Source: Clostridia bacterium
GTDB taxonomy: Bacteria > Bacillota > Clostridia > Christensenellales > Aristaeellaceae
Length of the DNA stretch: 53,594 nucleotides
Reading direction: 5' to 3'
NCBI GenBank assembly: GCA_017396845.1
Contig: JAFQKQ010000022.1
Coordinates: 1 to 53,594, forward strand
Below the pieces are notes generated by a model that worked only from the letters and a program-made list of their open reading frames with translations, ran no database searches and was not told the DNA's origin. The position numbers and the translations under genes are program-made. How positions within the stretch are numbered: the stretch's first letter is position 1; each line of letters begins with the position of its first letter. This document shows, in pieces, positions 1 to 53,594 of this stretch.

Positions 1-382
1 AAAGGTAAAATCCAAAGCGTATGCCGCCTCTTCTGCAGGCCTCGGCAGCCTCCCTCACAACGTCGCCCTTTCCGTTTTTCCACGGGCTGTTTTTCACGCT
101 GTGCTCCGTGTATTTGCTGGGCCACAGGCAAAAGCCGTCGTGGTGCTTTGCCGTAAGCACCATACCCGTCATGCCGGCAGATTTGATGGCTGAAACCCAT
201 TCGTCGCAGTCAAGCTCCGCAGGATTGAATATCGCGGGATCCTCGCTGCCGTCGCCCCACTCTTTACCGGTATATGTGTTCGGAGAAAAGTGAACGAACG
301 CATAGAAGGGATCGGACATGAATTTCATCTGCCGCTCTGTAGGAATCACACCCGCAGCTGCCTTTCGAAAATCATTGATCAT
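1..382 (-). CDS. alpha-L-fucosidase, GH29 family (N-terminal part, runs off the left edge)
   Basis: This is the first 127 codons of a retaining alpha-L-fucosidase, which removes terminal L-fucose from glycans. The translated N-terminus has the family's early barrel motifs: FYAFVHFSPNTYTGKEWGDG, then GMTGMVLTAKHHDGFCLWPS, then a GFYL strand. The KHHDGFCLW block is the substrate-pocket signature also present in the second fucosidase at 26969-28285. The catalytic nucleophile lies beyond the window edge. The ATG at 380-382 has a GGGAG site about 8 nt upstream. It lies downstream of rhaA on the same strand, separated by a hairpin terminator. No signal peptide is visible, so it probably acts inside the cell on imported oligosaccharides. 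The family call is firm; the exact linkage specificity is not. Confidence 0.9.
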   Translation of the reverse strand, partial: MINDFRKAAAGVIPTERQMKFMSDPFYAFVHFSPNTYTGKEWGDGSEDPAIFNPAELDCDEWVSAIKSAGMTGMVLTAKHHDGFCLWPSKYTEHSVKNSPWKNGKGDVVREAAEACRRGGIRFGFYL

Positions 383-406
383 ATATTTTGTCTCCCTCTC
401 TTTTAT

Positions 407-453
407 ATGAAAAGAGACTGCCTCTTCCGGCGCATGCGCCGCTTGAGACAGTC
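407..453 (-). terminator. intrinsic terminator after rhaA
   Basis: A stem formed by 416-424 and 445-453 has one mismatch and encloses a second short palindrome, GGCGCATGCGCC. On the minus strand it is followed by TCTTTTC. It sits 15 bp past the rhaA stop and upstream of the fucosidase start. Confidence 0.7.
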
Positions 454-467
454 CCATATTATTTAGA

Positions 468-1742
468 TCAGACGCGCTTGGAAAGAACGTCCTTTTCGTA
501 TGCGCGAACCGCATCCAGCCATGCATCGCCTACCGGTACGCCCTGCTTCAGGCAGTACATATCCCAGATGGGGCCGAAGGGCATGGACTTGGCTTCCTCC
601 TGAAGTGCGAGGCGGGCGGTGTAATCGTAATCCGCTTCCAGCTTCTGAAGCTCTTTATTCGGGCAGAGATACGCCTGAAGAACGGCCTTCTGCGCATTGC
701 GTACGCCGATTACCCATGCGGCAACGCGGTTGATGGAGGCATCGAAGTAGTCGAGCGCGCAGAATACGCGATCCTCAAGGCCGTTTCCGATGATCTCGTT
801 AAAGATGCGGGTGGTTTCGCTGTCGAGGATGACTACATGGTCGCTGTCCCAGCGAACGGGGCGGGAGATGTGCAGAAGCATTTTGGGCATGAACTGCAGA
901 ACCGCGCTGATCTTATCGCTGACGACCTCGGTGGGATGGAAGTGACCGGTGTCGAGCGTGAGCAGCTTTTTGCGGCTGACCGCATAGCCCATCATCAGCT
1001 CGTTGGAGCCTACGGTGTAGCTTTCTACGCCGATTCCGAACAACTTCGATTCAACTGCGTCCAGCACGTGCTCTTCCGAGATATCCTTGGCGGCGAAGAT
1101 TTCGTCCAGCGCTTCCACCATGCGGGCGCGGGGGCCTACGGTGTCGGCGGGGGTATCCTTGTAGCCGTCGGGCATCCAGTGGTTGATCACGCAGGGCGCA
1201 TCCTGATTCTTTCCGAATACTTCCGCGATTTCGCGAACGCGCTTTCCATGCTCAATCCAGAAATCGCGATGCTTTTTCACGGTGCTGGAAAGGGTAAAGC
1301 CGTCGGCGGCATAGGGATGAGAAAAATAGGTGGGGTTAAAGTCGAGGCCCAGCTTATTTTCCTTTGCAAACTGAATCCAGTCGGCGAACTCTTCCGCGGT
1401 ATACTGGTCGCGGTCGATCTTCTTGCCGTGAAGCTCTGCATAGCTGGCATGCAGGTTCAGCTTTTTCTTTCCGGGGATCATAGAAATCGCTTTTAGGAAA
1501 TCCTGTCTAAGCTCGTCACCGTTTCTGGCGCGTCCCGGATAATTGCCGGTGGTCTGAATGCCGCCGGAAGCGCCGCCGCCTTCGCCCTCGCAGCCGACTA
1601 CGTCGTCGCCCTGCCAGCAGTGCATGGAAATGGTAAACTTCGCGGTATTTTCCATCGCCTTGTCAACATCGATTCCCTTCGCCTGATAAACTTCCTTGGC
1701 ATACTCGTATCCGCTCATGATGAGCTTCTCATTCAAAGCCAT
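468..1742 (-). CDS. rhaA: L-rhamnose isomerase
   Basis: Converts L-rhamnose to L-rhamnulose in the cytoplasm, the first step of rhamnose catabolism. The 424 residues match the RhaA family along their whole length (the E. coli enzyme is about 419 aa). Recognisable blocks are SMHCWQGDDV near residue 40, GIQTTGNYPGRARN, LGLDFNPTYFSHP, DAVESKLFGIGVESYTVGSN, the metal-site region GHFHPTEVVSDKIS, RPVRWDSDHVV and ALDYFDASINR. The ATG at 1740-1742 has GGAGGG 8 nt upstream. No rhamnulokinase or aldolase gene is adjacent; the next gene downstream is a fucosidase. That hints at a deoxy-sugar locus continuing beyond the left edge, which is inference. Confidence 0.97.
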   Translation of the reverse strand: MALNEKLIMSGYEYAKEVYQAKGIDVDKAMENTAKFTISMHCWQGDDVVGCEGEGGGASGGIQTTGNYPGRARNGDELRQDFLKAISMIPGKKKLNLHASYAELHGKKIDRDQYTAEEFADWIQFAKENKLGLDFNPTYFSHPYAADGFTLSSTVKKHRDFWIEHGKRVREIAEVFGKNQDAPCVINHWMPDGYKDTPADTVGPRARMVEALDEIFAAKDISEEHVLDAVESKLFGIGVESYTVGSNELMMGYAVSRKKLLTLDTGHFHPTEVVSDKISAVLQFMPKMLLHISRPVRWDSDHVVILDSETTRIFNEIIGNGLEDRVFCALDYFDASINRVAAWVIGVRNAQKAVLQAYLCPNKELQKLEADYDYTARLALQEEAKSMPFGPIWDMYCLKQGVPVGDAWLDAVRAYEKDVLSKRV

Positions 1743-1780
1743 GAAAACCCTCCTATTATGATTTTATTTCCTTGCAATAT

Positions 1781-1809
1781 ATTTTATACCATTTCCCGCG
1801 CTTTGTAAA
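1781..1809 (-). promoter_or_regulatory. sigma-A promoter for rhaA
   Basis: On the minus strand TTTACA (1804-1809) and TAAAAT (1781-1786) are separated by 17 bp, about 40 bp upstream of the rhaA start. An alternative -10, TATAAA, overlaps with a 15 bp spacer. Confidence 0.6.
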
Positions 1810-1884
1810 GCACGAAATCCGCGCAAGTTGTGCGCGTTTTTTCACTTTCCGCACGTAATTTTTTGAATTTCACATAAAAAAGTG

Positions 1885-1913
1885 TTGCCATAATAGAAAA
1901 CACATGATATAAT
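1885..1913 (+). promoter_or_regulatory. sigma-A promoter for secG
   Basis: TTGCCA (1885-1890), a 17 bp spacer and a perfect TATAAT (1908-1913). The leader to the secG ATG is about 60 nt and contains a small hairpin, CACGGT-TCA-ACCGTG, at 1938-1952. Confidence 0.85.
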
Positions 1914-1980
1914 ACTAAGTGCTTTGTGCCTTATAGACACGGTTCAACCGTGCTATGTAATTTTTGAGGAGGAATTCTCA

Positions 1981-2946
1981 ATGTCTGTTATCATCAATAT
2001 CGTTCTCATCCTCGTCTCCCTCGTACTGATTGCAGCCGTTCTCATGCAGGAGGGCAACAAGCAGGGCCTCGGCGCCATCGGCGGCGCAGCGGAAACCTTC
2101 CTTGGAAAGAACAAATCCAAGAGCTATGAAGGCAAGCTTCTCAAGATCACCAAGATCGGCGCAGCTGTATTTGTAGTTCTTGCCATCTTCGCAACCTGGT
2201 ACAACGCCAAGACCTTCACCGTTCAGTATTTCGTTGACGGCGAAGAAGTCTTCCCCGCAGTGGATGCCCAGATCCAGACCGACATCTTAATGGCTCAGCT
2301 TCAGGGCACCGAAGCGCCCGATCCCTCCATCTATGACGAGCTTTCCGTTGAGGACAAGCGCGCCACTTACGCTTTCGGCGCTGAAGTTTATGACTTTGAT
2401 CCGCCCGCCCGCGAAGGCTATGTAGGCACTTGGGATCAGGAGCTTCCCGAAACCATGAATCGCAAAAACTACAAGCTCAATGCGATTTACACCAAGGGCG
2501 TTTACACCCTCACCTTCATGGACGGCGAGCTTCCCACTGCCGAAGAACCCGTAGTAGAAGGCGAAGATGCTGCCGTTGAGACCGAAGAGGGTCACGAAGG
2601 CCACGATCATGAGGCTGAAGTAAAAGAGCCTCTCTACACCGTTGAGTATGAGTTCGAGGCCCCCATCGACACTTCCCTCTTCCCCGCTCTCCCCACCGCA
2701 CCCGACGGCTATTCTGTAGCATGGGATCAGGAGCTTCCCACCACCATGGTCGGTTATGACTTAGTAATCACCGCCGTATACACCGATCTGAACGCAGAAG
2801 CCGAAGAAGAGGCAGTTGAAGAGACCGCAGAAGAAACTGCTGAGGAAACCACCGAAGAGGCAGCTGAAGAAGTTCCTGCCGAAACCGCAGAAGAGACTGA
2901 AGCAGCAACGGAAGAAGCTCCCGTAGAGGAGACCGCAGCGGAATAA
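1981..2946 (+). CDS. secG: SecG translocase subunit with a long exported C-terminal extension
   Basis: Residues 1-75 are an ordinary SecG, the small subunit of the SecYEG protein-export channel: TM1 at about 3-22, the LMQEGNKQGLGAIGGAAETFLG loop region, and TM2 at about 58-73. SecG normally ends there (75-80 aa), but this frame continues to 321 aa. Because both SecG termini are normally outside, the extra 245 residues should be extracellular. They hold two related modules, each ending in a W-D-Q-E-L-P ... Y ... Y-T pattern (about residues 140-180 and 225-268), similar to Listeria-Bacteroides/Flg_new beta-grasp repeats, then a tail of about 50 residues made almost only of E, A, T, V and P. The ATG at 1981 has GAGGAGG upstream; an earlier in-frame start lies before a good ribosome site and is rejected. 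SecG identity is firm; the role of the tail is unknown. Confidence 0.92.
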   Translation: MSVIINIVLILVSLVLIAAVLMQEGNKQGLGAIGGAAETFLGKNKSKSYEGKLLKITKIGAAVFVVLAIFATWYNAKTFTVQYFVDGEEVFPAVDAQIQTDILMAQLQGTEAPDPSIYDELSVEDKRATYAFGAEVYDFDPPAREGYVGTWDQELPETMNRKNYKLNAIYTKGVYTLTFMDGELPTAEEPVVEGEDAAVETEEGHEGHDHEAEVKEPLYTVEYEFEAPIDTSLFPALPTAPDGYSVAWDQELPTTMVGYDLVITAVYTDLNAEAEEEAVEETAEETAEETTEEAAEEVPAETAEETEAATEEAPVEETAAE

Positions 2947-2967
2947 TCGCTGAAATCTGAATTATGG

Positions 2968-3004
2968 ACGGCATTCAGTATAAGCGCTGAGTGCCGTTCG
3001 TTTT
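2968..3004 (+). terminator. intrinsic terminator after secG
   Basis: An 11 bp stem (2968-2978 with 2987-2997, one G-T wobble) is followed by TCGTTTTG. A second weaker hairpin, AGCAATC/GATTGCT, with ATTTTT follows at 3016-3045. Confidence 0.8.
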
Positions 3005-3548
3005 GTATGTTTGAAAGCAATCGGTTCCGGATTGCTATAGATTTTTCAAACCGGCTGTATGCGCTCAGCACCACCGGCGAAAGTGTTTGATATTTTCAGA
3101 TGCGATTATTCAATCCAAAATCGATTTAAGCATCGAACATACTGTTTGCGCTCATCCCTCCACCGCTCACGCGATCCCCTCATTCCGGATCGCTTCGCTC
3201 TGCGCTTTGGCTGAGAATACGCCGTTAGCATGTTCTCTTAACGCTTCGCTCCTTCCCATCGCGATGGCGGCAAGCGAGCGGTTCGCCAATAAGGTCTGCC
3301 TTTTTGTATTTTTTGCAACAGCCCCAAAGATGTTTCACAATTTCTGACCGAAAAAATTTGTGCATCGCAGCAATATGCTCGCATGAACCTCTTTCGCATA
3401 ATGCACAAGCCTCTTGCCGCGTTTCTATCACGTGCATAAAGGAGCGATAGCGCCCGGGAGGCCGGCGCGTGAACACCTGAGAGATTCGTCCCCTGCATAC
3501 TTTCCCGGTTTTCAAGCCACCCTCATTATATACTTCTTTCAACGGCAT
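3005..3548. other. gene-poor intergenic stretch between secG and rnr
   Basis: About 550 bp with no convincing gene on either strand. A minus-strand frame of 148 codons crosses it but has no ribosome site and runs into rnr, so it is not called. No tmRNA-like or tRNA-like ends were found, although ssrA/smpB often lie near rnr in Clostridia. The segment 3405-3420 is an exact inverted copy of a 16-mer at 39065-39080. A possible -10, TATACT (3529-3534), could serve rnr, but its -35 is poor. Confidence 0.5.
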
Positions 3549-3562
3549 AAAGGAGATCAGCA

Positions 3563-5713
3563 TTGTATACCGACATTGTACTTGAATCGCTTCAAAAGCA
3601 GAAGCGCCCTGTGGAAGCAAAAAAAATCGCTGACGATCTTCAATTAAGCGAATCGGACGTGCTTTCATCACTCAATGCGCTTGCCGAGGAAGGGCGCGCT
3701 GTATTAACCAAGCAGCACAAATATGCGTCACTTCGCGTGATGGAGCTCACCCTTGCAACCGCCCGCGTGCTTCCCGGCGCGCCATCCTTTGCAAGGCCGG
3801 TTGACGGCGGAAACGATATCTATCTGGATATGCCGGAGGAAATCGCAATGGACGGCGACCGGATTCATGTTCGCCTGACCGCAAAGGGCGATCGACCGCG
3901 CGGCATTCTTGTACGAGTGGTGCGCCGCGCGCATAAAATGCTCACGGGCAACCTGTTTATCGAAACAGAGGAGCACGAACACCGAAGGCGGAGAAAGCAT
4001 TCCCGTCCGCGTCCCGCGCCTGTTCCCGAAGTATGGGCGCTGATTCCCGACAAGCGTCTTCCGGCGCGGATATCGGTGGAGGGCGATCTTGTGGGCGCAG
4101 CCGGCGGCGATCTGTGTCTTTTTGAAGTCACAAAATGGCCGAGGAAGGGCGCGCATATGACCGTTCGCGTTATCCGTCTCATCGGGCAGTCCTCCGATCT
4201 ATCTGCGCAGTTGGAAGCCGTATTGGCTCAAAACGGCATTTCCAAGGCATTTTCCGAAGAGGCGCTTGCTATGTCCGCAGCCTTCCCGCAAGCTCCTCAG
4301 AAAGGCGATTACGCAGGAAGACGCGACCTTCGGGATATGGAAATATTCACCATCGACGGGCGCGACGCGCAGGACTTTGACGACGCCGTTTCTCTTTCGG
4401 AAAACTCCGGCGTTTACACGCTCGGCGTTCACATTGCAGACGTATCCCATTATGTAACAATCGGCTGCGCGATTGACGCCGATGCGCGTCAGCGCGGAAC
4501 CAGCGTATACCTTCCCGGCCTTACCGTGCCCATGCTTCCGGAAGCGCTTTCTAACGGATTATGCTCGCTCAGACCGAACGAAGACCGCCTTACCTATTCC
4601 ATTATGATGACCGTTGAAAACGGGCGTGTAACGCGCTACGAGCTCTTTGAAGCGGTAATCCGATCAAAAGCACGGCTCACCTACGACGACGTAAATGACC
4701 TGTTTGCGGGGCGGGAAACAACGGTACCGCAAAATCTTCACGAAACACTTTTCCTGATGAATGAATTTGCCAAGACGCTTACAAAGCGGCGAATCGCAAG
4801 GGGCGCAATAGAACTCGATCTTCCGGAGCCCGAATTCGTACTCGGAGAAGATCTCGTGCCCACCGATGCACGCGCGAGGGAGCGCGGGGACGCGCACAGG
4901 CTGATTGAGGAATTTATGCTCATCGCCAATGAAACCGTCGCCGCGCACGCGCAGGCCTGCGAAATCCCGTTTCCCTACCGCGTGCATGAAGCCCCGGACT
5001 CCGAACGGCTTGAAACACTGGAAATGCTGCTCTCCGCCCTCGGCCGTCCTCACCGCCTCGGCGCGTCACCCTCGCCCGCAAAGCTGCAGGAAGTGCTTAA
5101 TGACTTTAATAACAGACCGGAGTCTGTTATTGTCGCCCGCACAATTCTCCGCTCGATGAGCCGCGCAAGGTATCTTGATAAACCGCTGGGGCACTATGGT
5201 CTCGCCGCCAGGGATTACTGCCATTTCACCTCCCCCATCCGCCGCTATCCGGATCTGCTCGCGCACAGAATGCTGAAAATGCACGCAAAAGGAAAGCTCA
5301 CCGAAACAGCGCATGCGGCATGGGCGGGAAGAATGGGCGAGCTTGCGCAGGAAGCCAGCGTATGCGAAGAACAGGCGGCGCAATGTGAGCGCACTGGAGA
5401 TCAGATTATGTGCGCCGCATACCTTTCAAACCACATCGGACGCGCGTTCACCGGCGTCGTCACTCACCTAAGCCGCCGCGGCGCGTTTGTAACGCTTAAA
5501 AATACTGCGGAGGGCAAAATCCCCCCGCAGCTGATGGACGACTTTTACGAGCTTGACGATGACCAAATCATGATGGTGGGAAAAAAAAGCCGCCGCGTCG
5601 TACGCCTGGGCGCAAAAATCCGCGTAGAAGTATACTCCGCAAATATCCCGTCCGGCGAAGTGGAATTCGCGATGCTTGAAGAGCGAAAGCCGAAACGAAA
5701 AAGCACATTCTAA
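3563..5713 (+). CDS. rnr: ribonuclease R (3'-5' exoribonuclease)
   Basis: A processive 3'-5' exonuclease that degrades structured RNA and takes part in RNA quality control. The 716 residues show the full RNase R order: N-terminal winged helix (about 1-60), cold-shock/OB domains (about 65-200), RNB catalytic domain (about 255-590) with the acidic metal site IDGRDAQDFDDA at 264-275, a conserved RARY...HYGLAARDYCHFTSPIRRYPDL block, an S1 domain (about 625-705) and a short basic tail (KPKRKSTF). Translation starts at TTG 3563, placed 8 nt after AAGGAG; no ATG fits as well. The gene follows secG as in many Bacillota, where smpB usually comes next, but here convergent engB follows. Confidence 0.97.
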   Translation: MYTDIVLESLQKQKRPVEAKKIADDLQLSESDVLSSLNALAEEGRAVLTKQHKYASLRVMELTLATARVLPGAPSFARPVDGGNDIYLDMPEEIAMDGDRIHVRLTAKGDRPRGILVRVVRRAHKMLTGNLFIETEEHEHRRRRKHSRPRPAPVPEVWALIPDKRLPARISVEGDLVGAAGGDLCLFEVTKWPRKGAHMTVRVIRLIGQSSDLSAQLEAVLAQNGISKAFSEEALAMSAAFPQAPQKGDYAGRRDLRDMEIFTIDGRDAQDFDDAVSLSENSGVYTLGVHIADVSHYVTIGCAIDADARQRGTSVYLPGLTVPMLPEALSNGLCSLRPNEDRLTYSIMMTVENGRVTRYELFEAVIRSKARLTYDDVNDLFAGRETTVPQNLHETLFLMNEFAKTLTKRRIARGAIELDLPEPEFVLGEDLVPTDARARERGDAHRLIEEFMLIANETVAAHAQACEIPFPYRVHEAPDSERLETLEMLLSALGRPHRLGASPSPAKLQEVLNDFNNRPESVIVARTILRSMSRARYLDKPLGHYGLAARDYCHFTSPIRRYPDLLAHRMLKMHAKGKLTETAHAAWAGRMGELAQEASVCEEQAAQCERTGDQIMCAAYLSNHIGRAFTGVVTHLSRRGAFVTLKNTAEGKIPPQLMDDFYELDDDQIMMVGKKSRRVVRLGAKIRVEVYSANIPSGEVEFAMLEERKPKRKSTF

Positions 5714-5718
5714 ATATA

Positions 5719-5755
5719 GCGCGCGTCTTTTGCCATTTTGCAAAGACGCGCGCTT
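5719..5755. terminator. bidirectional terminator between rnr and engB
   Basis: A GC-rich stem (GCGCGCGTCTTT pairing with AAAGACGCGCGC) between two convergent genes. It ends within a few bases of the engB stop. Confidence 0.8.
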
Positions 5756-5756
5756 C

Positions 5757-6413
5757 TTATTCTTCCCTCGTAGGCCCATCCTCAAATGTAATGCCCTCGG
5801 GAATCTCAATATCCGCCTGAACCTCCTCAACCGGATGAAGAATTCCTTCAATCCTCTCCAGAAGCTTGTCCTTTCCCGTCAGATCCTCGGACGAGTAGGG
5901 AATAATCTGCCAGGGCTGTACGGCAAGCGCGCGGCAGATGACGGGCAGATTCCGTCCTCTTGCGGCCTTGCTGAGCTTATCGGCCTTGGTGGCGATTACG
6001 GAAAAGGGAATTTTATAGTGGCGCAGATATTTTGCCATCATAATATCGTCGCTTGTGGGCTCATGGCGGATATCCACCAACAGAAAAACATGTCTGAGCA
6101 TTTCGGATCCGTTCAGATAACCTTCAATCATGCTCGACCATTTCGCCTTTTCACTGCCCGGCGCTTTTGCAAAGCCGTATCCCGGAAGATCGGTCAGGAA
6201 AAACTCATCGTTCACGCGATAGATATTCACAAGGCGCGTCTTGCCCGGCTCGGACGATGTGCGCGCGAGCTTCGAATTTCCGCAGAGCGAATTGATGAGC
6301 GACGATTTTCCAACGTTAGATTTTCCGGCCATTGCGATTTCCGGCATGCCCTGCCCGGGGAAATCCCGAAGCTTTTCCAAAGACACTACAAACGACGCGC
6401 GAACAATCCGCAT
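5757..6413 (-). CDS. engB: ribosome biogenesis GTPase YsxC/EngB
   Basis: A TrmE-Era-EngA-like GTPase needed for late assembly of the 50S ribosomal subunit. Motifs: P-loop GKSNVGKSS at 30-38, switch/G3 DLPG at 75-78, and G4 TKAD at 142-145, with SSEDLTG in the G5 position. At 218 aa it is slightly longer than the Bacillus protein (about 195) because of an acidic C-terminal tail. It lies 3 bp downstream of lon, the same lon-ysxC order as in Bacillus subtilis, and is almost certainly cotranscribed with it. Confidence 0.96.
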   Translation of the reverse strand: MRIVRASFVVSLEKLRDFPGQGMPEIAMAGKSNVGKSSLINSLCGNSKLARTSSEPGKTRLVNIYRVNDEFFLTDLPGYGFAKAPGSEKAKWSSMIEGYLNGSEMLRHVFLLVDIRHEPTSDDIMMAKYLRHYKIPFSVIATKADKLSKAARGRNLPVICRALAVQPWQIIPYSSEDLTGKDKLLERIEGILHPVEEVQADIEIPEGITFEDGPTREE

Positions 6414-6416
6414 ACT

Positions 6417-8783
6417 CTACACAACCGCCTTTACCACTGCCGTAGTTTTATTTTCGGGGAGCACCGCCGCAAAAGCCTCCATGGCGTCCGATATCGTGCG
6501 GATGCTCATGGCATTCTTCACTTCCTCCGGAATCGTCTCCAGATCCTTTTCGTTCTCATTGGGCACCAGCGCAAGCTTTATGCCCGCCCGGTACGCCGCA
6601 AGCAGCTTTTCCTTTACGCCGCCGATGGGCAGCGCCTTTCCGCGCAGGGAAATCTCACCCGTCATGGCGATATCCTGACGCGCCTTCACGCCGGTGACCG
6701 CGCTGTATATCGCGCACGCCAGCGCAATGCCCGCCGACGGACCATCCTTGGGCGTTGCGCCCTCCGGCACATGCACATGCAGATCGTGCTTTTTGCGGAA
6801 ATCCTCGGTAATGCCGTCGTGTTCCATTTTCGAACGCACATAGCTCCAGGCAATCTCGGCGGATTCCTTCATCACGTCGCCCAGAGACCCCGTGAGGATC
6901 AGCTTGCCGTCGCCCGGCAGAACCGAAACCTCAATCGGCATCACTTCGCCGCCGACGCTCGTCCATGCAAGTCCGTTGACAACGCCGACTTCCATTCCCT
7001 GTTCCTGAGACGCATGCGAAAAACGCCTTGCGCCCAGATATTCTTTCAGCATTTCCGGCTTCACTGTTACCAGCTTCCGCTCTTCCTCGGCGGTATCCAA
7101 TCTTTCAACGACAGCCTTTCTGCAGATTGCGCCAAGCTTTCTTTCCAGCGTTCTCACGCCCGCCTCGCGGGTATAGCCGTCGATTACTTCGGCGATCGCT
7201 TTATCGGTAATCCGGAGCATTTTGCCGTTCAGCCCGTTTTCCTCCAGCTGCTTTTTCCAAAGGTGCTTCTTGGCAATCTGCACCTTCTCCTCCAGCGTAT
7301 AGCTCGGTACCTCTATAACCTCCATTCGGTCGTACAGAGGCTTGGGAATGGCGTCCGCATTATTGGCGGTAGTGATAAAGAACACGCCCGAAAGGTCGAA
7401 CGGCGCTTCCAGATAGTGATCGCGGTAGGCGCTGTTCTGCTCGGGATCCAGCACCTCCAGCATCGCCGCCGCCGGATCGCCGCGCATGTCCGACGCCATT
7501 TTGTCGATCTCGTCAAACAGGAACACGGGATTCATCGTGCCGGCCTGCTTGATGGCGGAGATCACGCGTCCCGGCATCGCCGCGACATATGTGCGCCTGT
7601 GTCCGCGAATCTCGGCTTCATCGTGTACGCCGCCCAAAGAGACCTGACAGAATTTGCGCTTGAGCGCGCGTGCCACCGAGCGGGCAATCGAAGTCTTGCC
7701 CACGCCCGGCGCGCCTACCAGGCACAGTATCGGCCCTTTTGCATCCTTTTTAATGCTTCTAACGGCCAAGAATTCCAATATGCGCTTTTTTACCTCATCA
7801 AGACCGAAATGATCGTTCTCGAGCACGTTTCTTGCGCGCTGAATGGAAAACTCGTCCGGATCGTATTTTCCCCACGGAAGCTCCAGCATATATTCGATAT
7901 AGGACTGAAGCACGGCGCTCTCCGGCGTGTTGTTTCCAACCCGCGTAAGCCGCTTGATTTCTTTCTCCGTGCGCTCTCTCGCCTCACCGGAAATTGCAGA
8001 CTTATTCAGCTTCGAGTTATAGTTGTCTATATCCTCGTCCGCTTCGCCCAGCTCGTCCTCGATCACATGCATCTGCTCGCGAAGATAGTATTCGCGGTTG
8101 TTTCGCTCAATGCGCTCGTGTACGCGTTTTTGAATATCTCTTTCCAAATGCGTGATATCAATCTCGTCTTCCATCACTTCGGAAACCTTATGCAAGCGCT
8201 CAAACACACTCGTGCACTCCAGCGCCGCCTGCTTATCCCTGATATCCTCAAACACATTCGAAGCAATCAGATCGGCGAGCCTGCCGGGATCGTTTTCTCC
8301 CTGCACCGACTGCCTGAGCTCCGCGCTGAACTCGTTTTTCTCATGCGCAAGGCGCTCAAACTGATGCTTGACCATGCGGACAAACGCCTTGATTTCATTG
8401 CCGGCAAAACCGTTTTTTTCCTTCAGCGAAAACACTTCCGCTGTCCCCATGCTGCCCATATCGTACATACCGACCAGCGCCGCGCGGGAAATGCCCTCCA
8501 CAAGCACCCTCAATATGCCGTCCGGCATGCGGACGATTTGCTTTATTTTGACAATCGTTCCCACAGGATACAAATCCTGAATCTTAGGATCGTCCACCGC
8601 CGCGTTTTTCTGCGCGACAACAAATAAACGGCTGTCGCCTTCCAGCGCCTGATTCAAAGACGCTACGGACTTCTCTCTGCCGGCGTCGAAATGCACGACA
8701 GTTTCCGGATAAATTACCATGCCGCGAAGCGCCACCATCGGAAGTCTTATAGACTCGGCATGCGTATCATGATCGTGAATCAA
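6417..8783 (-). CDS. lon: ATP-dependent Lon protease
   Basis: A cytosolic AAA+ serine protease that degrades misfolded and regulatory proteins. With a TTG start at 8781-8783 the product is 788 aa, close to the 774 aa of B. subtilis LonA. Order: N-terminal substrate domain beginning [13 protein letters not shown], coiled-coil region ([17 protein letters not shown]), Walker [10 protein letters not shown] near 355, Walker [10 protein letters not shown], sensor region, and the protease domain with catalytic Ser in KDGPSAG near 680 and its Lys partner about 40 residues later. The frame is open for 57 more codons upstream, but a perfect promoter lies inside that stretch, so the longer form would not be transcribed from it. 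A GGAGG site sits 8 nt before the TTG. Confidence 0.96.
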
Positions 8784-8816
8784 ACAAACATCCTCCAAAA
8801 TACATTCATAAATGAG

Positions 8817-8845
8817 ATTATACTTGTCAAATGAAAAGGTGTCAA
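8817..8845 (-). promoter_or_regulatory. consensus sigma-A promoter for lon-engB
   Basis: TTGACA (8840-8845), 17 bp and TATAAT (8817-8822) on the minus strand, both perfect. It lies about 35 bp upstream of the TTG start and fixes the N-terminus of Lon. No clear CtsR or CIRCE operator was found beside it. Confidence 0.92.
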
Positions 8846-8916
8846 GCAAAGAAACGAAACCGGCAGCAATTCCCTGACAATTCATCAAGCGCTCTTTCAT
8901 ATCCGCCGTCTTTCCA

Positions 8917-8948
8917 TAAAAAAACCGACGCTTTAAAGACGTCGGTTT
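8917..8948 (-). terminator. intrinsic terminator of the small exported protein gene
   Basis: A perfect 9 bp stem, AAACCGACG/CGTCGGTTT, with a run of T on the minus strand, 19 bp after the stop at 8967. Confidence 0.85.
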
Positions 8949-8966
8949 ATTCATGCAGCGCGTATC

Positions 8967-9455
8967 TTACCAGTCTCCAACGATCACATATCCCGGCACA
9001 TATTCAACGTTCCAGTACACTTCGCCGGAAGCTGCATATCCCATCTTTACATCCGCCCAGCGCATAAATGCAATTTCCTTGAAAGCTTCAGGGGGATTCA
9101 GGGAAAACACCAGTGCGCCCACCGCGTCGTCGTCCGGCGCTTCGAAGGGAACGGCGAGACGCCAGATATTCTCTTTTCCGTCATACCATGCGACGGACAC
9201 ATCGGTCTGTACGCTTCCGCGGTAGATTTCCCTGCAGTTCCCGTCGATAAACTTTTTCAGGCTGTCGGCGGAGTACTCATTCGTCAACGACAGCTTCTGC
9301 AGCGCCATCGCGTATTCGCCGTAGGAAATCAGGCTGACCGCTTCCTTGGCATTTCTGTATGCGTTCTCGCCGGGCTGATTGGGTTTCTCCGCAAGCGCTG
9401 TCAGCATGAGCATGAGAACCAAAGCAGATGATAAAAACGCTGAAATTCGTTTCAT
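8967..9455 (-). CDS. small exported protein of unknown function
   Basis: 162 residues. The N-terminus MKRISAFLSSALVLMLML followed by TALAEK is a typical Sec signal peptide with an Ala-X-Ala cleavage site; there is no lipobox cysteine. The mature part (about 140 aa) has no family I recognise. It contains VQTDVSVAWYDGKENIWRL, which looks like beta-strands around a conserved tryptophan, and ends VYWNVEYVPGYVIVGDW. The ATG at 9453-9455 has GAGGAAAG 5 nt upstream; longer in-frame starts would bury the signal peptide and are rejected. It follows holA after 88 bp and has its own terminator. Confidence 0.75.
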   Translation of the reverse strand: MKRISAFLSSALVLMLMLTALAEKPNQPGENAYRNAKEAVSLISYGEYAMALQKLSLTNEYSADSLKKFIDGNCREIYRGSVQTDVSVAWYDGKENIWRLAVPFEAPDDDAVGALVFSLNPPEAFKEIAFMRWADVKMGYAASGEVYWNVEYVPGYVIVGDW

Positions 9456-9543
9456 ATTTCTTTCCTCCGATGAGAGATAACTTCTCCTGTGATATTTTGA
9501 CGTGCATTTCTCTCCATCGGTTGCATGTTTTAATGTTAATTTT

Positions 9544-10590
9544 TTAAGAAAGCGAATATAAATGGAGCAGCATCGCATCCAGCGCCGCCCGATCGCGTAC
9601 AAGACCGTTTTTGACGGAATAATCGTAATCCACGCTCAGCTCATACCCTTGTTTCAGCGTTTTTGCGGAGTAGTTCGCACATTGCGTATATGCCTTTTTG
9701 CACACATAATTGCTGAGGCCCGTCCGCTTCTCAATCTCCGGAAGCGTCAGTCTTTCGTCCCGCAGCAGCTTCACATGCGTAAGCAAGCGCATCTGCCTGA
9801 TGATCAGCGCCAGAATACCCACGCTGCTCTCCCCCGCGTCCAGCATGGCATTTAAAATGCCGTACGCTTCCTTGGCCTTTTTCGCCATCAGAAAATCGAT
9901 CATGTGAAATACATTGGCTTCGATACTCGGCGTAACGGCGCCGTTTATATCGTCTTCCGTGATCTCGCGCCGATCCCCGGCAAACGCCGCCAGCTTGTCC
10001 ACTTCGCCCGACAGCTTTGTAAGCTCGCGCCCCGCCGTAAAAATCAGCCGGCTCACGCTTGCCGCCTTCATCGTCTTGCCGAGCGGTTTCAGTCTGCCGT
10101 TTACCCACTTCACAATCTCCGCATCGGTAAGCAGCGGGAACGAAACGACATTCGCGTACTTTTCAAGCGCCTTATAGGCCTTTTGCCGCTTATCCGCTTC
10201 GCCTCTCATATAAAACACGACCACCGCGCTCTCCGGCGCTTGGGGAAGCCACTTTTCAAGCCTTTCAGGATCGGGCGATTCATTCTTTTCCTTGCTCTGT
10301 TCCTTTGCGCCCGTTTCCTTTTTCTTGGGCGGCAGAAGAAACTGCCAGTCGCGCACAATTACAAGCCGTTTATCGCACATGACCGGAAGCGTTTCGGCAT
10401 TTTCGATGATCGTCTGCGCGTCAACGCCTTCAAGCGTCGTTTCATTGAGCGCTTCAAGTCCCTCAGGCAGCAGCGATTCCTTGAGCTTATCAATCGCAGA
10501 GCGCTTTACAAACTCCTCCGGCCCCTGAAAAAGATACACGCCGCCCGCGCTTTTGTTTCCAATGGCTTCAAACAATTGCTGCCAAGTCAT
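9544..10590 (-). CDS. holA: DNA polymerase III subunit delta
   Basis: The clamp-loader delta subunit, which opens the beta sliding clamp. 348 aa, the usual length. The N-terminus has the family signature VYLFQGPEEFVKRSAIDKL, followed by KRLVIVRDWQFL, a charged linker (residues about 105-125) and the later VFHMIDFLMAKKAKEAYGILNAML and LALIIRQMRLL blocks of the lid and collar domains. As in all delta subunits there is no functional Walker A. It lies 6 bp downstream of comEC on the same strand, the comEC-holA order common in Bacillota. Confidence 0.95.
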   Translation of the reverse strand: MTWQQLFEAIGNKSAGGVYLFQGPEEFVKRSAIDKLKESLLPEGLEALNETTLEGVDAQTIIENAETLPVMCDKRLVIVRDWQFLLPPKKKETGAKEQSKEKNESPDPERLEKWLPQAPESAVVVFYMRGEADKRQKAYKALEKYANVVSFPLLTDAEIVKWVNGRLKPLGKTMKAASVSRLIFTAGRELTKLSGEVDKLAAFAGDRREITEDDINGAVTPSIEANVFHMIDFLMAKKAKEAYGILNAMLDAGESSVGILALIIRQMRLLTHVKLLRDERLTLPEIEKRTGLSNYVCKKAYTQCANYSAKTLKQGYELSVDYDYSVKNGLVRDRAALDAMLLHLYSLS

Positions 10591-10596
10591 TTTTCT

Positions 10597-12957
10597 CTAT
10601 CCTTTCGCGGGCAAAAATGTGCGTATACTGATATCGCCCGCCATGTCAACATCGATAATCACCGCACCGCATTCATCCGTGCGGTAAACTTCTGCCCCGA
10701 CCTTCCGAAGGCGCGCAAGCACCTCTTCGGTCGGATGCCCGTAGCCGTTTCCGGAAACGGAAATCACGGCGATTTCGGGCGTAGCAAAGGACAAAAACTC
10801 CTCCGTCGTCGCATACTTGGAACCGTGATGCGAAACCTTTAATATGCCGCAGTCGGACATAATCATATGGTCGTATTCATCCGTCAGATCGCCCATAAAC
10901 AGCGCGCGCTCATCATTGTACCTGATGCTAAGAACCAGAGAACCGTCGTTATCGCTTTTGGGCGCAAAGTCCTCCTGAGGCCATAAAACATCCGCGTAAA
11001 TCCTGTCCGCAAGCTTGATTTCATCCCCGGCCGAGAGATACGTAACATCCTCGCCTTTCAGCGCTTCATCAAGCGCATCGCTTACATCCATCCGTTTCCA
11101 GCATTCGGGAAGATATACGTCCGCATCCTCATAGCGCTTTAAGATTTCAATCAGTCCGCCCGCGTGATCCGTGTCCGGATGCGTCACAAAGACAGCCTCG
11201 ACCTTTGCACCGGAGGCCGTCAGATAATCGGCGCATATATCATTATCGCGCCCGCAGTCCACCACATATACCTTGCCTTTTGCGTCTATCACCGCGCTGT
11301 CGGCATATCCGGCCTCCAAAAATGTAACTCTGAGGCCCGTACTCCTGCCAATGGGCAGAACCATACCGATCAGAAGGAACGCGATCATGAGAAGCACAAA
11401 GCCCCGCCTTTCCCGCTTCCCGGGCACAGGATAGGGCGAAACCATAAACAGGCAAATGAAGTACCCGAAAATCGCCGCAAAAGGCCATACGCGGGAAGAG
11501 AGCACGGCAAACGGAAGCTCAGCAATCCACCCGACGCCGATCCGTATCAAAGACCATATGCCGTCCGGAATACATGCAAGCATCCTTCCAAGCGGCGGAA
11601 ATATACTGTAAAGAAGCGCCGAAAAAGCGCCCAGATACACGCTTGCAAGCCCCAGCGGCACCGCAATCAGGTTGACGGGGATCGACAGAACGGGCACCTG
11701 ATAGAAAAGGGACGACATCAGCGGCAGCGTTCCTATCTGAATTGCAACGGAAGCCATACACAGGGATGCGCACTTTTTCAGCAATCCGCCTTCCTTAAGC
11801 CCATTGAGCGCATCCGTAAAGGGCTCGGTCAGAAGCGCGATCGACAGTATCGATGCATACGACAATTGAAACCCCGTGTCGCCGATTACAAGCGGATTGA
11901 TTGAAACCTGAATGAGAAACGCATAAGAAAGCCTTGTAAGAAGATCCGATGGATATCCAAAGGATCTGGCAAGGCATAAACACGCATACATGATGACCGC
12001 TCTCATAATCGACGGGGTCATTCCGGTCATCAGCGCATATACGCTAAGCAGCATCACAGTGATCAGATATCTTGCCCGCTTTGGAATCATAAAGAGACGC
12101 AAAACAGCTTCCACCATCATGGCGATGCAGCTCACATGAAGGCCGGACAGCGCAATGATGTGCGCAATTCCGCTGTCTCTGAAGTCGTCGTAGGTATCCT
12201 CGCTGATGGACTCCTTATCTCCGATCAGAAGCGCGCGCATCACGTCCGCGTTGCCCGGATACATATCGTCAATCCATTTTCCGATTTCATCCCTGACGCC
12301 GTTTAAACGCGTTTGAAATGTCGCTTTCTGACCAAGCACCTCAGCATCCCATGCAGAGGCGCTCAGGCACAGCGAAATGCCCTTCCTCTTTAAATACTTC
12401 TGAAAATCAAATCCGTACGGGTTCGTTTGAGTATCCGGGATAAACACATCCGCTTCGGAGATTCGTATTTCCTGCCCGTAGGAAAGGGGAACCTCCTCAT
12501 TAAATCCGTACAGGTATACATATACCTTTCCGTCAATTTCCCTCTCTTCGGTATATGCGTCATTTAGCACGGTAACCGTCCGGTTCTTATCCGCCTGATA
12601 CGCGGGCGCTCTGTCAATCACGCCCGTAACCGTAAAATCCCCTTCGAAAAGATTTTCATTGGGCAGATTTCTATATGCTCCATAGCCCGAAAACGCCAGC
12701 GCTATGGATAAAAACACCAGAATCCCGGCATTTTTCTTTTTGCGGAAGGCAAAGAAGAGCGCAAAAAACGCGGCCGACAGGCTCAGCCATACCGCCGGAT
12801 GCACAGCGGTATTCAGCGCCAGTATCAGGCCGAAAAGCGTCAGAATTGCCAGAAACGCGAGCTTCCTGAGCCGCGCAAACCGGCAGATTCTTTTATACAG
12901 CGATGCGCACGCCCGGACGGGCGAGCACAGCGTTCGGATAATCGGCAAGCGCTTCAT
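10597..12957 (-). CDS. comEC: ComEC/Rec2 competence-type DNA channel
   Basis: A membrane protein that carries single-stranded DNA across the cytoplasmic membrane in naturally transformable bacteria. With the ATG at 12955-12957 it has 786 residues. N-terminal TMs (about 30-75), an OB-fold-like soluble domain (about 85-190), the Competence domain with ALLIGDKESISEDTYDDFRDSGIAHIIALSGLHVS and about eight TMs, then a C-terminal metallo-beta-lactamase domain with THPDTDHAGG and KVSHHGSKY. The chosen start has GGAGG 9 nt upstream and overlaps the 3' end of the metallo-hydrolase gene by 65 bp; a start 28 codons earlier is possible but has no ribosome site. No other competence genes are in the window, so whether the cell takes up DNA is unknown. 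Confidence 0.93.
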   Translation of the reverse strand: MKRLPIIRTLCSPVRACASLYKRICRFARLRKLAFLAILTLFGLILALNTAVHPAVWLSLSAAFFALFFAFRKKKNAGILVFLSIALAFSGYGAYRNLPNENLFEGDFTVTGVIDRAPAYQADKNRTVTVLNDAYTEEREIDGKVYVYLYGFNEEVPLSYGQEIRISEADVFIPDTQTNPYGFDFQKYLKRKGISLCLSASAWDAEVLGQKATFQTRLNGVRDEIGKWIDDMYPGNADVMRALLIGDKESISEDTYDDFRDSGIAHIIALSGLHVSCIAMMVEAVLRLFMIPKRARYLITVMLLSVYALMTGMTPSIMRAVIMYACLCLARSFGYPSDLLTRLSYAFLIQVSINPLVIGDTGFQLSYASILSIALLTEPFTDALNGLKEGGLLKKCASLCMASVAIQIGTLPLMSSLFYQVPVLSIPVNLIAVPLGLASVYLGAFSALLYSIFPPLGRMLACIPDGIWSLIRIGVGWIAELPFAVLSSRVWPFAAIFGYFICLFMVSPYPVPGKRERRGFVLLMIAFLLIGMVLPIGRSTGLRVTFLEAGYADSAVIDAKGKVYVVDCGRDNDICADYLTASGAKVEAVFVTHPDTDHAGGLIEILKRYEDADVYLPECWKRMDVSDALDEALKGEDVTYLSAGDEIKLADRIYADVLWPQEDFAPKSDNDGSLVLSIRYNDERALFMGDLTDEYDHMIMSDCGILKVSHHGSKYATTEEFLSFATPEIAVISVSGNGYGHPTEEVLARLRKVGAEVYRTDECGAVIIDVDMAGDISIRTFLPAKG

Positions 12958-13603
12958 CCAATAACGCCTCCGGATCGTAAAGAGGTGATAGATGCGTAAG
13001 CACCAGCTGACCGGCGCGCGCATCCCTTGCAAGGCGGGCACACATGCCCGGCGTCATATGCGGCTTTTTCGGCGCCCAGTCCTCGCGAAGCAGCCCGGCG
13101 TCGGCAAGCAGAAGATCCGCCCCGTCTGCAAACAGGGGCAGTGCATCCGTATGATTGGTATCGCCCGTGTAAACAAACATTCTGCCGTCGCACTTTACGC
13201 GAACCGCATACGCCTCCACAGGATGCGTAACCGGCAAAAACTCCAGCTTCATTTCGCCGATCTGAATATCCCTTACCGGATACAGATCGAATCTTCCGTC
13301 CTTTAACATACCGTATTGTTTTGCAGGCGTTTCGGGCGCTATGGTCTTGAGCGCCTCAATCCCCGCGAACTCAAGCATATACGTCAGCGGAAGCATGTCG
13401 CTCATGTGATCATAATGAAGATGCGTAAGCACCACGGCGTTCAGATCCCTGATATCGCACTCGCCTGCAAGCCTTCCGAGCACGCCGCTTCCGCAGTCAA
13501 AAAGTATCCGCGTTCTGCCGCTGTCGGACGTAAGCAGATACCCGGAGCAAGCGCCCTGTCTCGACGGAAACGGACCGTTTACGCCCAGCATGGTGAGTAT
13601 CAT
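12893..13603 (-). CDS. MBL-fold metallo-hydrolase (RNase Z-like / YhfI type)
   Basis: 236 aa with a complete metallo-beta-lactamase core: N-terminal MILTMLGVNGPFPSRQGACSGYLL, the zinc motif LTHLHYDHMSD, a second ligand in LPVTHPVEAYAV, the ligand Asp in VYTGDTNHTDAL and a terminal VLTHLSPLYD. It resembles the YhfI group of small ribonuclease-Z-like hydrolases; the substrate is unknown. The ATG at 13601-13603 has GGGAGG 7 nt upstream. It is the first gene of the operon with comEC and holA and is read from the promoter at 13632-13660. Confidence 0.85.
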   Translation of the reverse strand: MILTMLGVNGPFPSRQGACSGYLLTSDSGRTRILFDCGSGVLGRLAGECDIRDLNAVVLTHLHYDHMSDMLPLTYMLEFAGIEALKTIAPETPAKQYGMLKDGRFDLYPVRDIQIGEMKLEFLPVTHPVEAYAVRVKCDGRMFVYTGDTNHTDALPLFADGADLLLADAGLLREDWAPKKPHMTPGMCARLARDARAGQLVLTHLSPLYDPEALLDEALADYPNAVLARPGVRIAV

Positions 13604-13631
13604 TTCGCCACCTCCCAAGAAGTTCTATTCA

Positions 13632-13660
13632 AGTATATCGCCTTGGCCAAAGAAAGTCAA
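13632..13660 (-). promoter_or_regulatory. promoter of the metallo-hydrolase-comEC-holA operon
   Basis: On the minus strand TTGACT (13655-13660), 17 bp and TATACT (13632-13637), 29 bp upstream of the ATG. Both hexamers sit inside a long inverted repeat described separately. Confidence 0.8.
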
Positions 13661-13670
13661 GGCGATATAC
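13633..13670. repeat. perfect 13-bp inverted repeat over the comEC operon promoter
   Basis: Arms GTATATCGCCTTG (13633-13645) and CAAGGCGATATAC (13658-13670) with a 12 bp centre. There is no T-run on either side, so it is a poor intrinsic terminator. The left arm covers the -10 and the right arm covers most of the -35, which suggests an operator. Confidence 0.8.
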
Positions 13671-13680
13671 ATTCACTTGA

Positions 13681-15198
13681 TTATTCAGTTATCAGCCAGA
13701 CGTCCGTAATGCACGTAGTCAGCTCTTCAAGCGCGCCGACGGTATAGAACGTGGACAGTTCCAGCGTCAGCGAAGACGTGTATACGGGATGATTAAAGAG
13801 CACGGTCTGATCGTTCAAGGAATCGTAAAGCGTCACCTGCATTTCGGGCTCGCCGTCCACCCTTATAATCATATCCTCCACGCGCACATTTCTATCAAAT
13901 GATTCCGGCGACTTCACCATGCCGTTTTGAATGACGAAGCCGATAATCTCAGTGGGATCAAAATACATCGTCAGCCATTCGCCCTCGCCCGCGCCGTATG
14001 TGCCCTCTACCCAAACGGTCTTTATATCTCCGTCGATGGCATGTTTGGCCTCATAGGTCCCGTACTGACTGGGTTCAAGCTCGCTTGACGCATACACAAA
14101 CGTATTGTAATTGGAGATTCTTCTTCCCACCTTGGAAAATGTAACAATCGGCTGCATGGGCTCGGTCGCGTGAATTTGGGAGTTTCTTCTCGTTACATAC
14201 TCCTCTTCCCATTCGCCGTCTCCGTTGTAGTCCAGCTGAATCCAAAAATCCTTTCCCGGCTCCATCTCGCCGGTCAGTATCGATCCGTATGTGACGGGTA
14301 TGTATTTGATGCTTCTGTTATCCGTATAAAAACCGCGCTGATCGGGATAGCTTACAGATACGTTCACATGCGTATCCTGATAGCCGATGATTTCAATGTC
14401 ATAGGTATTTTTTGCATCAAGTCTCAGAATGCTCATATCCTGCTTGCCGCCCGAATAGCGGAAGGTTCCGAAAGATGTGCGCCTGTTATAACCGTCAAGC
14501 GTTTCGTTATTGCATGTAACCATTATGTCCGCCTGATTTTCCACCCGCAATATGATCTTATCCCTGCTGAGCGTGACTTCCTCTGCGATATCCCGAAATA
14601 CATCCGTGAGCTCATATTCGTTTTCCACCGTAAAGCACTTATCCGCATCTCCCGAAATAAGCTCCAAAACCATTTCAGACGAACGTTTCTCGCTTTCGCT
14701 CATGTTCTGAAAAAAGCCGATCGAATACACATCCGCAATCCTCTGAAGCAGCATCGCTTCCTCTGCGATATCCCTTACCACATCGTGCTCAGGCGCGCCG
14801 TCGCTCATAAACAGCACGATTTTTTCGCGGGCGCTCGAGCGGCTGAGCGTTCTTCGCGCATCCGCCAGCGCCGTGCTCATGATGGTTCCGTTTTTGGCGT
14901 AAAGGCCGGTAACGGAATTGATCAAAGCCGATTCCTGATCTGCGCCCCTAAAATCCGAGTACATCTTCGTCGTCATTTCATAGCCGATTACGGCGATCCT
15001 TGCGCGGGGCGAATTCCGGAATATGGTGTGAATGACCGATTTCAGCGCACTTTCCAGCGACTGAATCGGCGTTCCCTGCATACTCCTTGAAGAGTCGAAC
15101 ACCAGCACGAAATCGCGTGTTACATTGTCCCCCTCCATAACCGCAAACGGCGCAAGCGTCAAAGCAGCGATCATCAAAGCGAGAATCAGTTTCTTCAT
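13681..15198 (-). CDS. exported von Willebrand A protein with C-terminal glycan-binding-like domain
   Basis: 505 aa. A signal peptide (residues 1-20) is followed by a vWA domain (about 28-225) with an intact MIDAS start, DSSRS, and the later T and D positions (NGTIMSTAL, FMSDGAPEHD), so it should bind a metal-dependent protein ligand. Residues about 225-340 form a beta-rich linker. The C-terminal 130 residues, starting ASSELEPSQYGTYEAKHAIDGD and with VWVEG..GEGEWL, match the discoidin-like NADase-type glycan-binding domain of clostridial exported proteins. No membrane anchor or sortase signal is seen. It has its own consensus promoter. Likely role: adhesion or sensing at the cell surface (inference). 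Confidence 0.8.
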   Translation of the reverse strand: MKKLILALMIAALTLAPFAVMEGDNVTRDFVLVFDSSRSMQGTPIQSLESALKSVIHTIFRNSPRARIAVIGYEMTTKMYSDFRGADQESALINSVTGLYAKNGTIMSTALADARRTLSRSSAREKIVLFMSDGAPEHDVVRDIAEEAMLLQRIADVYSIGFFQNMSESEKRSSEMVLELISGDADKCFTVENEYELTDVFRDIAEEVTLSRDKIILRVENQADIMVTCNNETLDGYNRRTSFGTFRYSGGKQDMSILRLDAKNTYDIEIIGYQDTHVNVSVSYPDQRGFYTDNRSIKYIPVTYGSILTGEMEPGKDFWIQLDYNGDGEWEEEYVTRRNSQIHATEPMQPIVTFSKVGRRISNYNTFVYASSELEPSQYGTYEAKHAIDGDIKTVWVEGTYGAGEGEWLTMYFDPTEIIGFVIQNGMVKSPESFDRNVRVEDMIIRVDGEPEMQVTLYDSLNDQTVLFNHPVYTSSLTLELSTFYTVGALEELTTCITDVWLITE

Positions 15199-15252
15199 AC
15201 CCGGCGCATCTCCCTCCCTTTATTTCTTATATATTTACACTAACATGCATCT

Positions 15253-15281
15253 ATTATAACGTTTCATTTATCATCAGTCAA
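15253..15281 (-). promoter_or_regulatory. sigma-A promoter of the vWA protein gene
   Basis: TTGACT (15276-15281), 17 bp and TATAAT (15253-15258) on the minus strand, with a leader of about 48 nt and a GGGAGGGAG ribosome site. Confidence 0.85.
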
Positions 15282-15391
15282 TGCGTATTGCGGATTTTTG
15301 GAAAATATTCGAAACCGAATAGAAAACAGCGTCATTCTGTGATAGAATAACCGCATATCAGATATAACTGTATTTGAAAGGAAATCCCGCC

Positions 15392-16495
15392 ATGCTTGAT
15401 ACGATCATCCGCATAAGACGCGCGCTGCATCAGATTCCCGAACTCGGATACGAGCTTGAAAAGACGCAGAAATACGTAATCGATGAGCTTAAAAAAACGA
15501 CCGCAAAGCTTGATATCGCAGCCCCGTCGGGCGTAATCGCGTTTTTTGATTTTGGAAAAGAGGAATCCATCGCATTCCGCGCGGATATGGACGCGCTTCC
15601 GATGGAGGAAAAAAGCGGCGTGCCATTCGCTTCCTGCCATACCGGCAAAATGCACGCCTGCGGACACGACGGCCACATGGCCATTCTGCTCTCCTTCGCT
15701 CACGTGCTTTCAAACCGTAAAACTGCTTCAAACAAAAACGCTGTGCTCGTGTTCCAGCCGGCAGAGGAAGCGGGAAACGGCGCAAAAAAGATGCTCGAAA
15801 CCGACTTTATGGAAAAATACAACGTAACAGAAATCTACGCGCTGCACGTAGAGCCCTCCATCCCCAAGGGCACAATCGCCGCAAAAAGCGGCGCGTTCAT
15901 GGCACGATCCTGTGAAATACACGTATTCGGCTATGGAAAAAGCGCCCATATCGCAAAAGCTCACGAAGGCATAGACGCGCTTGAAATGAGCGCAAGATTC
16001 TACCTCCGTGCAATGGACGAAATCGAAGCCAAATACAAAACCGAACCCCACCTTTTCAAATTCGGCCGCTTCGTCTCCGGAAACGCCAACAACGTTCTCT
16101 CCCCCCTCACCCAGATCGACGGCTCCCTAAGAGCCTTCGACGACGAAGTGTTCAAAAACATGAAAAATGACATCCAAAAAATCGCAGACGAAACCGCAAA
16201 AGCGTACGGCGGCAGAATCGAAGCAGTAACCGACGAAGGCTATCCCCCCGTCATCAATTCCGCCTCCTGCTATACCCGCCTTAAAAAAGCCTCAAAAGGC
16301 CTCCCCTTTACAGAACTCAAAGCCCCCTACATGACCGCCGAAGACTTCTCCTGCTATCTGAAACACGCCCCCGGCCTCATGTTCAATATCGGCATAGGCA
16401 CAGAAACCGAGCTCCATTCAAACGCCTTCCGCTTTGACGAGGACGGACTGGTGAACGGATTAAAGGCGTTTATAGGGTTGTTTGACGAGGCGTAG
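15392..16495 (+). CDS. M20 family amidohydrolase / metallopeptidase
   Basis: A cytosolic di-zinc amidase of the M20D group (N-acyl amino acid, hippurate or N-acetyl-diaminopimelate hydrolases). 367 aa. Metal-site motifs: FRADMDALPM, HACGHDGHMA, FQPAEEAGNGAKKM, and a late HSNAFRFDEDG replacing the usual final His block. The dimerisation/lid domain lies at about 175-285. It shares the ALHQIPELGYELEKTQ start with YkuR-like enzymes, so N-acetyl-diaminopimelate deacetylase is one possibility, but no lysine-pathway gene is adjacent. The ATG at 15392 has AAAGGAAA upstream; an in-frame TTG six codons earlier is rejected. A second M20 enzyme lies at 43293-44480. Confidence 0.88.
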   Translation: MLDTIIRIRRALHQIPELGYELEKTQKYVIDELKKTTAKLDIAAPSGVIAFFDFGKEESIAFRADMDALPMEEKSGVPFASCHTGKMHACGHDGHMAILLSFAHVLSNRKTASNKNAVLVFQPAEEAGNGAKKMLETDFMEKYNVTEIYALHVEPSIPKGTIAAKSGAFMARSCEIHVFGYGKSAHIAKAHEGIDALEMSARFYLRAMDEIEAKYKTEPHLFKFGRFVSGNANNVLSPLTQIDGSLRAFDDEVFKNMKNDIQKIADETAKAYGGRIEAVTDEGYPPVINSASCYTRLKKASKGLPFTELKAPYMTAEDFSCYLKHAPGLMFNIGIGTETELHSNAFRFDEDGLVNGLKAFIGLFDEA

Positions 16496-16531
16496 GCAAA
16501 AAACGTTTACTTACCCTATAAAGCACAAATC

Positions 16532-16579
16532 AAAAACAGGCTGAAGCGGAAAGCCATCTTCCCGCTTCAGCCTGTTTTT
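16532..16579. terminator. bidirectional terminator between the M20 and MFS genes
   Basis: A perfect 18 bp stem (16532-16549 with 16562-16579) with A-runs on one side and T-runs on the other, so it works in both directions between two convergent genes. Confidence 0.93.
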
Positions 16580-16587
16580 ATCCGCCG

Positions 16588-18015
16588 CTAATGCCTCCAA
16601 AAGCGCTTTATGCGCAACCGCGGACGCATTTTGATTCCGTTCTTCCTGCTCGCCTTAATCAGCTGATTCCTCTCTTCAATCTCCCGAATATCCGATTCTC
16701 TGGAAAATGCTTTCCAGCCGAATGTGCATATGATGCCCATTATAAACATAGTGATTCCGCGCATGACGGTGGTCAGCTGTACGGAATACATATTCATGCC
16801 CATAAAGAATACCGTCTCATCGCCGGTGATGGAGGATACGAAGGTGCCGGTCAGGAGGCCTAAGAAGGCGAAGAAGTTACAGCCTACGATGTTGAACGCC
16901 ACGTGCATGGTGGAGTTTTCTTCGGGGAGGTTCATATAGAGTATGTTTGCGTAGGAAAGGTTCAGACCTACGGAGAGGATGTTCTGGATGACGCAGAGGG
17001 GTACATAGAGATATCCGCGCTCGATTGTCATCATAAAAAACGCGAATTCCGTGGGCACCCAGACGAGGTTGGTAAGTCCGAACGTTTTTACCCATGAAAA
17101 GCGCCTGAGGATGCGCTGCCACACGGGAGCAAGCGCGATCAGAATGGCGGTGTACATCATGGACATGGAGTTGATCAGGGTGTAGGAAAAGTGCATATGG
17201 TTTAACAGGTGATAATTCCAAAGACCGTTATTTAAGTTTGCAATAAAGTTCCAGAAGAACATGAGCCCCATGCACAGTATGAACTTTTTATATTTGAACG
17301 GAAGCGTAAACACCTGATACAGCTTTATGTTTTCCGACTCCGCATACGGATACTCCTTCGCGCGGGACTGCATAAAAACATCGATCAGCACCAGGAAAAA
17401 TGCAAGATATCTGAGCGAAATGATGAGCGTCTTCTGATGCGGCGAGCCGGCTACGGCGTCTGTCAGAATGCCCGACAAAAGCAGTATAATACAGGACATG
17501 ATCGACGAAAAGACCTGATTTAAAAGTATGTATCGGTTTCTTTTGTGATTCTCCTTGGGATAAAAGTTATAGAACCACGCGGTGATGCCGGGATTAAACA
17601 GCGCGTACACCGCGTTTCCGACGAACAGAATCGCAATAAACCAATACATTCTCGCCGCCTGATCGGTGACGATTTCAGGCATTACAGTGACGGCGACAAT
17701 GTACATGAAGTAGTAAAACACCTTGGAGCCCAGAAGCGCCCATTTGCGTTTTTTGATGTTTTTAAGAACGGAGGAAGAAAAAAGGCTGAAGCAGTTGGCA
17801 ATGTACGGAATAAACGTGATGACGCCGAAATCGGTAATGGAAATACCGTACATCGTAAGGAAGCCGGTATAGAATATGCCGGTGATAAACACGTTGTAAA
17901 ACGATGTAATGAGCGCGCTTAAGAGGCTGATCAGCCTTCCCTTGGCATATTCGTCATGGCGGTTATAGATCACGGAGAAATAGGACATTTTGCTTCGAAG
18001 GCTTCCAATTCTCAT
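16588..18015 (-). CDS. MFS-type membrane transporter
   Basis: 475 aa with about 12 hydrophobic segments in two groups of six and a short cytoplasmic N-terminus (MRIGSLRSKMSYFSVIYNRHDEYA), a layout seen in MFS carriers of gut Clostridia. The first half carries LKNIKKRKWALLG at the TM2-3 loop position; the C-terminus is very basic (KASRKNGIKMRPRLRIKRFWRH). The substrate cannot be told from the sequence. The ATG at 18013-18015 has GAGGGG 7 nt upstream; a frame that opens 63 codons earlier crosses the gene's own promoter and is rejected. It is divergent from the M42 aminopeptidase, so peptides or amino acids are a guess. Confidence 0.8.
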   Translation of the reverse strand: MRIGSLRSKMSYFSVIYNRHDEYAKGRLISLLSALITSFYNVFITGIFYTGFLTMYGISITDFGVITFIPYIANCFSLFSSSVLKNIKKRKWALLGSKVFYYFMYIVAVTVMPEIVTDQAARMYWFIAILFVGNAVYALFNPGITAWFYNFYPKENHKRNRYILLNQVFSSIMSCIILLLSGILTDAVAGSPHQKTLIISLRYLAFFLVLIDVFMQSRAKEYPYAESENIKLYQVFTLPFKYKKFILCMGLMFFWNFIANLNNGLWNYHLLNHMHFSYTLINSMSMMYTAILIALAPVWQRILRRFSWVKTFGLTNLVWVPTEFAFFMMTIERGYLYVPLCVIQNILSVGLNLSYANILYMNLPEENSTMHVAFNIVGCNFFAFLGLLTGTFVSSITGDETVFFMGMNMYSVQLTTVMRGITMFIMGIICTFGWKAFSRESDIREIEERNQLIKASRKNGIKMRPRLRIKRFWRH

Positions 18016-18058
18016 AATCGTTACCCCTCTGAATTCAATAAACTCCGCTGGCGTCTGT

Positions 18059-18086
18059 ATTATAACAAAACCTATCAAAAAATCAA
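18059..18086 (-). promoter_or_regulatory. promoter of the MFS transporter gene
   Basis: TTGATT (18081-18086), 16 bp and TATAAT (18059-18064) on the minus strand. Confidence 0.75.
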
Positions 18087-18156
18087 TACCTTCGGAAAAA
18101 TTCAGAGGCGCATTTTCGAATATAATTTCGTCAATATGGATTTTTCCATGTTTTTC

Positions 18157-18165
18157 TGATATACT
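18157..18165 (+). promoter_or_regulatory. extended -10 promoter of the M42 gene
   Basis: TGA-TATACT (18157-18165) on the plus strand. The -35 region (TGGATT) is weak, consistent with an extended -10 promoter. Confidence 0.5.
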
Positions 18166-18196
18166 GATGAAAACCATAATATGGGAGGCACGGAAT

Positions 18197-19234
18197 ATGA
18201 ACAAATCCTACGCACGGTACGCAGCAGAAAAAGCGATTGAGCTGATCGGTATCGACAGTCCCAGCGGCTACACGAAAAAAGCTGCCGAATGGGTGGCGCA
18301 TGCTTTTAAAGCGCTTGGCTTTCACTCGGCTTTTACCGCAAAGGGCGGCGTGATTATCGATATGGGCGGAAAAGACGAAAACGACGCGCTGTTTTTGGAA
18401 GCGCACGCCGATACGCTGGGTGCGATGGTTTCTCAGGTAAAGGCAAACGGAAGACTGAAGGTAGCCAATATTGGCGGCATGAAGGCGGAAAACTCGGAAG
18501 CAGAGAACGTTCGCGTATATACAAGGGACGGCAAAGTGATCGAGGGCACGCTTCAGCTGATCAATGCCTCCGTACACGTAAACGATAACTACGCCGATAC
18601 CAAGAGATCCTTTAACACAACGGAGGTTGTGCTGGACGAGGATGTAAACACAGAAAAAGAGGTCCGCGCGCTCGGCATCGAAGTGGGCGACCCCGTGTGC
18701 TTTGATCCCCGCCCCCGCATCACCGAATCCGGCTATATCAAGAGCCGCTTCCTGGATGACAAGCTGTCGGTAGGCATCCTTTTGGGCTTCGGTAAATATA
18801 TGAAGGACAACAATATTACGCCCGAAAGAAAGATATACGCCCATGTAACCGTATACGAAGAGGTAGGCCACGGCGGCTCCGCATCCGTTCCCGCCGGCGT
18901 TACCGAAGCCATCAGCGTGGATATGGGATGTGTCGGCGAAGGGCTTACCTGCACGGAGAGAATGGTCTCCATCTGCGCAAAGGATTCCGGCGGCCCGTAT
19001 GATTACGAAATAACCGGAAAGCTGATCGCCGCCGCGAAAAAGGAAAACGCCGAATACGCAGTAGACGTATATCCCCACTACGGCTCCGACGTGGAAGCAA
19101 CCTTAAGGGCCGGCTACGACATTCGCCACGGCCTGATCGGCGCAGGCGTATACGCCAGCCACGGCTACGAAAGAAGTCATATTGACGGCGTTTACAATAC
19201 GCTCAAGATTTTGAAGGGGTATTTAAATATCTGA
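18197..19234 (+). CDS. M42 family metallopeptidase (glutamyl/deblocking aminopeptidase type)
   Basis: A cytosolic di-metal aminopeptidase that trims peptides in the dodecameric TET manner. 345 aa, the usual size. Motifs: N-terminal IGIDSPSGYTKKA, first ligand in EAHADTLG, bridging Asp in RFLDDKLSVG, catalytic Glu pair in VYEEVGHGGSAS, then SVDMG and the terminal His ligand in ASHGYERSHIDG. A PDZ-like insertion at about 80-160 carries the RVYTRDGKVIEG strand, as in other M42 enzymes. The ATG at 18197 has GGGAGG 8 nt upstream. Confidence 0.92.
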   Translation: MNKSYARYAAEKAIELIGIDSPSGYTKKAAEWVAHAFKALGFHSAFTAKGGVIIDMGGKDENDALFLEAHADTLGAMVSQVKANGRLKVANIGGMKAENSEAENVRVYTRDGKVIEGTLQLINASVHVNDNYADTKRSFNTTEVVLDEDVNTEKEVRALGIEVGDPVCFDPRPRITESGYIKSRFLDDKLSVGILLGFGKYMKDNNITPERKIYAHVTVYEEVGHGGSASVPAGVTEAISVDMGCVGEGLTCTERMVSICAKDSGGPYDYEITGKLIAAAKKENAEYAVDVYPHYGSDVEATLRAGYDIRHGLIGAGVYASHGYERSHIDGVYNTLKILKGYLNI

Positions 19235-19270
19235 GCAAACCTCCATTATCATCCTGAATCCAAAAGTATC

Positions 19271-19304
19271 GACCGGGCATGCATCTGCGCGCCCGGTCTT
19301 TCTT
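19271..19304 (+). terminator. intrinsic terminator after the M42 gene
   Basis: Perfect 8 bp GC stem GACCGGGC/GCCCGGTC followed by TTTCTT. Confidence 0.8.
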
Positions 19305-19361
19305 GTAGTGCCTTCACCGTTTCACACATAATAATGAATCTATAAATGACACAATCTCTGT

Positions 19362-19389
19362 TTGTCGTTTACAATCCATATGCTATACT
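19362..19389 (+). promoter_or_regulatory. promoter of the FNT channel gene
   Basis: TTGTCG (19362-19367), 16 bp and TATACT (19384-19389). Confidence 0.65.
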
Positions 19390-19429
19390 ATGCGTATTGT
19401 TCTATCAGCAGCAATTGGGAGGAATACTT

Positions 19430-20032
19430 ATGGCGATGCTCGGGGCTTTGATCTCTGCGGTATTTGCGGGATGTATGATCGGAATTGCCGGAACCACCTG
19501 TCTTAGCGTAGAGAACGCTTATGTGGGCCCGCTTCTTTTCTGCGTCGGACTCTACACCATCTGCGCCTTCGGGCTCAGGCTCTATACGGGGCGCGTTGGT
19601 TACATTCTGGATTCTCACAAGAAGGAAGATATCATCAATCTGATTCTTACGTGGGTTGGCAACTATATCGGCGCGGCGCTTTGCGGCTTTGCGGCGGCGT
19701 ACTCAAAGGGTAACATTCAATCCGCTGCGCTCAAGATCGCCGAAAACCGCCTTCAGCAGGATTTTTTCACCACATTGCTTCTGGCGTTCTTTTGCGGAAT
19801 GCTGATGTACATCGCGGTACACACTTACAAGATTACATCCGGCAAAACGCTCGGCATGCTTCTTTGCGTTCCCGCGTTCATCCTGAGCGGCTTTGAGCAC
19901 AGCGTAGCCGACATGTACTACTTTGCCGCCGCCGGCGAATTTGTAAAGGGCATCCCCCAGATTCTGATTGTAACCCTCGGAAACGCACTGGGCGCATTTG
20001 CGGTGGGCTTTGGTCTTCGCTTTAAGAAATAA
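19430..20032 (+). CDS. formate/nitrite transporter (FNT) family channel
   Basis: A membrane channel for small monovalent anions such as formate, nitrite or hydrosulfide. 200 aa, shorter than typical FocA/NirC (260-285 aa), but six hydrophobic helices can be counted (about 3-22, 31-50, 62-82, 101-122, 128-155, 165-190). The hallmark GFEHSVADMYYFAAAG near residue 150 holds the central pore His. The first repeat keeps GIAGTTCLSV in the position of the Omega-loop. The ATG at 19430 has GGGAGG 8 nt upstream. In a fermenting anaerobe formate is the likely substrate, and a glycyl radical enzyme exists elsewhere in the window, but there is no direct link. Confidence 0.88.
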   Translation: MAMLGALISAVFAGCMIGIAGTTCLSVENAYVGPLLFCVGLYTICAFGLRLYTGRVGYILDSHKKEDIINLILTWVGNYIGAALCGFAAAYSKGNIQSAALKIAENRLQQDFFTTLLLAFFCGMLMYIAVHTYKITSGKTLGMLLCVPAFILSGFEHSVADMYYFAAAGEFVKGIPQILIVTLGNALGAFAVGFGLRFKK

Positions 20033-20050
20033 TCGCCGCCCGAAAACAGC

Positions 20051-20099
20051 AATTGCCCCGGCAGGGAAGAAATCCTCTTCCATGCCGGGGCAATTTTAT
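20051..20099 (+). terminator. intrinsic terminator after the FNT gene
   Basis: Stem AATTGCCCCGGCA/TGCCGGGGCAATT with a further inner GGAAGA/TCTTCC pairing, followed by TTATT. Its right edge touches the 3' end of the truncated K+ transporter gene. Confidence 0.85.
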
Positions 20100-20683
20100 T
20101 GAAGCAGCCGCGGCGCTTCCAATGCAAAGGAGCGCTGCGCGCTTTCATTGTCTAGAAAACCAAATCCGGCATTACAAAATGCGGAAATGGAGTGGAATAC
20201 GGCATACCATATTCCCTTCAGCACACCGAACTCCTTACAGAATGTCGGAGCCATGATGATTGCATCGAGAAGTTCGAAGATAATCGTCATCTTAATGATA
20301 AATCCGGTCAGCCGGACGATTCCGCCTACTTTATGGGCAGATATGGCCTCCTGCATTGTGCTGCGCTGTTTCAGACTGATTTGTTTTCCCGAGAATAATG
20401 AAATGGCAATCGCGACGGTGACAACACCCATACCGCCGATTTGAATCAGCGCAATGATTACCGCCTGCCCGAATGTACTCCAATAGGTTGCCGTATCCTG
20501 TACAATCAGCCCGGTAACACAGACAGCGGATGTTGCGGTAAACAAGGCGTCTGAAAAAATTGCACGGCTGCCGTCCTGCGTAGATATCGGCAGCATCAGC
20601 AGCAAGCTGCCAAACAAAATTAATGCGGCAAAGCCAAGGATAATAATTTGTGATGAAGATAATCGTTTCTTAATTCGTATCAT
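20096..20683 (-). pseudogene. truncated KtrB/TrkH-type potassium transporter (N-terminal half only)
   Basis: 195 codons matching the N-terminal part of KtrB-like K+ translocating subunits, which normally have 440-450 aa and four M1-P-M2 repeats. The first selectivity filter (TSAVCVTGL, about 51-59) and second filter (SISAFCNAGFGFLDN, about 165-180) are present, with the joining motif IALIQIGGMGVVT between them. Filters three and four and the remaining helices are missing; the frame ends in an unrelated sequence next to the FNT terminator. Without all four filter segments the protein cannot form a pore, so this is probably a deletion remnant. No KtrA/TrkA partner is nearby. It keeps a plausible start and an upstream direct-repeat operator. 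Confidence 0.8.
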
Positions 20684-20749
20684 AGCTTACCCCCATCTTG
20701 AGTTTTCTAGTATCATTATCACACGCAGCACATGAAGTATGTATTAGCG

Positions 20750-20778
20750 TCATTTTTATGGCATTAAAATTGCATTAA
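20750..20778 (-). promoter_or_regulatory. direct repeats resembling an OmpR-family response-regulator site
   Basis: On the plus strand GCATTAA occurs at 20761-20767 and 20772-20778, with a weaker copy (TCATTTT) at 20750-20756, giving an 11 bp period. This same-face spacing is typical of PhoB/KdpE-type operators. It lies about 70 bp upstream of the truncated K+ transporter start. Confidence 0.45.
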
Positions 20779-20806
20779 GATAAAAAAACGCATATAAATC
20801 AAAGCG

Positions 20807-20837
20807 AAGCGCCGCAATCCGGCAGACTGCGGCGCTT
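20807..20837 (-). terminator. hairpin after a small open frame
   Basis: Perfect 10 bp stem AAGCGCCGCA/TGCGGCGCTT that begins 1 bp past a minus-strand stop at 20839. The T-run after it is poor. Confidence 0.5.
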
Positions 20838-20838
20838 A

Positions 20839-20940
20839 TTAAGCGGCGTATTCTCCCATGACTTCCGGCATCATTCTTTTACCCGGCTCAAAGCTGTTTT
20901 GAAATATCCGGCAATCCGTGATGGTTTGATATTCCCTCAT
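20839..20940 (-). CDS. small open frame or gene remnant, 33 codons
   Basis: A short minus-strand frame encoding MREYQTITDCRIFQN followed by SFEPGKRMMPEVMGEYAA. The composition looks protein-like, and a 10 bp hairpin follows the stop directly, as after a real gene. The frame stays open for only ten more codons upstream and there is no clear ribosome site. It matches no family I know. It may be the 3' end of a gene lost in the same deletion that cut the K+ transporter. Confidence 0.3.
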   Translation of the reverse strand: MREYQTITDCRIFQNSFEPGKRMMPEVMGEYAA

Positions 20941-21070
20941 GCCGCCGGAGCATTTGTAAAAGAGCTCTTTTTATCCGTGTGTCGTGGTGCTTTTAATCTT
21001 TTCTTCATTCCTGCCGATCCTCTCCGGCATCATATGTGCCTCTATTTAGGTTCAAACATTCTTTTAAAGA
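20941..21070. other. AT-rich spacer with no recognisable gene
   Basis: This completes the roughly 530 bp between the truncated transporter and the ABC locus. A 65-codon plus-strand frame crosses it but has no ribosome site and unlikely composition. I see only the flanking hairpins. Confidence 0.5.
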
Positions 21071-21111
21071 TAGAAAAAGGCGATACCCGGTTGTGAAAAC
21101 CAAGTATCGCC
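21071..21111 (-). terminator. terminator of the ABC transporter operon
   Basis: On the minus strand stem GGCGATAC...GTATCGCC with an inner TTGGTT/ACCGG extension is followed by TTTTTCTA. It lies about 100 bp beyond the binding-protein stop. Confidence 0.85.
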
Positions 21112-21214
21112 AATTTTTCTTGTCGCGCTCCTGTATGTCAGTTGCCTTATGGCAGTGATGCTCTCATACTGTCTTATTGGAAGCTACGGAAGCGCTCCGT
21201 TTTTGCACAATTTC

Positions 21215-22897
21215 TTATTTGAACTGTACGTCGTATGCAGCCTGATAGATCTCGATCAGCTGGGAAAGTCCCTGTGCCTCGAGGTCGGCCAGCCATGCAT
21301 CGTAATCGTTCTCAACGGTCTTGGTGCCGTTGAAGAATGCGAACATGCCTTCCTTTACGGTGTTGCTCAGGTTGGCCTTGATGACTGCCATGTCGCTGTT
21401 CTGCTCATCGGTGAACTTGAGCGGCGGGACAGGCTTGGTGTCATCGGTGAAGGGCTTGTATTCCTGAGTGGTCTTGTAGAGCAGGGTCTCGAGGCCGGCG
21501 TCGCTGTAGATGTCCAGGCCGGGATCAGAGGGCTCGCCAAGACGGAAGTCGGAGGTACGGAAGGAAGGAGCCATCTGCAGGATGCAGTAGGACTGGGGCT
21601 CGCTCTCCTGCCACGGTACGAGGGGCTTGTACATGGACTGTTCGCCGTTGATGCCGGGGATGCCAGCATCAGCACTGGTCCACTGCTCGCCGTAGACGCC
21701 GTAGTAGGAACGGATGGTAGCGGCATAGGAGTAGAACAGGTCGCCAATCTTGAAGCACTCAACCGGATACTCGGTATCCGCAGAGATGGTGAACACGTTG
21801 CCGCCTACAGCTGCGTAGGGCTCGGAAACAGCATTCTGATATCCGTCGGGGCCGGCTACGGGCAGTACGGGTGCGTACTGACGATAGATGTCTCCGCCGA
21901 GGGTTGCGAACAGGATGTAGCCGCCGGGGGCAGCGCCAAGGCGTCCGCTCTCGCAGATGTTGGTGAGACCGGCGAGGTCCTGAGTGAAGGAACCTTCATA
22001 GATCAGGCCTTCTTCAACGAGCTTGGCTACGAATTCGATGCCCTCTTTGAACTCTTCCTTCTCGAAGGGAACAACTACCTGGCCATCTTCCATGTACAGA
22101 CCGAAGGCAACAGCGGAGCTGGTGACGGTCTTGTCGAGGTCGATGTTGTAGTAGGTGAAAGCGTTCATGATCGGGTATTCGGGGTTGGTGTACCAGCCGT
22201 CAGCATAGTCGCCGGCGAGCGGGATTTCATCGCTCGGGTCGCCGTTTCCGTTGGCGTCCAGATCGCGGAACGCTACGAGAACTTCATACAGCTCGTCGAG
22301 CGTGGTGGGCATTTCGAGGCCCAGGTTGTCCAGCCAGGTCTGGTTGATCCAGAACTTGTGGGCAGCAGAGCAGTGATAGCACTCGTTGACTTCCGGCAGA
22401 GAGTAGATCTGGCCGTCCAGCTGAGTGATCAAGCCGTCGGTGCCGGGATAGGTCTCAAGCAGGCGCTTGAAGAAGTTGCCATGCTCCTCAATCAGATCGT
22501 TGAGGGGGAGGAACAGCTTCTCTTCTACGCCGAAGCGGGAGATCATAGCGTCGGTCATGCCTACGTTCAGGAAGAAGTCCGGATAGTCGCCGGAGTTGAG
22601 CAGAAGGCCGAGCTTTTCCGCGCGTCCCTCGTAGGGGATCAGTTCGAATTCAAGGTCTACATTGGTGATTTCCTCGAGCCAGAGGATGAAAGAGTTCTCT
22701 TCCCAGGTTTCGATGGCAGCAAGGTCGGTTACGGCTACCTTCAGCTTGATGTCGCCGAAGTTTTCGCAGAGCTTGTACGCGGACAGATCCTCGTCATGCT
22801 CCCACTCGGGCGCCCATGCAAAAGCAGTTGCGCAGCTAAGCAGCAGTGCGATTGCGATGACCGTGCTCATTAGTTTCCTCAGAACGTTGTGTTTCAT
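21215..22897 (-). CDS. extracellular solute-binding protein of a sugar-type ABC importer
   Basis: 560 aa. The signal peptide (about 1-27, MSTVIAIALLLSCATAFA) is followed by a two-lobed binding-protein fold of the LplA/family-1 type: KVAVTDLAAIETW, LEEITNVDLEFELIPY, KLGLLLNSGDYPDFFL and later FWINQTWLDNLGLEMPTTLDELYEVLVAFRDLD, which is the hallmark of large oligosaccharide-binding proteins. The stretch DLDANGNGDPSDEIPL resembles a calcium-binding loop. There is no lipobox Cys at the usual place; the Cys in LLSC could serve if processing differs. It is the last gene of the lplB-lplC-like operon and shows strong codon bias, suggesting high expression. An oligosaccharide ligand is inferred from the family. 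Confidence 0.9.
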   Translation of the reverse strand: MKHNVLRKLMSTVIAIALLLSCATAFAWAPEWEHDEDLSAYKLCENFGDIKLKVAVTDLAAIETWEENSFILWLEEITNVDLEFELIPYEGRAEKLGLLLNSGDYPDFFLNVGMTDAMISRFGVEEKLFLPLNDLIEEHGNFFKRLLETYPGTDGLITQLDGQIYSLPEVNECYHCSAAHKFWINQTWLDNLGLEMPTTLDELYEVLVAFRDLDANGNGDPSDEIPLAGDYADGWYTNPEYPIMNAFTYYNIDLDKTVTSSAVAFGLYMEDGQVVVPFEKEEFKEGIEFVAKLVEEGLIYEGSFTQDLAGLTNICESGRLGAAPGGYILFATLGGDIYRQYAPVLPVAGPDGYQNAVSEPYAAVGGNVFTISADTEYPVECFKIGDLFYSYAATIRSYYGVYGEQWTSADAGIPGINGEQSMYKPLVPWQESEPQSYCILQMAPSFRTSDFRLGEPSDPGLDIYSDAGLETLLYKTTQEYKPFTDDTKPVPPLKFTDEQNSDMAVIKANLSNTVKEGMFAFFNGTKTVENDYDAWLADLEAQGLSQLIEIYQAAYDVQFK

Positions 22898-22953
22898 CTG
22901 TTTTCCTCCCTTTTTTTATCATTCAACGCGCTTTTATTGCGCAATGAATTCCA

Positions 22954-23907
22954 TTATCCCTTTACCGAGCCTACCATGATGCCCTTTACGAAGTACTTCT
23001 GAACGAACGGATACATGATCAGAAGCGGCAGACTCGATACTACGATGACCGCGTACTTAAGCAGGTTGTACATACCCTGACGGGACGCCATTTCGCGGAG
23101 GTCGACACTGGTGGTCATATCCATGGAGTTCAGAATCAGTATGTTTCTAAGAACCAGCTGCAGCGGGAACATCGTCTTGTCGTTGATGTAGATAAGTGCG
23201 TCGAAGTAACCGTTCCAGATGCCGACGGCGGTATACAGCGCGATAACCGCGAGAATCGGGCCGGACAGCGGAAGCGCGATGGAGACGAGCTGGCGGTATA
23301 CCGAGCAGCCGTCGATATCGCTGGCCTCAAACAGATCCTCGGGAATCGAGTTCTGGAAGTAGGAGCGCATCAGGATTACGTGCCAGGCGCTCATGGCGTT
23401 GGGAACGATCAGCGCCCAGATGGTATTGCCCCAGTTGAGCGTGTTGTTGATCAGAAGGTAATTGGGAACAAGGCCGGCGTTGAACAGCATGGTGAAAAGC
23501 ACGAGGAAGCCAACGGTCTTTCTTCCATAGAAGTCCTTCTTCGCAAGACAGTACGCGCACAGCGTGGTAAGGAAAAGACTTACCAGCGTTCCCGAAATGG
23601 TGTAGATAATCGAATTCAGGTAGCCGGTCATAATGGAATCGTATTTGAACGTGGTTTCATATGCCGAAAGCGAGAATTCTACCGGCAGAAGCCACACGCG
23701 CCCGGCCATAACCGCGTCGGTCGAGGAAAGCGAAGAACTGACCACGTAAATAAGCGGATAGGCTACGATGACTACGGCCAAGACCAGGAAGAACATTGAT
23801 ATGCAGTCAAATACGATATCGCTCTTGGTGTCGCGGATGCGGTTTTTCTTGTGAAGCTCTTTATAATAATTCTTCTTATTATCGATTGCCTTGTTGGAAG
23901 CCGTCAT
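22954..23907 (-). CDS. carbohydrate ABC transporter permease, LplC type
   Basis: 317 aa with six TMs. The EAA loop DLFEASDIDGCSVYRQLVSIALPLSGP marks an MsmG/LplC-like inner-membrane subunit of the CUT1 family, and the C-terminus ends QKYFVKGIMVGSVKG, the usual family ending. The ATG at 23905-23907 has GGGGGG 7 nt upstream, which is better placed than the ATG two codons earlier. It lies 13 bp downstream of the LplB-type permease and 56 bp upstream of the binding protein. No ATPase gene is in the operon; such systems normally share an MsmK-type ATPase encoded elsewhere. Confidence 0.93.
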   Translation of the reverse strand: MTASNKAIDNKKNYYKELHKKNRIRDTKSDIVFDCISMFFLVLAVVIVAYPLIYVVSSSLSSTDAVMAGRVWLLPVEFSLSAYETTFKYDSIMTGYLNSIIYTISGTLVSLFLTTLCAYCLAKKDFYGRKTVGFLVLFTMLFNAGLVPNYLLINNTLNWGNTIWALIVPNAMSAWHVILMRSYFQNSIPEDLFEASDIDGCSVYRQLVSIALPLSGPILAVIALYTAVGIWNGYFDALIYINDKTMFPLQLVLRNILILNSMDMTTSVDLREMASRQGMYNLLKYAVIVVSSLPLLIMYPFVQKYFVKGIMVGSVKG

Positions 23908-23920
23908 CTTCATTCCCCCC

Positions 23921-24871
23921 TTACAGCACGCTGACCTTGCCAATGCGATCGGAAACCGTATTGACGATCAGGATCATTATGAGGTTGACTACGGAGTTGA
24001 AAAGACCGACGGCGGTTGAATAACTGTAGTTGAACTGCAGTACGCCGATTTTGTACACGTAGGTGGAGATAACCTCCGAAACCGGCGTGTTGATCGAGTT
24101 CTGCATGAGGTAGATCTTCTCAAAGCCGATGGAGAGAATGCTTCCGGTGTTGAGGATGAACAGCGTGATGATGGTGGGCGCAATATAGGGAATATCGATA
24201 TTGGTAATTCTGCGGAACTTGCTCGCGCCGTCCACCTTCGCCGCCTCGTAAAGCTCTACCGGAACGCCGGTCAGGGCTGCCAGGTAGACAATTGCGGAAT
24301 AACCCATCGTCTGCCATACGCCGGTCCATACGTAAAGGGTTCTGAAGTAGCCGGCCGTACCCATGAAGTTTACGGCCTGACCGCCAAAGGATGTCAGAAT
24401 CTGGTTAAACAAACCGGTCGATATGTCGGTAAACTGAATGATCATCGATACCAGTACAACAGTTGAAATGAAGTACGGCATGTAGGTAATCATCTGGGTA
24501 AACTTTCTGAATTTGGAAGAGCGGCATTCATTCAGGCAGATCGCCAGAACGATCGGAATTGGGAAACTGGCGGCCAGATAATACAAGCTCAGAATCAGCG
24601 TGTTGGATATAATCATCCAGGATGTAGGCGACTGGAAGAATACCGAGAAATGTTCAAAGCCTACCCACGGGCTTTGCCAGATACCGCCGCGCACCTTGAA
24701 ATCTCTGAAGGCGATCTGTACGCCCAGCATCGGGTAGTACTTAAACAAAAGCAGATAAATCAAAGGCAGCGCTACCAGCACATAGTACGGTATGCTCTTA
24801 CGAAGCCGCTTGGAAAGCGTCGGCTGCGTACGCATGCCTGTTGTTATCGGATACCTCCGGTTGTCGGTCAT
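23921..24871 (-). CDS. carbohydrate ABC transporter permease, LplB type
   Basis: 316 aa with six TMs. The first-permease signature is clear: a basic N-terminus, YYVLVALPLIYLLLFKYYPMLGVQIAFRDF, WVGFEHF and the EAA loop ELYEAAKVDGASKFRRITNIDIPYIAP. It pairs with the LplC-type subunit to form the channel. The ATG at 24869-24871 sits 7 nt after GGGAGG; a second ATG two codons earlier is too close to the site. It is the first gene of the operon and is read from a consensus promoter. Confidence 0.93.
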   Translation of the reverse strand: MTDNRRYPITTGMRTQPTLSKRLRKSIPYYVLVALPLIYLLLFKYYPMLGVQIAFRDFKVRGGIWQSPWVGFEHFSVFFQSPTSWMIISNTLILSLYYLAASFPIPIVLAICLNECRSSKFRKFTQMITYMPYFISTVVLVSMIIQFTDISTGLFNQILTSFGGQAVNFMGTAGYFRTLYVWTGVWQTMGYSAIVYLAALTGVPVELYEAAKVDGASKFRRITNIDIPYIAPTIITLFILNTGSILSIGFEKIYLMQNSINTPVSEVISTYVYKIGVLQFNYSYSTAVGLFNSVVNLIMILIVNTVSDRIGKVSVL

Positions 24872-24917
24872 GTCCATTCCTCCCGCCGTAAACGAATTAT
24901 ATCTGTAACCATATATC

Positions 24918-24946
24918 ATTATATATACTTACATTGCTTATGTCAA
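24918..24946 (-). promoter_or_regulatory. consensus promoter of the ABC transporter operon
   Basis: TTGACA (24941-24946), 17 bp and TATAAT (24918-24923) on the minus strand. A second ATATAAT lies just downstream. No unambiguous catabolite-repression site was found. Confidence 0.9.
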
Positions 24947-25082
24947 CCACATTACATCAATTTTTAATATACTTGCACAATTTCAGCCATGCATATCCAC
25001 CTGTAGTATCAGTTTTTTTTACATTTCCCCATTCTCTTCCTTTTACATTCCTCCGTTTTCGCCGCTTCATCCGTTAATTTTG

Positions 25083-25111
25083 TTGCAAATTCGGTTTCGT
25101 TATGTTATAAT
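25083..25111 (+). promoter_or_regulatory. promoter of the DsbD-like protein operon
   Basis: TTGCAA (25083-25088), 17 bp and TATAAT (25106-25111). The transcript would begin near 25118. Confidence 0.8.
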
Positions 25112-25168
25112 CACGCCGTGCGGAATTCACCGCTCATACTTCGCGTCTTTCAGGGGGAAACAGATCAA

Positions 25169-25489
25169 ATGTTCAAAAGAAGGCGAAAAGAGAAAAGCAA
25201 GGCCGCTTTCATTGTTCTGACGGATTCAGAGGGGCGCATGCTTACGCGCACGCCTGTTTCCGAATACCTTTTGAAGGAAGAAACCGTGCTTGCCCTGAGC
25301 ATGGAATTCTTTTCCGACCCCGAGCCCTGCGCCATTCACAGAGGCGCGGTGCATAGGCGCGCAATGATGGAGCTGATGGAGCTGATTTCTCCGGGAACAT
25401 CCGTCTGCATTTCCTCCCTCCTTCCGTCCGCGCAGCGATATTTTCCGGACGGCGCAGCCTTTGTGCGTTTTGAGGAGGAAGCCGAATGA
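25169..25489 (+). CDS. small cytosolic protein of unknown function
   Basis: 106 aa with a basic start (MFKRRRKEKSK) and no signal peptide or membrane segment. One predicted strand (AAFIVLTDSEGRML) and a helix (RRAMMELMELI) are visible; two Cys are far apart. I do not recognise the family. The ATG at 25169 has GGGGG about 11 nt upstream; an in-frame GTG at 25118 coincides with the expected transcript start and is rejected. Its stop overlaps the next start (ATGA), so it is translationally coupled to the DsbD-like redox protein and may assist it. Confidence 0.65.
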   Translation: MFKRRRKEKSKAAFIVLTDSEGRMLTRTPVSEYLLKEETVLALSMEFFSDPEPCAIHRGAVHRRAMMELMELISPGTSVCISSLLPSAQRYFPDGAAFVRFEEEAE

Positions 25490-26919
25490 CAAAGCATATC
25501 TCTATAAGAAACACCCTCTCCGCGCGCATCTGCCTTCTTCTCATAGCCGTCTTCCTGCTTGCCCCCCTTGGCGCATATTCGGAAAGCCCGCGCGAGGTTC
25601 TCTATTTCTATATCAATTACTGCGAATCATGCACGCCCGAGGAGGATTTCAGGGAATATTTCCGTTCCCTGACCGGATCCTCCCTGAGCGATTTTTCATA
25701 TCGTTCGTACAACACGGCAAAATCCGAAGGCAAAAAGGCCTATGAAGAGGCAATAGAAACCTACAATATCGAAAATCCTTCCCTTCCTCTGGTGATCGTG
25801 GACCAAAAGGCTTATGCGGGCGCCTCCTCGATGGAAACGGAGCTTGCCCAGTATGCGCTCACCTGGCACGAAACCACCGACAGCACCGTAATCTATTTGT
25901 ACGTGCCCGCCTGCGAAAGCTGCAAACGGGTAAAGGACGTTCTTGCATCGCTTCCCGAGCGCGTTCAGGTGAAGCGCGGAAATACCGAATTTACATCAAA
26001 CGTCGTAATCATGGAATACGACATAAGCCGCGATCCCTCTATTGCGGACACGCTGTTTCAGTCTTATTCCGTTCCCGATGAAAAAAGAATCACCCCCTCG
26101 GTATTCATAAACGGCCGATATCTTTCCGGCGCGGACGACATCGAAAAGAATCTTCCCTCCATGATTTCGCTCGGCTGGGCGGCCGGCGGCGTTTCGCTTC
26201 CGGAAATCTCGGAAGAAACGGAGCATGCCGCGCTCTCTGTCATAGAAACCATCGGCGCGGGACTGGCGGCCGGCGTAAATACCTGCGCGCTGTCCATGAT
26301 CATCATGTTTGTAACCGTGATTATGGAGCTTAAGAAAAACGCGGGGCTCGTCGCGTTTACCTTCCTCTTTTCAAAATTCATATGCTATCTTTTGATAGGC
26401 TTTGCCTTTTTGTCTCTGCTTCAGTCGTTTAACCCCACATGGCTCAAGCCCCTTGCGAAAATCATGCTTACGGCAATCGGCGCGGTGCTCATATTCATGA
26501 ACCTTCTGGATGCCTATCATGCCCGCAAAGAAAATTACGGACAAATCCACAATCAGCTTCCATCCTTTTTGAGAAAGCGCCTTCACGGCGCAATCCGTTC
26601 GCTTTCCGACAAGAAATTTCTGATTCCCGCGGTCATCGTGCTGGGCTTTATCGTAGCGCTGGGCGAGTTTTTGTGCGCGGGGCAATTGTACCTTATCAAG
26701 CTTTTGAAAGAGGTGGAAGCGGGCGAAGGCGGAAGTGCCGTTACGCTGATTGTATACTGTCTGGCATTTATCGCGCCCTCCGGCGCATTGTGCGTTCTGG
26801 CCGTGCGCGGCTCATCCAGCATGCGCATGTCGCAGTTCCTGGCCGCGCACATAGATAAAGCGAAATTGATTACGTCCGCCGTCATGCTTATCATGATTCT
26901 GTCCGCATGGCTAATGTAG
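25486..26919 (+). CDS. DsbD/CcdA-like membrane protein with two extracellular thioredoxin-like domains
   Basis: 477 aa. A signal-anchor (about 12-31) is followed by two thioredoxin/glutaredoxin-like modules, each with a redox motif: YCESC (Cys46, Cys49) and ACESC (Cys143, Cys146). The second keeps a cis-Pro-like TPSVFINGRY at 203-212. Six membrane helices follow from about 252, with single Cys in the first (VNTCALS, Cys267) and fourth (FLCAGQ, Cys397) helices, the pair used by CcdA/DsbD to carry electrons across the membrane. Expected role: moving thiol reducing power from cytosolic thioredoxin to the outside, where the two modules pass it on. Fusion of two outside modules in front of the CcdA-like core is unusual. 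Confidence 0.8.
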   Translation: MTKHISIRNTLSARICLLLIAVFLLAPLGAYSESPREVLYFYINYCESCTPEEDFREYFRSLTGSSLSDFSYRSYNTAKSEGKKAYEEAIETYNIENPSLPLVIVDQKAYAGASSMETELAQYALTWHETTDSTVIYLYVPACESCKRVKDVLASLPERVQVKRGNTEFTSNVVIMEYDISRDPSIADTLFQSYSVPDEKRITPSVFINGRYLSGADDIEKNLPSMISLGWAAGGVSLPEISEETEHAALSVIETIGAGLAAGVNTCALSMIIMFVTVIMELKKNAGLVAFTFLFSKFICYLLIGFAFLSLLQSFNPTWLKPLAKIMLTAIGAVLIFMNLLDAYHARKENYGQIHNQLPSFLRKRLHGAIRSLSDKKFLIPAVIVLGFIVALGEFLCAGQLYLIKLLKEVEAGEGGSAVTLIVYCLAFIAPSGALCVLAVRGSSSMRMSQFLAAHIDKAKLITSAVMLIMILSAWLM

Positions 26920-26968
26920 CGTAAACCTGGGAGTATCAACCCATATTTTTATAACAGGAGGAACACCA

Positions 26969-28285
26969 ATGAGCAGCTATGTCACCAAAAAAACCCCCGG
27001 AGATACCGCATGGTTCACCCGCGACCGCTTCGGCATGTTCATTCATTGGGGTCTGTATGCCATGCCTGCCCGGCACGAATGGATCAAGACCCGCGAAATG
27101 ATCTCGGAGGAGCATTACGACAAGTATTTCAAGTATTTCAATCCCGACCTGTACGACGCACGTGATTGGGCGCGTCAGGCCAAAGCCGCCGGTATGAAGT
27201 ACGCGGTGTTTACGACCAAGCATCACGAGGGTTTCTGCATGTGGGACAGCGCCTATACCGACTATAAATGCACCAACACCCCTGCCGGACGCGATCTCGT
27301 GCGTGAATATGTGGATGCTTTCCGCGCAGAAGGTCTTCGCGTAGGCTTCTATTACTCTCTGATCGACTGGCATCACCCCGAATTCCCGATCGATATGCTC
27401 CATCCGAGACGCGAAGACGCGGACGCATACGAGCAGAGCAAAGACAGAGACGTTAAAAAATACGCCGAATACATGCGCAATCAGGTCACCGAGCTTCTGA
27501 CCAATTACGGCAAGATCGATATTCTCTGGTTCGATTTCTCCTATTCCGGAGATAAGGGCAAGGGCGACAAGAGCTGGATGAAGGGTAAGGGCAAGGACGA
27601 CTGGGAGAGCGAGAAGCTGATCGCACTTGCAAGAGAGCTGCAGCCCGGCGTAATCATCGACAACCGCACCGAAATCGAGCAGGATATCTTTACGCCCGAG
27701 CAGTTCCAGCCCGTAGAATGGGTTCGCCATAAGGAAACGGGAGAATTGGTCAACTGGGAAGCCTGCCAGACCTTCTCCGGCAGCTGGGGCTACTACAGAG
27801 ACGAGCAGACCTGGAAGAGTCCCGAAATGCTGATCCGTATGCTGGTAAACACCGTCGCCATCGGCGGCAATCTCCTGATGAACGTAGGCCCCACCTCCCG
27901 CGGCTATCTCGATTACCGCGCCGAGGAAGCGCTGAAGGTGTATGCCGATTGGATGAAGTATCATTCCCGCGCAATTTACGGCTGCACGCAGGCGGAACCC
28001 GAGTTTACCGCCCCCGCCGACTGCCGCTTTACGCAGTCCGCAGACGGAAAGCGCCTCTACATTCACCTGTTCGCCTATCCGTTTGCGCATCTGCAGATTC
28101 CGGGACTCGGCGGCAAGGTGGACTACGCTCAGTTCCTGAACGACGGCAGCGAACTGCGTTTCTCCGACGGAAAGCTGGAGCATTTCGGAGAAGCCCTCCC
28201 AGAACAGGAAAACCTGCTCGTTATCTATCTGCCGCCCGTTAAGCCCAACACGATCGTTCCGGTCATCGAGCTGTTCCTGAAATAA
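26969..28285 (+). CDS. alpha-L-fucosidase, GH29 family
   Basis: 438 aa retaining fucosidase. Landmarks: FGMFIHWGLYAMPARHEW near 22-39, KAAGMKYAVFTTKHHEGFCMWDS near 74-96, GLRVGFYYSLIDWHHPEFP, and the nucleophile Asp in DILWFDFSY (about 189), followed by a WE..Q.F.GSWGYYRDE block and the LLMNVGPTSRG family signature. The C-terminal 100 residues form the beta-sandwich. No signal peptide, so the enzyme is cytosolic and probably acts on imported fucosylated oligosaccharides, perhaps those carried by the ABC importer at 21-25 kb. GGAGG lies 8 nt before the ATG. It follows the DsbD-like gene after 49 bp with no separate promoter seen. Confidence 0.94.
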   Translation: MSSYVTKKTPGDTAWFTRDRFGMFIHWGLYAMPARHEWIKTREMISEEHYDKYFKYFNPDLYDARDWARQAKAAGMKYAVFTTKHHEGFCMWDSAYTDYKCTNTPAGRDLVREYVDAFRAEGLRVGFYYSLIDWHHPEFPIDMLHPRREDADAYEQSKDRDVKKYAEYMRNQVTELLTNYGKIDILWFDFSYSGDKGKGDKSWMKGKGKDDWESEKLIALARELQPGVIIDNRTEIEQDIFTPEQFQPVEWVRHKETGELVNWEACQTFSGSWGYYRDEQTWKSPEMLIRMLVNTVAIGGNLLMNVGPTSRGYLDYRAEEALKVYADWMKYHSRAIYGCTQAEPEFTAPADCRFTQSADGKRLYIHLFAYPFAHLQIPGLGGKVDYAQFLNDGSELRFSDGKLEHFGEALPEQENLLVIYLPPVKPNTIVPVIELFLK

Positions 28286-28299
28286 ACCTCTCATACATC

Positions 28300-28343
28300 A
28301 AGGGGCATTTGCAGCCGACTCTGCGCTGCAAATGCCCCTTTTT
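28300..28343 (+). terminator. intrinsic terminator after the fucosidase
   Basis: Perfect 15 bp stem AAGGGGCATTTGCAG/CTGCAAATGCCCCTT followed by TTT. Confidence 0.93.
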
Positions 28344-28363
28344 CATGAACGAACTTTCATTCT

Positions 28364-30523
28364 TTATACTTCAAACTCGCTTCTTTCAATCACATTCTGC
28401 TGAAGCTCATCTGTTAGGTTTACAAAATAATCGCTGTAGCCGCCGACCCGTACGATCAGATTTTTGTATTTTTCCGGGTTTTCCCGAGCGCGGAGCAGCT
28501 CCTCCCGGTCGACAACATTCACGGAAAGCTGCTGACCGCCGTTTGCAAAATACGCCTTTGCAAGGTTCACAAACGCATCCATGCCTTTTTCGGTATTGAA
28601 AAGCGCCTTGGTGAACTTCATCTGCGCTACGAAACCGCTGCATGCCTCCGTCTGATCGTAATGAAGCATGGATTTGATCGACGCGGTCGGGCCCTTCATA
28701 TCGTTTCCGGGCGTCGCGGAAATACTGTCGGCGAAATTGCTCTCCCCGTTTTTTCTGCCGTTGGGAAGCGCCGATGTATGCATGCCGTTCACAGCCGCGC
28801 GGTTAAACGGGCTGCAGCCGCCGGTATATACGCCGCCCCGATACGTTTCTTTCGTTTTGAGGTACGTAAAGAAATGCAAAACGATCTGCGCACAGAGCTC
28901 ATCCGCCTCCGCGATATCGTTTCCGAACTTATCGCAGCCCATGCATTCGAGCCGTATTTTCTCATATCCTTCAAAATCGGCCTCCAACGCTTGAATAAGC
29001 TGCGCCATCGTGTATTTCTTTTCATCATATACAAGCTTCTTGACGGCATATATAGAATCCGCCGCGTCCGCTATGCCCTCGGCTAAGATCTGCCCATGGC
29101 CGTACAGCGGTCCGCCGCTTTGATAATCCGTTCCTTTTTCAAGACACCCCTGATGCAGGCAAGAGCGCAGCGGATTGGAGCCATACATCGAGCGGCATTT
29201 CTGCGCCTTGTTCGCCATATCGACGCATGCATCCGTAAGCTCGTCAAGGTGCTTATAATAAAGCGACAGAAAATCCGAAAAGCATTCCATGCTGCGCGGA
29301 TCGCCGTGCGGCTTCGTCATCCGCTCTCCGCCGCCCGAAAACAGATCGATTCCCATGTGCAGCGTGTATTCCAGCGCCTTTGCAAGATTCACCTCGCCGT
29401 CTTCCAACCCCATATGCGATTTCCCCATAATATCAATCTGATTGCAGCCGTTCATGCAGTAATCATGGCTGTCCTCAGGCGGTATTCCGATTTTTTCAAG
29501 CGCCCGGCATACAACTTCATCGTTGTAAAGCGCAGGAAGCCCGATTCCCGTAGCGATGGACTGCGCCGCCAGTCGATACACCGCTTCCGGCGTATTCCTG
29601 TGCACGCGAAGCGTGAGGTTGGGTGTCTGATATCCCTTTTCCTTCACTTTTTTGAGCATGGCAAACGTAAGCGCATTGCTTTCGTCCGCCCAGTTTTCGT
29701 CGCTTCCCGACAAGCAAAGATTCCAGCCGCGCACATTATGAATCATTTCCAGAAACCTGTCCAGCATTTCATCATTTTCTTCCGCGCTGCTGTTTCTGTA
29801 AAAGTCGATCATGAACTGATCGAATCTTCCCGGGGAATCCACGCCGTCAAACGTGTATACCAGCGAAAAAAACAATACCGCATCATGCATGTCATTCGCC
29901 GGTTCAAACGGAATTCTTTCAAATGCCTTTGCGATTCTTTTCCATATCCGTCTTCCGTTTTCAGAAGGATCATTCTCCGCCATATATTCCGCTTTTTCAC
30001 GAATTCTTCTTCCCAGAATATCGATTGCGTCCATAGAGTATGCACACGCATCGTAAAACGCATCCTTTTCGGGGTTTATTCGCCTGTATTTCTCAATAAG
30101 GCTTCTGATTCCGCCGGTACCCAGATGCAAAAGCCTGTCGTAGTCCGGGTTGCTGTGTCCGCCCCACGTGCCGCCCCAGCACGCCTTGTTTTCGATCAGG
30201 TGCATATCTCTTTCGGAAAGCGCGTTCATCACCTGCTTTTGCGTGACAAACGCATCCATGCTTCTTTGTATATCAAGAATTTCTTCTTCTCTGTCAGGGT
30301 ATTTTTTTGTGAGCTCGTCTCTTCTTCCCTGATCTTCAAATACGCATTCGCCGTATCTGTATCCAAAAGACGAATCCTCCGCAATCGGATTCACCTGAGG
30401 CAGCATGCTGTTTTCGGGAAACACTATCTCCTGATGCTCCGCCGCCCGCTTCATGCCCAGGGCGACGCGCTCTATAATGCTTTTATCGCCGTTTTCAAGA
30501 AATGCGCGCGCAAAGAACTCCAT
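28364..30523 (-). CDS. glycyl radical enzyme of unassigned function (PFL-like)
   Basis: 719 aa. The C-terminal radical loop RVGGYSDYF puts the glycyl radical at Gly695, and the active-site loop HDYCMNGCNQIDIMGKS puts the thiyl Cys at Cys360. In the diol dehydratase, CutC and arylacetate-decarboxylase classes the loop reads GCVE, with Glu acting as base; here it is GCNQ (Gln362). It also lacks the CC pair of pyruvate formate-lyase. It is about 80-100 aa shorter than most eliminases, and its N-terminus (about 1-110) is divergent. Other family blocks are present, such as PNLTLRVH and TGIGLPALYND. No activating radical-SAM enzyme is encoded in the window. It follows the sensor kinase gene by 29 bp and is probably cotranscribed. 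The substrate is unknown. Confidence 0.88.
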   Translation of the reverse strand: MEFFARAFLENGDKSIIERVALGMKRAAEHQEIVFPENSMLPQVNPIAEDSSFGYRYGECVFEDQGRRDELTKKYPDREEEILDIQRSMDAFVTQKQVMNALSERDMHLIENKACWGGTWGGHSNPDYDRLLHLGTGGIRSLIEKYRRINPEKDAFYDACAYSMDAIDILGRRIREKAEYMAENDPSENGRRIWKRIAKAFERIPFEPANDMHDAVLFFSLVYTFDGVDSPGRFDQFMIDFYRNSSAEENDEMLDRFLEMIHNVRGWNLCLSGSDENWADESNALTFAMLKKVKEKGYQTPNLTLRVHRNTPEAVYRLAAQSIATGIGLPALYNDEVVCRALEKIGIPPEDSHDYCMNGCNQIDIMGKSHMGLEDGEVNLAKALEYTLHMGIDLFSGGGERMTKPHGDPRSMECFSDFLSLYYKHLDELTDACVDMANKAQKCRSMYGSNPLRSCLHQGCLEKGTDYQSGGPLYGHGQILAEGIADAADSIYAVKKLVYDEKKYTMAQLIQALEADFEGYEKIRLECMGCDKFGNDIAEADELCAQIVLHFFTYLKTKETYRGGVYTGGCSPFNRAAVNGMHTSALPNGRKNGESNFADSISATPGNDMKGPTASIKSMLHYDQTEACSGFVAQMKFTKALFNTEKGMDAFVNLAKAYFANGGQQLSVNVVDREELLRARENPEKYKNLIVRVGGYSDYFVNLTDELQQNVIERSEFEV

Positions 30524-30552
30524 ATTCTCTCGTCCCTTCGTATTTCTTTATC

Positions 30553-31935
30553 CTACCAATCCTGATTTTCATTCGAATCAAGCGTTCTGTCCGAATACCC
30601 CGGAAGTGAAATTCTGGCGATGAACACGTCGCTGCGCTCTTCCGTCTCAAACACGCCGCCGTGGCTTTCCATGATTTTTCTGCAGGACGCAAGCCCAATC
30701 CCGCTGCTTTCCGCGCTGCCGCTTTTTTCTTTAAGGCCGTTTCTCACTTCCATCTGATACGCGCCGTTTCTAAGGCCGAGTATTACGATTACAGGCTCTT
30801 CCCGATCGGCGTATTTCCTGATATTGGAAACGAGGTTGTCGAACACGCGCCGCAAAAATGTGGGGTTCGCCTTTACCGCGCAGCTGCCCTCCGCTTCCTG
30901 AAGCGTTACTGCAAATCCATCCGATTCAAGCGCCATTGCGCTTTCCTCCCAAAGTTGACCAAACAGCATGGCCGCATCCAGCGTCTCTGTTTCCATCTCC
31001 TCATCCGCCGACGAATACACCAGAAAATATTCAAACAGCTTATCCGTCATTTCCTTGATCTGATACGCCTTCAGCTTGCCCGAATGAATATACCTTTGCG
31101 CCTGCTCCGGATTTGCGCATTTTCCGAGATCTACAATATCGAGATAGCCGATCAGCGACGTAAGCGGCGTTCTCAGATCATGCGACATGGCCGTCAGAAG
31201 CTCGGAAGCGTTTTTGGTCATCCGCTCCTCATTTTCAAGCCTTTCTATAAACGACAAACGCATATTCTCGATATCCCTTGCAAGGCTTGTAAGCTCATCC
31301 CGCCCTTTGACCGTCATGGGGCGCGACAAATCTCCTCCTTCAATCGCCTGAAGCTCACGGCTGAGAAGCGCGATATAGCGCATCTTTCCCCGGATAAACG
31401 CGTACAGAACGCCTACAAACAGCAAAAATGAACAGGCGAGATTTACATACATTGCGTATGTCTTCGCCCTGTACATCGGAAAATACATCACCTTTACAAC
31501 CCTTGAGCGCATAATATCGCCCGAAGACATCACCGGACACGAATACCAGTAATCGGCGTATTCGTCCTGCAGCAGATCATACATCGCAAGCGCGTCGCTT
31601 ACGGACGTATACAACACCCCGTCGGTTTCATCGTGCAGATAGGAAACCTGCGCATCGTACACCGCAAGCATGAGATCGTCTTTATCCTTCACAAACGCCT
31701 GTATCGCACCCTTGTTGGAAAGCGTTGCGCGGCTTACGTTCATATGATCCAGAAATTCGTTAAACAGCGCCTTCTCCGTATTCCGAATCGCTTCTTTTGT
31801 ATATATCACGCGGTCAATCAGGTATTCGCCCGCGCTTTCAAGGCCGAAAAACGCGCATGCGGCGATGAAACCCGAAAACAGCGTACACATTACCAGCATT
31901 ACGCCCAGGCGCATGCCCGGCTTTTTCTTAGTCAA
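30553..31935 (-). CDS. sensor histidine kinase
   Basis: 460 aa. TM1 at about 10-30, an extracellular sensor region of about 130 residues (30-162), TM2 at about 163-182, HAMP (about 183-235), a dimerisation helix with the phospho-acceptor His252 in AMSHDLRTPLTSLIGYLDIV, and a HATPase domain with the N box DNLVSNIRKYA and the G box SSGIGLASCRKIMESHGG. The PFMYR-like segment near 152-156 lies just before TM2. Its start overlaps the response-regulator stop by 8 bp. The arrangement next to an htrA operon resembles CssS of Bacillus, but the sensor domain was not matched to a named family. Confidence 0.92.
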   Translation of the reverse strand: MTKKKPGMRLGVMLVMCTLFSGFIAACAFFGLESAGEYLIDRVIYTKEAIRNTEKALFNEFLDHMNVSRATLSNKGAIQAFVKDKDDLMLAVYDAQVSYLHDETDGVLYTSVSDALAMYDLLQDEYADYWYSCPVMSSGDIMRSRVVKVMYFPMYRAKTYAMYVNLACSFLLFVGVLYAFIRGKMRYIALLSRELQAIEGGDLSRPMTVKGRDELTSLARDIENMRLSFIERLENEERMTKNASELLTAMSHDLRTPLTSLIGYLDIVDLGKCANPEQAQRYIHSGKLKAYQIKEMTDKLFEYFLVYSSADEEMETETLDAAMLFGQLWEESAMALESDGFAVTLQEAEGSCAVKANPTFLRRVFDNLVSNIRKYADREEPVIVILGLRNGAYQMEVRNGLKEKSGSAESSGIGLASCRKIMESHGGVFETEERSDVFIARISLPGYSDRTLDSNENQDW

Positions 31936-32626
31936 TTCGATAGCCCTTTCCCCAAACGGTTTTAATATACTTCGGATTTTCCGGATCCGGCTCTATTTTT
32001 CGCCTGAGATTTCTGATATGGACCATGATGGTGTTGTTGCAGGAGTAAAAATACGGCTCGTTCCAGATGCTTTCATACAAATTCTCCGCCGAAAAAACCT
32101 TTCTTCGGTTTTCGGCCATCAGAACCAGCATCCGGTATTCAATATCGGTAAGCTGAATATCCCGTCCCTCAACAGACACTTCCCCCGTCGTTTTGTTGAT
32201 CGAAATATCCCGAACGTTCAAAATATCGTCGCCCGTTTTCTCCTCCTTGCCGCCGTATACGAAATACCTGCGCAAAAGCGCCTTCACGCGGGAGGTTAGC
32301 TCGGAATAGGAAAAGGGCTTCGGCAGATAATCATCACCGCCGGAGGAAAATCCCATCGATTTGTCGCCATCCTGCGATTTTGCGGTCAAAAACAGTATGG
32401 GCGAAATGCTCCTGTTTCGAATCTCCCGACACACCTGATAGCCATTTTTCCCCGGCATCATTACATCCAGTATATAAAGATCGATATCCTCGGATATCTT
32501 TAAAACCGCCTCGTCTCCGTCCGCCGCTTCCTCCACGCGGTACCCTTCGCTCTCCATCAGAATCCTGACAACCTCTCGGATATCCTTATCGTCATCCGCA
32601 ATCAGGATCGTCTTTATGTCCGCCAA
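31928..32626 (-). CDS. OmpR/PhoB-family response regulator
   Basis: 232 aa. Receiver domain with acidic pocket ADDD (10-13), phospho-acceptor Asp54 in LYILDVMMPGKNG, the FLTAK switch and the KPFS lysine; then a winged-helix output domain with LTDIEYRMLVLMAENRRKVFS, VHIRNLRRKIE and the ending YIKTVWGKGYRI. The start is the TTG at 32624-32626, 8 nt after GAGG; the earlier in-frame start lies upstream of the mapped -10 box. Phosphorylated by the adjacent kinase, it probably acts on the shared control region that also faces the foldase-HtrA operon. Confidence 0.93.
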   Translation of the reverse strand: MADIKTILIADDDKDIREVVRILMESEGYRVEEAADGDEAVLKISEDIDLYILDVMMPGKNGYQVCREIRNRSISPILFLTAKSQDGDKSMGFSSGGDDYLPKPFSYSELTSRVKALLRRYFVYGGKEEKTGDDILNVRDISINKTTGEVSVEGRDIQLTDIEYRMLVLMAENRRKVFSAENLYESIWNEPYFYSCNNTIMVHIRNLRRKIEPDPENPKYIKTVWGKGYRID

Positions 32627-32647
32627 ATCGATCACCTCTTTTCCTCC

Positions 32648-32676
32648 ATTATACAGGCAAAAAACCATAATTTCCA
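32648..32676 (-). promoter_or_regulatory. promoter of the regulator-kinase-glycyl radical enzyme operon
   Basis: TATAAT (32648-32653) on the minus strand with a poor -35 (TGGAAA, 32671-32676) 17 bp away, as expected for an activator-dependent promoter. The leader would be only about 15 nt. Confidence 0.65.
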
Positions 32677-32687
32677 GACCCATGTTT

Positions 32688-32712
32688 ATTCTTAAGAATT
32701 CCTAAGGAATTC
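32688..32712. promoter_or_regulatory. probable response-regulator operator in the divergent region
   Basis: On the plus strand ATTCTTAAG (32688-32696) and ATTCCTAAG (32698-32706) form a direct repeat with a 10 bp period; GAATTCC-TAA-GGAATTC (32696-32712) is also a perfect palindrome. It lies just upstream of the minus-strand -35 and about 30 bp before the plus-strand -10. Confidence 0.6.
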
Positions 32713-32737
32713 GCCGGGTGCATCTTCATAATTCCTG

Positions 32738-32746
32738 TGGTATAAT
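32738..32746 (+). promoter_or_regulatory. extended -10 promoter of the foldase-HtrA operon
   Basis: TGG-TATAAT (32738-32746) with no good -35, again suggesting regulated or extended -10 initiation, 30 bp before the foldase start. Confidence 0.65.
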
Positions 32747-32776
32747 CGTTTTATCAAGCGAGGCGGGAGGGATTGA

Positions 32777-33814
32777 ATGAAAAAAGCTGTCAGCTTGCTT
32801 ATGGTTTTACTTTTGCTTTCGTTTGCTCCCGCCATGGGCGACACACAAGCAGCGCTGACGGTAAACGGGCAGACGGTGTCATTTGCAGAGGTTTGGATCT
32901 ATATTCTGGATGCAGAGCGAAAATATGCCGATATCGAAGCCTATTATGAAGATTTTCTGGGCATCGATTACTGGAATCTGGAATATGCAAACGGCATGAC
33001 GGTTGCGCAGATGGTGAAAAGCGATGTATTTAAGGAAATCCTGATGATGAACGTGTTTTACGGCATGGCGGTCGACCTGAAGCTTGCGCTCACCGACGAG
33101 GAAAAACGCCTTTGCCTCGAGGATGCGCGCAGTCACTATCAATCGCTTCCGGTCAATCAGGCGTCTCAGATCGACGTAACCGATCTTGCGACGGTTTTTG
33201 AAAAACAGCTGCTTGCCGACCGCGTTTACAGCATGCTTCTTGGAAGCATAGCAATCGACGAAAGCAAAGCCTTTGAAAAAGTGGATGCGGAAAAATATGT
33301 GACGTACGAAATCGAGTATCTTTTCTGCCAGAAGACGGATTTTACCGAAAACGGCGCGAGCATACCGCTGACGCAGGAAAAAAGGGAAATGATTGTAAGC
33401 GCCCTAAGAAATGCCAAAAACGCCGAATCACTTTCGGAAGAAGCCAAAAAGCTTTCCTCCATCGGTATATTCTTCGCCCAAAGCCGCTTTGTATCCGGCG
33501 AAGAAAATATTGATCCAACGCTCTATCAGGCCGTTCAGGCGCTTTCTCCCGGCGAAACATCCGATGTTATAGAAACAGACTATGGTTTGTTTTTGGTGAG
33601 GCTGATCAGCAACAGCGATCAGAGCGCGCTGAACGCCGCCATCGACGAAGCCATATATCAAATGCGTGTAAGCGCCTTTCAGGAATCCTACGACGAATTA
33701 TACTCCGGCGCGGAATACGAAATCAACGTGTCTTTTTGGGATTCGCTAACGGTGGGCGAACAAATCCCTGAAATCAATACCCATTCACATCAAACAGGAG
33801 GACAAACAGAATGA
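32777..33814 (+). CDS. exported PpiC/SurA-type peptidyl-prolyl isomerase (foldase)
   Basis: 345 aa. Signal peptide (about 1-21, ending PAMGD, no lipobox Cys), a SurA-N-like helical part (about 25-150) starting LTVNGQTVSFAEVWIYILDAE, and a parvulin domain (about 175-300) with EIEYLFCQKTDF, the helix EEAKKLSSIGIF and the closing LSPGETSDVIETDYGLFLVRLI, which matches the parvulin motif G..S.......GY.I..L. Its likely role is folding secreted proteins outside the membrane. Its stop overlaps the HtrA start (ATGA), so the two are coupled. A weak GGGAGGG ribosome site precedes the ATG at 32777. Confidence 0.88.
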   Translation: MKKAVSLLMVLLLLSFAPAMGDTQAALTVNGQTVSFAEVWIYILDAERKYADIEAYYEDFLGIDYWNLEYANGMTVAQMVKSDVFKEILMMNVFYGMAVDLKLALTDEEKRLCLEDARSHYQSLPVNQASQIDVTDLATVFEKQLLADRVYSMLLGSIAIDESKAFEKVDAEKYVTYEIEYLFCQKTDFTENGASIPLTQEKREMIVSALRNAKNAESLSEEAKKLSSIGIFFAQSRFVSGEENIDPTLYQAVQALSPGETSDVIETDYGLFLVRLISNSDQSALNAAIDEAIYQMRVSAFQESYDELYSGAEYEINVSFWDSLTVGEQIPEINTHSHQTGGQTE

Positions 33815-35121
33815 AAAAAACATTGCGCATGATACTGGCTCTGATGCTCGCTCTGTCGCTTTTCTCGGGCGCATTTGCCATGACGAGAGATGAAGCAAAA
33901 GAAATCGCCAAGGGGGTTATAAATACAGAGACCGACCCGTCGCTCGTCACCAGCCCCTTTATCGGCGTAATCGACAAAATCCAGCCGAGCGTGGTAGGCC
34001 TTAACAACTATCAGACCTATACCTATTCCAGCTACAACCCCTATTACGGCTTCGGCGGATTCGGCTTTGATTTCGGATTCGACTTCGGCTTCGGCGATTT
34101 CGGCGGAGGCTATAACAACGGAAGCAGCAGTGAAACCGTAGAGAAACTCGCGGCAACAGGTTCCGGCGTTGTAGTATACGAAGGCCTCGTGCTTACGAAC
34201 TTCCATGTAGTAGAGGATTCTTCCAGGCTCACCATTTCCACGCTCGATTCCGAAGAGGAATTCGAATGCACGCTCGTTACCTATGACGAAGCCGCCGATT
34301 TGGCGGTGGTATACGCGCCGGGTCTTACGCTCCCCGCGGTGCCCATGGGCGACAGCGACCGGCTTCAGGTAGGCGAATGGGCGATCTGCATCGGCAACCC
34401 GCTGATGGCGGAATTAAGCGGCACCGTAACCGCCGGCATCATCTCCGCGCTCGATCGTCAGATCGATTCCACCACCACTACAGACAAATACGGCCTTAAG
34501 CAGACGGTCACCAATTCCATGATTCAGACCGATGCAGCCATCAACTCCGGCAATTCCGGCGGCGGCCTTTTCAACGTGTTGGGTCAGCTGATGGGCATCC
34601 CCTCCGCCAAATACTCCGGCAGCAATTACTCCGGAACCAGCATCGAGGGCATCGGCCTTGCCATCCCGATCAATACCGCAAAACCCCTGATTGAGGAAGC
34701 CATCGTATCCGTAATCATCGGCGAACACAGCGCCGACAACGAGGGCCTTCGCGCCGCCAATACGCCTGCCGGCCGCCGTCCAAGGCTCGGCATCACCTAT
34801 GATACCATCAACAGTTCGAAGGACTATCTGGTTTATGCGGGTCTTCTCCCCACCGGCTGCAAGATCAAGGATGTAGAGGAGCACAGCCCCGCCGCAGCCG
34901 CCGGCCTTCTGCCGAACGACATCATTGTAGAGATCGAAGGCAAGCTCGCCACCGGCTCCGCCGTGTTTACCGAGGTATTCGACACCTGCCAGTACGGCGA
35001 TACGATCTCCATAAAGGTATACCGCGTTGAAAACCTTGATGAAGCCTACTCCACCGGCTCCGTAAAAGGCGAATATATTGATTTCGAAGTAGCATTGTTT
35101 GAATACAACGTAAGCACCTGA
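33811..35121 (+). CDS. exported HtrA/DegP-type serine protease with PDZ domain
   Basis: 436 aa. Signal peptide (1-23, ends AFA), a linker (about 68-108) made almost only of Gly, Phe, Tyr, Asp and Asn, then a trypsin-like domain with His132 (TNFHVVED), Asp163 (AADLAVV) and Ser249 (SGNSGGG), and a PDZ domain (about 325-425) with GCKIKDVEEHSPAAAAGLLPNDII. The protease removes damaged proteins at the cell surface. It is coupled to the foldase gene, so a chaperone and a protease for secreted proteins are made together. In Bacillus, htrA genes are controlled by CssRS, and the divergent two-component system here fits that idea. The Gly/Phe linker is unusual. Confidence 0.95.
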   Translation: MKKTLRMILALMLALSLFSGAFAMTRDEAKEIAKGVINTETDPSLVTSPFIGVIDKIQPSVVGLNNYQTYTYSSYNPYYGFGGFGFDFGFDFGFGDFGGGYNNGSSSETVEKLAATGSGVVVYEGLVLTNFHVVEDSSRLTISTLDSEEEFECTLVTYDEAADLAVVYAPGLTLPAVPMGDSDRLQVGEWAICIGNPLMAELSGTVTAGIISALDRQIDSTTTTDKYGLKQTVTNSMIQTDAAINSGNSGGGLFNVLGQLMGIPSAKYSGSNYSGTSIEGIGLAIPINTAKPLIEEAIVSVIIGEHSADNEGLRAANTPAGRRPRLGITYDTINSSKDYLVYAGLLPTGCKIKDVEEHSPAAAAGLLPNDIIVEIEGKLATGSAVFTEVFDTCQYGDTISIKVYRVENLDEAYSTGSVKGEYIDFEVALFEYNVST

Positions 35122-35139
35122 TCATCATCTTTACGGCGA

Positions 35140-35182
35140 AAGGGGCCGCTGAAGAAGCAAAAATCTGCAGCGGCCCCTTTTT
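35140..35182 (+). terminator. intrinsic terminator after htrA
   Basis: Stem AAGGGGCCGCTG/CAGCGGCCCCTT with a TTTT run. Nearly the same hairpin recurs at 36916-36963. Confidence 0.9.
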
Positions 35183-35276
35183 ACATGCCATAAGCATGTA
35201 TTTTCCCCTCAGAAACCGGCATCCGGGAGCTCTTTGACACATGAAACAGACGTTCCTTTGAAGCCTTAAGCGCTCG

Positions 35277-35305
35277 TTGACATTTGGTATTTACAATGAT
35301 ATAAT
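35277..35305 (+). promoter_or_regulatory. consensus promoter of the DUF5722-type gene
   Basis: TTGACA (35277-35282), 17 bp and TATAAT (35300-35305). Confidence 0.92.
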
Positions 35306-35362
35306 CCATATCGACAGCGGTTATGCAGTTAACATATCCAAGCGAATGGAGAGGAATGCTGA

Positions 35363-36907
35363 ATGAAGCTTATCGACATCATTGCGCGGAAAGACGATAT
35401 GAAGATCGTTCTGGATGAAGCCTATTGCGGAACGCTTGAAATCACGGAAGAGACGCCGGTGATTCATGGTGAGAATACGGTTTTGTTAAGACAGATGCTG
35501 ACTTTTGAGGACGGAATCGCCCTTGTCAGCCGTTTCGCAGGCGAGCATGACAGGGCGTTTGGCAGATTTTACTTATATGCAGGGGAAGAAAAGCTCCCGG
35601 GCATATGCTACACGACGGAGATCGAGGAAAGCGCGTGCAGCGAAAAGTATCCGGCGCTCAGAACCATCAAATCCTTGAATACCGGATATAAAATCGCCGC
35701 CCCGCTCGGCTGTGACCAGCAGGGAAGACCCGATATCAATCTGCCTGCGTTCATTTCATTGAGAGAGCAGCCCGGAACGTTTCCGTACCGATTTGAGGGG
35801 CAGACGTATTATATCTTTGAAGACGCGGTTAGGGCGATGGAAGCGGCGATCAAGGGGTATAAGGTCAGCACGGTGGTCGTGCTCAATTCGCCCTGTCGCT
35901 TCGGTTCGAAAAAAGAACAGGATATGCTGGATACGTGCCTTCATCCCAAGTTTGAAAAGGATGCGCCGTATGCGTTTATCAGCGCGTTCAATATGACGAC
36001 AGTCGAAGGACAGCGCGTATTTGCGGCTTTCCTGAGCTTCCTGTCTGAAAAATATGCCTGCGGAAACGAAGAAACGGGCCGGATCAACGGCGCGGTCATT
36101 TCCAACGAAATCAATCTTCAGTACAACTGGGGCAACATGGGTCCTGTGCCCAAGGAATATTACATGGAGGAGTACACCGAGGCTATGCGCCTTGCATGGC
36201 TTGCGACGGCAAGGCATTTCAGGAATTTCCGCATATACATTTCTCTTGCGAACAACTGGAATATCGAAGTGGGTGCACCCGGATACTTCTATCGCGGAAA
36301 GGATCTGATCGATCTTTTGGGCGAAAGGTGTGCGCAGGACGGCAATTTCCCGTGGCATGTGGCGCATCACCCGTATCCCGAAAGCTTTGATCATCCGGAT
36401 TTCTGGAACGATCGCTGGGCGACGTTTGAGCTGACCACGCGTCTGATCACCTATAAGAATATGGAAGTGCTTGAACGATATATGTCCAAGCCCGCGCTTC
36501 TGTATAAGGGCGTTCAGCGCCGCATACTTTTCAGCGAACAGGGCTTTAACAGCGGCTCCGGCCCGCTTTCGGGGCTGATGAAAAAGCACGCGGCAGCAGG
36601 TTATGTGCTTTCGTTCCTGAAGGCCAGAAACATGAAAACGGTAGATATGATCACGCACCATTCCACCATAGACAATCCCCATGAGTTCGGACTGAATCTG
36701 GGCATCTATGAATACGACAAGGACGCGCCTTTCTGCAAGGGAAAGGCCAAGCCCATTGAAAACATGGTTCGTGCGATGGATACGCCCTATGAAGGGCCCG
36801 CGATCGAGTATGCCAGGCAGGTGATCGGAGAAGAAATGTTTGATTATCTTCTGAATGTGCCTGAGATTATTGAACGGCCGCAGGATCTGAGCAACGAATT
36901 CGGCTGA
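35363..36907 (+). CDS. glycoside hydrolase-like protein (DUF5722 type)
   Basis: 514 aa, no signal peptide. An N-terminal beta-sandwich (about 1-120) precedes a barrel domain recalling clan GH-A enzymes: SNEINLQYNWGNMGP (about 247-261) carries a possible acid/base Glu after Asn, and LFSEQGFNSGSG (about 391-402) a possible nucleophile Glu; FPWHVAHHPYPESFDHP lies between them. The match to the DUF5722 family rests on memory of its motifs, and its biochemical activity is unknown to me. The ATG at 35363 has GGAGAGG upstream. The gene is an isolated unit with its own promoter and terminator, flanked by two near-identical hairpins. Confidence 0.7.
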   Translation: MKLIDIIARKDDMKIVLDEAYCGTLEITEETPVIHGENTVLLRQMLTFEDGIALVSRFAGEHDRAFGRFYLYAGEEKLPGICYTTEIEESACSEKYPALRTIKSLNTGYKIAAPLGCDQQGRPDINLPAFISLREQPGTFPYRFEGQTYYIFEDAVRAMEAAIKGYKVSTVVVLNSPCRFGSKKEQDMLDTCLHPKFEKDAPYAFISAFNMTTVEGQRVFAAFLSFLSEKYACGNEETGRINGAVISNEINLQYNWGNMGPVPKEYYMEEYTEAMRLAWLATARHFRNFRIYISLANNWNIEVGAPGYFYRGKDLIDLLGERCAQDGNFPWHVAHHPYPESFDHPDFWNDRWATFELTTRLITYKNMEVLERYMSKPALLYKGVQRRILFSEQGFNSGSGPLSGLMKKHAAAGYVLSFLKARNMKTVDMITHHSTIDNPHEFGLNLGIYEYDKDAPFCKGKAKPIENMVRAMDTPYEGPAIEYARQVIGEEMFDYLLNVPEIIERPQDLSNEFG

Positions 36908-36915
36908 CAAACGGC

Positions 36916-36963
36916 AAAGGGGCCGCTGCAGAAGCAAAATATCTGCAGCGGCTCCCTTTTTTT
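36916..36963 (+). terminator. intrinsic terminator after the DUF5722-type gene
   Basis: 16 bp stem (36916-36931 with 36943-36958, one G-T wobble) followed by seven T. It shares loop and stem sequence with the terminator at 35140-35182. Confidence 0.92.
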
Positions 36964-36972
36964 GCCGCAGGT

Positions 36973-37107
36973 TTATTTTTCTTTTCTCACCCTGAAGGTT
37001 CTGAAGCATGCGCCCTTGTCAACATTCGTATGATCCCGGATTTCGTCAATTCCGTATCTGTCGCGGATATAGGATATTCCTTCGTTCAGGCTGATATGAA
37101 AATCCAT
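36973..37107 (-). CDS. possible small protein, 44 codons
   Basis: A minus-strand frame starting MDFHISLNEGISYIRDRYG and ending in a basic tail (TFRVRKEK). The amino-acid usage looks plausible, but there is no clear ribosome site, no promoter, and a terminator for the upstream gene (37174-37215) lies before it. It could be a remnant. No family is recognised. Between 37108 and 37173 I see nothing else. Confidence 0.25.
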   Translation of the reverse strand: MDFHISLNEGISYIRDRYGIDEIRDHTNVDKGACFRTFRVRKEK

Positions 37108-37173
37108 TGTAGAGCCGCATATATTCTTGTCCTGTTTTGGTCGTTCAGAAACCAAGAGAATCCGCGCAAGCCC

Positions 37174-37215
37174 AAAAAGGATACTTTTGCAGCGAAAACA
37201 CATGCAAAAGCATCC
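37174..37215 (-). terminator. intrinsic terminator of the BclA-like protein gene
   Basis: 13 bp stem (37179-37191 with 37203-37215, one G-T wobble) followed on the minus strand by TTTTT. Confidence 0.85.
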
Positions 37216-37222
37216 TGCTCAT

Positions 37223-37891
37223 TTACGCAATCGAGAATATCGTAAGAGATGCGAGAGAGTCGTACAGTCCCGGGGTCAGCGTAAATGTGTCGGTAGAGCC
37301 AAGGATCAGCTCCGCACCGGACGAATCCACGGAAATGATCGCCGTCGCACCGGCGCTCGTTTGTCCGGCATTCTCCGCTTTGTTTACGTATCTTGCCGTA
37401 CCCGCGATGATTTCACGGTTGTAAAGAAGCGCAAAGGTTGTGTCTATAGCGCTTTCCTCAGGCACGTCGATCCGATAGCTTACCACATACACACCCGGAT
37501 CCACAATCAGTATTCTGGTTTTCTCCTTGATGATGCCTTCATCCGACAGGATTCCTACGCTGTTTAATTCCGCCCTTCGAAACAGCACGCCCTCCTCGGT
37601 AGTGACCGCGGGTGAAGCGGCGGTTACGGAGAATATGCCGTCCTGGTAAAAATACGCATACACATCCTCAAAATCCGTTCCGTCCGGGTTGGGCGGGCAG
37701 GGGCCTCGGTAAATGGGATCGATCGGCGCGGGATTCCGGCAGGGATCAATCGGTGAAATCATGTAACGTCCGTATCCCGAGAGCCCGCCGATAGCGTTCA
37801 GCGCGCCGTAATACTGTCTCATTGCGCCCTCCCGGCGATCTCGTCTTCCGCGTCCGGGCGTTCGGGTATCCATAGCATACGCCACTTTCAT
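37223..37891 (-). CDS. surface protein with BclA-like C-terminal jelly-roll domain
   Basis: 222 aa. A basic N-terminus rich in Arg and Gly (TRTPGRGRRDRREG), then a Pro/Asn-rich stretch (SPIDPCRNPAPIDPIYRGP) and a C-terminal domain (about 85-222) with the TNF/C1q-like pattern of exosporium proteins: GVYVVSYRIDVPEES, FALLYNREIIAGTARY, ISVDSSGAELILGS and the ending SLASLTIFSIA. No collagen Gly-X-Y run and no signal peptide are present, which suits a spore coat or exosporium protein assembled from the mother cell. The start is uncertain: ATG 37891 is close to AAAGGAG, and GTG 37885 is better spaced. The spore role is inferred from the fold. Confidence 0.7.
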   Translation of the reverse strand: MKVAYAMDTRTPGRGRRDRREGAMRQYYGALNAIGGLSGYGRYMISPIDPCRNPAPIDPIYRGPCPPNPDGTDFEDVYAYFYQDGIFSVTAASPAVTTEEGVLFRRAELNSVGILSDEGIIKEKTRILIVDPGVYVVSYRIDVPEESAIDTTFALLYNREIIAGTARYVNKAENAGQTSAGATAIISVDSSGAELILGSTDTFTLTPGLYDSLASLTIFSIA

Positions 37892-37962
37892 TTCTCCTTT
37901 CCATTCGGCATTCAGTCATCTGTATGCGTTTTTGCGGGATCGGGTGAATATCCCGAAAGCGC

Positions 37963-37991
37963 TTTACAAATGCGCGCAGCCGTGATACATT
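37963..37991 (+). promoter_or_regulatory. promoter of fliB
   Basis: TTTACA (37963-37968), 17 bp and TACATT (37986-37991). Confidence 0.55.
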
Positions 37992-38026
37992 AGTAGCCGG
38001 AATTTCAAGAGAAAGAAGGGCGGAAT

Positions 38027-38947
38027 ATGAAGCTGTACGCGCCGGATTATTATCCGCTTTTTTCCTGTACGGCGGGCGCATGCAGGCACTCCTGCTGCAT
38101 CGGCTGGGAAATCGATATAGACGATGAAACGCTGGAAAAATACCGCTCAGTGCCCGGAGCATTCGGAAAACGATTGAAGGAAGGCATATCCGAAAAGCCT
38201 GAGGGCTCATGCTTTCAAATGAAGGACGGCGGCAGATGCCCGTTTTTAAACGAATCGGGGCTTTGCGATATCATCATCGAGTTCGGCGAAGACGCGCTTT
38301 CCGATATCTGCGCGGATCACCCGAGGTTCCGCAATTATCTCTCAGACCGCACGGAAATCGGGCTCGGATTAACGTGCGAAACGGCGGCTGAGCTGATATT
38401 GTCAAGAAAAGCACGTACGAAGATCTTCGAGATCGCGGAAGACGACGAAGAAGAAGCTCCGCTTTCGGAATTTGAAAAGCATATGCTTTCGGTAAGAAGC
38501 CGCATCCTCTCCTTTGCATATGATTCTTCCCTGCCCATATATGAAAAGCTTACTCTTCTTTTGCAGTATGCATCCCCGGAAAGCGCTGATCTTTCCTTTG
38601 AAGAAGCGGTTCAAACCTATCTATCCTTTGAAATTCTGGACGATGAATGGAGGAACCTGCTCAAACACGCGAAGAGCGGCGGCTCGCGCGCCCTTTCCGG
38701 GGAGGAAGAACCCATCTTCTCCAACCTGCTCGGCTATTTCGTATACCGCCACATCACAAACGCATGGGACGAATGCGACCTTGCCGCGCGCGCTTCGTTC
38801 ATCGCCCACGCCGTGCGCTTTTTGATAACGCTTTGCGAAAACCGAGATCCCATAGACACTATTCGCATGTATTCCTCGGAAATCGAATATTCCGATGAGA
38901 ATCTTGAAAGGCTTTTGGAGATATTTGAATCCGGGCAGCAGATATAA
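38027..38947 (+). CDS. FliB-family flagellin lysine-N-methylase-like protein
   Basis: 306 aa, lacking the C-terminal part of longer FliB proteins (about 380-400 aa). The N-terminal Cys cluster, CTAGACRHSCCIGWEIDID followed by CPFLNESGLCDI and ICADHPRFRNY, is typical of the FliB/YkgJ group, whose Cys residues probably bind an iron-sulfur cluster. Salmonella FliB methylates lysines of flagellin. No flagellar gene is in this window, so the target here may be another protein. The ATG at 38027 has AAGAAGGGCGG upstream. The central segment is acidic (AEDDEEEAPL). The family call is firm, the substrate is not. Confidence 0.85.
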   Translation: MKLYAPDYYPLFSCTAGACRHSCCIGWEIDIDDETLEKYRSVPGAFGKRLKEGISEKPEGSCFQMKDGGRCPFLNESGLCDIIIEFGEDALSDICADHPRFRNYLSDRTEIGLGLTCETAAELILSRKARTKIFEIAEDDEEEAPLSEFEKHMLSVRSRILSFAYDSSLPIYEKLTLLLQYASPESADLSFEEAVQTYLSFEILDDEWRNLLKHAKSGGSRALSGEEEPIFSNLLGYFVYRHITNAWDECDLAARASFIAHAVRFLITLCENRDPIDTIRMYSSEIEYSDENLERLLEIFESGQQI

Positions 38948-39064
38948 GGGATTCGTTCTTGTTTGCGGTTGCAGTCGTAAGAGATATTCGATCGCCCATT
39001 TCTTGTAAGCATCGAACCGGTTGACTGCGCCGCGTACCTCCGGCGCCGTCTTCCTATCGGAAGG

Positions 39065-39159
39065 GCGGCAAGAGGCTTGTTATTATTCTAAGAGCGCGAA
39101 TTCTTCAAAGCGCTGCATTCTTTTGAACCCGTCTCTGTAAAGCTCACAAGCCTCTTCCC
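39065..39159. repeat. inverted repeat around a short coding-like segment
   Basis: AAGAGGCTTGT (39070-39080) and ACAAGCCTCTT (39146-39156) are exact inverted arms 65 bp apart. The left arm with its flank (39065-39080) is also an exact inverted copy of 3405-3420. The minus strand between the arms reads as protein in frame with the SANT gene after its stop. The rest of the gap 38948-39184 holds only a small CTTCC/GGAAG hairpin. Confidence 0.55.
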
Positions 39160-39184
39160 TTTTTTCTCCGCGGCACGTTGATCT

Positions 39185-39946
39185 TTATACCGTCTCCGGC
39201 GGCAGGTATTCTTCGAGCGCACCCAGAAGAGACGCAATTTCACACGAAAAACGGTTGAGTTCCTTTTCCTTATCCGCATCCGGCAAGCACAGGAAATCTT
39301 TCAGCGGCTTTACAAGCGACGCCGCTGCGGATACAAGCTTTGGCGACACAAATCTTTCTTCCCTTCTGGCCGAATCCATCAGCGCCGTGATTGTTTCGCA
39401 GGCGCGCACGATTTCATGATCGCCCGAGCGGTATGCGCTTTCGTTCATTTTCTCCATTGCGCTTTGTGCGCTCTCGCGCGTTCTGTGGTTTACCTCGGGC
39501 GTTGTGCAGCGGATTCCTTCGCCGTTGAGTTTTTCCACCATCTCCCTTACGTAATCCGGGCGGTTTTTAAGTACTGCCCTGTATTTATTCTGATATCTGA
39601 GCGTAAGGCTGTGATCGCCGCCGGACAGCTTCTGAAGGCATGCGCGAACGCTCATTCCCTCCGCTCTTCCCTTAAGCACCTCAAGGATCAGCCATTCCAC
39701 CTCGTCCTCCGTAAAAGGTACGAAGCGCGACGTGATCTCGGAATCCCCTTTCTCCTTTCTGACCTGCGCGTAATAGTAGTTGCGTATGCTGTTGGGCCTT
39801 CTGCCCGTTCTCTCCGCGATTCTTTCAAACACGGACTTGAGCGGCAGCCCCTGCTTATGCGCCTCGTCCGCCGTCTCCCACAGAAGATTGCTTTCCTTTT
39901 CGCTCCAGCCCGCGCGCCGTCCGCTCTTTGCCATTGTCTGTTCCAT
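39185..39946 (-). CDS. SANT/Myb-like DNA-binding protein (RsfA-like)
   Basis: 253 aa, cytosolic. Two tryptophan-centred helical repeats are seen: RAGWSEKESNLLWETADEAHKQG with SIRNYYYAQVRKEKG (about 10-66), and FVPFTEDEVEWLILEVLKGRAEG with RACLQKLSGGDHSLTLRYQNKYR (about 75-120), a layout like RsfA-type prespore regulators of Bacillota. The C-terminal half is helical (about 150-253). The ATG at 39944-39946 has GGAGG 8 nt upstream; a TTG one codon earlier is possible. After the TAA stop at 39185 the same frame continues for 32 protein-like codons to the next stop, which may be an old C-terminus. The regulator role is inferred. Confidence 0.75.
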   Translation of the reverse strand: MEQTMAKSGRRAGWSEKESNLLWETADEAHKQGLPLKSVFERIAERTGRRPNSIRNYYYAQVRKEKGDSEITSRFVPFTEDEVEWLILEVLKGRAEGMSVRACLQKLSGGDHSLTLRYQNKYRAVLKNRPDYVREMVEKLNGEGIRCTTPEVNHRTRESAQSAMEKMNESAYRSGDHEIVRACETITALMDSARREERFVSPKLVSAAASLVKPLKDFLCLPDADKEKELNRFSCEIASLLGALEEYLPPETV

Positions 39947-40049
39947 CAATATCCCCTCCTGAATGGTCGATGATAAAGATTATGCACGAAGGTGTGATTC
40001 GATATACATATGCACCCGAAATTCGGTAAGATTAAAATTGTACGCCGTA

Positions 40050-40078
40050 TTGCATTTATGGCGGCAAAAGAGTAATAT
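40050..40078 (+). promoter_or_regulatory. promoter of the DUF1858 protein gene
   Basis: TTGCAT (40050-40055), 17 bp and TAATAT (40073-40078). Confidence 0.65.
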
Positions 40079-40114
40079 ATAAGTAAGATGCACATTTGAA
40101 AGGAGGTTGGAAAA

Positions 40115-40315
40115 ATGATTACCAAGCAGATGAGCATTGGCGAGGTACTCCGCATGGACCGCGGCTGCGCCCCGATCTTCATGTCCTTCGGCATGCATTG
40201 CCTGGGCTGCCCCCACGCCACCGCTGAAAGCCTCGAAATGGCTTGCGCGGCGCACGGCACGAATTGCGATGAGCTGGTGAAGCAGCTGAACGCATACTTC
40301 GCGGAGAAGAAATAA
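40115..40315 (+). CDS. DUF1858 redox-disulfide domain protein
   Basis: 66 aa, a complete small domain of the hybrid-cluster-protein-associated redox disulfide type. The sequence shows ITKQMSIGEVLRMDRGCAPIFMSFGMHCLGCPHA, including the invariant GMHCLGCPHA with Cys29 and Cys32, then a helix ending LNAYFAEKK. Members are thought to bind a ligand or form a disulfide; the precise reaction is not established. The ATG is 8 nt after AAGGAGG. It stands alone between a divergent SANT gene and its own terminator; no hybrid cluster protein is nearby. Confidence 0.9.
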   Translation: MITKQMSIGEVLRMDRGCAPIFMSFGMHCLGCPHATAESLEMACAAHGTNCDELVKQLNAYFAEKK

Positions 40316-40338
40316 TATATTTTCGTCTCTTTATAAAA

Positions 40339-40380
40339 GCGCGCGGAAACGGTCGATTGATCGCTTCCGCGCGCTGCTTT
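40339..40380 (+). terminator. intrinsic terminator after the DUF1858 gene
   Basis: Perfect 11 bp stem AGCGCGCGGAA/TTCCGCGCGCT followed by GCTTTTA. Confidence 0.85.
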
Positions 40381-40408
40381 TATCCCGAAAACCCGTTATT
40401 GCATGCGA

Positions 40409-40436
40409 AAAGGCGCGCATCATACGATACGCGCCC
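40409..40436 (-). terminator. intrinsic terminator after fba
   Basis: GGCGCG/CGCGCC stem with inner ATC/GAT pairs and TTTT on the minus strand, 19 bp past the fba stop. Confidence 0.8.
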
Positions 40437-40454
40437 TGAAATTGATTTATGAGA

Positions 40455-41438
40455 TTATGCCTTGCCGCTGCAGCCGAGAACGTTGACCAGCTTGTGCTGA
40501 ACGATCTTCTTGATGTTGGCGCGGGCGGGCTTGAGGTACTGACGGGGATCGAAGTGATCCGGATGCTCGTTGAAGTACTGACGGATGGAGCCGGTGAGAG
40601 CGAGGCGCAGGTCGGAGTCGATGTTGATCTTGCAAACCGCGCTGGTCGCCGCCTGACGGAGCTGCTCCTCGGGAATGCCGACTGCATCGGGCATTTTGCC
40701 GCCGTTCTCGTTGATGATCTTCACGAATTCCTGCGGAACGGAAGATGCACCGTGCAGAACGATCGGGAAGCCGGGCAGGCGCTTGGAAACCTCTTCCAGG
40801 ATGTCGAAGCGCAGCGGCGGGGGAACGAGGATGCCCTTCTCATTGCGGGTGCACTGAGCGGCAGTGAACTTGTATGCGCCGTGGCTGGTGCCGATGGCGA
40901 TGGCCAGAGAGTCTACGCCGGTCTTGGCTACGAACTCTTCAACCTCTTCGGGGCGGGTGTAGGAAGCATCTTCCGCGGATACGTTTACAGCATCCTCGAT
41001 GCCGGCCAGACGGCCGAGTTCGCCTTCAACCACAACACCGTGGTCGTGCGCATACTCTACTACCTGACGGGTGAGCTTGATGTTGTCCTCGAAGGTGTGG
41101 TGGGAACCGTCGATCATAACGGAGGAGAAACCGCCATCGATGCAGCTCTTGCACAGCTCGAAAGTATCGCCGTGGTCAAGGTGTACGCAGATGGGAAGAT
41201 CAAAACCGGCAGTTTCTTCGGCATCGATGATAGCGGCTTCAATCAGCTTCATCAGATATGCATGCTTGGCATACTTGCGGGCGCCGGAGGATACCTGAAG
41301 GATCAGGGGAGCCTTCTCCTCGATGGCGGCTTCGGTAATGCCCTGAATAATTTCCATGTTGTTCACGTTGAAAGCACCGATGGCGTAGCCGCCTTCATAT
41401 GCCTTTTTGAACATTTCTTTAGAGGTTACGATAGACAT
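40455..41438 (-). CDS. fba: class II fructose-1,6-bisphosphate aldolase
   Basis: Cleaves fructose-1,6-bisphosphate to dihydroxyacetone phosphate and glyceraldehyde-3-phosphate in glycolysis, and runs backwards in gluconeogenesis; zinc-dependent and cytosolic. 327 aa. Signatures: YAIGAFNVNNMEIIQGI at the N-terminus, zinc ligands in VHLDHGD, GFSSVMIDGSHH, VEGELGRLAG, then TSHGAYKF and VLHGASSVP with the phosphate-binding residues, and NIDSDLRLA. The frequent use of one codon set suggests high expression. The ATG is 10 nt after AAGGAG. It is a single-gene unit with its own promoter and terminator. Confidence 0.97.
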   Translation of the reverse strand: MSIVTSKEMFKKAYEGGYAIGAFNVNNMEIIQGITEAAIEEKAPLILQVSSGARKYAKHAYLMKLIEAAIIDAEETAGFDLPICVHLDHGDTFELCKSCIDGGFSSVMIDGSHHTFEDNIKLTRQVVEYAHDHGVVVEGELGRLAGIEDAVNVSAEDASYTRPEEVEEFVAKTGVDSLAIAIGTSHGAYKFTAAQCTRNEKGILVPPPLRFDILEEVSKRLPGFPIVLHGASSVPQEFVKIINENGGKMPDAVGIPEEQLRQAATSAVCKINIDSDLRLALTGSIRQYFNEHPDHFDPRQYLKPARANIKKIVQHKLVNVLGCSGKA

Positions 41439-41488
41439 GTTGCATCTGCTCCTTTTCTATGAATAATGGACCATTTATGCCTAATGTA

Positions 41489-41517
41489 ATTATGCCTCAC
41501 TTCCTGTTAAAAATCAA
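41489..41517 (-). promoter_or_regulatory. promoter of fba
   Basis: TTGATT (41512-41517), 17 bp and CATAAT (41489-41494) on the minus strand, leaving a leader of about 45 nt. Confidence 0.75.
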
Positions 41518-41634
41518 GCCGAAATTGTGTGTATAGAGGAATTGTCCCGCATTTCTTTTGAAAAAACACGAAAAAACGCGCCGTTTTCCGCATACAAAGG
41601 ATACATGAACAGCGCCTTGCGCAAAGGGCGAACG

Positions 41635-43122
41635 TCACAGCTTTCGCGCGATTACAATATACCCTTCGGAAACAGCAAAAGAAAGCGGTATAAATTCTTC
41701 GTAAGGCGCTCCGATTTCCTGACAAAACACGCGTTCATCCCCGATCAGTTGATCGCTTGCCGACAGGAAAATCAGCTCATACGGCTCTTCCTCCTCTATA
41801 ACAGCATCATAGGCTGCAAAAACGAGCACGCTTCCCGGCAAAGACGTCTCAGAAGCTCCGTCGTGTTGAATCTCAATATAGTATAAATCCGTAAGGCATT
41901 CATATCCCGATAAGAGCGTTTTTTCGCCGCATTCAAAATCCGGTACGGGGATCCGGCATACCGTAAGCGCGCATCCCGATTTTTGAAGATCGCCGTCAAG
42001 CGCAAAAATCAGTTCGTTTTCATAAAGTCCGGTATCAAGCGCATAGCTTTCAAAGGACGCAGGATCCATTCTCGTTTCAAGCACCTTCAGGCACCTGCCG
42101 CACATACGCGTTTTTATGCCGATTTCACCGGGCTTTGACGGAAGGCAAAGAAAACCGCCGGGCGTGTGGGGTAAAAGCGGCGCATTTCTTGTTTCGGAAT
42201 CTCCGCAATAAGCGCATACGCGCCTTTGCCTGCCGTTTAACGTGCAGGTGGATGCATACACCTCCTGCCATTTCCCGAAGGAATGCCCGCGCGGCGGTAT
42301 TTCTTCACGGATCGTTTCCCCGCAGCCGTTTTCGCAAGGATACACCATAGCGCCGCTCAGCGTGCAGCTAGCTTCCTTTGAAACGCTCCCCCTATCCGAA
42401 AACGTATGTCCGGTCATGGGAATAACCTCCGTTTTCACTTCCCCGCAGCCGTTTATGCATGCAATGGTTCTTACGCCGTCCTGCGTGCAGGAAGCATCCT
42501 TGTCAATCACTGCATTCCCCGAAAAATCATGTCCGAAGGCGGGGATTTCTTCCGTATAAACAGTTCCGCAGCCGTTTCGGCATACATATTCCGCAGCGCC
42601 GTCCTCCGTGCAGGAGGGATTTTGAACAATGCGTCCTTCGCCCTCAAACGAATGTCCAATTGCCGGTATGGTTTCGTTTTTCACAATTGAACAGCCGTTT
42701 CTGCAATACCAGGTTTTGCAGCCGTTCTCCGTGCAGGACGCGCCCGAAACAGAATCGGGCTCCCCTGGATAATCATGCCCGAGGGCAGGAATCTCTTCGG
42801 TCTTTGTACCGGCGCAGCCGTTTTGACATACATACAGTTTCTCTCCGCTTTGCGTGCAGGAGGGCTGCCTGATCACAGTTCCTTCTCCCGAAAAACTGTG
42901 TCCAAGCGGCGGTATGGTTTCGCGCCTGTTGACGCCGCAGTTATTGACGCATGCGATTTCGATAACGCCGGGATACTCGCAGGCTGCTTCCTGTATGATC
43001 ACCTGCCGTCCCGAAAAATCATGCGCACATGCGCCTTCGGAATACGCAAAGCCGGAAAGGTACAAAATCAGGCACAAAATGAGCAATAAACAGAAATGCA
43101 TTCTTTTAAACCTTGCCGGCAT
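41635..43122 (-). CDS. exported protein with tandem 41-residue cysteine repeats
   Basis: 495 aa. The signal peptide MPARFKRMHFCLLLILCLIL is followed by an array with an exact 41-residue period: the Gly/Ala-His pairs fall at residues 34, 75, 116, 157, 198, 239 and 280. Each unit carries one Cys in a S-C-T-x-x-G turn and two in a C-x-N-x-C segment, followed by E-x-I-P-x-x-G-H. A seventh unit (about 281-320) is shorter and has C-A-Y-C. The C-terminal part (about 345-495) is a different, Cys-poorer domain without a family I know. Such repeats occur in clostridial surface proteins; they may bind metal or form disulfides. Start: ATG 43122 gives basic residues before the hydrophobic core. Confidence 0.8.
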   Translation of the reverse strand: MPARFKRMHFCLLLILCLILYLSGFAYSEGACAHDFSGRQVIIQEAACEYPGVIEIACVNNCGVNRRETIPPLGHSFSGEGTVIRQPSCTQSGEKLYVCQNGCAGTKTEEIPALGHDYPGEPDSVSGASCTENGCKTWYCRNGCSIVKNETIPAIGHSFEGEGRIVQNPSCTEDGAAEYVCRNGCGTVYTEEIPAFGHDFSGNAVIDKDASCTQDGVRTIACINGCGEVKTEVIPMTGHTFSDRGSVSKEASCTLSGAMVYPCENGCGETIREEIPPRGHSFGKWQEVYASTCTLNGRQRRVCAYCGDSETRNAPLLPHTPGGFLCLPSKPGEIGIKTRMCGRCLKVLETRMDPASFESYALDTGLYENELIFALDGDLQKSGCALTVCRIPVPDFECGEKTLLSGYECLTDLYYIEIQHDGASETSLPGSVLVFAAYDAVIEEEEPYELIFLSASDQLIGDERVFCQEIGAPYEEFIPLSFAVSEGYIVIARKL

Positions 43123-43162
43123 ACAGCTTTCCATCCTTCGTAATCAGATAAAGTTTTATATA

Positions 43163-43191
43163 ATAATAGCATTTGCGCAAAGCCGTGTCAA
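43163..43191 (-). promoter_or_regulatory. promoter of the cysteine-repeat protein gene
   Basis: TTGACA (43186-43191), 17 bp and TATTAT (43163-43168) on the minus strand. Confidence 0.85.
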
Positions 43192-43215
43192 TACACTTAA
43201 GCGGCTTCTATTTCA

Positions 43216-43244
43216 TTGACGCAGCAGGTTAAATGTGTTATCAT
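43216..43244 (+). promoter_or_regulatory. promoter of the M20-C39 peptidase pair
   Basis: TTGACG (43216-43221), 17 bp and TATCAT (43239-43244). It lies inside an upstream extension of the M20 frame and supports the later start. Confidence 0.7.
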
Positions 43245-43292
43245 TTTATAGAACATTCCTTTTCGCGCAAGATGCATAAAGAGGTGGAAAAT

Positions 43293-44480
43293 ATGACAGC
43301 GGCTGATTGGCAGAAGCATGTGGATCAGGAATACATGGTAAACATCCGAAGAGAGCTTCATATGTATCCGGAGCTCGGCTGGGAGCTTGAAAAAACCAGT
43401 GCCTTGGTAAGGCGCGAGCTGGATAAAATCGGAATTCCGTATGAAGCGGACGTATACGGAAGAAACTCCGTCGTCGCCACCATTCGGGGCGACATTACGC
43501 GCTTTACCATCGGCATCCGGGCGGATATGGACGCTCTGCCCATTCAGGAAGCGCCGAGCGACAAGCCGTACCGTTCAAAAATCGACGGCGTTATGCATGC
43601 ATGCGGACACGATGCGCATACCGCCATGCTTCTGGGCGCGGCAAAAGCGCTCTGGGCAATTCGCGAAAACCTCAATTGCCGGATAAAGCTCATCTTCCAG
43701 CCCTCCGAGGAATCGAAGCCCAGCGGAGCCAAAACCATGTGCGAGCACGGCGTGATGAAGGATATCGACAGAATCATCATGTGCCATGTAAACTGCGTGG
43801 ATCATACGCATGTGCTTTCCTCCTGTTCGGGCATAACCAACGCCACCAGCTGCGCTTTTCATATAAATATCCGCGGAAAGGGCGTGCATGTAGCCTCCCC
43901 GCACAAAGGCGTAGACGCGCTTGCAATCGGCATAAAGATCTATATGGCGCTTCAGATGATCATTTCGCGCGAGCTGGATCCGTTTGATACATGCGTGCTG
44001 GGCGTAGGCAAAATGAATGCGGGTAATACAATTGCCCAGGTGCCGGAAGTATGCGAGATGAGCGGCTCGATGCGCTGCCTTAAAGAATCCACGCGCGATT
44101 GGATGCAGGAAAGAATCAAGCGGCTTGTAAAGTCGATTGCCGAGGATATGGGCGGAGAAGCGGAGGCAGAATTCGCGGCCGATCCCCTGCCGCCGGCGTA
44201 TAATGACAGCGAAATGTATTCCTGGTTTGTGTCCTCCGCAAAGAAGGTCGTGGGCGACGATAAGGTGATCGTGCTGGAGCCTTCGCCCGGCGGAGAAGAT
44301 TTCGCATATTATGAGAAGGAAAAGCCGGGCCTTCTGTTCGGCCTCGGCATGCGCAATGAGGAAAAGGGCTGTACAAGCGGTGCGCACAGCGCGCTTTGGG
44401 ATATCGACGAGGATGCGCTTCAGACGGGCGCGAAAACATTTGTGCAGTTCGTTATCGACCACATGGATAAAAATCCGTAA
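43293..44480 (+). CDS. M20 family amidohydrolase / aminoacylase-type peptidase
   Basis: 395 aa, cytosolic. M20D motifs: ELHMYPELGWELEKTS, IRADMDALPI, HACGHDAHTAM (Zn ligands), FQPSEESKPSGAKTM, the lid-domain His in GVHVASPHKGVDAL, and the terminal PGGEDFAYY and SAHSALWDID-like block that supplies the last ligand. It likely hydrolyses an N-acyl or peptide amide; the substrate is unknown. The ATG at 43293 has AGAGGTGG 6 nt upstream. A C39-like peptidase gene follows after 11 bp, so the pair may work on the same peptide. It is only distantly similar to the M20 enzyme at 15392-16495. Confidence 0.9.
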   Translation: MTAADWQKHVDQEYMVNIRRELHMYPELGWELEKTSALVRRELDKIGIPYEADVYGRNSVVATIRGDITRFTIGIRADMDALPIQEAPSDKPYRSKIDGVMHACGHDAHTAMLLGAAKALWAIRENLNCRIKLIFQPSEESKPSGAKTMCEHGVMKDIDRIIMCHVNCVDHTHVLSSCSGITNATSCAFHINIRGKGVHVASPHKGVDALAIGIKIYMALQMIISRELDPFDTCVLGVGKMNAGNTIAQVPEVCEMSGSMRCLKESTRDWMQERIKRLVKSIAEDMGGEAEAEFAADPLPPAYNDSEMYSWFVSSAKKVVGDDKVIVLEPSPGGEDFAYYEKEKPGLLFGLGMRNEEKGCTSGAHSALWDIDEDALQTGAKTFVQFVIDHMDKNP

Positions 44481-44491
44481 GGAGGAGAATT

Positions 44492-45070
44492 ATGGATTAC
44501 CCGCATTTCTACTGTCAGCTGGATTATGAGGATGTACCGTTTCCCTCCCCCACCAGCCCCAAGGGAAATCTTGCCAACAACGGATGCGGCCCGCTCAGCG
44601 CGTCGATGATCATTGAAAACATGCTGAAAATCGATTTCCCGCCGATCGAAAGCGCGCGCCTTGCCAAAGCATGCGGCGCAAGAGAGGGCTTCGGCACCAA
44701 TTTCTATATCTTTGCCGATGGCCTTAAGGAACATTTCGGCCTCAAAATCATCGATACCGAGGATTATGACGAGATGGTTTCCTTCTTAAAGGCCGGAAAG
44801 GGCATGGTCGTCGCCAATACCTACGGCGACAGAGACGGTTATGTGGGCGTTTTCTCGGACGGCAGCCACTATATCACCGTTACGGGCATCGACGGAGACG
44901 AAATCTCCGTGCTCGATCCCATGTACAAGCCCGGAAGCGACCGGTTTGAAAAGCCCGGCCGAAAGGAAAAAGTCCGCCTTGACGGCGTAACGGCGCATGC
45001 AGATGTCTCCGTGCTTAAGGACGATTGCTACCAAAGGCCGTTCTTCCTGTTCTATAAGCCCGGGGAATAA
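44492..45070 (+). CDS. C39-like papain-fold peptidase, cytosolic
   Basis: 192 aa. Catalytic Cys32 in NNGCGPLSASM, His126 in GSHYITVTGID and Asp142 in VLDPMYK match the C39_2 order. C39 peptidases usually sit at the N-terminus of bacteriocin exporters or carry signal peptides; this one has neither, so it should act inside the cell on peptides or as an isopeptidase-like hydrolase (inference). The ATG at 44492 is preceded by AAGGAGGAG. It is coupled by position to the M20 gene and ends at a terminator. Confidence 0.82.
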   Translation: MDYPHFYCQLDYEDVPFPSPTSPKGNLANNGCGPLSASMIIENMLKIDFPPIESARLAKACGAREGFGTNFYIFADGLKEHFGLKIIDTEDYDEMVSFLKAGKGMVVANTYGDRDGYVGVFSDGSHYITVTGIDGDEISVLDPMYKPGSDRFEKPGRKEKVRLDGVTAHADVSVLKDDCYQRPFFLFYKPGE

Positions 45071-45091
45071 CCCCTGCAAAAACCGAATAAC

Positions 45092-45137
45092 AGGCGCACA
45101 TCCCATCAGAAATTTGAAGGATGCGCGCCTTATTTAT
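45092..45137 (+). terminator. intrinsic terminator after the C39-like gene
   Basis: 12 bp stem AGGCGCACATCC/GGATGCGCGCCT with one mismatch, followed by TATTTATT. Confidence 0.75.
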
Positions 45138-45198
45138 TCATATAAACATGGAATATAGCGGTATTTACGTTAATTCTGAAGTTTTTTAAATGCCTCTA

Positions 45199-45227
45199 TT
45201 GACAATTGCTGTATTAATGTATACAAT
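45199..45227 (+). promoter_or_regulatory. promoter and probable GntR operator of the citrate operon
   Basis: TTGACA (45199-45204), 17 bp and TACAAT (45222-45227). The palindrome TGTATACA (45218-45225) overlaps the -10 and fits the short GT-x-AC core of FCD-type GntR operators, so the regulator encoded in the operon may repress it here. Confidence 0.65.
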
Positions 45228-45257
45228 GATACAAAAACGCAGGGAGGGCAGAGGCAT

Positions 45258-46634
45258 ATGCTCGAAATCTCCAGTAAAACAAATCTCCTCGAACAGAAGA
45301 GTTATAAATATTCCCTTCAGGATATACCCGATCCGAATCTGTACCGCGATATTTATCCGTATGATGCGGTTCCGAGGATTCCGTTCAACCACCGCCGCGT
45401 GCCGATGGGCATGCCCGAAAATATCTGGATTACGGATACATCCTTCAGAGACGGGCAGCAGTCCGTGGAGCCGTACACGGCAGATCAGATCGTGTCGCTT
45501 TACAAGCTGCTTTCAAAGCTCTCCGGCCCCTTCGGCGTGATCCGGCAGACGGAATTTTTTGTTTACAGCCAGAAGGACAGAGAAGCCATCCGCCGCTGCC
45601 AGGAGCTTGGGCTGCGCTTCCCGGAAATCACCACGTGGATCCGAGCAAGCCGCGATGATTTCAAGCTCGTGCGTGATCTCGGGATCCGCGAAACGGGCAT
45701 ACTGGTTTCCTGCAGCGATTATCACATCTTTAAAAAGATGAAAATGACCAGAAAGCAGACGATGGATTACTATCTGGAAACCGTCGCGGACGCATTTGAG
45801 GCGGGCGTAATGCCGAGGTGCCATCTGGAAGATATCACCCGCGCGGACTTTTACGGCTTTGTCGTTCCGTTTGTAAATGAGCTTACCAAAATGAGCGAGG
45901 ATGCGGGTATACCGATTAAAATCCGCGCCTGCGATACGATGGGCTACGGCGTTCCCTACAGCGAGGTAGCGCTCCCCAGAAGCGTGCCCGGCATCATCTA
46001 CGGCCTTCAGCACTACGCCGATGTAACCAGCGAAATGCTGGAATGGCACGGACACAACGATTTCTATAAAGCCGTCGCAAACGCCTCCGCCGCCTGGCTC
46101 TACGGCGCTTCCGCCGTCAACTGCTCGCTTCTGGGCATCGGCGAAAGAACCGGCAACATTCCGCTGGAAGCAATGGTAATGGAATACGCGTCGCTTCGCG
46201 GCTCTCTGGACGGTATGGACACCACAGTAATTACAGAAATCGCAGAATTTTTCCACCGCGAAATCGGTTATGATATCCCGGTCATGACGCCCTTTGTCGG
46301 AAGAAATTTCAACGTCACACGCGCGGGCATTCACGCAGACGGGCTTTTGAAGGACGCGGAGATTTACAACATCTTCGATACCGAGAAGCTGCTCGGGCGC
46401 AGACAGTCGGTATTGATCGGTCAGAACAGCGGCCTTGCCGGAATTGCGTACTGGATCAACGAAAACTACCAGCTCACGGAATCCGAGAGAATCGACAAGC
46501 GCGATCCCATGGTTTCGGCTCTGAAAAACTGGATCGACGAGCAGTACAAGGACGGCCGCCAGACCACCATCAGCACGGCGGAGCTGGAGGGGCAGATCGA
46601 GATCATTTCAAATGGACGATTCAGGAGGCTGTAA
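45258..46634 (+). CDS. Re-type citrate synthase (DRE-TIM metallolyase; homocitrate synthase-like)
   Basis: 458 aa. It has the isopropylmalate/homocitrate synthase fold: DTSFRDGQQSVEPY at the metal site, HLEDITRADFYGFV, IRACDTMGYGVPY, the EWHGHNDFYKAVAN His-x-His ligands and NCSLLGIGERTGN. Re-citrate synthases of Clostridia belong to this family and are often misnamed homocitrate or isopropylmalate synthases. Here the operon continues with GntR, aconitase and isocitrate dehydrogenase, with no leucine or lysine gene, so citrate from acetyl-CoA and oxaloacetate is the best-supported product. There is no C-terminal leucine regulatory domain. The ATG at 45258 has GGGAGG upstream. Confidence 0.85.
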   Translation: MLEISSKTNLLEQKSYKYSLQDIPDPNLYRDIYPYDAVPRIPFNHRRVPMGMPENIWITDTSFRDGQQSVEPYTADQIVSLYKLLSKLSGPFGVIRQTEFFVYSQKDREAIRRCQELGLRFPEITTWIRASRDDFKLVRDLGIRETGILVSCSDYHIFKKMKMTRKQTMDYYLETVADAFEAGVMPRCHLEDITRADFYGFVVPFVNELTKMSEDAGIPIKIRACDTMGYGVPYSEVALPRSVPGIIYGLQHYADVTSEMLEWHGHNDFYKAVANASAAWLYGASAVNCSLLGIGERTGNIPLEAMVMEYASLRGSLDGMDTTVITEIAEFFHREIGYDIPVMTPFVGRNFNVTRAGIHADGLLKDAEIYNIFDTEKLLGRRQSVLIGQNSGLAGIAYWINENYQLTESERIDKRDPMVSALKNWIDEQYKDGRQTTISTAELEGQIEIISNGRFRRL

Positions 46635-46637
46635 GAT

Positions 46638-47300
46638 ATGACATATAATCGCATGAAGGTTGAATACAAGCCTGTTTCGCTGGCGGATCAGGTACACGAA
46701 AAGCTGGAATCGGAGATATTGTCCGGAAAATATAAAAGAGGCGAATTCGTAACCGAGCTTCAGCTGTCCTCCGAGCTCGGCGTAAGCAGAACACCGGTCA
46801 GGGAAGCGCTGAGAAGGCTGGCGTCCGAGAGGCTGGTCGAAGAAACGCCGCGCGGTACGATGATACTGGGCGTTGTTCGAAAGGATTTTGAAGACATGAG
46901 CGCCATCCGCTTGCGGATTGAAGGGCTCGCGGTTCGCGGGTTTATCGACAATCTTTCGGAAGAAAGCCTGCGGGAGCTCAGAGAAGCAGTGGAGCTTCAG
47001 GAATTCTACTTAAACAAGAGCGATCCCGATCACATCCGCGCACAGGACAGCCGCTTCCACGAGGTGATATACAATTACTGCGGAAGCACAATATTTGCCG
47101 ACACGCTCACACCGCTTCATAAAAAGGTGCAGAAATACCGCCGTCAGTCCATCGAAACAGGCAACCGCGCTGAGGTATCGGTAAGCGAACACAGAAAAAT
47201 CTATGAGGCCATCGAAAAAAAGGATAAAGACGAAGCCGAGAGGCTCATGAACGCACATATCAGAAATGCACTGACAATTATCATGGATAAGGGGATGTAA
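46638..47300 (+). CDS. GntR family regulator with FCD domain
   Basis: 220 aa. Winged helix (about 10-75) with SLADQVHEKLESEILSGKYKRG and SSELGVSRTPVREALRRLASE, then an FCD ligand domain (about 85-215). The metal-binding His/Asp residues of this domain are present: DSRFHEVIYN, SEHRKIYEAI and NAHIRNAL. FCD regulators often bind metal-chelated organic acids, so citrate or another tricarboxylate is a natural inducer candidate. It lies 3 bp after the citrate synthase stop and 2 bp before the aconitase start, inside the operon it probably controls. Confidence 0.92.
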   Translation: MTYNRMKVEYKPVSLADQVHEKLESEILSGKYKRGEFVTELQLSSELGVSRTPVREALRRLASERLVEETPRGTMILGVVRKDFEDMSAIRLRIEGLAVRGFIDNLSEESLRELREAVELQEFYLNKSDPDHIRAQDSRFHEVIYNYCGSTIFADTLTPLHKKVQKYRRQSIETGNRAEVSVSEHRKIYEAIEKKDKDEAERLMNAHIRNALTIIMDKGM

Positions 47301-47302
47301 TT

Positions 47303-49234
47303 ATGGGATACACCATCGCTCAGAAGATTATAAAGGCGCATCTTTTGAAGGGTGAAATGACCGTCGGCAGTGAAATCGCGCTCAGGATCGATCAGACCCT
47401 TACCCAGGACGCTACGGGCACCATGGCCTATCTGGAGTTTGAAACGATGGGCGTCGATCGGGTAAAGACCGAAAAGAGCGTAGCCTATATCGATCACAAC
47501 ACGCTTCAGTGCGGCTTTGAAAATGCGGACGATCACCGGTATATTCAGTCGGTCGCCCAAAAACACGGCATATACTTTTCGCGTCCCGGAAACGGCATCT
47601 GTCATCAGGTGCATCTGGAACGCTTCGGTATTCCGGGAAAGACGCTGATCGGTTCGGATTCCCATACGCCCACCGGCGGCGGCATCGGCATGCTCGCCTT
47701 CGGCGCTGGCGGACTGGACGTGGCGGTCGCGATGGGCGGCGGCGCATACTACATCACCATGCCCAAAATGTACAAGGTAAACTTAACCGGCCGCCTTCAG
47801 CCGTTTGTTTCGGCAAAGGACGTATCGCTTGAAATTCTAAGGATTCTCTCCGTCAAGGGCGGCGTCGGCGCGATTATCGAATGGGGCGGCGAAGGCGTGA
47901 AAACGCTGTCGGTTCCCGAAAGAGCTACGATTACCAACATGGGAACGGAGCTCGGCGCTACAACCTCCATCTTCCCGTCGGACGAAATTACACGGGCATT
48001 TCTTGCCTCGCAGGGAAGAGAAAACGTATATACGCCGCTTGAAAGCGACGAAGACGCCGAGTACGACTTGATCATCAATATCGATCTTACGTCCCTCTCC
48101 CCCATGATCGCCCGTCCGCACAGCCCGGATAACGTGGTGCCGGTAAAGGAGGTCAAAGGCACGAAGGTCGATCAGGTGTGCATAGGCTCCTGCACGAATT
48201 CTTCTCTCGTGGATCTTTTAAAGGTAGCCAAAATGCTTAAGGGCAGAAAAATTTCGCCCTCCGTCAGCCTTTCCATATCCCCCGGTTCCCGTCAGGTGCT
48301 TTCGATGCTTTCCGATTCCGGCGCGCTTTCGGATATCCTGTTAAGCGGTGCGCGCCTGCTGGAATGCGCCTGCGGCCCCTGCATCGGCATGGGCTTTTCC
48401 CCCAATTCCGGCGGCGTGTCTTTAAGAACTTTCAACCGCAATTTTGAAGGAAGAAGCGGAACCAGAGACGGACAGGTGTATCTGGTATCCCCCGAAACCG
48501 CCGTAGCTGCGGCGCTCACAGGCGTAATCACCGATCCCCAAGAGCTCGGCGGCTGTATCGATATCCAAATGCCCGAGGCCTTTGCAATCGACGACAGCGC
48601 CGTGCTTGCGCCCGCAGGCATTGACGAAGCGAAGGATGTAGAAATCATCCGGGGTCCGAACATCAAAAAATTCCCGGACAGCACGCCCCTTACAAATGAA
48701 CTCTCCGCGCCGCTTACCCTTAAGGTAGGCGATAACATCACCACCGACCACATTATGCCCGCAGGCGCAAAAATCCTTCCCTACCGCTCGAATATCCCCT
48801 ATCTTTCGAAATTCTGCTTCGAAGTATGCGATCCTTCCTTCTCCGAACGCGCCAAGCAGAACAGCGCGAACATCATCATCGGCGGAACCAATTACGGACA
48901 GGGTTCCTCCCGCGAGCACGCGGCGCTGGTTCCCATGTATCTGGGCGTGCGCGCAGTGATTGCAAAGAGCTTTGCAAGAATTCACGCAGCCAACCTCATA
49001 AACGCAGGCATACTGCCGCTTACGTTCAAAAACGCAGAGGACTATGACGCGTTCGCACAGGGCGATCAGCTCGTAATCACCGATATTTTCAGCGGCTTGG
49101 ATCAGGGTGAAATTACGCTTACAAACGCATCGAATGGAACCGGTGTTCTTCTCAAATGCGACTTTACGGACAGGCAGAAGGCGATACTGAAGGCGGGCGG
49201 CCTGCTTGAGTACACAAAGGAGGGCGGCATCTGA
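47303..49234 (+). CDS. aconitate hydratase (aconitase)
   Basis: Isomerises citrate to isocitrate using a [4Fe-4S] cluster. 643 aa, the monofunctional mitochondrial-like aconitase size rather than the roughly 900 aa AcnA. Signatures: RIDQTLTQDATGTMAYLEFE, SDSHTPTGGGIGMLAFGAGGLDVA, cluster Cys in CIGSCTNSS and in ECACGPCIGMG, then domain 4 with GDNITTDHIMPAG, NIIIGGTNYGQGSSREHAALVP and AKSFARIHAANLINAGILPL. The start ATG is 8 nt after GGGG. The stop overlaps the isocitrate dehydrogenase start by one base. Confidence 0.95.
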   Translation: MGYTIAQKIIKAHLLKGEMTVGSEIALRIDQTLTQDATGTMAYLEFETMGVDRVKTEKSVAYIDHNTLQCGFENADDHRYIQSVAQKHGIYFSRPGNGICHQVHLERFGIPGKTLIGSDSHTPTGGGIGMLAFGAGGLDVAVAMGGGAYYITMPKMYKVNLTGRLQPFVSAKDVSLEILRILSVKGGVGAIIEWGGEGVKTLSVPERATITNMGTELGATTSIFPSDEITRAFLASQGRENVYTPLESDEDAEYDLIINIDLTSLSPMIARPHSPDNVVPVKEVKGTKVDQVCIGSCTNSSLVDLLKVAKMLKGRKISPSVSLSISPGSRQVLSMLSDSGALSDILLSGARLLECACGPCIGMGFSPNSGGVSLRTFNRNFEGRSGTRDGQVYLVSPETAVAAALTGVITDPQELGGCIDIQMPEAFAIDDSAVLAPAGIDEAKDVEIIRGPNIKKFPDSTPLTNELSAPLTLKVGDNITTDHIMPAGAKILPYRSNIPYLSKFCFEVCDPSFSERAKQNSANIIIGGTNYGQGSSREHAALVPMYLGVRAVIAKSFARIHAANLINAGILPLTFKNAEDYDAFAQGDQLVITDIFSGLDQGEITLTNASNGTGVLLKCDFTDRQKAILKAGGLLEYTKEGGI

Positions 49235-50394
49235 TGAGTATGGAGGCATATGTAAACGAGGCCGTATCAAAATTCCGCAAACTGCTGGAGGAACAGATTG
49301 AAAGATCCGAAAAAATGCGCACAGCGCCCGAAAAAAAGGATTTTTCAAAGACTCAGAAGATCGTCGTCGGAACCATCGACGGCGACGGCATCGGCCCGAT
49401 TCTCATGGCGCAGGCGAACAGAGTGCTGAAGGTGCTTTTGAGAGACGAACTCGCATCCGGACGCGTTGAAATCCGTGAAATATCAGGACTTACGATTGAA
49501 AACCGCATCGCCCTCGGAAAAAGCGTGCCGGATGATACGATGAACGCAATCAAAGAATGCGACGTGCTTTTAAAGGGCCCCACCACTACGCCCAAGGGCG
49601 GCAGTATGGAAAGCGCAAACGTGACATTGCGGCGCGAATTGGATCTGTATGCCAATGTGCGCCCCGTAACGATTCCGGAGGAGAATTGCGACTGGACTTT
49701 CTTCCGGGAGAATACCGAGGGCGAATACGTGCTCGGAAGCCGCGGCATAGAAATCCCCGACATACTCACGATGGATTTTAAGGTGACAACCGAGCCCGGC
49801 ACGAAGCGAATCGCCCGAACCGCCTATGAATTTGCCCGAAATAACGGCAAAAAGCGCGTGTCCATCGTTACCAAGGCAAACATCATGAAAAAAACCGACG
49901 GCAGCTTTTCCGCAATCTGCCACGAAATCGCAAAGGAGTACCCCGAAATCGAAACGGATGAATGGTATATCGATATCATGACGGCAAACCTTGTAAACCC
50001 CAGAATCCGCAATCAATTCGAGGTGTTTCTGCTGCCAAACCTCTACGGCGACATCATCACCGACGAGGCGGCACAGTTGCAGGGCGGCGTAGGCACAGCC
50101 GGCAGCGCCAACACCGGCGACCGCTACGCAATGTTTGAAGCCATTCACGGCTCCGCACCGCGCATGGTGGAGGAGGGAATTCAGGATTACGCCAATCCAT
50201 CCAGCCTCTTCAGAGCCATCGAGCTCATGCTGCGCCATATCGCCATGCCCGAAAAAGCCGACGCGCTTTCAAACGCACTGACCGTATGCTCCGAAACCGA
50301 AAGACGCGTGATTGTTACCGGAAACAAGGACGGCGCAACTGCGGGAGAATTTACAGATTACGTAATCGAAACGCTTATTAAGGCAAATGCATAA
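49234..50394 (+). CDS. isocitrate dehydrogenase (isocitrate/isopropylmalate dehydrogenase family)
   Basis: 386 aa. Oxidative decarboxylation of isocitrate to 2-oxoglutarate. N-terminal helical extension (1-40) precedes VGTIDGDGIGPILMAQA, KGPTTTPKGGSMESANVTLRRELDLYANVRPV (substrate Ser/Asn and Arg triplet), FFRENTEGEYVLGS, the metal-binding LLPNLYGDIITDEAAQLQGGVG and FEAIHGSAPRM. The coenzyme cannot be set firmly; the family includes NAD and NADP forms. Start ATG overlaps the aconitase stop (TGATG) with AAGGAGG 12 nt upstream. The operon context favours isocitrate over isopropylmalate as substrate. Confidence 0.92.
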   Translation: MSMEAYVNEAVSKFRKLLEEQIERSEKMRTAPEKKDFSKTQKIVVGTIDGDGIGPILMAQANRVLKVLLRDELASGRVEIREISGLTIENRIALGKSVPDDTMNAIKECDVLLKGPTTTPKGGSMESANVTLRRELDLYANVRPVTIPEENCDWTFFRENTEGEYVLGSRGIEIPDILTMDFKVTTEPGTKRIARTAYEFARNNGKKRVSIVTKANIMKKTDGSFSAICHEIAKEYPEIETDEWYIDIMTANLVNPRIRNQFEVFLLPNLYGDIITDEAAQLQGGVGTAGSANTGDRYAMFEAIHGSAPRMVEEGIQDYANPSSLFRAIELMLRHIAMPEKADALSNALTVCSETERRVIVTGNKDGATAGEFTDYVIETLIKANA

Positions 50395-50399
50395 ATCGA

Positions 50400-50443
50400 A
50401 AATGATCCGAAGCAGAAAACCGTTTTTCCGCTTCGGATCATTT
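50400..50443 (+). terminator. terminator of the citrate operon
   Basis: Perfect 14 bp stem AAATGATCCGAAGC/GCTTCGGATCATTT, 6 bp after the idh stop. Confidence 0.9.
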
Positions 50444-50567
50444 ACCTATACGGAGAAAAAAACGGATTTCATCCATTCCTATGCTGATTAAGAATCCTTG
50501 CGGCAAAGAGGCATACAGCAGCGCAATTGTTACAACTTTGCAAACCGTATACACTGCGATAAATGGG

Positions 50568-50596
50568 TTGCTTTATGCTGACACATATGGTATAAT
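50568..50596 (+). promoter_or_regulatory. promoter of the phospholipid operon
   Basis: TTGCTT (50568-50573), 17 bp and TATAAT (50591-50596) with a TGG extension before the -10. Confidence 0.8.
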
Positions 50597-50651
50597 GATT
50601 TTATATCTGTCCGCTGTGATTACTTTTTCCCGCAGTAAAGGGGGACTTTTA

Positions 50652-51302
50652 TTGATCGGCTATTATAATTATTCCGTCATTCTTACTTATTTAGGGCTCG
50701 GTACGGGAGTGGTCGGAATTACTTCTGCGCTTAACGGCAACATTCGCTTATCCATTATTTGCCTGCTTCTGTGCGGCTTTTGCGATATGTTCGACGGTAC
50801 CGTGGCGAGAAGATGCAAAAGAGGCGACGAAGCCAAGTGCTTCGGCATGCAGATCGACTCTCTGAGCGATCTGGTATGCTTTGGCGTATTTCCAGCGATG
50901 ATCGGTTATGTCTTAGGCGCGGCAAATATATTCACGCTTGTCTGTATGATCGTCTACATACTGGCGGCGCTCATCCGCCTGGGCTATTTCAATGTGCAGG
51001 AAATCATGCGCGAACCCGAGGACGGCAAGCGTACGCATTATACCGGGCTTCCCGTAACCTCCGCCGCCCTCATCATGCCGGCAATCGCAATGATCGGCGC
51101 CGTCCGCTTTGCCGCATGGCCCTATGTATACCCCTTCGCCCTGCTTCTTATGAGCTTTGCATTTATATGCCGCGTGAAAATCCGCAAGCCTTACGGCGCT
51201 GCGCTTGCCGTATTCGCAGTCCTCGGCGCACTGATTCTGGTACTGAGCATCATCTATGGAGGAAACATTCCGTGTTCGAGAAGCTTTACCGCTATAGGAT
51301 AG
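50652..51302 (+). CDS. pssA: CDP-diacylglycerol-serine O-phosphatidyltransferase
   Basis: A membrane enzyme making phosphatidylserine from CDP-diacylglycerol and serine. The CDP-alcohol phosphotransferase signature is complete: DMFDGTVARR, then FGMQIDSLSDLVCFG with the metal-binding Asp residues. 216 aa with about six TMs; RLGYFNV and THYTGLPVTSAAL blocks are typical of PssA. Translation starts at TTG 50652, 7 nt after GGGGG; the earlier open frame crosses the mapped promoter. It overlaps psd by 31 bp. Confidence 0.93.
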   Translation: MIGYYNYSVILTYLGLGTGVVGITSALNGNIRLSIICLLLCGFCDMFDGTVARRCKRGDEAKCFGMQIDSLSDLVCFGVFPAMIGYVLGAANIFTLVCMIVYILAALIRLGYFNVQEIMREPEDGKRTHYTGLPVTSAALIMPAIAMIGAVRFAAWPYVYPFALLLMSFAFICRVKIRKPYGAALAVFAVLGALILVLSIIYGGNIPCSRSFTAIG

Positions 51303-52084
51303 GAAGGCTGATCGCATCCGTCGTCGCGCGGCCCGGGATTTCCCGAGCCGCGGGTCTTTTTATGGACAGCCGCGCGTCAAAGATGCTGATCAAGCCCTTC
51401 ATAAAGAAAAATCATATACCGATGAACGACGTGCTTGAAGAAGAGTATCCAAGCTTCAACGCATTTTTTACCCGCCGCCTGAAGCCGGGCTCTCGGGCGC
51501 TTCCGGCGGACGAGCAGTCGCTTGCAAGCCCGTCGGACGGTCTTCTGACCGTTTATCCGATCACGAAAAACGGTGTAGTAACGGTAAAGGGCACAAACTA
51601 TACCGCCGAAACTCTTCTTGAAAGCAGTCAGATTGCCACAAACTTTCTGGGCGGCTGGATGTTTGTATTCCGCCTTACTCCCGCCCATTATCACAGATAT
51701 TCATACCCCGACAGCGGCGAGTATGTGTTTACCAAAAATATACCCGGCGTGTTTCACACCGTCCGCCCCGAAGCGCTTCAGGGAATGCCCGTATTTAAGA
51801 AAAACACCCGCGAATACGCTTTTCTGAACACGGATCATTTCGGCGCCATGATTTACATGGAGGTAGGCGCCGCGATGGTCGGCAGGATTGTAAATCCCAG
51901 ACGCGAAGGGCGCTTTGAGAAAGGCGAGGAAAAAGGCCGGTTCGAATTCGGCGGTTCAACCATCATACTCATGACTGAGAAGGGCGCGCTTTCACCGCTT
52001 CCCGAAATCGTAAGCAGCACCGAATCCGGCGCTGAAACGCCCGTTCAATTACATCAAACGGTAGCCAAAAGGAGTCTGTCTTGA
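51272..52084 (+). CDS. psd: phosphatidylserine decarboxylase
   Basis: Converts phosphatidylserine to phosphatidylethanolamine using a pyruvoyl group made by self-cleavage. 270 aa before cleavage. Motifs: PSFNAFFTRRLKPGSRAL, SPSDG, RLTPAHYHRYSYPDSG with the catalytic His, GAMIYMEVGAAMVGRI and the cleavage site FGGSTIIL (between Gly and Ser, about residue 231). The start is GTG 51272, 9 nt after GGAGG, inside the pssA 3' end, so the two are translationally coupled. PE is less common in Gram-positive anaerobes, but many Clostridia make it. Confidence 0.95.
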   Translation: MFEKLYRYRIGRLIASVVARPGISRAAGLFMDSRASKMLIKPFIKKNHIPMNDVLEEEYPSFNAFFTRRLKPGSRALPADEQSLASPSDGLLTVYPITKNGVVTVKGTNYTAETLLESSQIATNFLGGWMFVFRLTPAHYHRYSYPDSGEYVFTKNIPGVFHTVRPEALQGMPVFKKNTREYAFLNTDHFGAMIYMEVGAAMVGRIVNPRREGRFEKGEEKGRFEFGGSTIILMTEKGALSPLPEIVSSTESGAETPVQLHQTVAKRSLS

Positions 52085-52752
52085 ATATTCAAAATGAAAA
52101 AATCCGCAATCTGATTGCATGGTACCGAAAATTCATTCCCGATTATGCACATCTTCCGCTGATTTTGTGTTTTTTCACAAACCTATTCGCATTTACCATC
52201 CCGCGCATCGTAAATGTGCCCACCGTAATCGATCTCTCTATAGCCTTCGACGCGAAAATCCCGCTGATTCCCGCGACCTCCTATATCTATATCGGCGCGT
52301 TCGCCTATTGGGCGCTTTCTTACATCGCCGTATCCAGGCGGGGAAGAAAACTCACCTGGCGGATTTTCTGGGCGGACGCCATAGGAAAACTGGTCGCCTT
52401 CATATGCTTTATGCTCATCCCCTGCCATATCGTTCAGCCGGAGACGAGCGAAATCACAGGCGTCGGCGCGTGGCTTTTAAAGCTCGTGTACTTTTTTGAC
52501 GAGCCCAACAACCTGTTTCCGTCCATCCACTGCTTTGTAAGCTGGATGTGCTTCCGCGCATTGATCGATAAGGAAGTTCACGGGATCCCTCTGTATGTCA
52601 AAATCCTGTCGTTTGTATTCACGATGCTGATCTGCATATCCACCCTCACCACCAAGCAGCATGTATTCGCAGACACCTTTACCGGCGTCATCCTTGCCGA
52701 AGCCGGATGGATATTATCGAAATTCATCGTTAAGCGGGTTCAGGAATCTTAA
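52081..52752 (+). CDS. PAP2 superfamily membrane phosphatase
   Basis: 223 aa with about six TMs. The PAP2 active-site motifs are PNNLFPSIHCFVSW (PSxH box) and STLTTKQHVFADTFTG (last His and Asp); a K-x6-RP first motif is not obvious. It probably acts on a lipid phosphate such as phosphatidylglycerol phosphate or undecaprenyl pyrophosphate, or as an inositol-type phosphotransferase. The start TTG at 52081 overlaps the psd stop (TTGA) and has AAGGAG 6 nt upstream. Grouped with pssA and psd in one operon, so a role in phospholipid balance is likely (inference). Confidence 0.85.
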   Translation: MNIQNEKIRNLIAWYRKFIPDYAHLPLILCFFTNLFAFTIPRIVNVPTVIDLSIAFDAKIPLIPATSYIYIGAFAYWALSYIAVSRRGRKLTWRIFWADAIGKLVAFICFMLIPCHIVQPETSEITGVGAWLLKLVYFFDEPNNLFPSIHCFVSWMCFRALIDKEVHGIPLYVKILSFVFTMLICISTLTTKQHVFADTFTGVILAEAGWILSKFIVKRVQES

Positions 52753-52753
52753 T

Positions 52754-52782
52754 TTGACAGTTTTCATTCAAGGCTTTATAAT
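52754..52782 (+). promoter_or_regulatory. consensus promoter of alaS
   Basis: TTGACA (52754-52759), 17 bp and TATAAT (52777-52782), just after the PAP2 stop. Confidence 0.93.
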
Positions 52783-52789
52783 ATGTAAC

Positions 52790-53034
52790 CGATATGATTG
52801 AAGCCATGCGCTCGGTTAAGATGGTGAACTGCATTCAAGAAAGCCGGCGGTTGATGCAAGCCGGTATGCCTTCACCTCTCATTGCCGCCGTGCGCTGCTC
52901 CGCTCAGGAAATGGAGCGGCGGTTCGCACCGTTATTATGCGATCGAGCGGAACGCATTATATGCGTTCAACCAAGGTGGTACCGCGAAAAAGCGCCTTTT
53001 CGTCCTTGTGGATGGATTGGCGCATCTATTTTTT
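52790..53034 (+). ncRNA. T-box riboswitch leader for alaS, specifier GCC (Ala)
   Basis: The T-box core AAGGTGGTACCGCG lies at 52973-52986. In stem I, GGTGAA (52823-52828) pairs with TTCACC (52871-52876), and a 5-bp stem GCCGG (52843-52847) with CCGG at 52861-52864 encloses the distal GATG-type loop. Between the stems, the 3' side reads TATGCC, placing the specifier GCC, an alanine codon, at 52868-52870. A terminator stem (AGCGCC/GGCGCA) with a six-T run lies at 52991-53034. Uncharged tRNA-Ala would bind and allow alaS transcription. Confidence 0.93.
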
Positions 53035-53054
53035 AAGGAAAGGACGTTTTTCCC

Positions 53055-53594
53055 ATGAATCAGAACATTAAATCCGCAGCAGACCTCAGGCGTATGTACC
53101 TGAAGTTTTTCGAAGGAAAGGGCCACGCCGTGATCCCCAGCGCCTCCGTAATTCCCGAGAACGATCCCACCGTTCTTTTCACCACCGCAGGCATGCATCC
53201 GCTGGTTCCCTATCTGCTCGGCAACAAGCACCCGATGGGCACCCGGCTTACCGACGTTCAGAAGTGCATCCGCACCGGCGACATCGACGAAGTCGGCGAC
53301 GCCAGCCACTGCACGTTCTTTGAGATGCTGGGCAATTGGTCTCTGGGCGACTACTTCAAGAAGGAAGCCATCTCCTGGTCCTGGGAGTTCCTCACCAGCC
53401 CCGAATGGCTGGGTCTTGATCCCGAAAAGCTGGCCTTCTCCGTATTCGCAGGCGACGAAAAAGCCCCCCGCGACGACGAAGCCGCCGGCTATTGGAAGGA
53501 ATGCGGCGTAAAGGAAGACCACATCTTCTATCTGAACGCCAAGCACAACTGGTGGGGCCCCGCCGGCACCACCGGCCCCTGCGGACCCGACACC
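53055..53594 (+). CDS. alaS: alanyl-tRNA synthetase (N-terminal part, runs off the right edge)
   Basis: The first 180 codons of alanyl-tRNA synthetase, which charges tRNA-Ala. Class II start region: [37 protein letters not shown], then [44 protein letters not shown] and [15 protein letters not shown] near the edge. The last block is motif 2/3-adjacent and belongs to the active site. ATG 53055 has AAGGAAAGGA upstream. Controlled by the T-box just before it. Confidence 0.96.

Follow-up and report, generated by a model that had tools for sequence, protein, structure and literature searches.

A fixed glutamine two residues past the thiyl cysteine in an apparently undescribed glycyl radical enzyme subfamily of gut bacteria

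The present analysis assigns a gene of a Clostridia contig to a small and strongly conserved subfamily of the oxygen-sensitive glycyl radical enzymes, termed CNQ here, that is real, functional as judged by its conservation, apparently undescribed and carried by gut bacteria. Among its members, the residue that marks eliminases, a Glu two positions past the thiyl Cys, is invariably replaced by Gln. The window examined, a stretch of 53,594 nucleotides, corresponds to contig C110 in full; the draft genome to which this contig belongs measures 2.79 Mb and is 73% complete. That the CNQ enzymes form an active and separate subfamily, which in the window is activated in trans, we regard as highly probable. 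The full chain of argument, in which a competent new subfamily is activated in trans and combines a Gln-based loop with a carbonyl-linked reaction, seems to us about evenly balanced between right and wrong, and the specific proposal of an elimination-type reaction yielding a carbonyl is offered somewhat more tentatively still. A search of the open-licence literature found no description of a GCNQ glycyl radical enzyme group.

The gene occupies a minus-strand reading frame of 719 codons (Table 1), and the plus strand at the same coordinates is interrupted by stops. Its product has the features of the glycyl radical enzyme superfamily: both Pfam domains exceed their cut-offs (PFL-like, 335 bits against 24.3; Gly_radical, 94.9 bits against 22.2), a Cys (Cys360) lies in mid-protein within the stretch ...HDYCMNGCNQIDIMGKSHMGLEDGE..., where it is followed by Asn361 and Gln362, and the C-terminal stretch ...LIVRVGGYSD... 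holds the RVGGY loop with Gly695. The reading of a GCNQ motif with Cys360 and Gln362 and of an intact glycyl loop, as given in a preliminary description of this DNA, is thus confirmed by the 719-residue frame.

Table 1. Features of the radical-enzyme gene, its surroundings in the window, and the placement of activase genes at the subfamily loci
Feature	Position or loci	Strand	Basis or remark
CNQ-type glycyl radical enzyme gene, 719 aa	28364..30523	-	ATG at 30523, stop 28364-28366; Pfam domains
Cys loop M357-E377 (MNGCNQIDIMGKSHMGLEDGE)	29393..29455	-	thiyl Cys360 at 29444-29446, Gln362 at 29438-29440
Glycyl loop RVGGY, radical glycine Gly695	28436..28450	-	sequence and Pfam Gly_radical; Gly in 38/39 subfamily genes
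His123, facing His164 of glycerol dehydratase	30155..30157	-	alignment; 39/39 subfamily genes; putative acid/base role
Glu374, facing Asp447 of glycerol dehydratase	29402..29404	-	alignment; 39/39 subfamily genes, 6/6 GCQE rows; putative role
Histidine kinase gene (HAMP, HisKA, HATPase_c)	30553..31935	-	directly upstream of radical-enzyme gene; possibly co-transcribed
Response regulator gene (receiver and winged-helix domains)	31928..32683	-	upstream of histidine kinase
Perfect inverted repeat, 16 bases, 9-base loop	28300..28340	.	between convergent radical-enzyme and fucosidase genes
Alpha-L-fucosidase-like gene, convergent	26969..28285	+	PF01120, 294 bits; adjoins unit, outside it
Activase directly upstream	L047-L057 (11 loci), L063, L067		13/13 of that branch
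Activase directly downstream	L064, L114 (G381), L115 (G266), L214 (G919), L245, L246		
Activase upstream of tandem genes	L209 (three genes), L243, L244		
No adjacent activase (13 loci)	window, L058-L062, L065, L066, L113, L215, L242, L247, L248		

Subfamily genes were gathered by whole-protein similarity, independently of the GCNQ motif. Six peptide patterns, none of which was this motif, were first run against genome contigs and yielded 60 relatives, 21 of which (L047-L067) form a tight group that reads GCNQID throughout; the 20 that were aligned are 42-53% identical to the window protein, and a herbivore gut site is named as the source for 15 of the 21. With a profile built from this group and the window protein, members scored at least 1061 bits and the other radical enzymes then to hand at most 421 bits, the scored members having themselves been part of the profile. 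In later scoring, the lowest complete member reached 800 bits and the highest non-member 460. At the order level, 4 of 396 genomes encode a CNQ gene (that of the window, G278, G381 and G266), and at the class level 7 of 391 do so at 800 bits or more (that of the window, G1012, G987, G1249, G1117, G1257 and G1133), while 16 further genomes of the class matched at about 405-456 bits and belong to other classes by their loops, where these were read. Both surveys scored at most two candidates per genome, which makes the copy numbers lower bounds. Additional copies are found as a second CNQ gene in the genomes of L061 and L062, and as a tandem triple in that of L059; in G916 and G987, CNQ genes stand in tandem. 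The window aside, no CNQ gene turned up in 150 genomes from its own family, the next match scoring 287 bits versus 1681 for the window protein. A search of plasmids matched 142 records, distant relatives only, below 60% identity, among the eight of them that were listed.

The final count stands at 39 subfamily genes from 31 genomes, all of which carry GCNQ and 37 of which read MNGCNQIDI; two fragments cut by contig ends, beyond the 39, likewise carry the motif. This count includes one gene truncated where its contig stops (L067), one that lacks a few tens of residues (L062) and two that are 99.9% alike (L053 and L054). The radical Gly is present in 38 of the 39, the last being the cut L067. 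In an alignment of 69 rows, the thiyl Cys column is Cys in every row, and Gln362 occurs in 29/29 CNQ rows, 0/6 GCQE rows and 0/34 others, most of which have Glu (16), Asp (8) or Ser (6) there. Even so, Gln at this position is not confined to CNQ, since L238 and L241, found after the alignment was made, read GCSQ. Sequencing error or chance as the source of the Gln was rejected, given its presence in 39/39 members. The CNQ genes are under strong purifying selection: dN/dS is 0.053-0.100 in seven of eight pairs, and the eighth, the window pair, is saturated. When 398 genomes from the phylum were searched with a DNA pattern for GCNQIDI, G700 alone matched besides the window; this was taken as a chance match because no PFL-like match was found there at E <= 1e-20.

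Phylogenetic analyses recovered the CNQ enzymes as one clade, at an SH-aLRT of 100 in the larger tree, with 29 rows, and bootstrap/SH-aLRT values of 100/99 in the trees with 13 and 15 rows. The closest relative of the window enzyme is L247 in G1257 (55% identity). The neighboring classes, GCQE, GCTE and GCNE, are all uncharacterized and retain Glu. The trees disagree on how these are arranged: a GCTE pair is sister to CNQ (97/95) in the 13-row tree, whereas in the 15-row tree the GCTE row groups with the GCSQ pair (93/94) and the sister of CNQ is not resolved. For this reason, Glu is only likely to be the older state at position 362. Among curated models, the dehydratase-type subfamily model TIGR01774 is the best match of the window protein, at 336 bits against a cut-off of 678, and the most basal CNQ member, L236, reaches 565 bits with it. 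The eliminase equivalog models all score far lower than their cut-offs (HypD, 301/1100; HpsG, 287/1000; CutC, 283/1050; PRK09983, 269/1109; HpfG, 264/1000 bits). The preliminary description had proposed an uncharacterized subclass, and the separate clade, together with scores far under every curated equivalog cut-off, bears this out.

Experiments with related enzymes are informative as to what the Gln could mean. According to the respective reports, a Glu-to-Gln variant of IslA retained radical loading while turnover was abolished (PMC8473560), the HypD variants E436Q and H160Q carried the radical and were inactive, with His160 lying 2.5 A from Glu436 (PMC7077986), and the IAD variant E502Q, made 'to mimic PAD', gained the radical and lost activity (PMC9248008). 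In CutC, Glu491 acts as the base in simulations (PMC12451663). Because such variants load the radical without turnover, a natural Gln suggests either a different chemistry or another base, and the CNQ enzyme probably handles its substrate differently from its Glu-bearing relatives. It had been stated that eliminases and decarboxylases have Glu at this position. The eliminase Glu is indeed gone here, but the rule is not general: phenylacetate decarboxylase (PAD/PhdB) has Gln two residues past the Cys, as described in PMC9248008, and only 16 of the 34 other rows have Glu. CNQ enzymes may plausibly catalyze a different reaction, as was proposed. As for a replacement base, His123, Asp229, Glu374, Glu377, Gln478 and Glu482 are present in 39/39 CNQ genes, with His476 and Thr300 in 38 and Asn125 and Tyr298 in 37, and seven residues typical of CNQ (Asn125, Tyr298, Thr300, His476, Gln478, Glu482 and Glu377) are absent or nearly so from the 34 other rows. 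His123, Glu374, Asp229, His476, Glu482 and Glu377 are candidates for this role.

The window itself encodes no activase, an observation that had been used to argue for a new subclass. It is true of contig C110, but it carries no weight as an argument, since the activase is linked at 22 of 35 subfamily loci (Table 1) and four strong activases are encoded elsewhere in the same genome. In detail, the genome has 15 activase-model matches at E <= 0.001, none of them on C110, of which four exceed the model cut-off and 11 fall below it. The C80 and C105 activases adjoin radical enzymes of their own, and those of C32 and C92 are unpaired in the stretches read, although a partner of the C92 activase may lie beyond the ends of its contig, which is just 5.3 kb long. 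Since neighbor genes were chosen by a longest-frame rule, by which a longer antisense frame can mask a gene, as happened to the activases of L067, L216 and L244, the unlinked loci were rechecked in all frames or over the whole genome. Because contig ends truncate L062 and L242, the absence of an activase at these two loci says little.

For part of the subfamily, there is good support for activation in trans. In G922 and G923 (L065 and L066), the PFL-like genes found number two, one for a canonical PFL and one for the CNQ enzyme, and the search at E <= 1e-40 gave one unlinked TIGR02494-type activase, which groups with the CNQ-linked activases and apart from the PFL-adjacent ones of G911, G913 and G920. 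This suggests that the single activase serves the CNQ enzyme in trans; the assignment is an indirect one, because the activase proper to PFL was not seen in either genome at the same threshold. For the window enzyme, the candidate is the C92 activase (3267-4331), which three trees place as sister of the CNQ-linked G266 activase (100/95, 100/97 and 100/98), with 51% identity between the two. The C32 activase, a second candidate, falls within the same larger group, its closer placement not being resolved. Against this choice of partner stands L247, the nearest relative of the window enzyme: it too has no activase beside it, and both activases encoded in its genome fall elsewhere than C92 and C32.

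Clustering 27 neighborhoods at 35% identity gave five clusters that span at least three loci, namely the radical enzyme, the activase, an aldo-keto reductase, an FAD oxidoreductase and a transporter-like protein. The gene of the aldo-keto reductase immediately precedes that of the radical enzyme in L064, L114 and L214, where the activase is present also, and in G917 and G918 it is found beside the activase alone, the CNQ genes being elsewhere. It thereby occurs in 5/5 genomes of one activase branch (100/99), whose reductases are 64-69% identical to that of L114, and in five of the seven genomes in the corresponding clade of the radical enzymes; the stretches seen of L065 and L066 do not contain it. 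The protein is similar to YvgN and 2,5-diketogluconate reductases (282 bits against 3f7j; DkgA, 226/425). Because five genomes link this reductase to the radical enzyme or its activase, the CNQ enzyme may have a carbonyl compound as its product or its substrate. No aldo-keto reductase gene lies near the window gene, and no ortholog was found in the 73%-complete genome (best match, 46 bits). Besides the activase and this reductase, the 27 neighborhoods contain no informative recurring neighbor, and for that reason no pathway is proposed. Individual loci differ in their surroundings: a related reductase lies 3.9 kb away in L051, a short-chain dehydrogenase instead stands 15 bases upstream in L058, and two loci have sugar-acid genes in their vicinity (a KDPG aldolase in L114 and, judged from protein starts, a hexuronate-type cluster in L065), which is a weak indication.

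The location of the window gene after a two-component system, on the same strand, was described correctly, with 29 bases between the stop codon of the kinase and the start codon of the radical enzyme, but the pair is not a recurring neighbor. A conserved tie to it was rejected, as it recurred in none of the 27 clustered neighborhoods; a response regulator also stands beside L214 and is only 32% identical. Downstream, the inverted repeat possibly serves as a two-way terminator; it is not listed by a terminator scan that permits loops of 3-8 bases. A role for the fucosidase was likewise rejected, the gene being convergent and not recurrent among the same neighborhoods.

Taken together, these features are compatible with more than one view of CNQ function. 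It is conceivable, if doubtful, that CNQ is an ordinary polyol or sugar-derivative dehydratase in which Glu374, Asp229 or His123 replaces the lost Glu. The top solved-structure matches of the CNQ profile are the B12-independent glycerol and diol dehydratases (PDB 1r8w and 5i2a; 427 and 410 bits), which have Cys and Gly loops of the same kind, and the alignment pairs Cys433, Glu435, Asp447 and His164 of glycerol dehydratase with Cys360, Gln362, Glu374 and His123, the last two of which are kept in all 39 genes. The Glu retained by GCQE, GCTE and GCNE and a reductase that would fit an aldehyde product also agree with this view. However, Gln362 stands in place of Glu435, and the loop with His281 and Ser282, residues which we take to bind glycerol, is missing from the subfamily. 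The window enzyme also has 719 residues versus 787 and 843, and no microcompartment genes were noticed beside the CNQ loci read, as judged from protein starts. Moreover, the near-fixed polar residues typical of CNQ would point to a different pocket, and exchange of Glu for Gln kills the eliminases tested in PMC8473560 and PMC7077986. Another possibility is a decarboxylase like PAD/PhdB, in which hydrogen is abstracted next to a carboxylate and no hydroxyl is deprotonated. Gln at position 362 suits such a reaction and has its counterpart in PAD/PhdB according to PMC9248008, and aromatic acids are presumably at hand for gut Clostridia. We consider this improbable nonetheless, since the decarboxylase equivalogs score low with the window protein (IAD, 192/1100; HPAD, 154/1150; versus 336 for the dehydratase-type model), the structure profile search ranks the decarboxylase entries behind the glycerol/diol dehydratases (7e7l, 289 bits; 2y8n, 177 bits), and one would not expect such an enzyme to be paired with an aldo-keto reductase. 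IAD and HPAD have Glu after the Cys, where the window protein has Gln.

Two further possibilities carry far less weight. That CNQ is a decaying or inactive paralog, its base and activase both lost, would agree with a contig devoid of an activase and with the inactivation of several tested relatives by Gln (PMC8473560, PMC7077986 and PMC9248008), yet it is very hard to reconcile with a Gln fixed in 39/39 genes, strong purifying selection, intact Cys and Gly loops, an activase beside 22/35 loci and the tandem copies in G916 and G987. Least credible of all is a role as stand-in for pyruvate formate-lyase. Many loci are stand-alone two-gene units without dedicated pathway genes, and the Cys-Cys pair is absent from all four PFL-like genes of the window's genome (C69, C80, C105 and the window gene on C110). 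CNQ enzymes themselves, however, have Cys-Asn and no such pair, the window protein scores 88.7 bits with the PFL model TIGR01255 against a cut-off of 994.2, and an enzyme with the canonical PFL motif ACCVS co-resides with the CNQ gene in G912, G914, G922 and G923.

The reading we prefer, that of a competent subfamily activated in trans in the window, can be phrased as a mechanism. A radical-SAM activase encoded elsewhere, with C92 the leading candidate and C32 the second, would place the radical on Gly695, from which it would pass to Cys360 for the abstraction of hydrogen from a substrate that would be small and polar and might derive from a sugar. Gln362 would hold this substrate by hydrogen bonds and would be unable to accept its proton, so that the acid-base step performed by the eliminase Glu would either fall to another residue or be unneeded. 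The reaction would most likely make or use a carbonyl compound, presumably handled by the linked aldo-keto reductase in part of the subfamily, and the window gene may share a transcript with its two-component system. A bolder version, which we hold to be less likely than not, envisions a reaction type new to glycyl radical enzymes, acting on a sugar-derived substrate of herbivore-gut Clostridia. Gln362 would there orient a carbonyl or carboxylate, and the proton would be moved by His123 or by an acid typical of the subfamily; with GCSQ and PAD added, 'CXQ' would then be a second recurrent thiyl-loop design beside 'CXE'.

Many glycyl radical enzyme sequences are without known function, and the family drives several key anaerobic reactions of the gut, as noted in PMC6181972. 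CNQ is a compact and well-bounded group, and the fixed Gln, the activase linked at most loci and the reductase linked in one branch make it a tractable target. With Gln already present in PAD and in the GCSQ class, the motif is less surprising, whereas the linked activase and reductase of so compact a family raise its value as a test case.

Several other classes invite comparison. The GCSQ enzymes (L238 and L241; 754 and 810 aa), which are uncharacterized and share the Gln in the loops GCSQVMIPGQ and GCSQIMVPGR, score 443-447 bits with the CNQ profile and fall outside its clade. The uncharacterized GCQE and GCTE classes (e.g., L210, L237 and L145) lie near CNQ in the trees and keep Glu, and the former has GKS..G.EDG and Cys570 in common with CNQ. 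A CMSP Cys loop marks the benzyl- and alkylsuccinate synthases; CNQ has CNQI in its place and is separate from the CMSP-bearing L076 and L096. In the aminoacyl radical enzymes, Ala, Ser or Thr replaces the radical Gly, according to PMC11528403, whereas CNQ keeps Gly695. Lastly, the enzyme at L074:9911 reads GCVY in full alignments.

A FAD-dependent oxidoreductase gene lies 5' of the adjacent genes for the radical-SAM activase and the enzyme of the GCNQ-loop subfamily (CNQ) at three loci.

FAD-dependent oxidoreductase genes near activase-CNQ pairs
Locus	Coordinates	Product	Position	Remarks
L047	5587-6936	FAD-dependent oxidoreductase	upstream of activase-CNQ pair	clusters with the L054 gene
L054	5649-6905	FAD-dependent oxidoreductase	upstream of activase-CNQ pair	PF12831 confirmed
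L056	3633-4928	FAD-dependent oxidoreductase	upstream of activase-CNQ pair	PF12831 confirmed

The content of glycyl radical enzymes was also recorded for two draft genomes. The 1.6-Mb draft G916, which includes loci L059 and L209 to L213, encodes 13 PFL-like genes and, with the cut-off set at E <= 1e-40, a single TIGR02494-type activase; the gene for this activase is followed by three CNQ enzymes in tandem, a fourth CNQ enzyme is located elsewhere in the genome, and six further enzymes belong to the GCQE class, four of them in tandem. The 2.5-Mb draft G915, the source of L058, yielded 17 PFL-like matches, with at least one gene counted twice, together with nine activases.

Four PFL-like proteins (L194, L195, L197 and L198) from genomes of the L047 branch, in which the activase directly precedes the CNQ gene, have the Cys loop GCQEPLIMG and end in RIHGTF rather than RVxG[FWY], an unusual fingerprint in which the Gly is nonetheless retained. 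Sequences with a GCSQ loop (L238:1399-3663 and L241:793-3225) constitute a second uncharacterized class having Gln at position +2 from the thiyl Cys, and they fall outside the CNQ clade. The genome of the window itself encodes a further radical enzyme on contig C80 (L003, positions 58922-60421), which adjoins an activase and combines the Cys loop GCYN, again devoid of Glu, with the glycyl loop RVSGW.

Within the window, a perfect 16-base inverted repeat at 28300-28340 separates two convergent genes and possibly serves as a two-way terminator.
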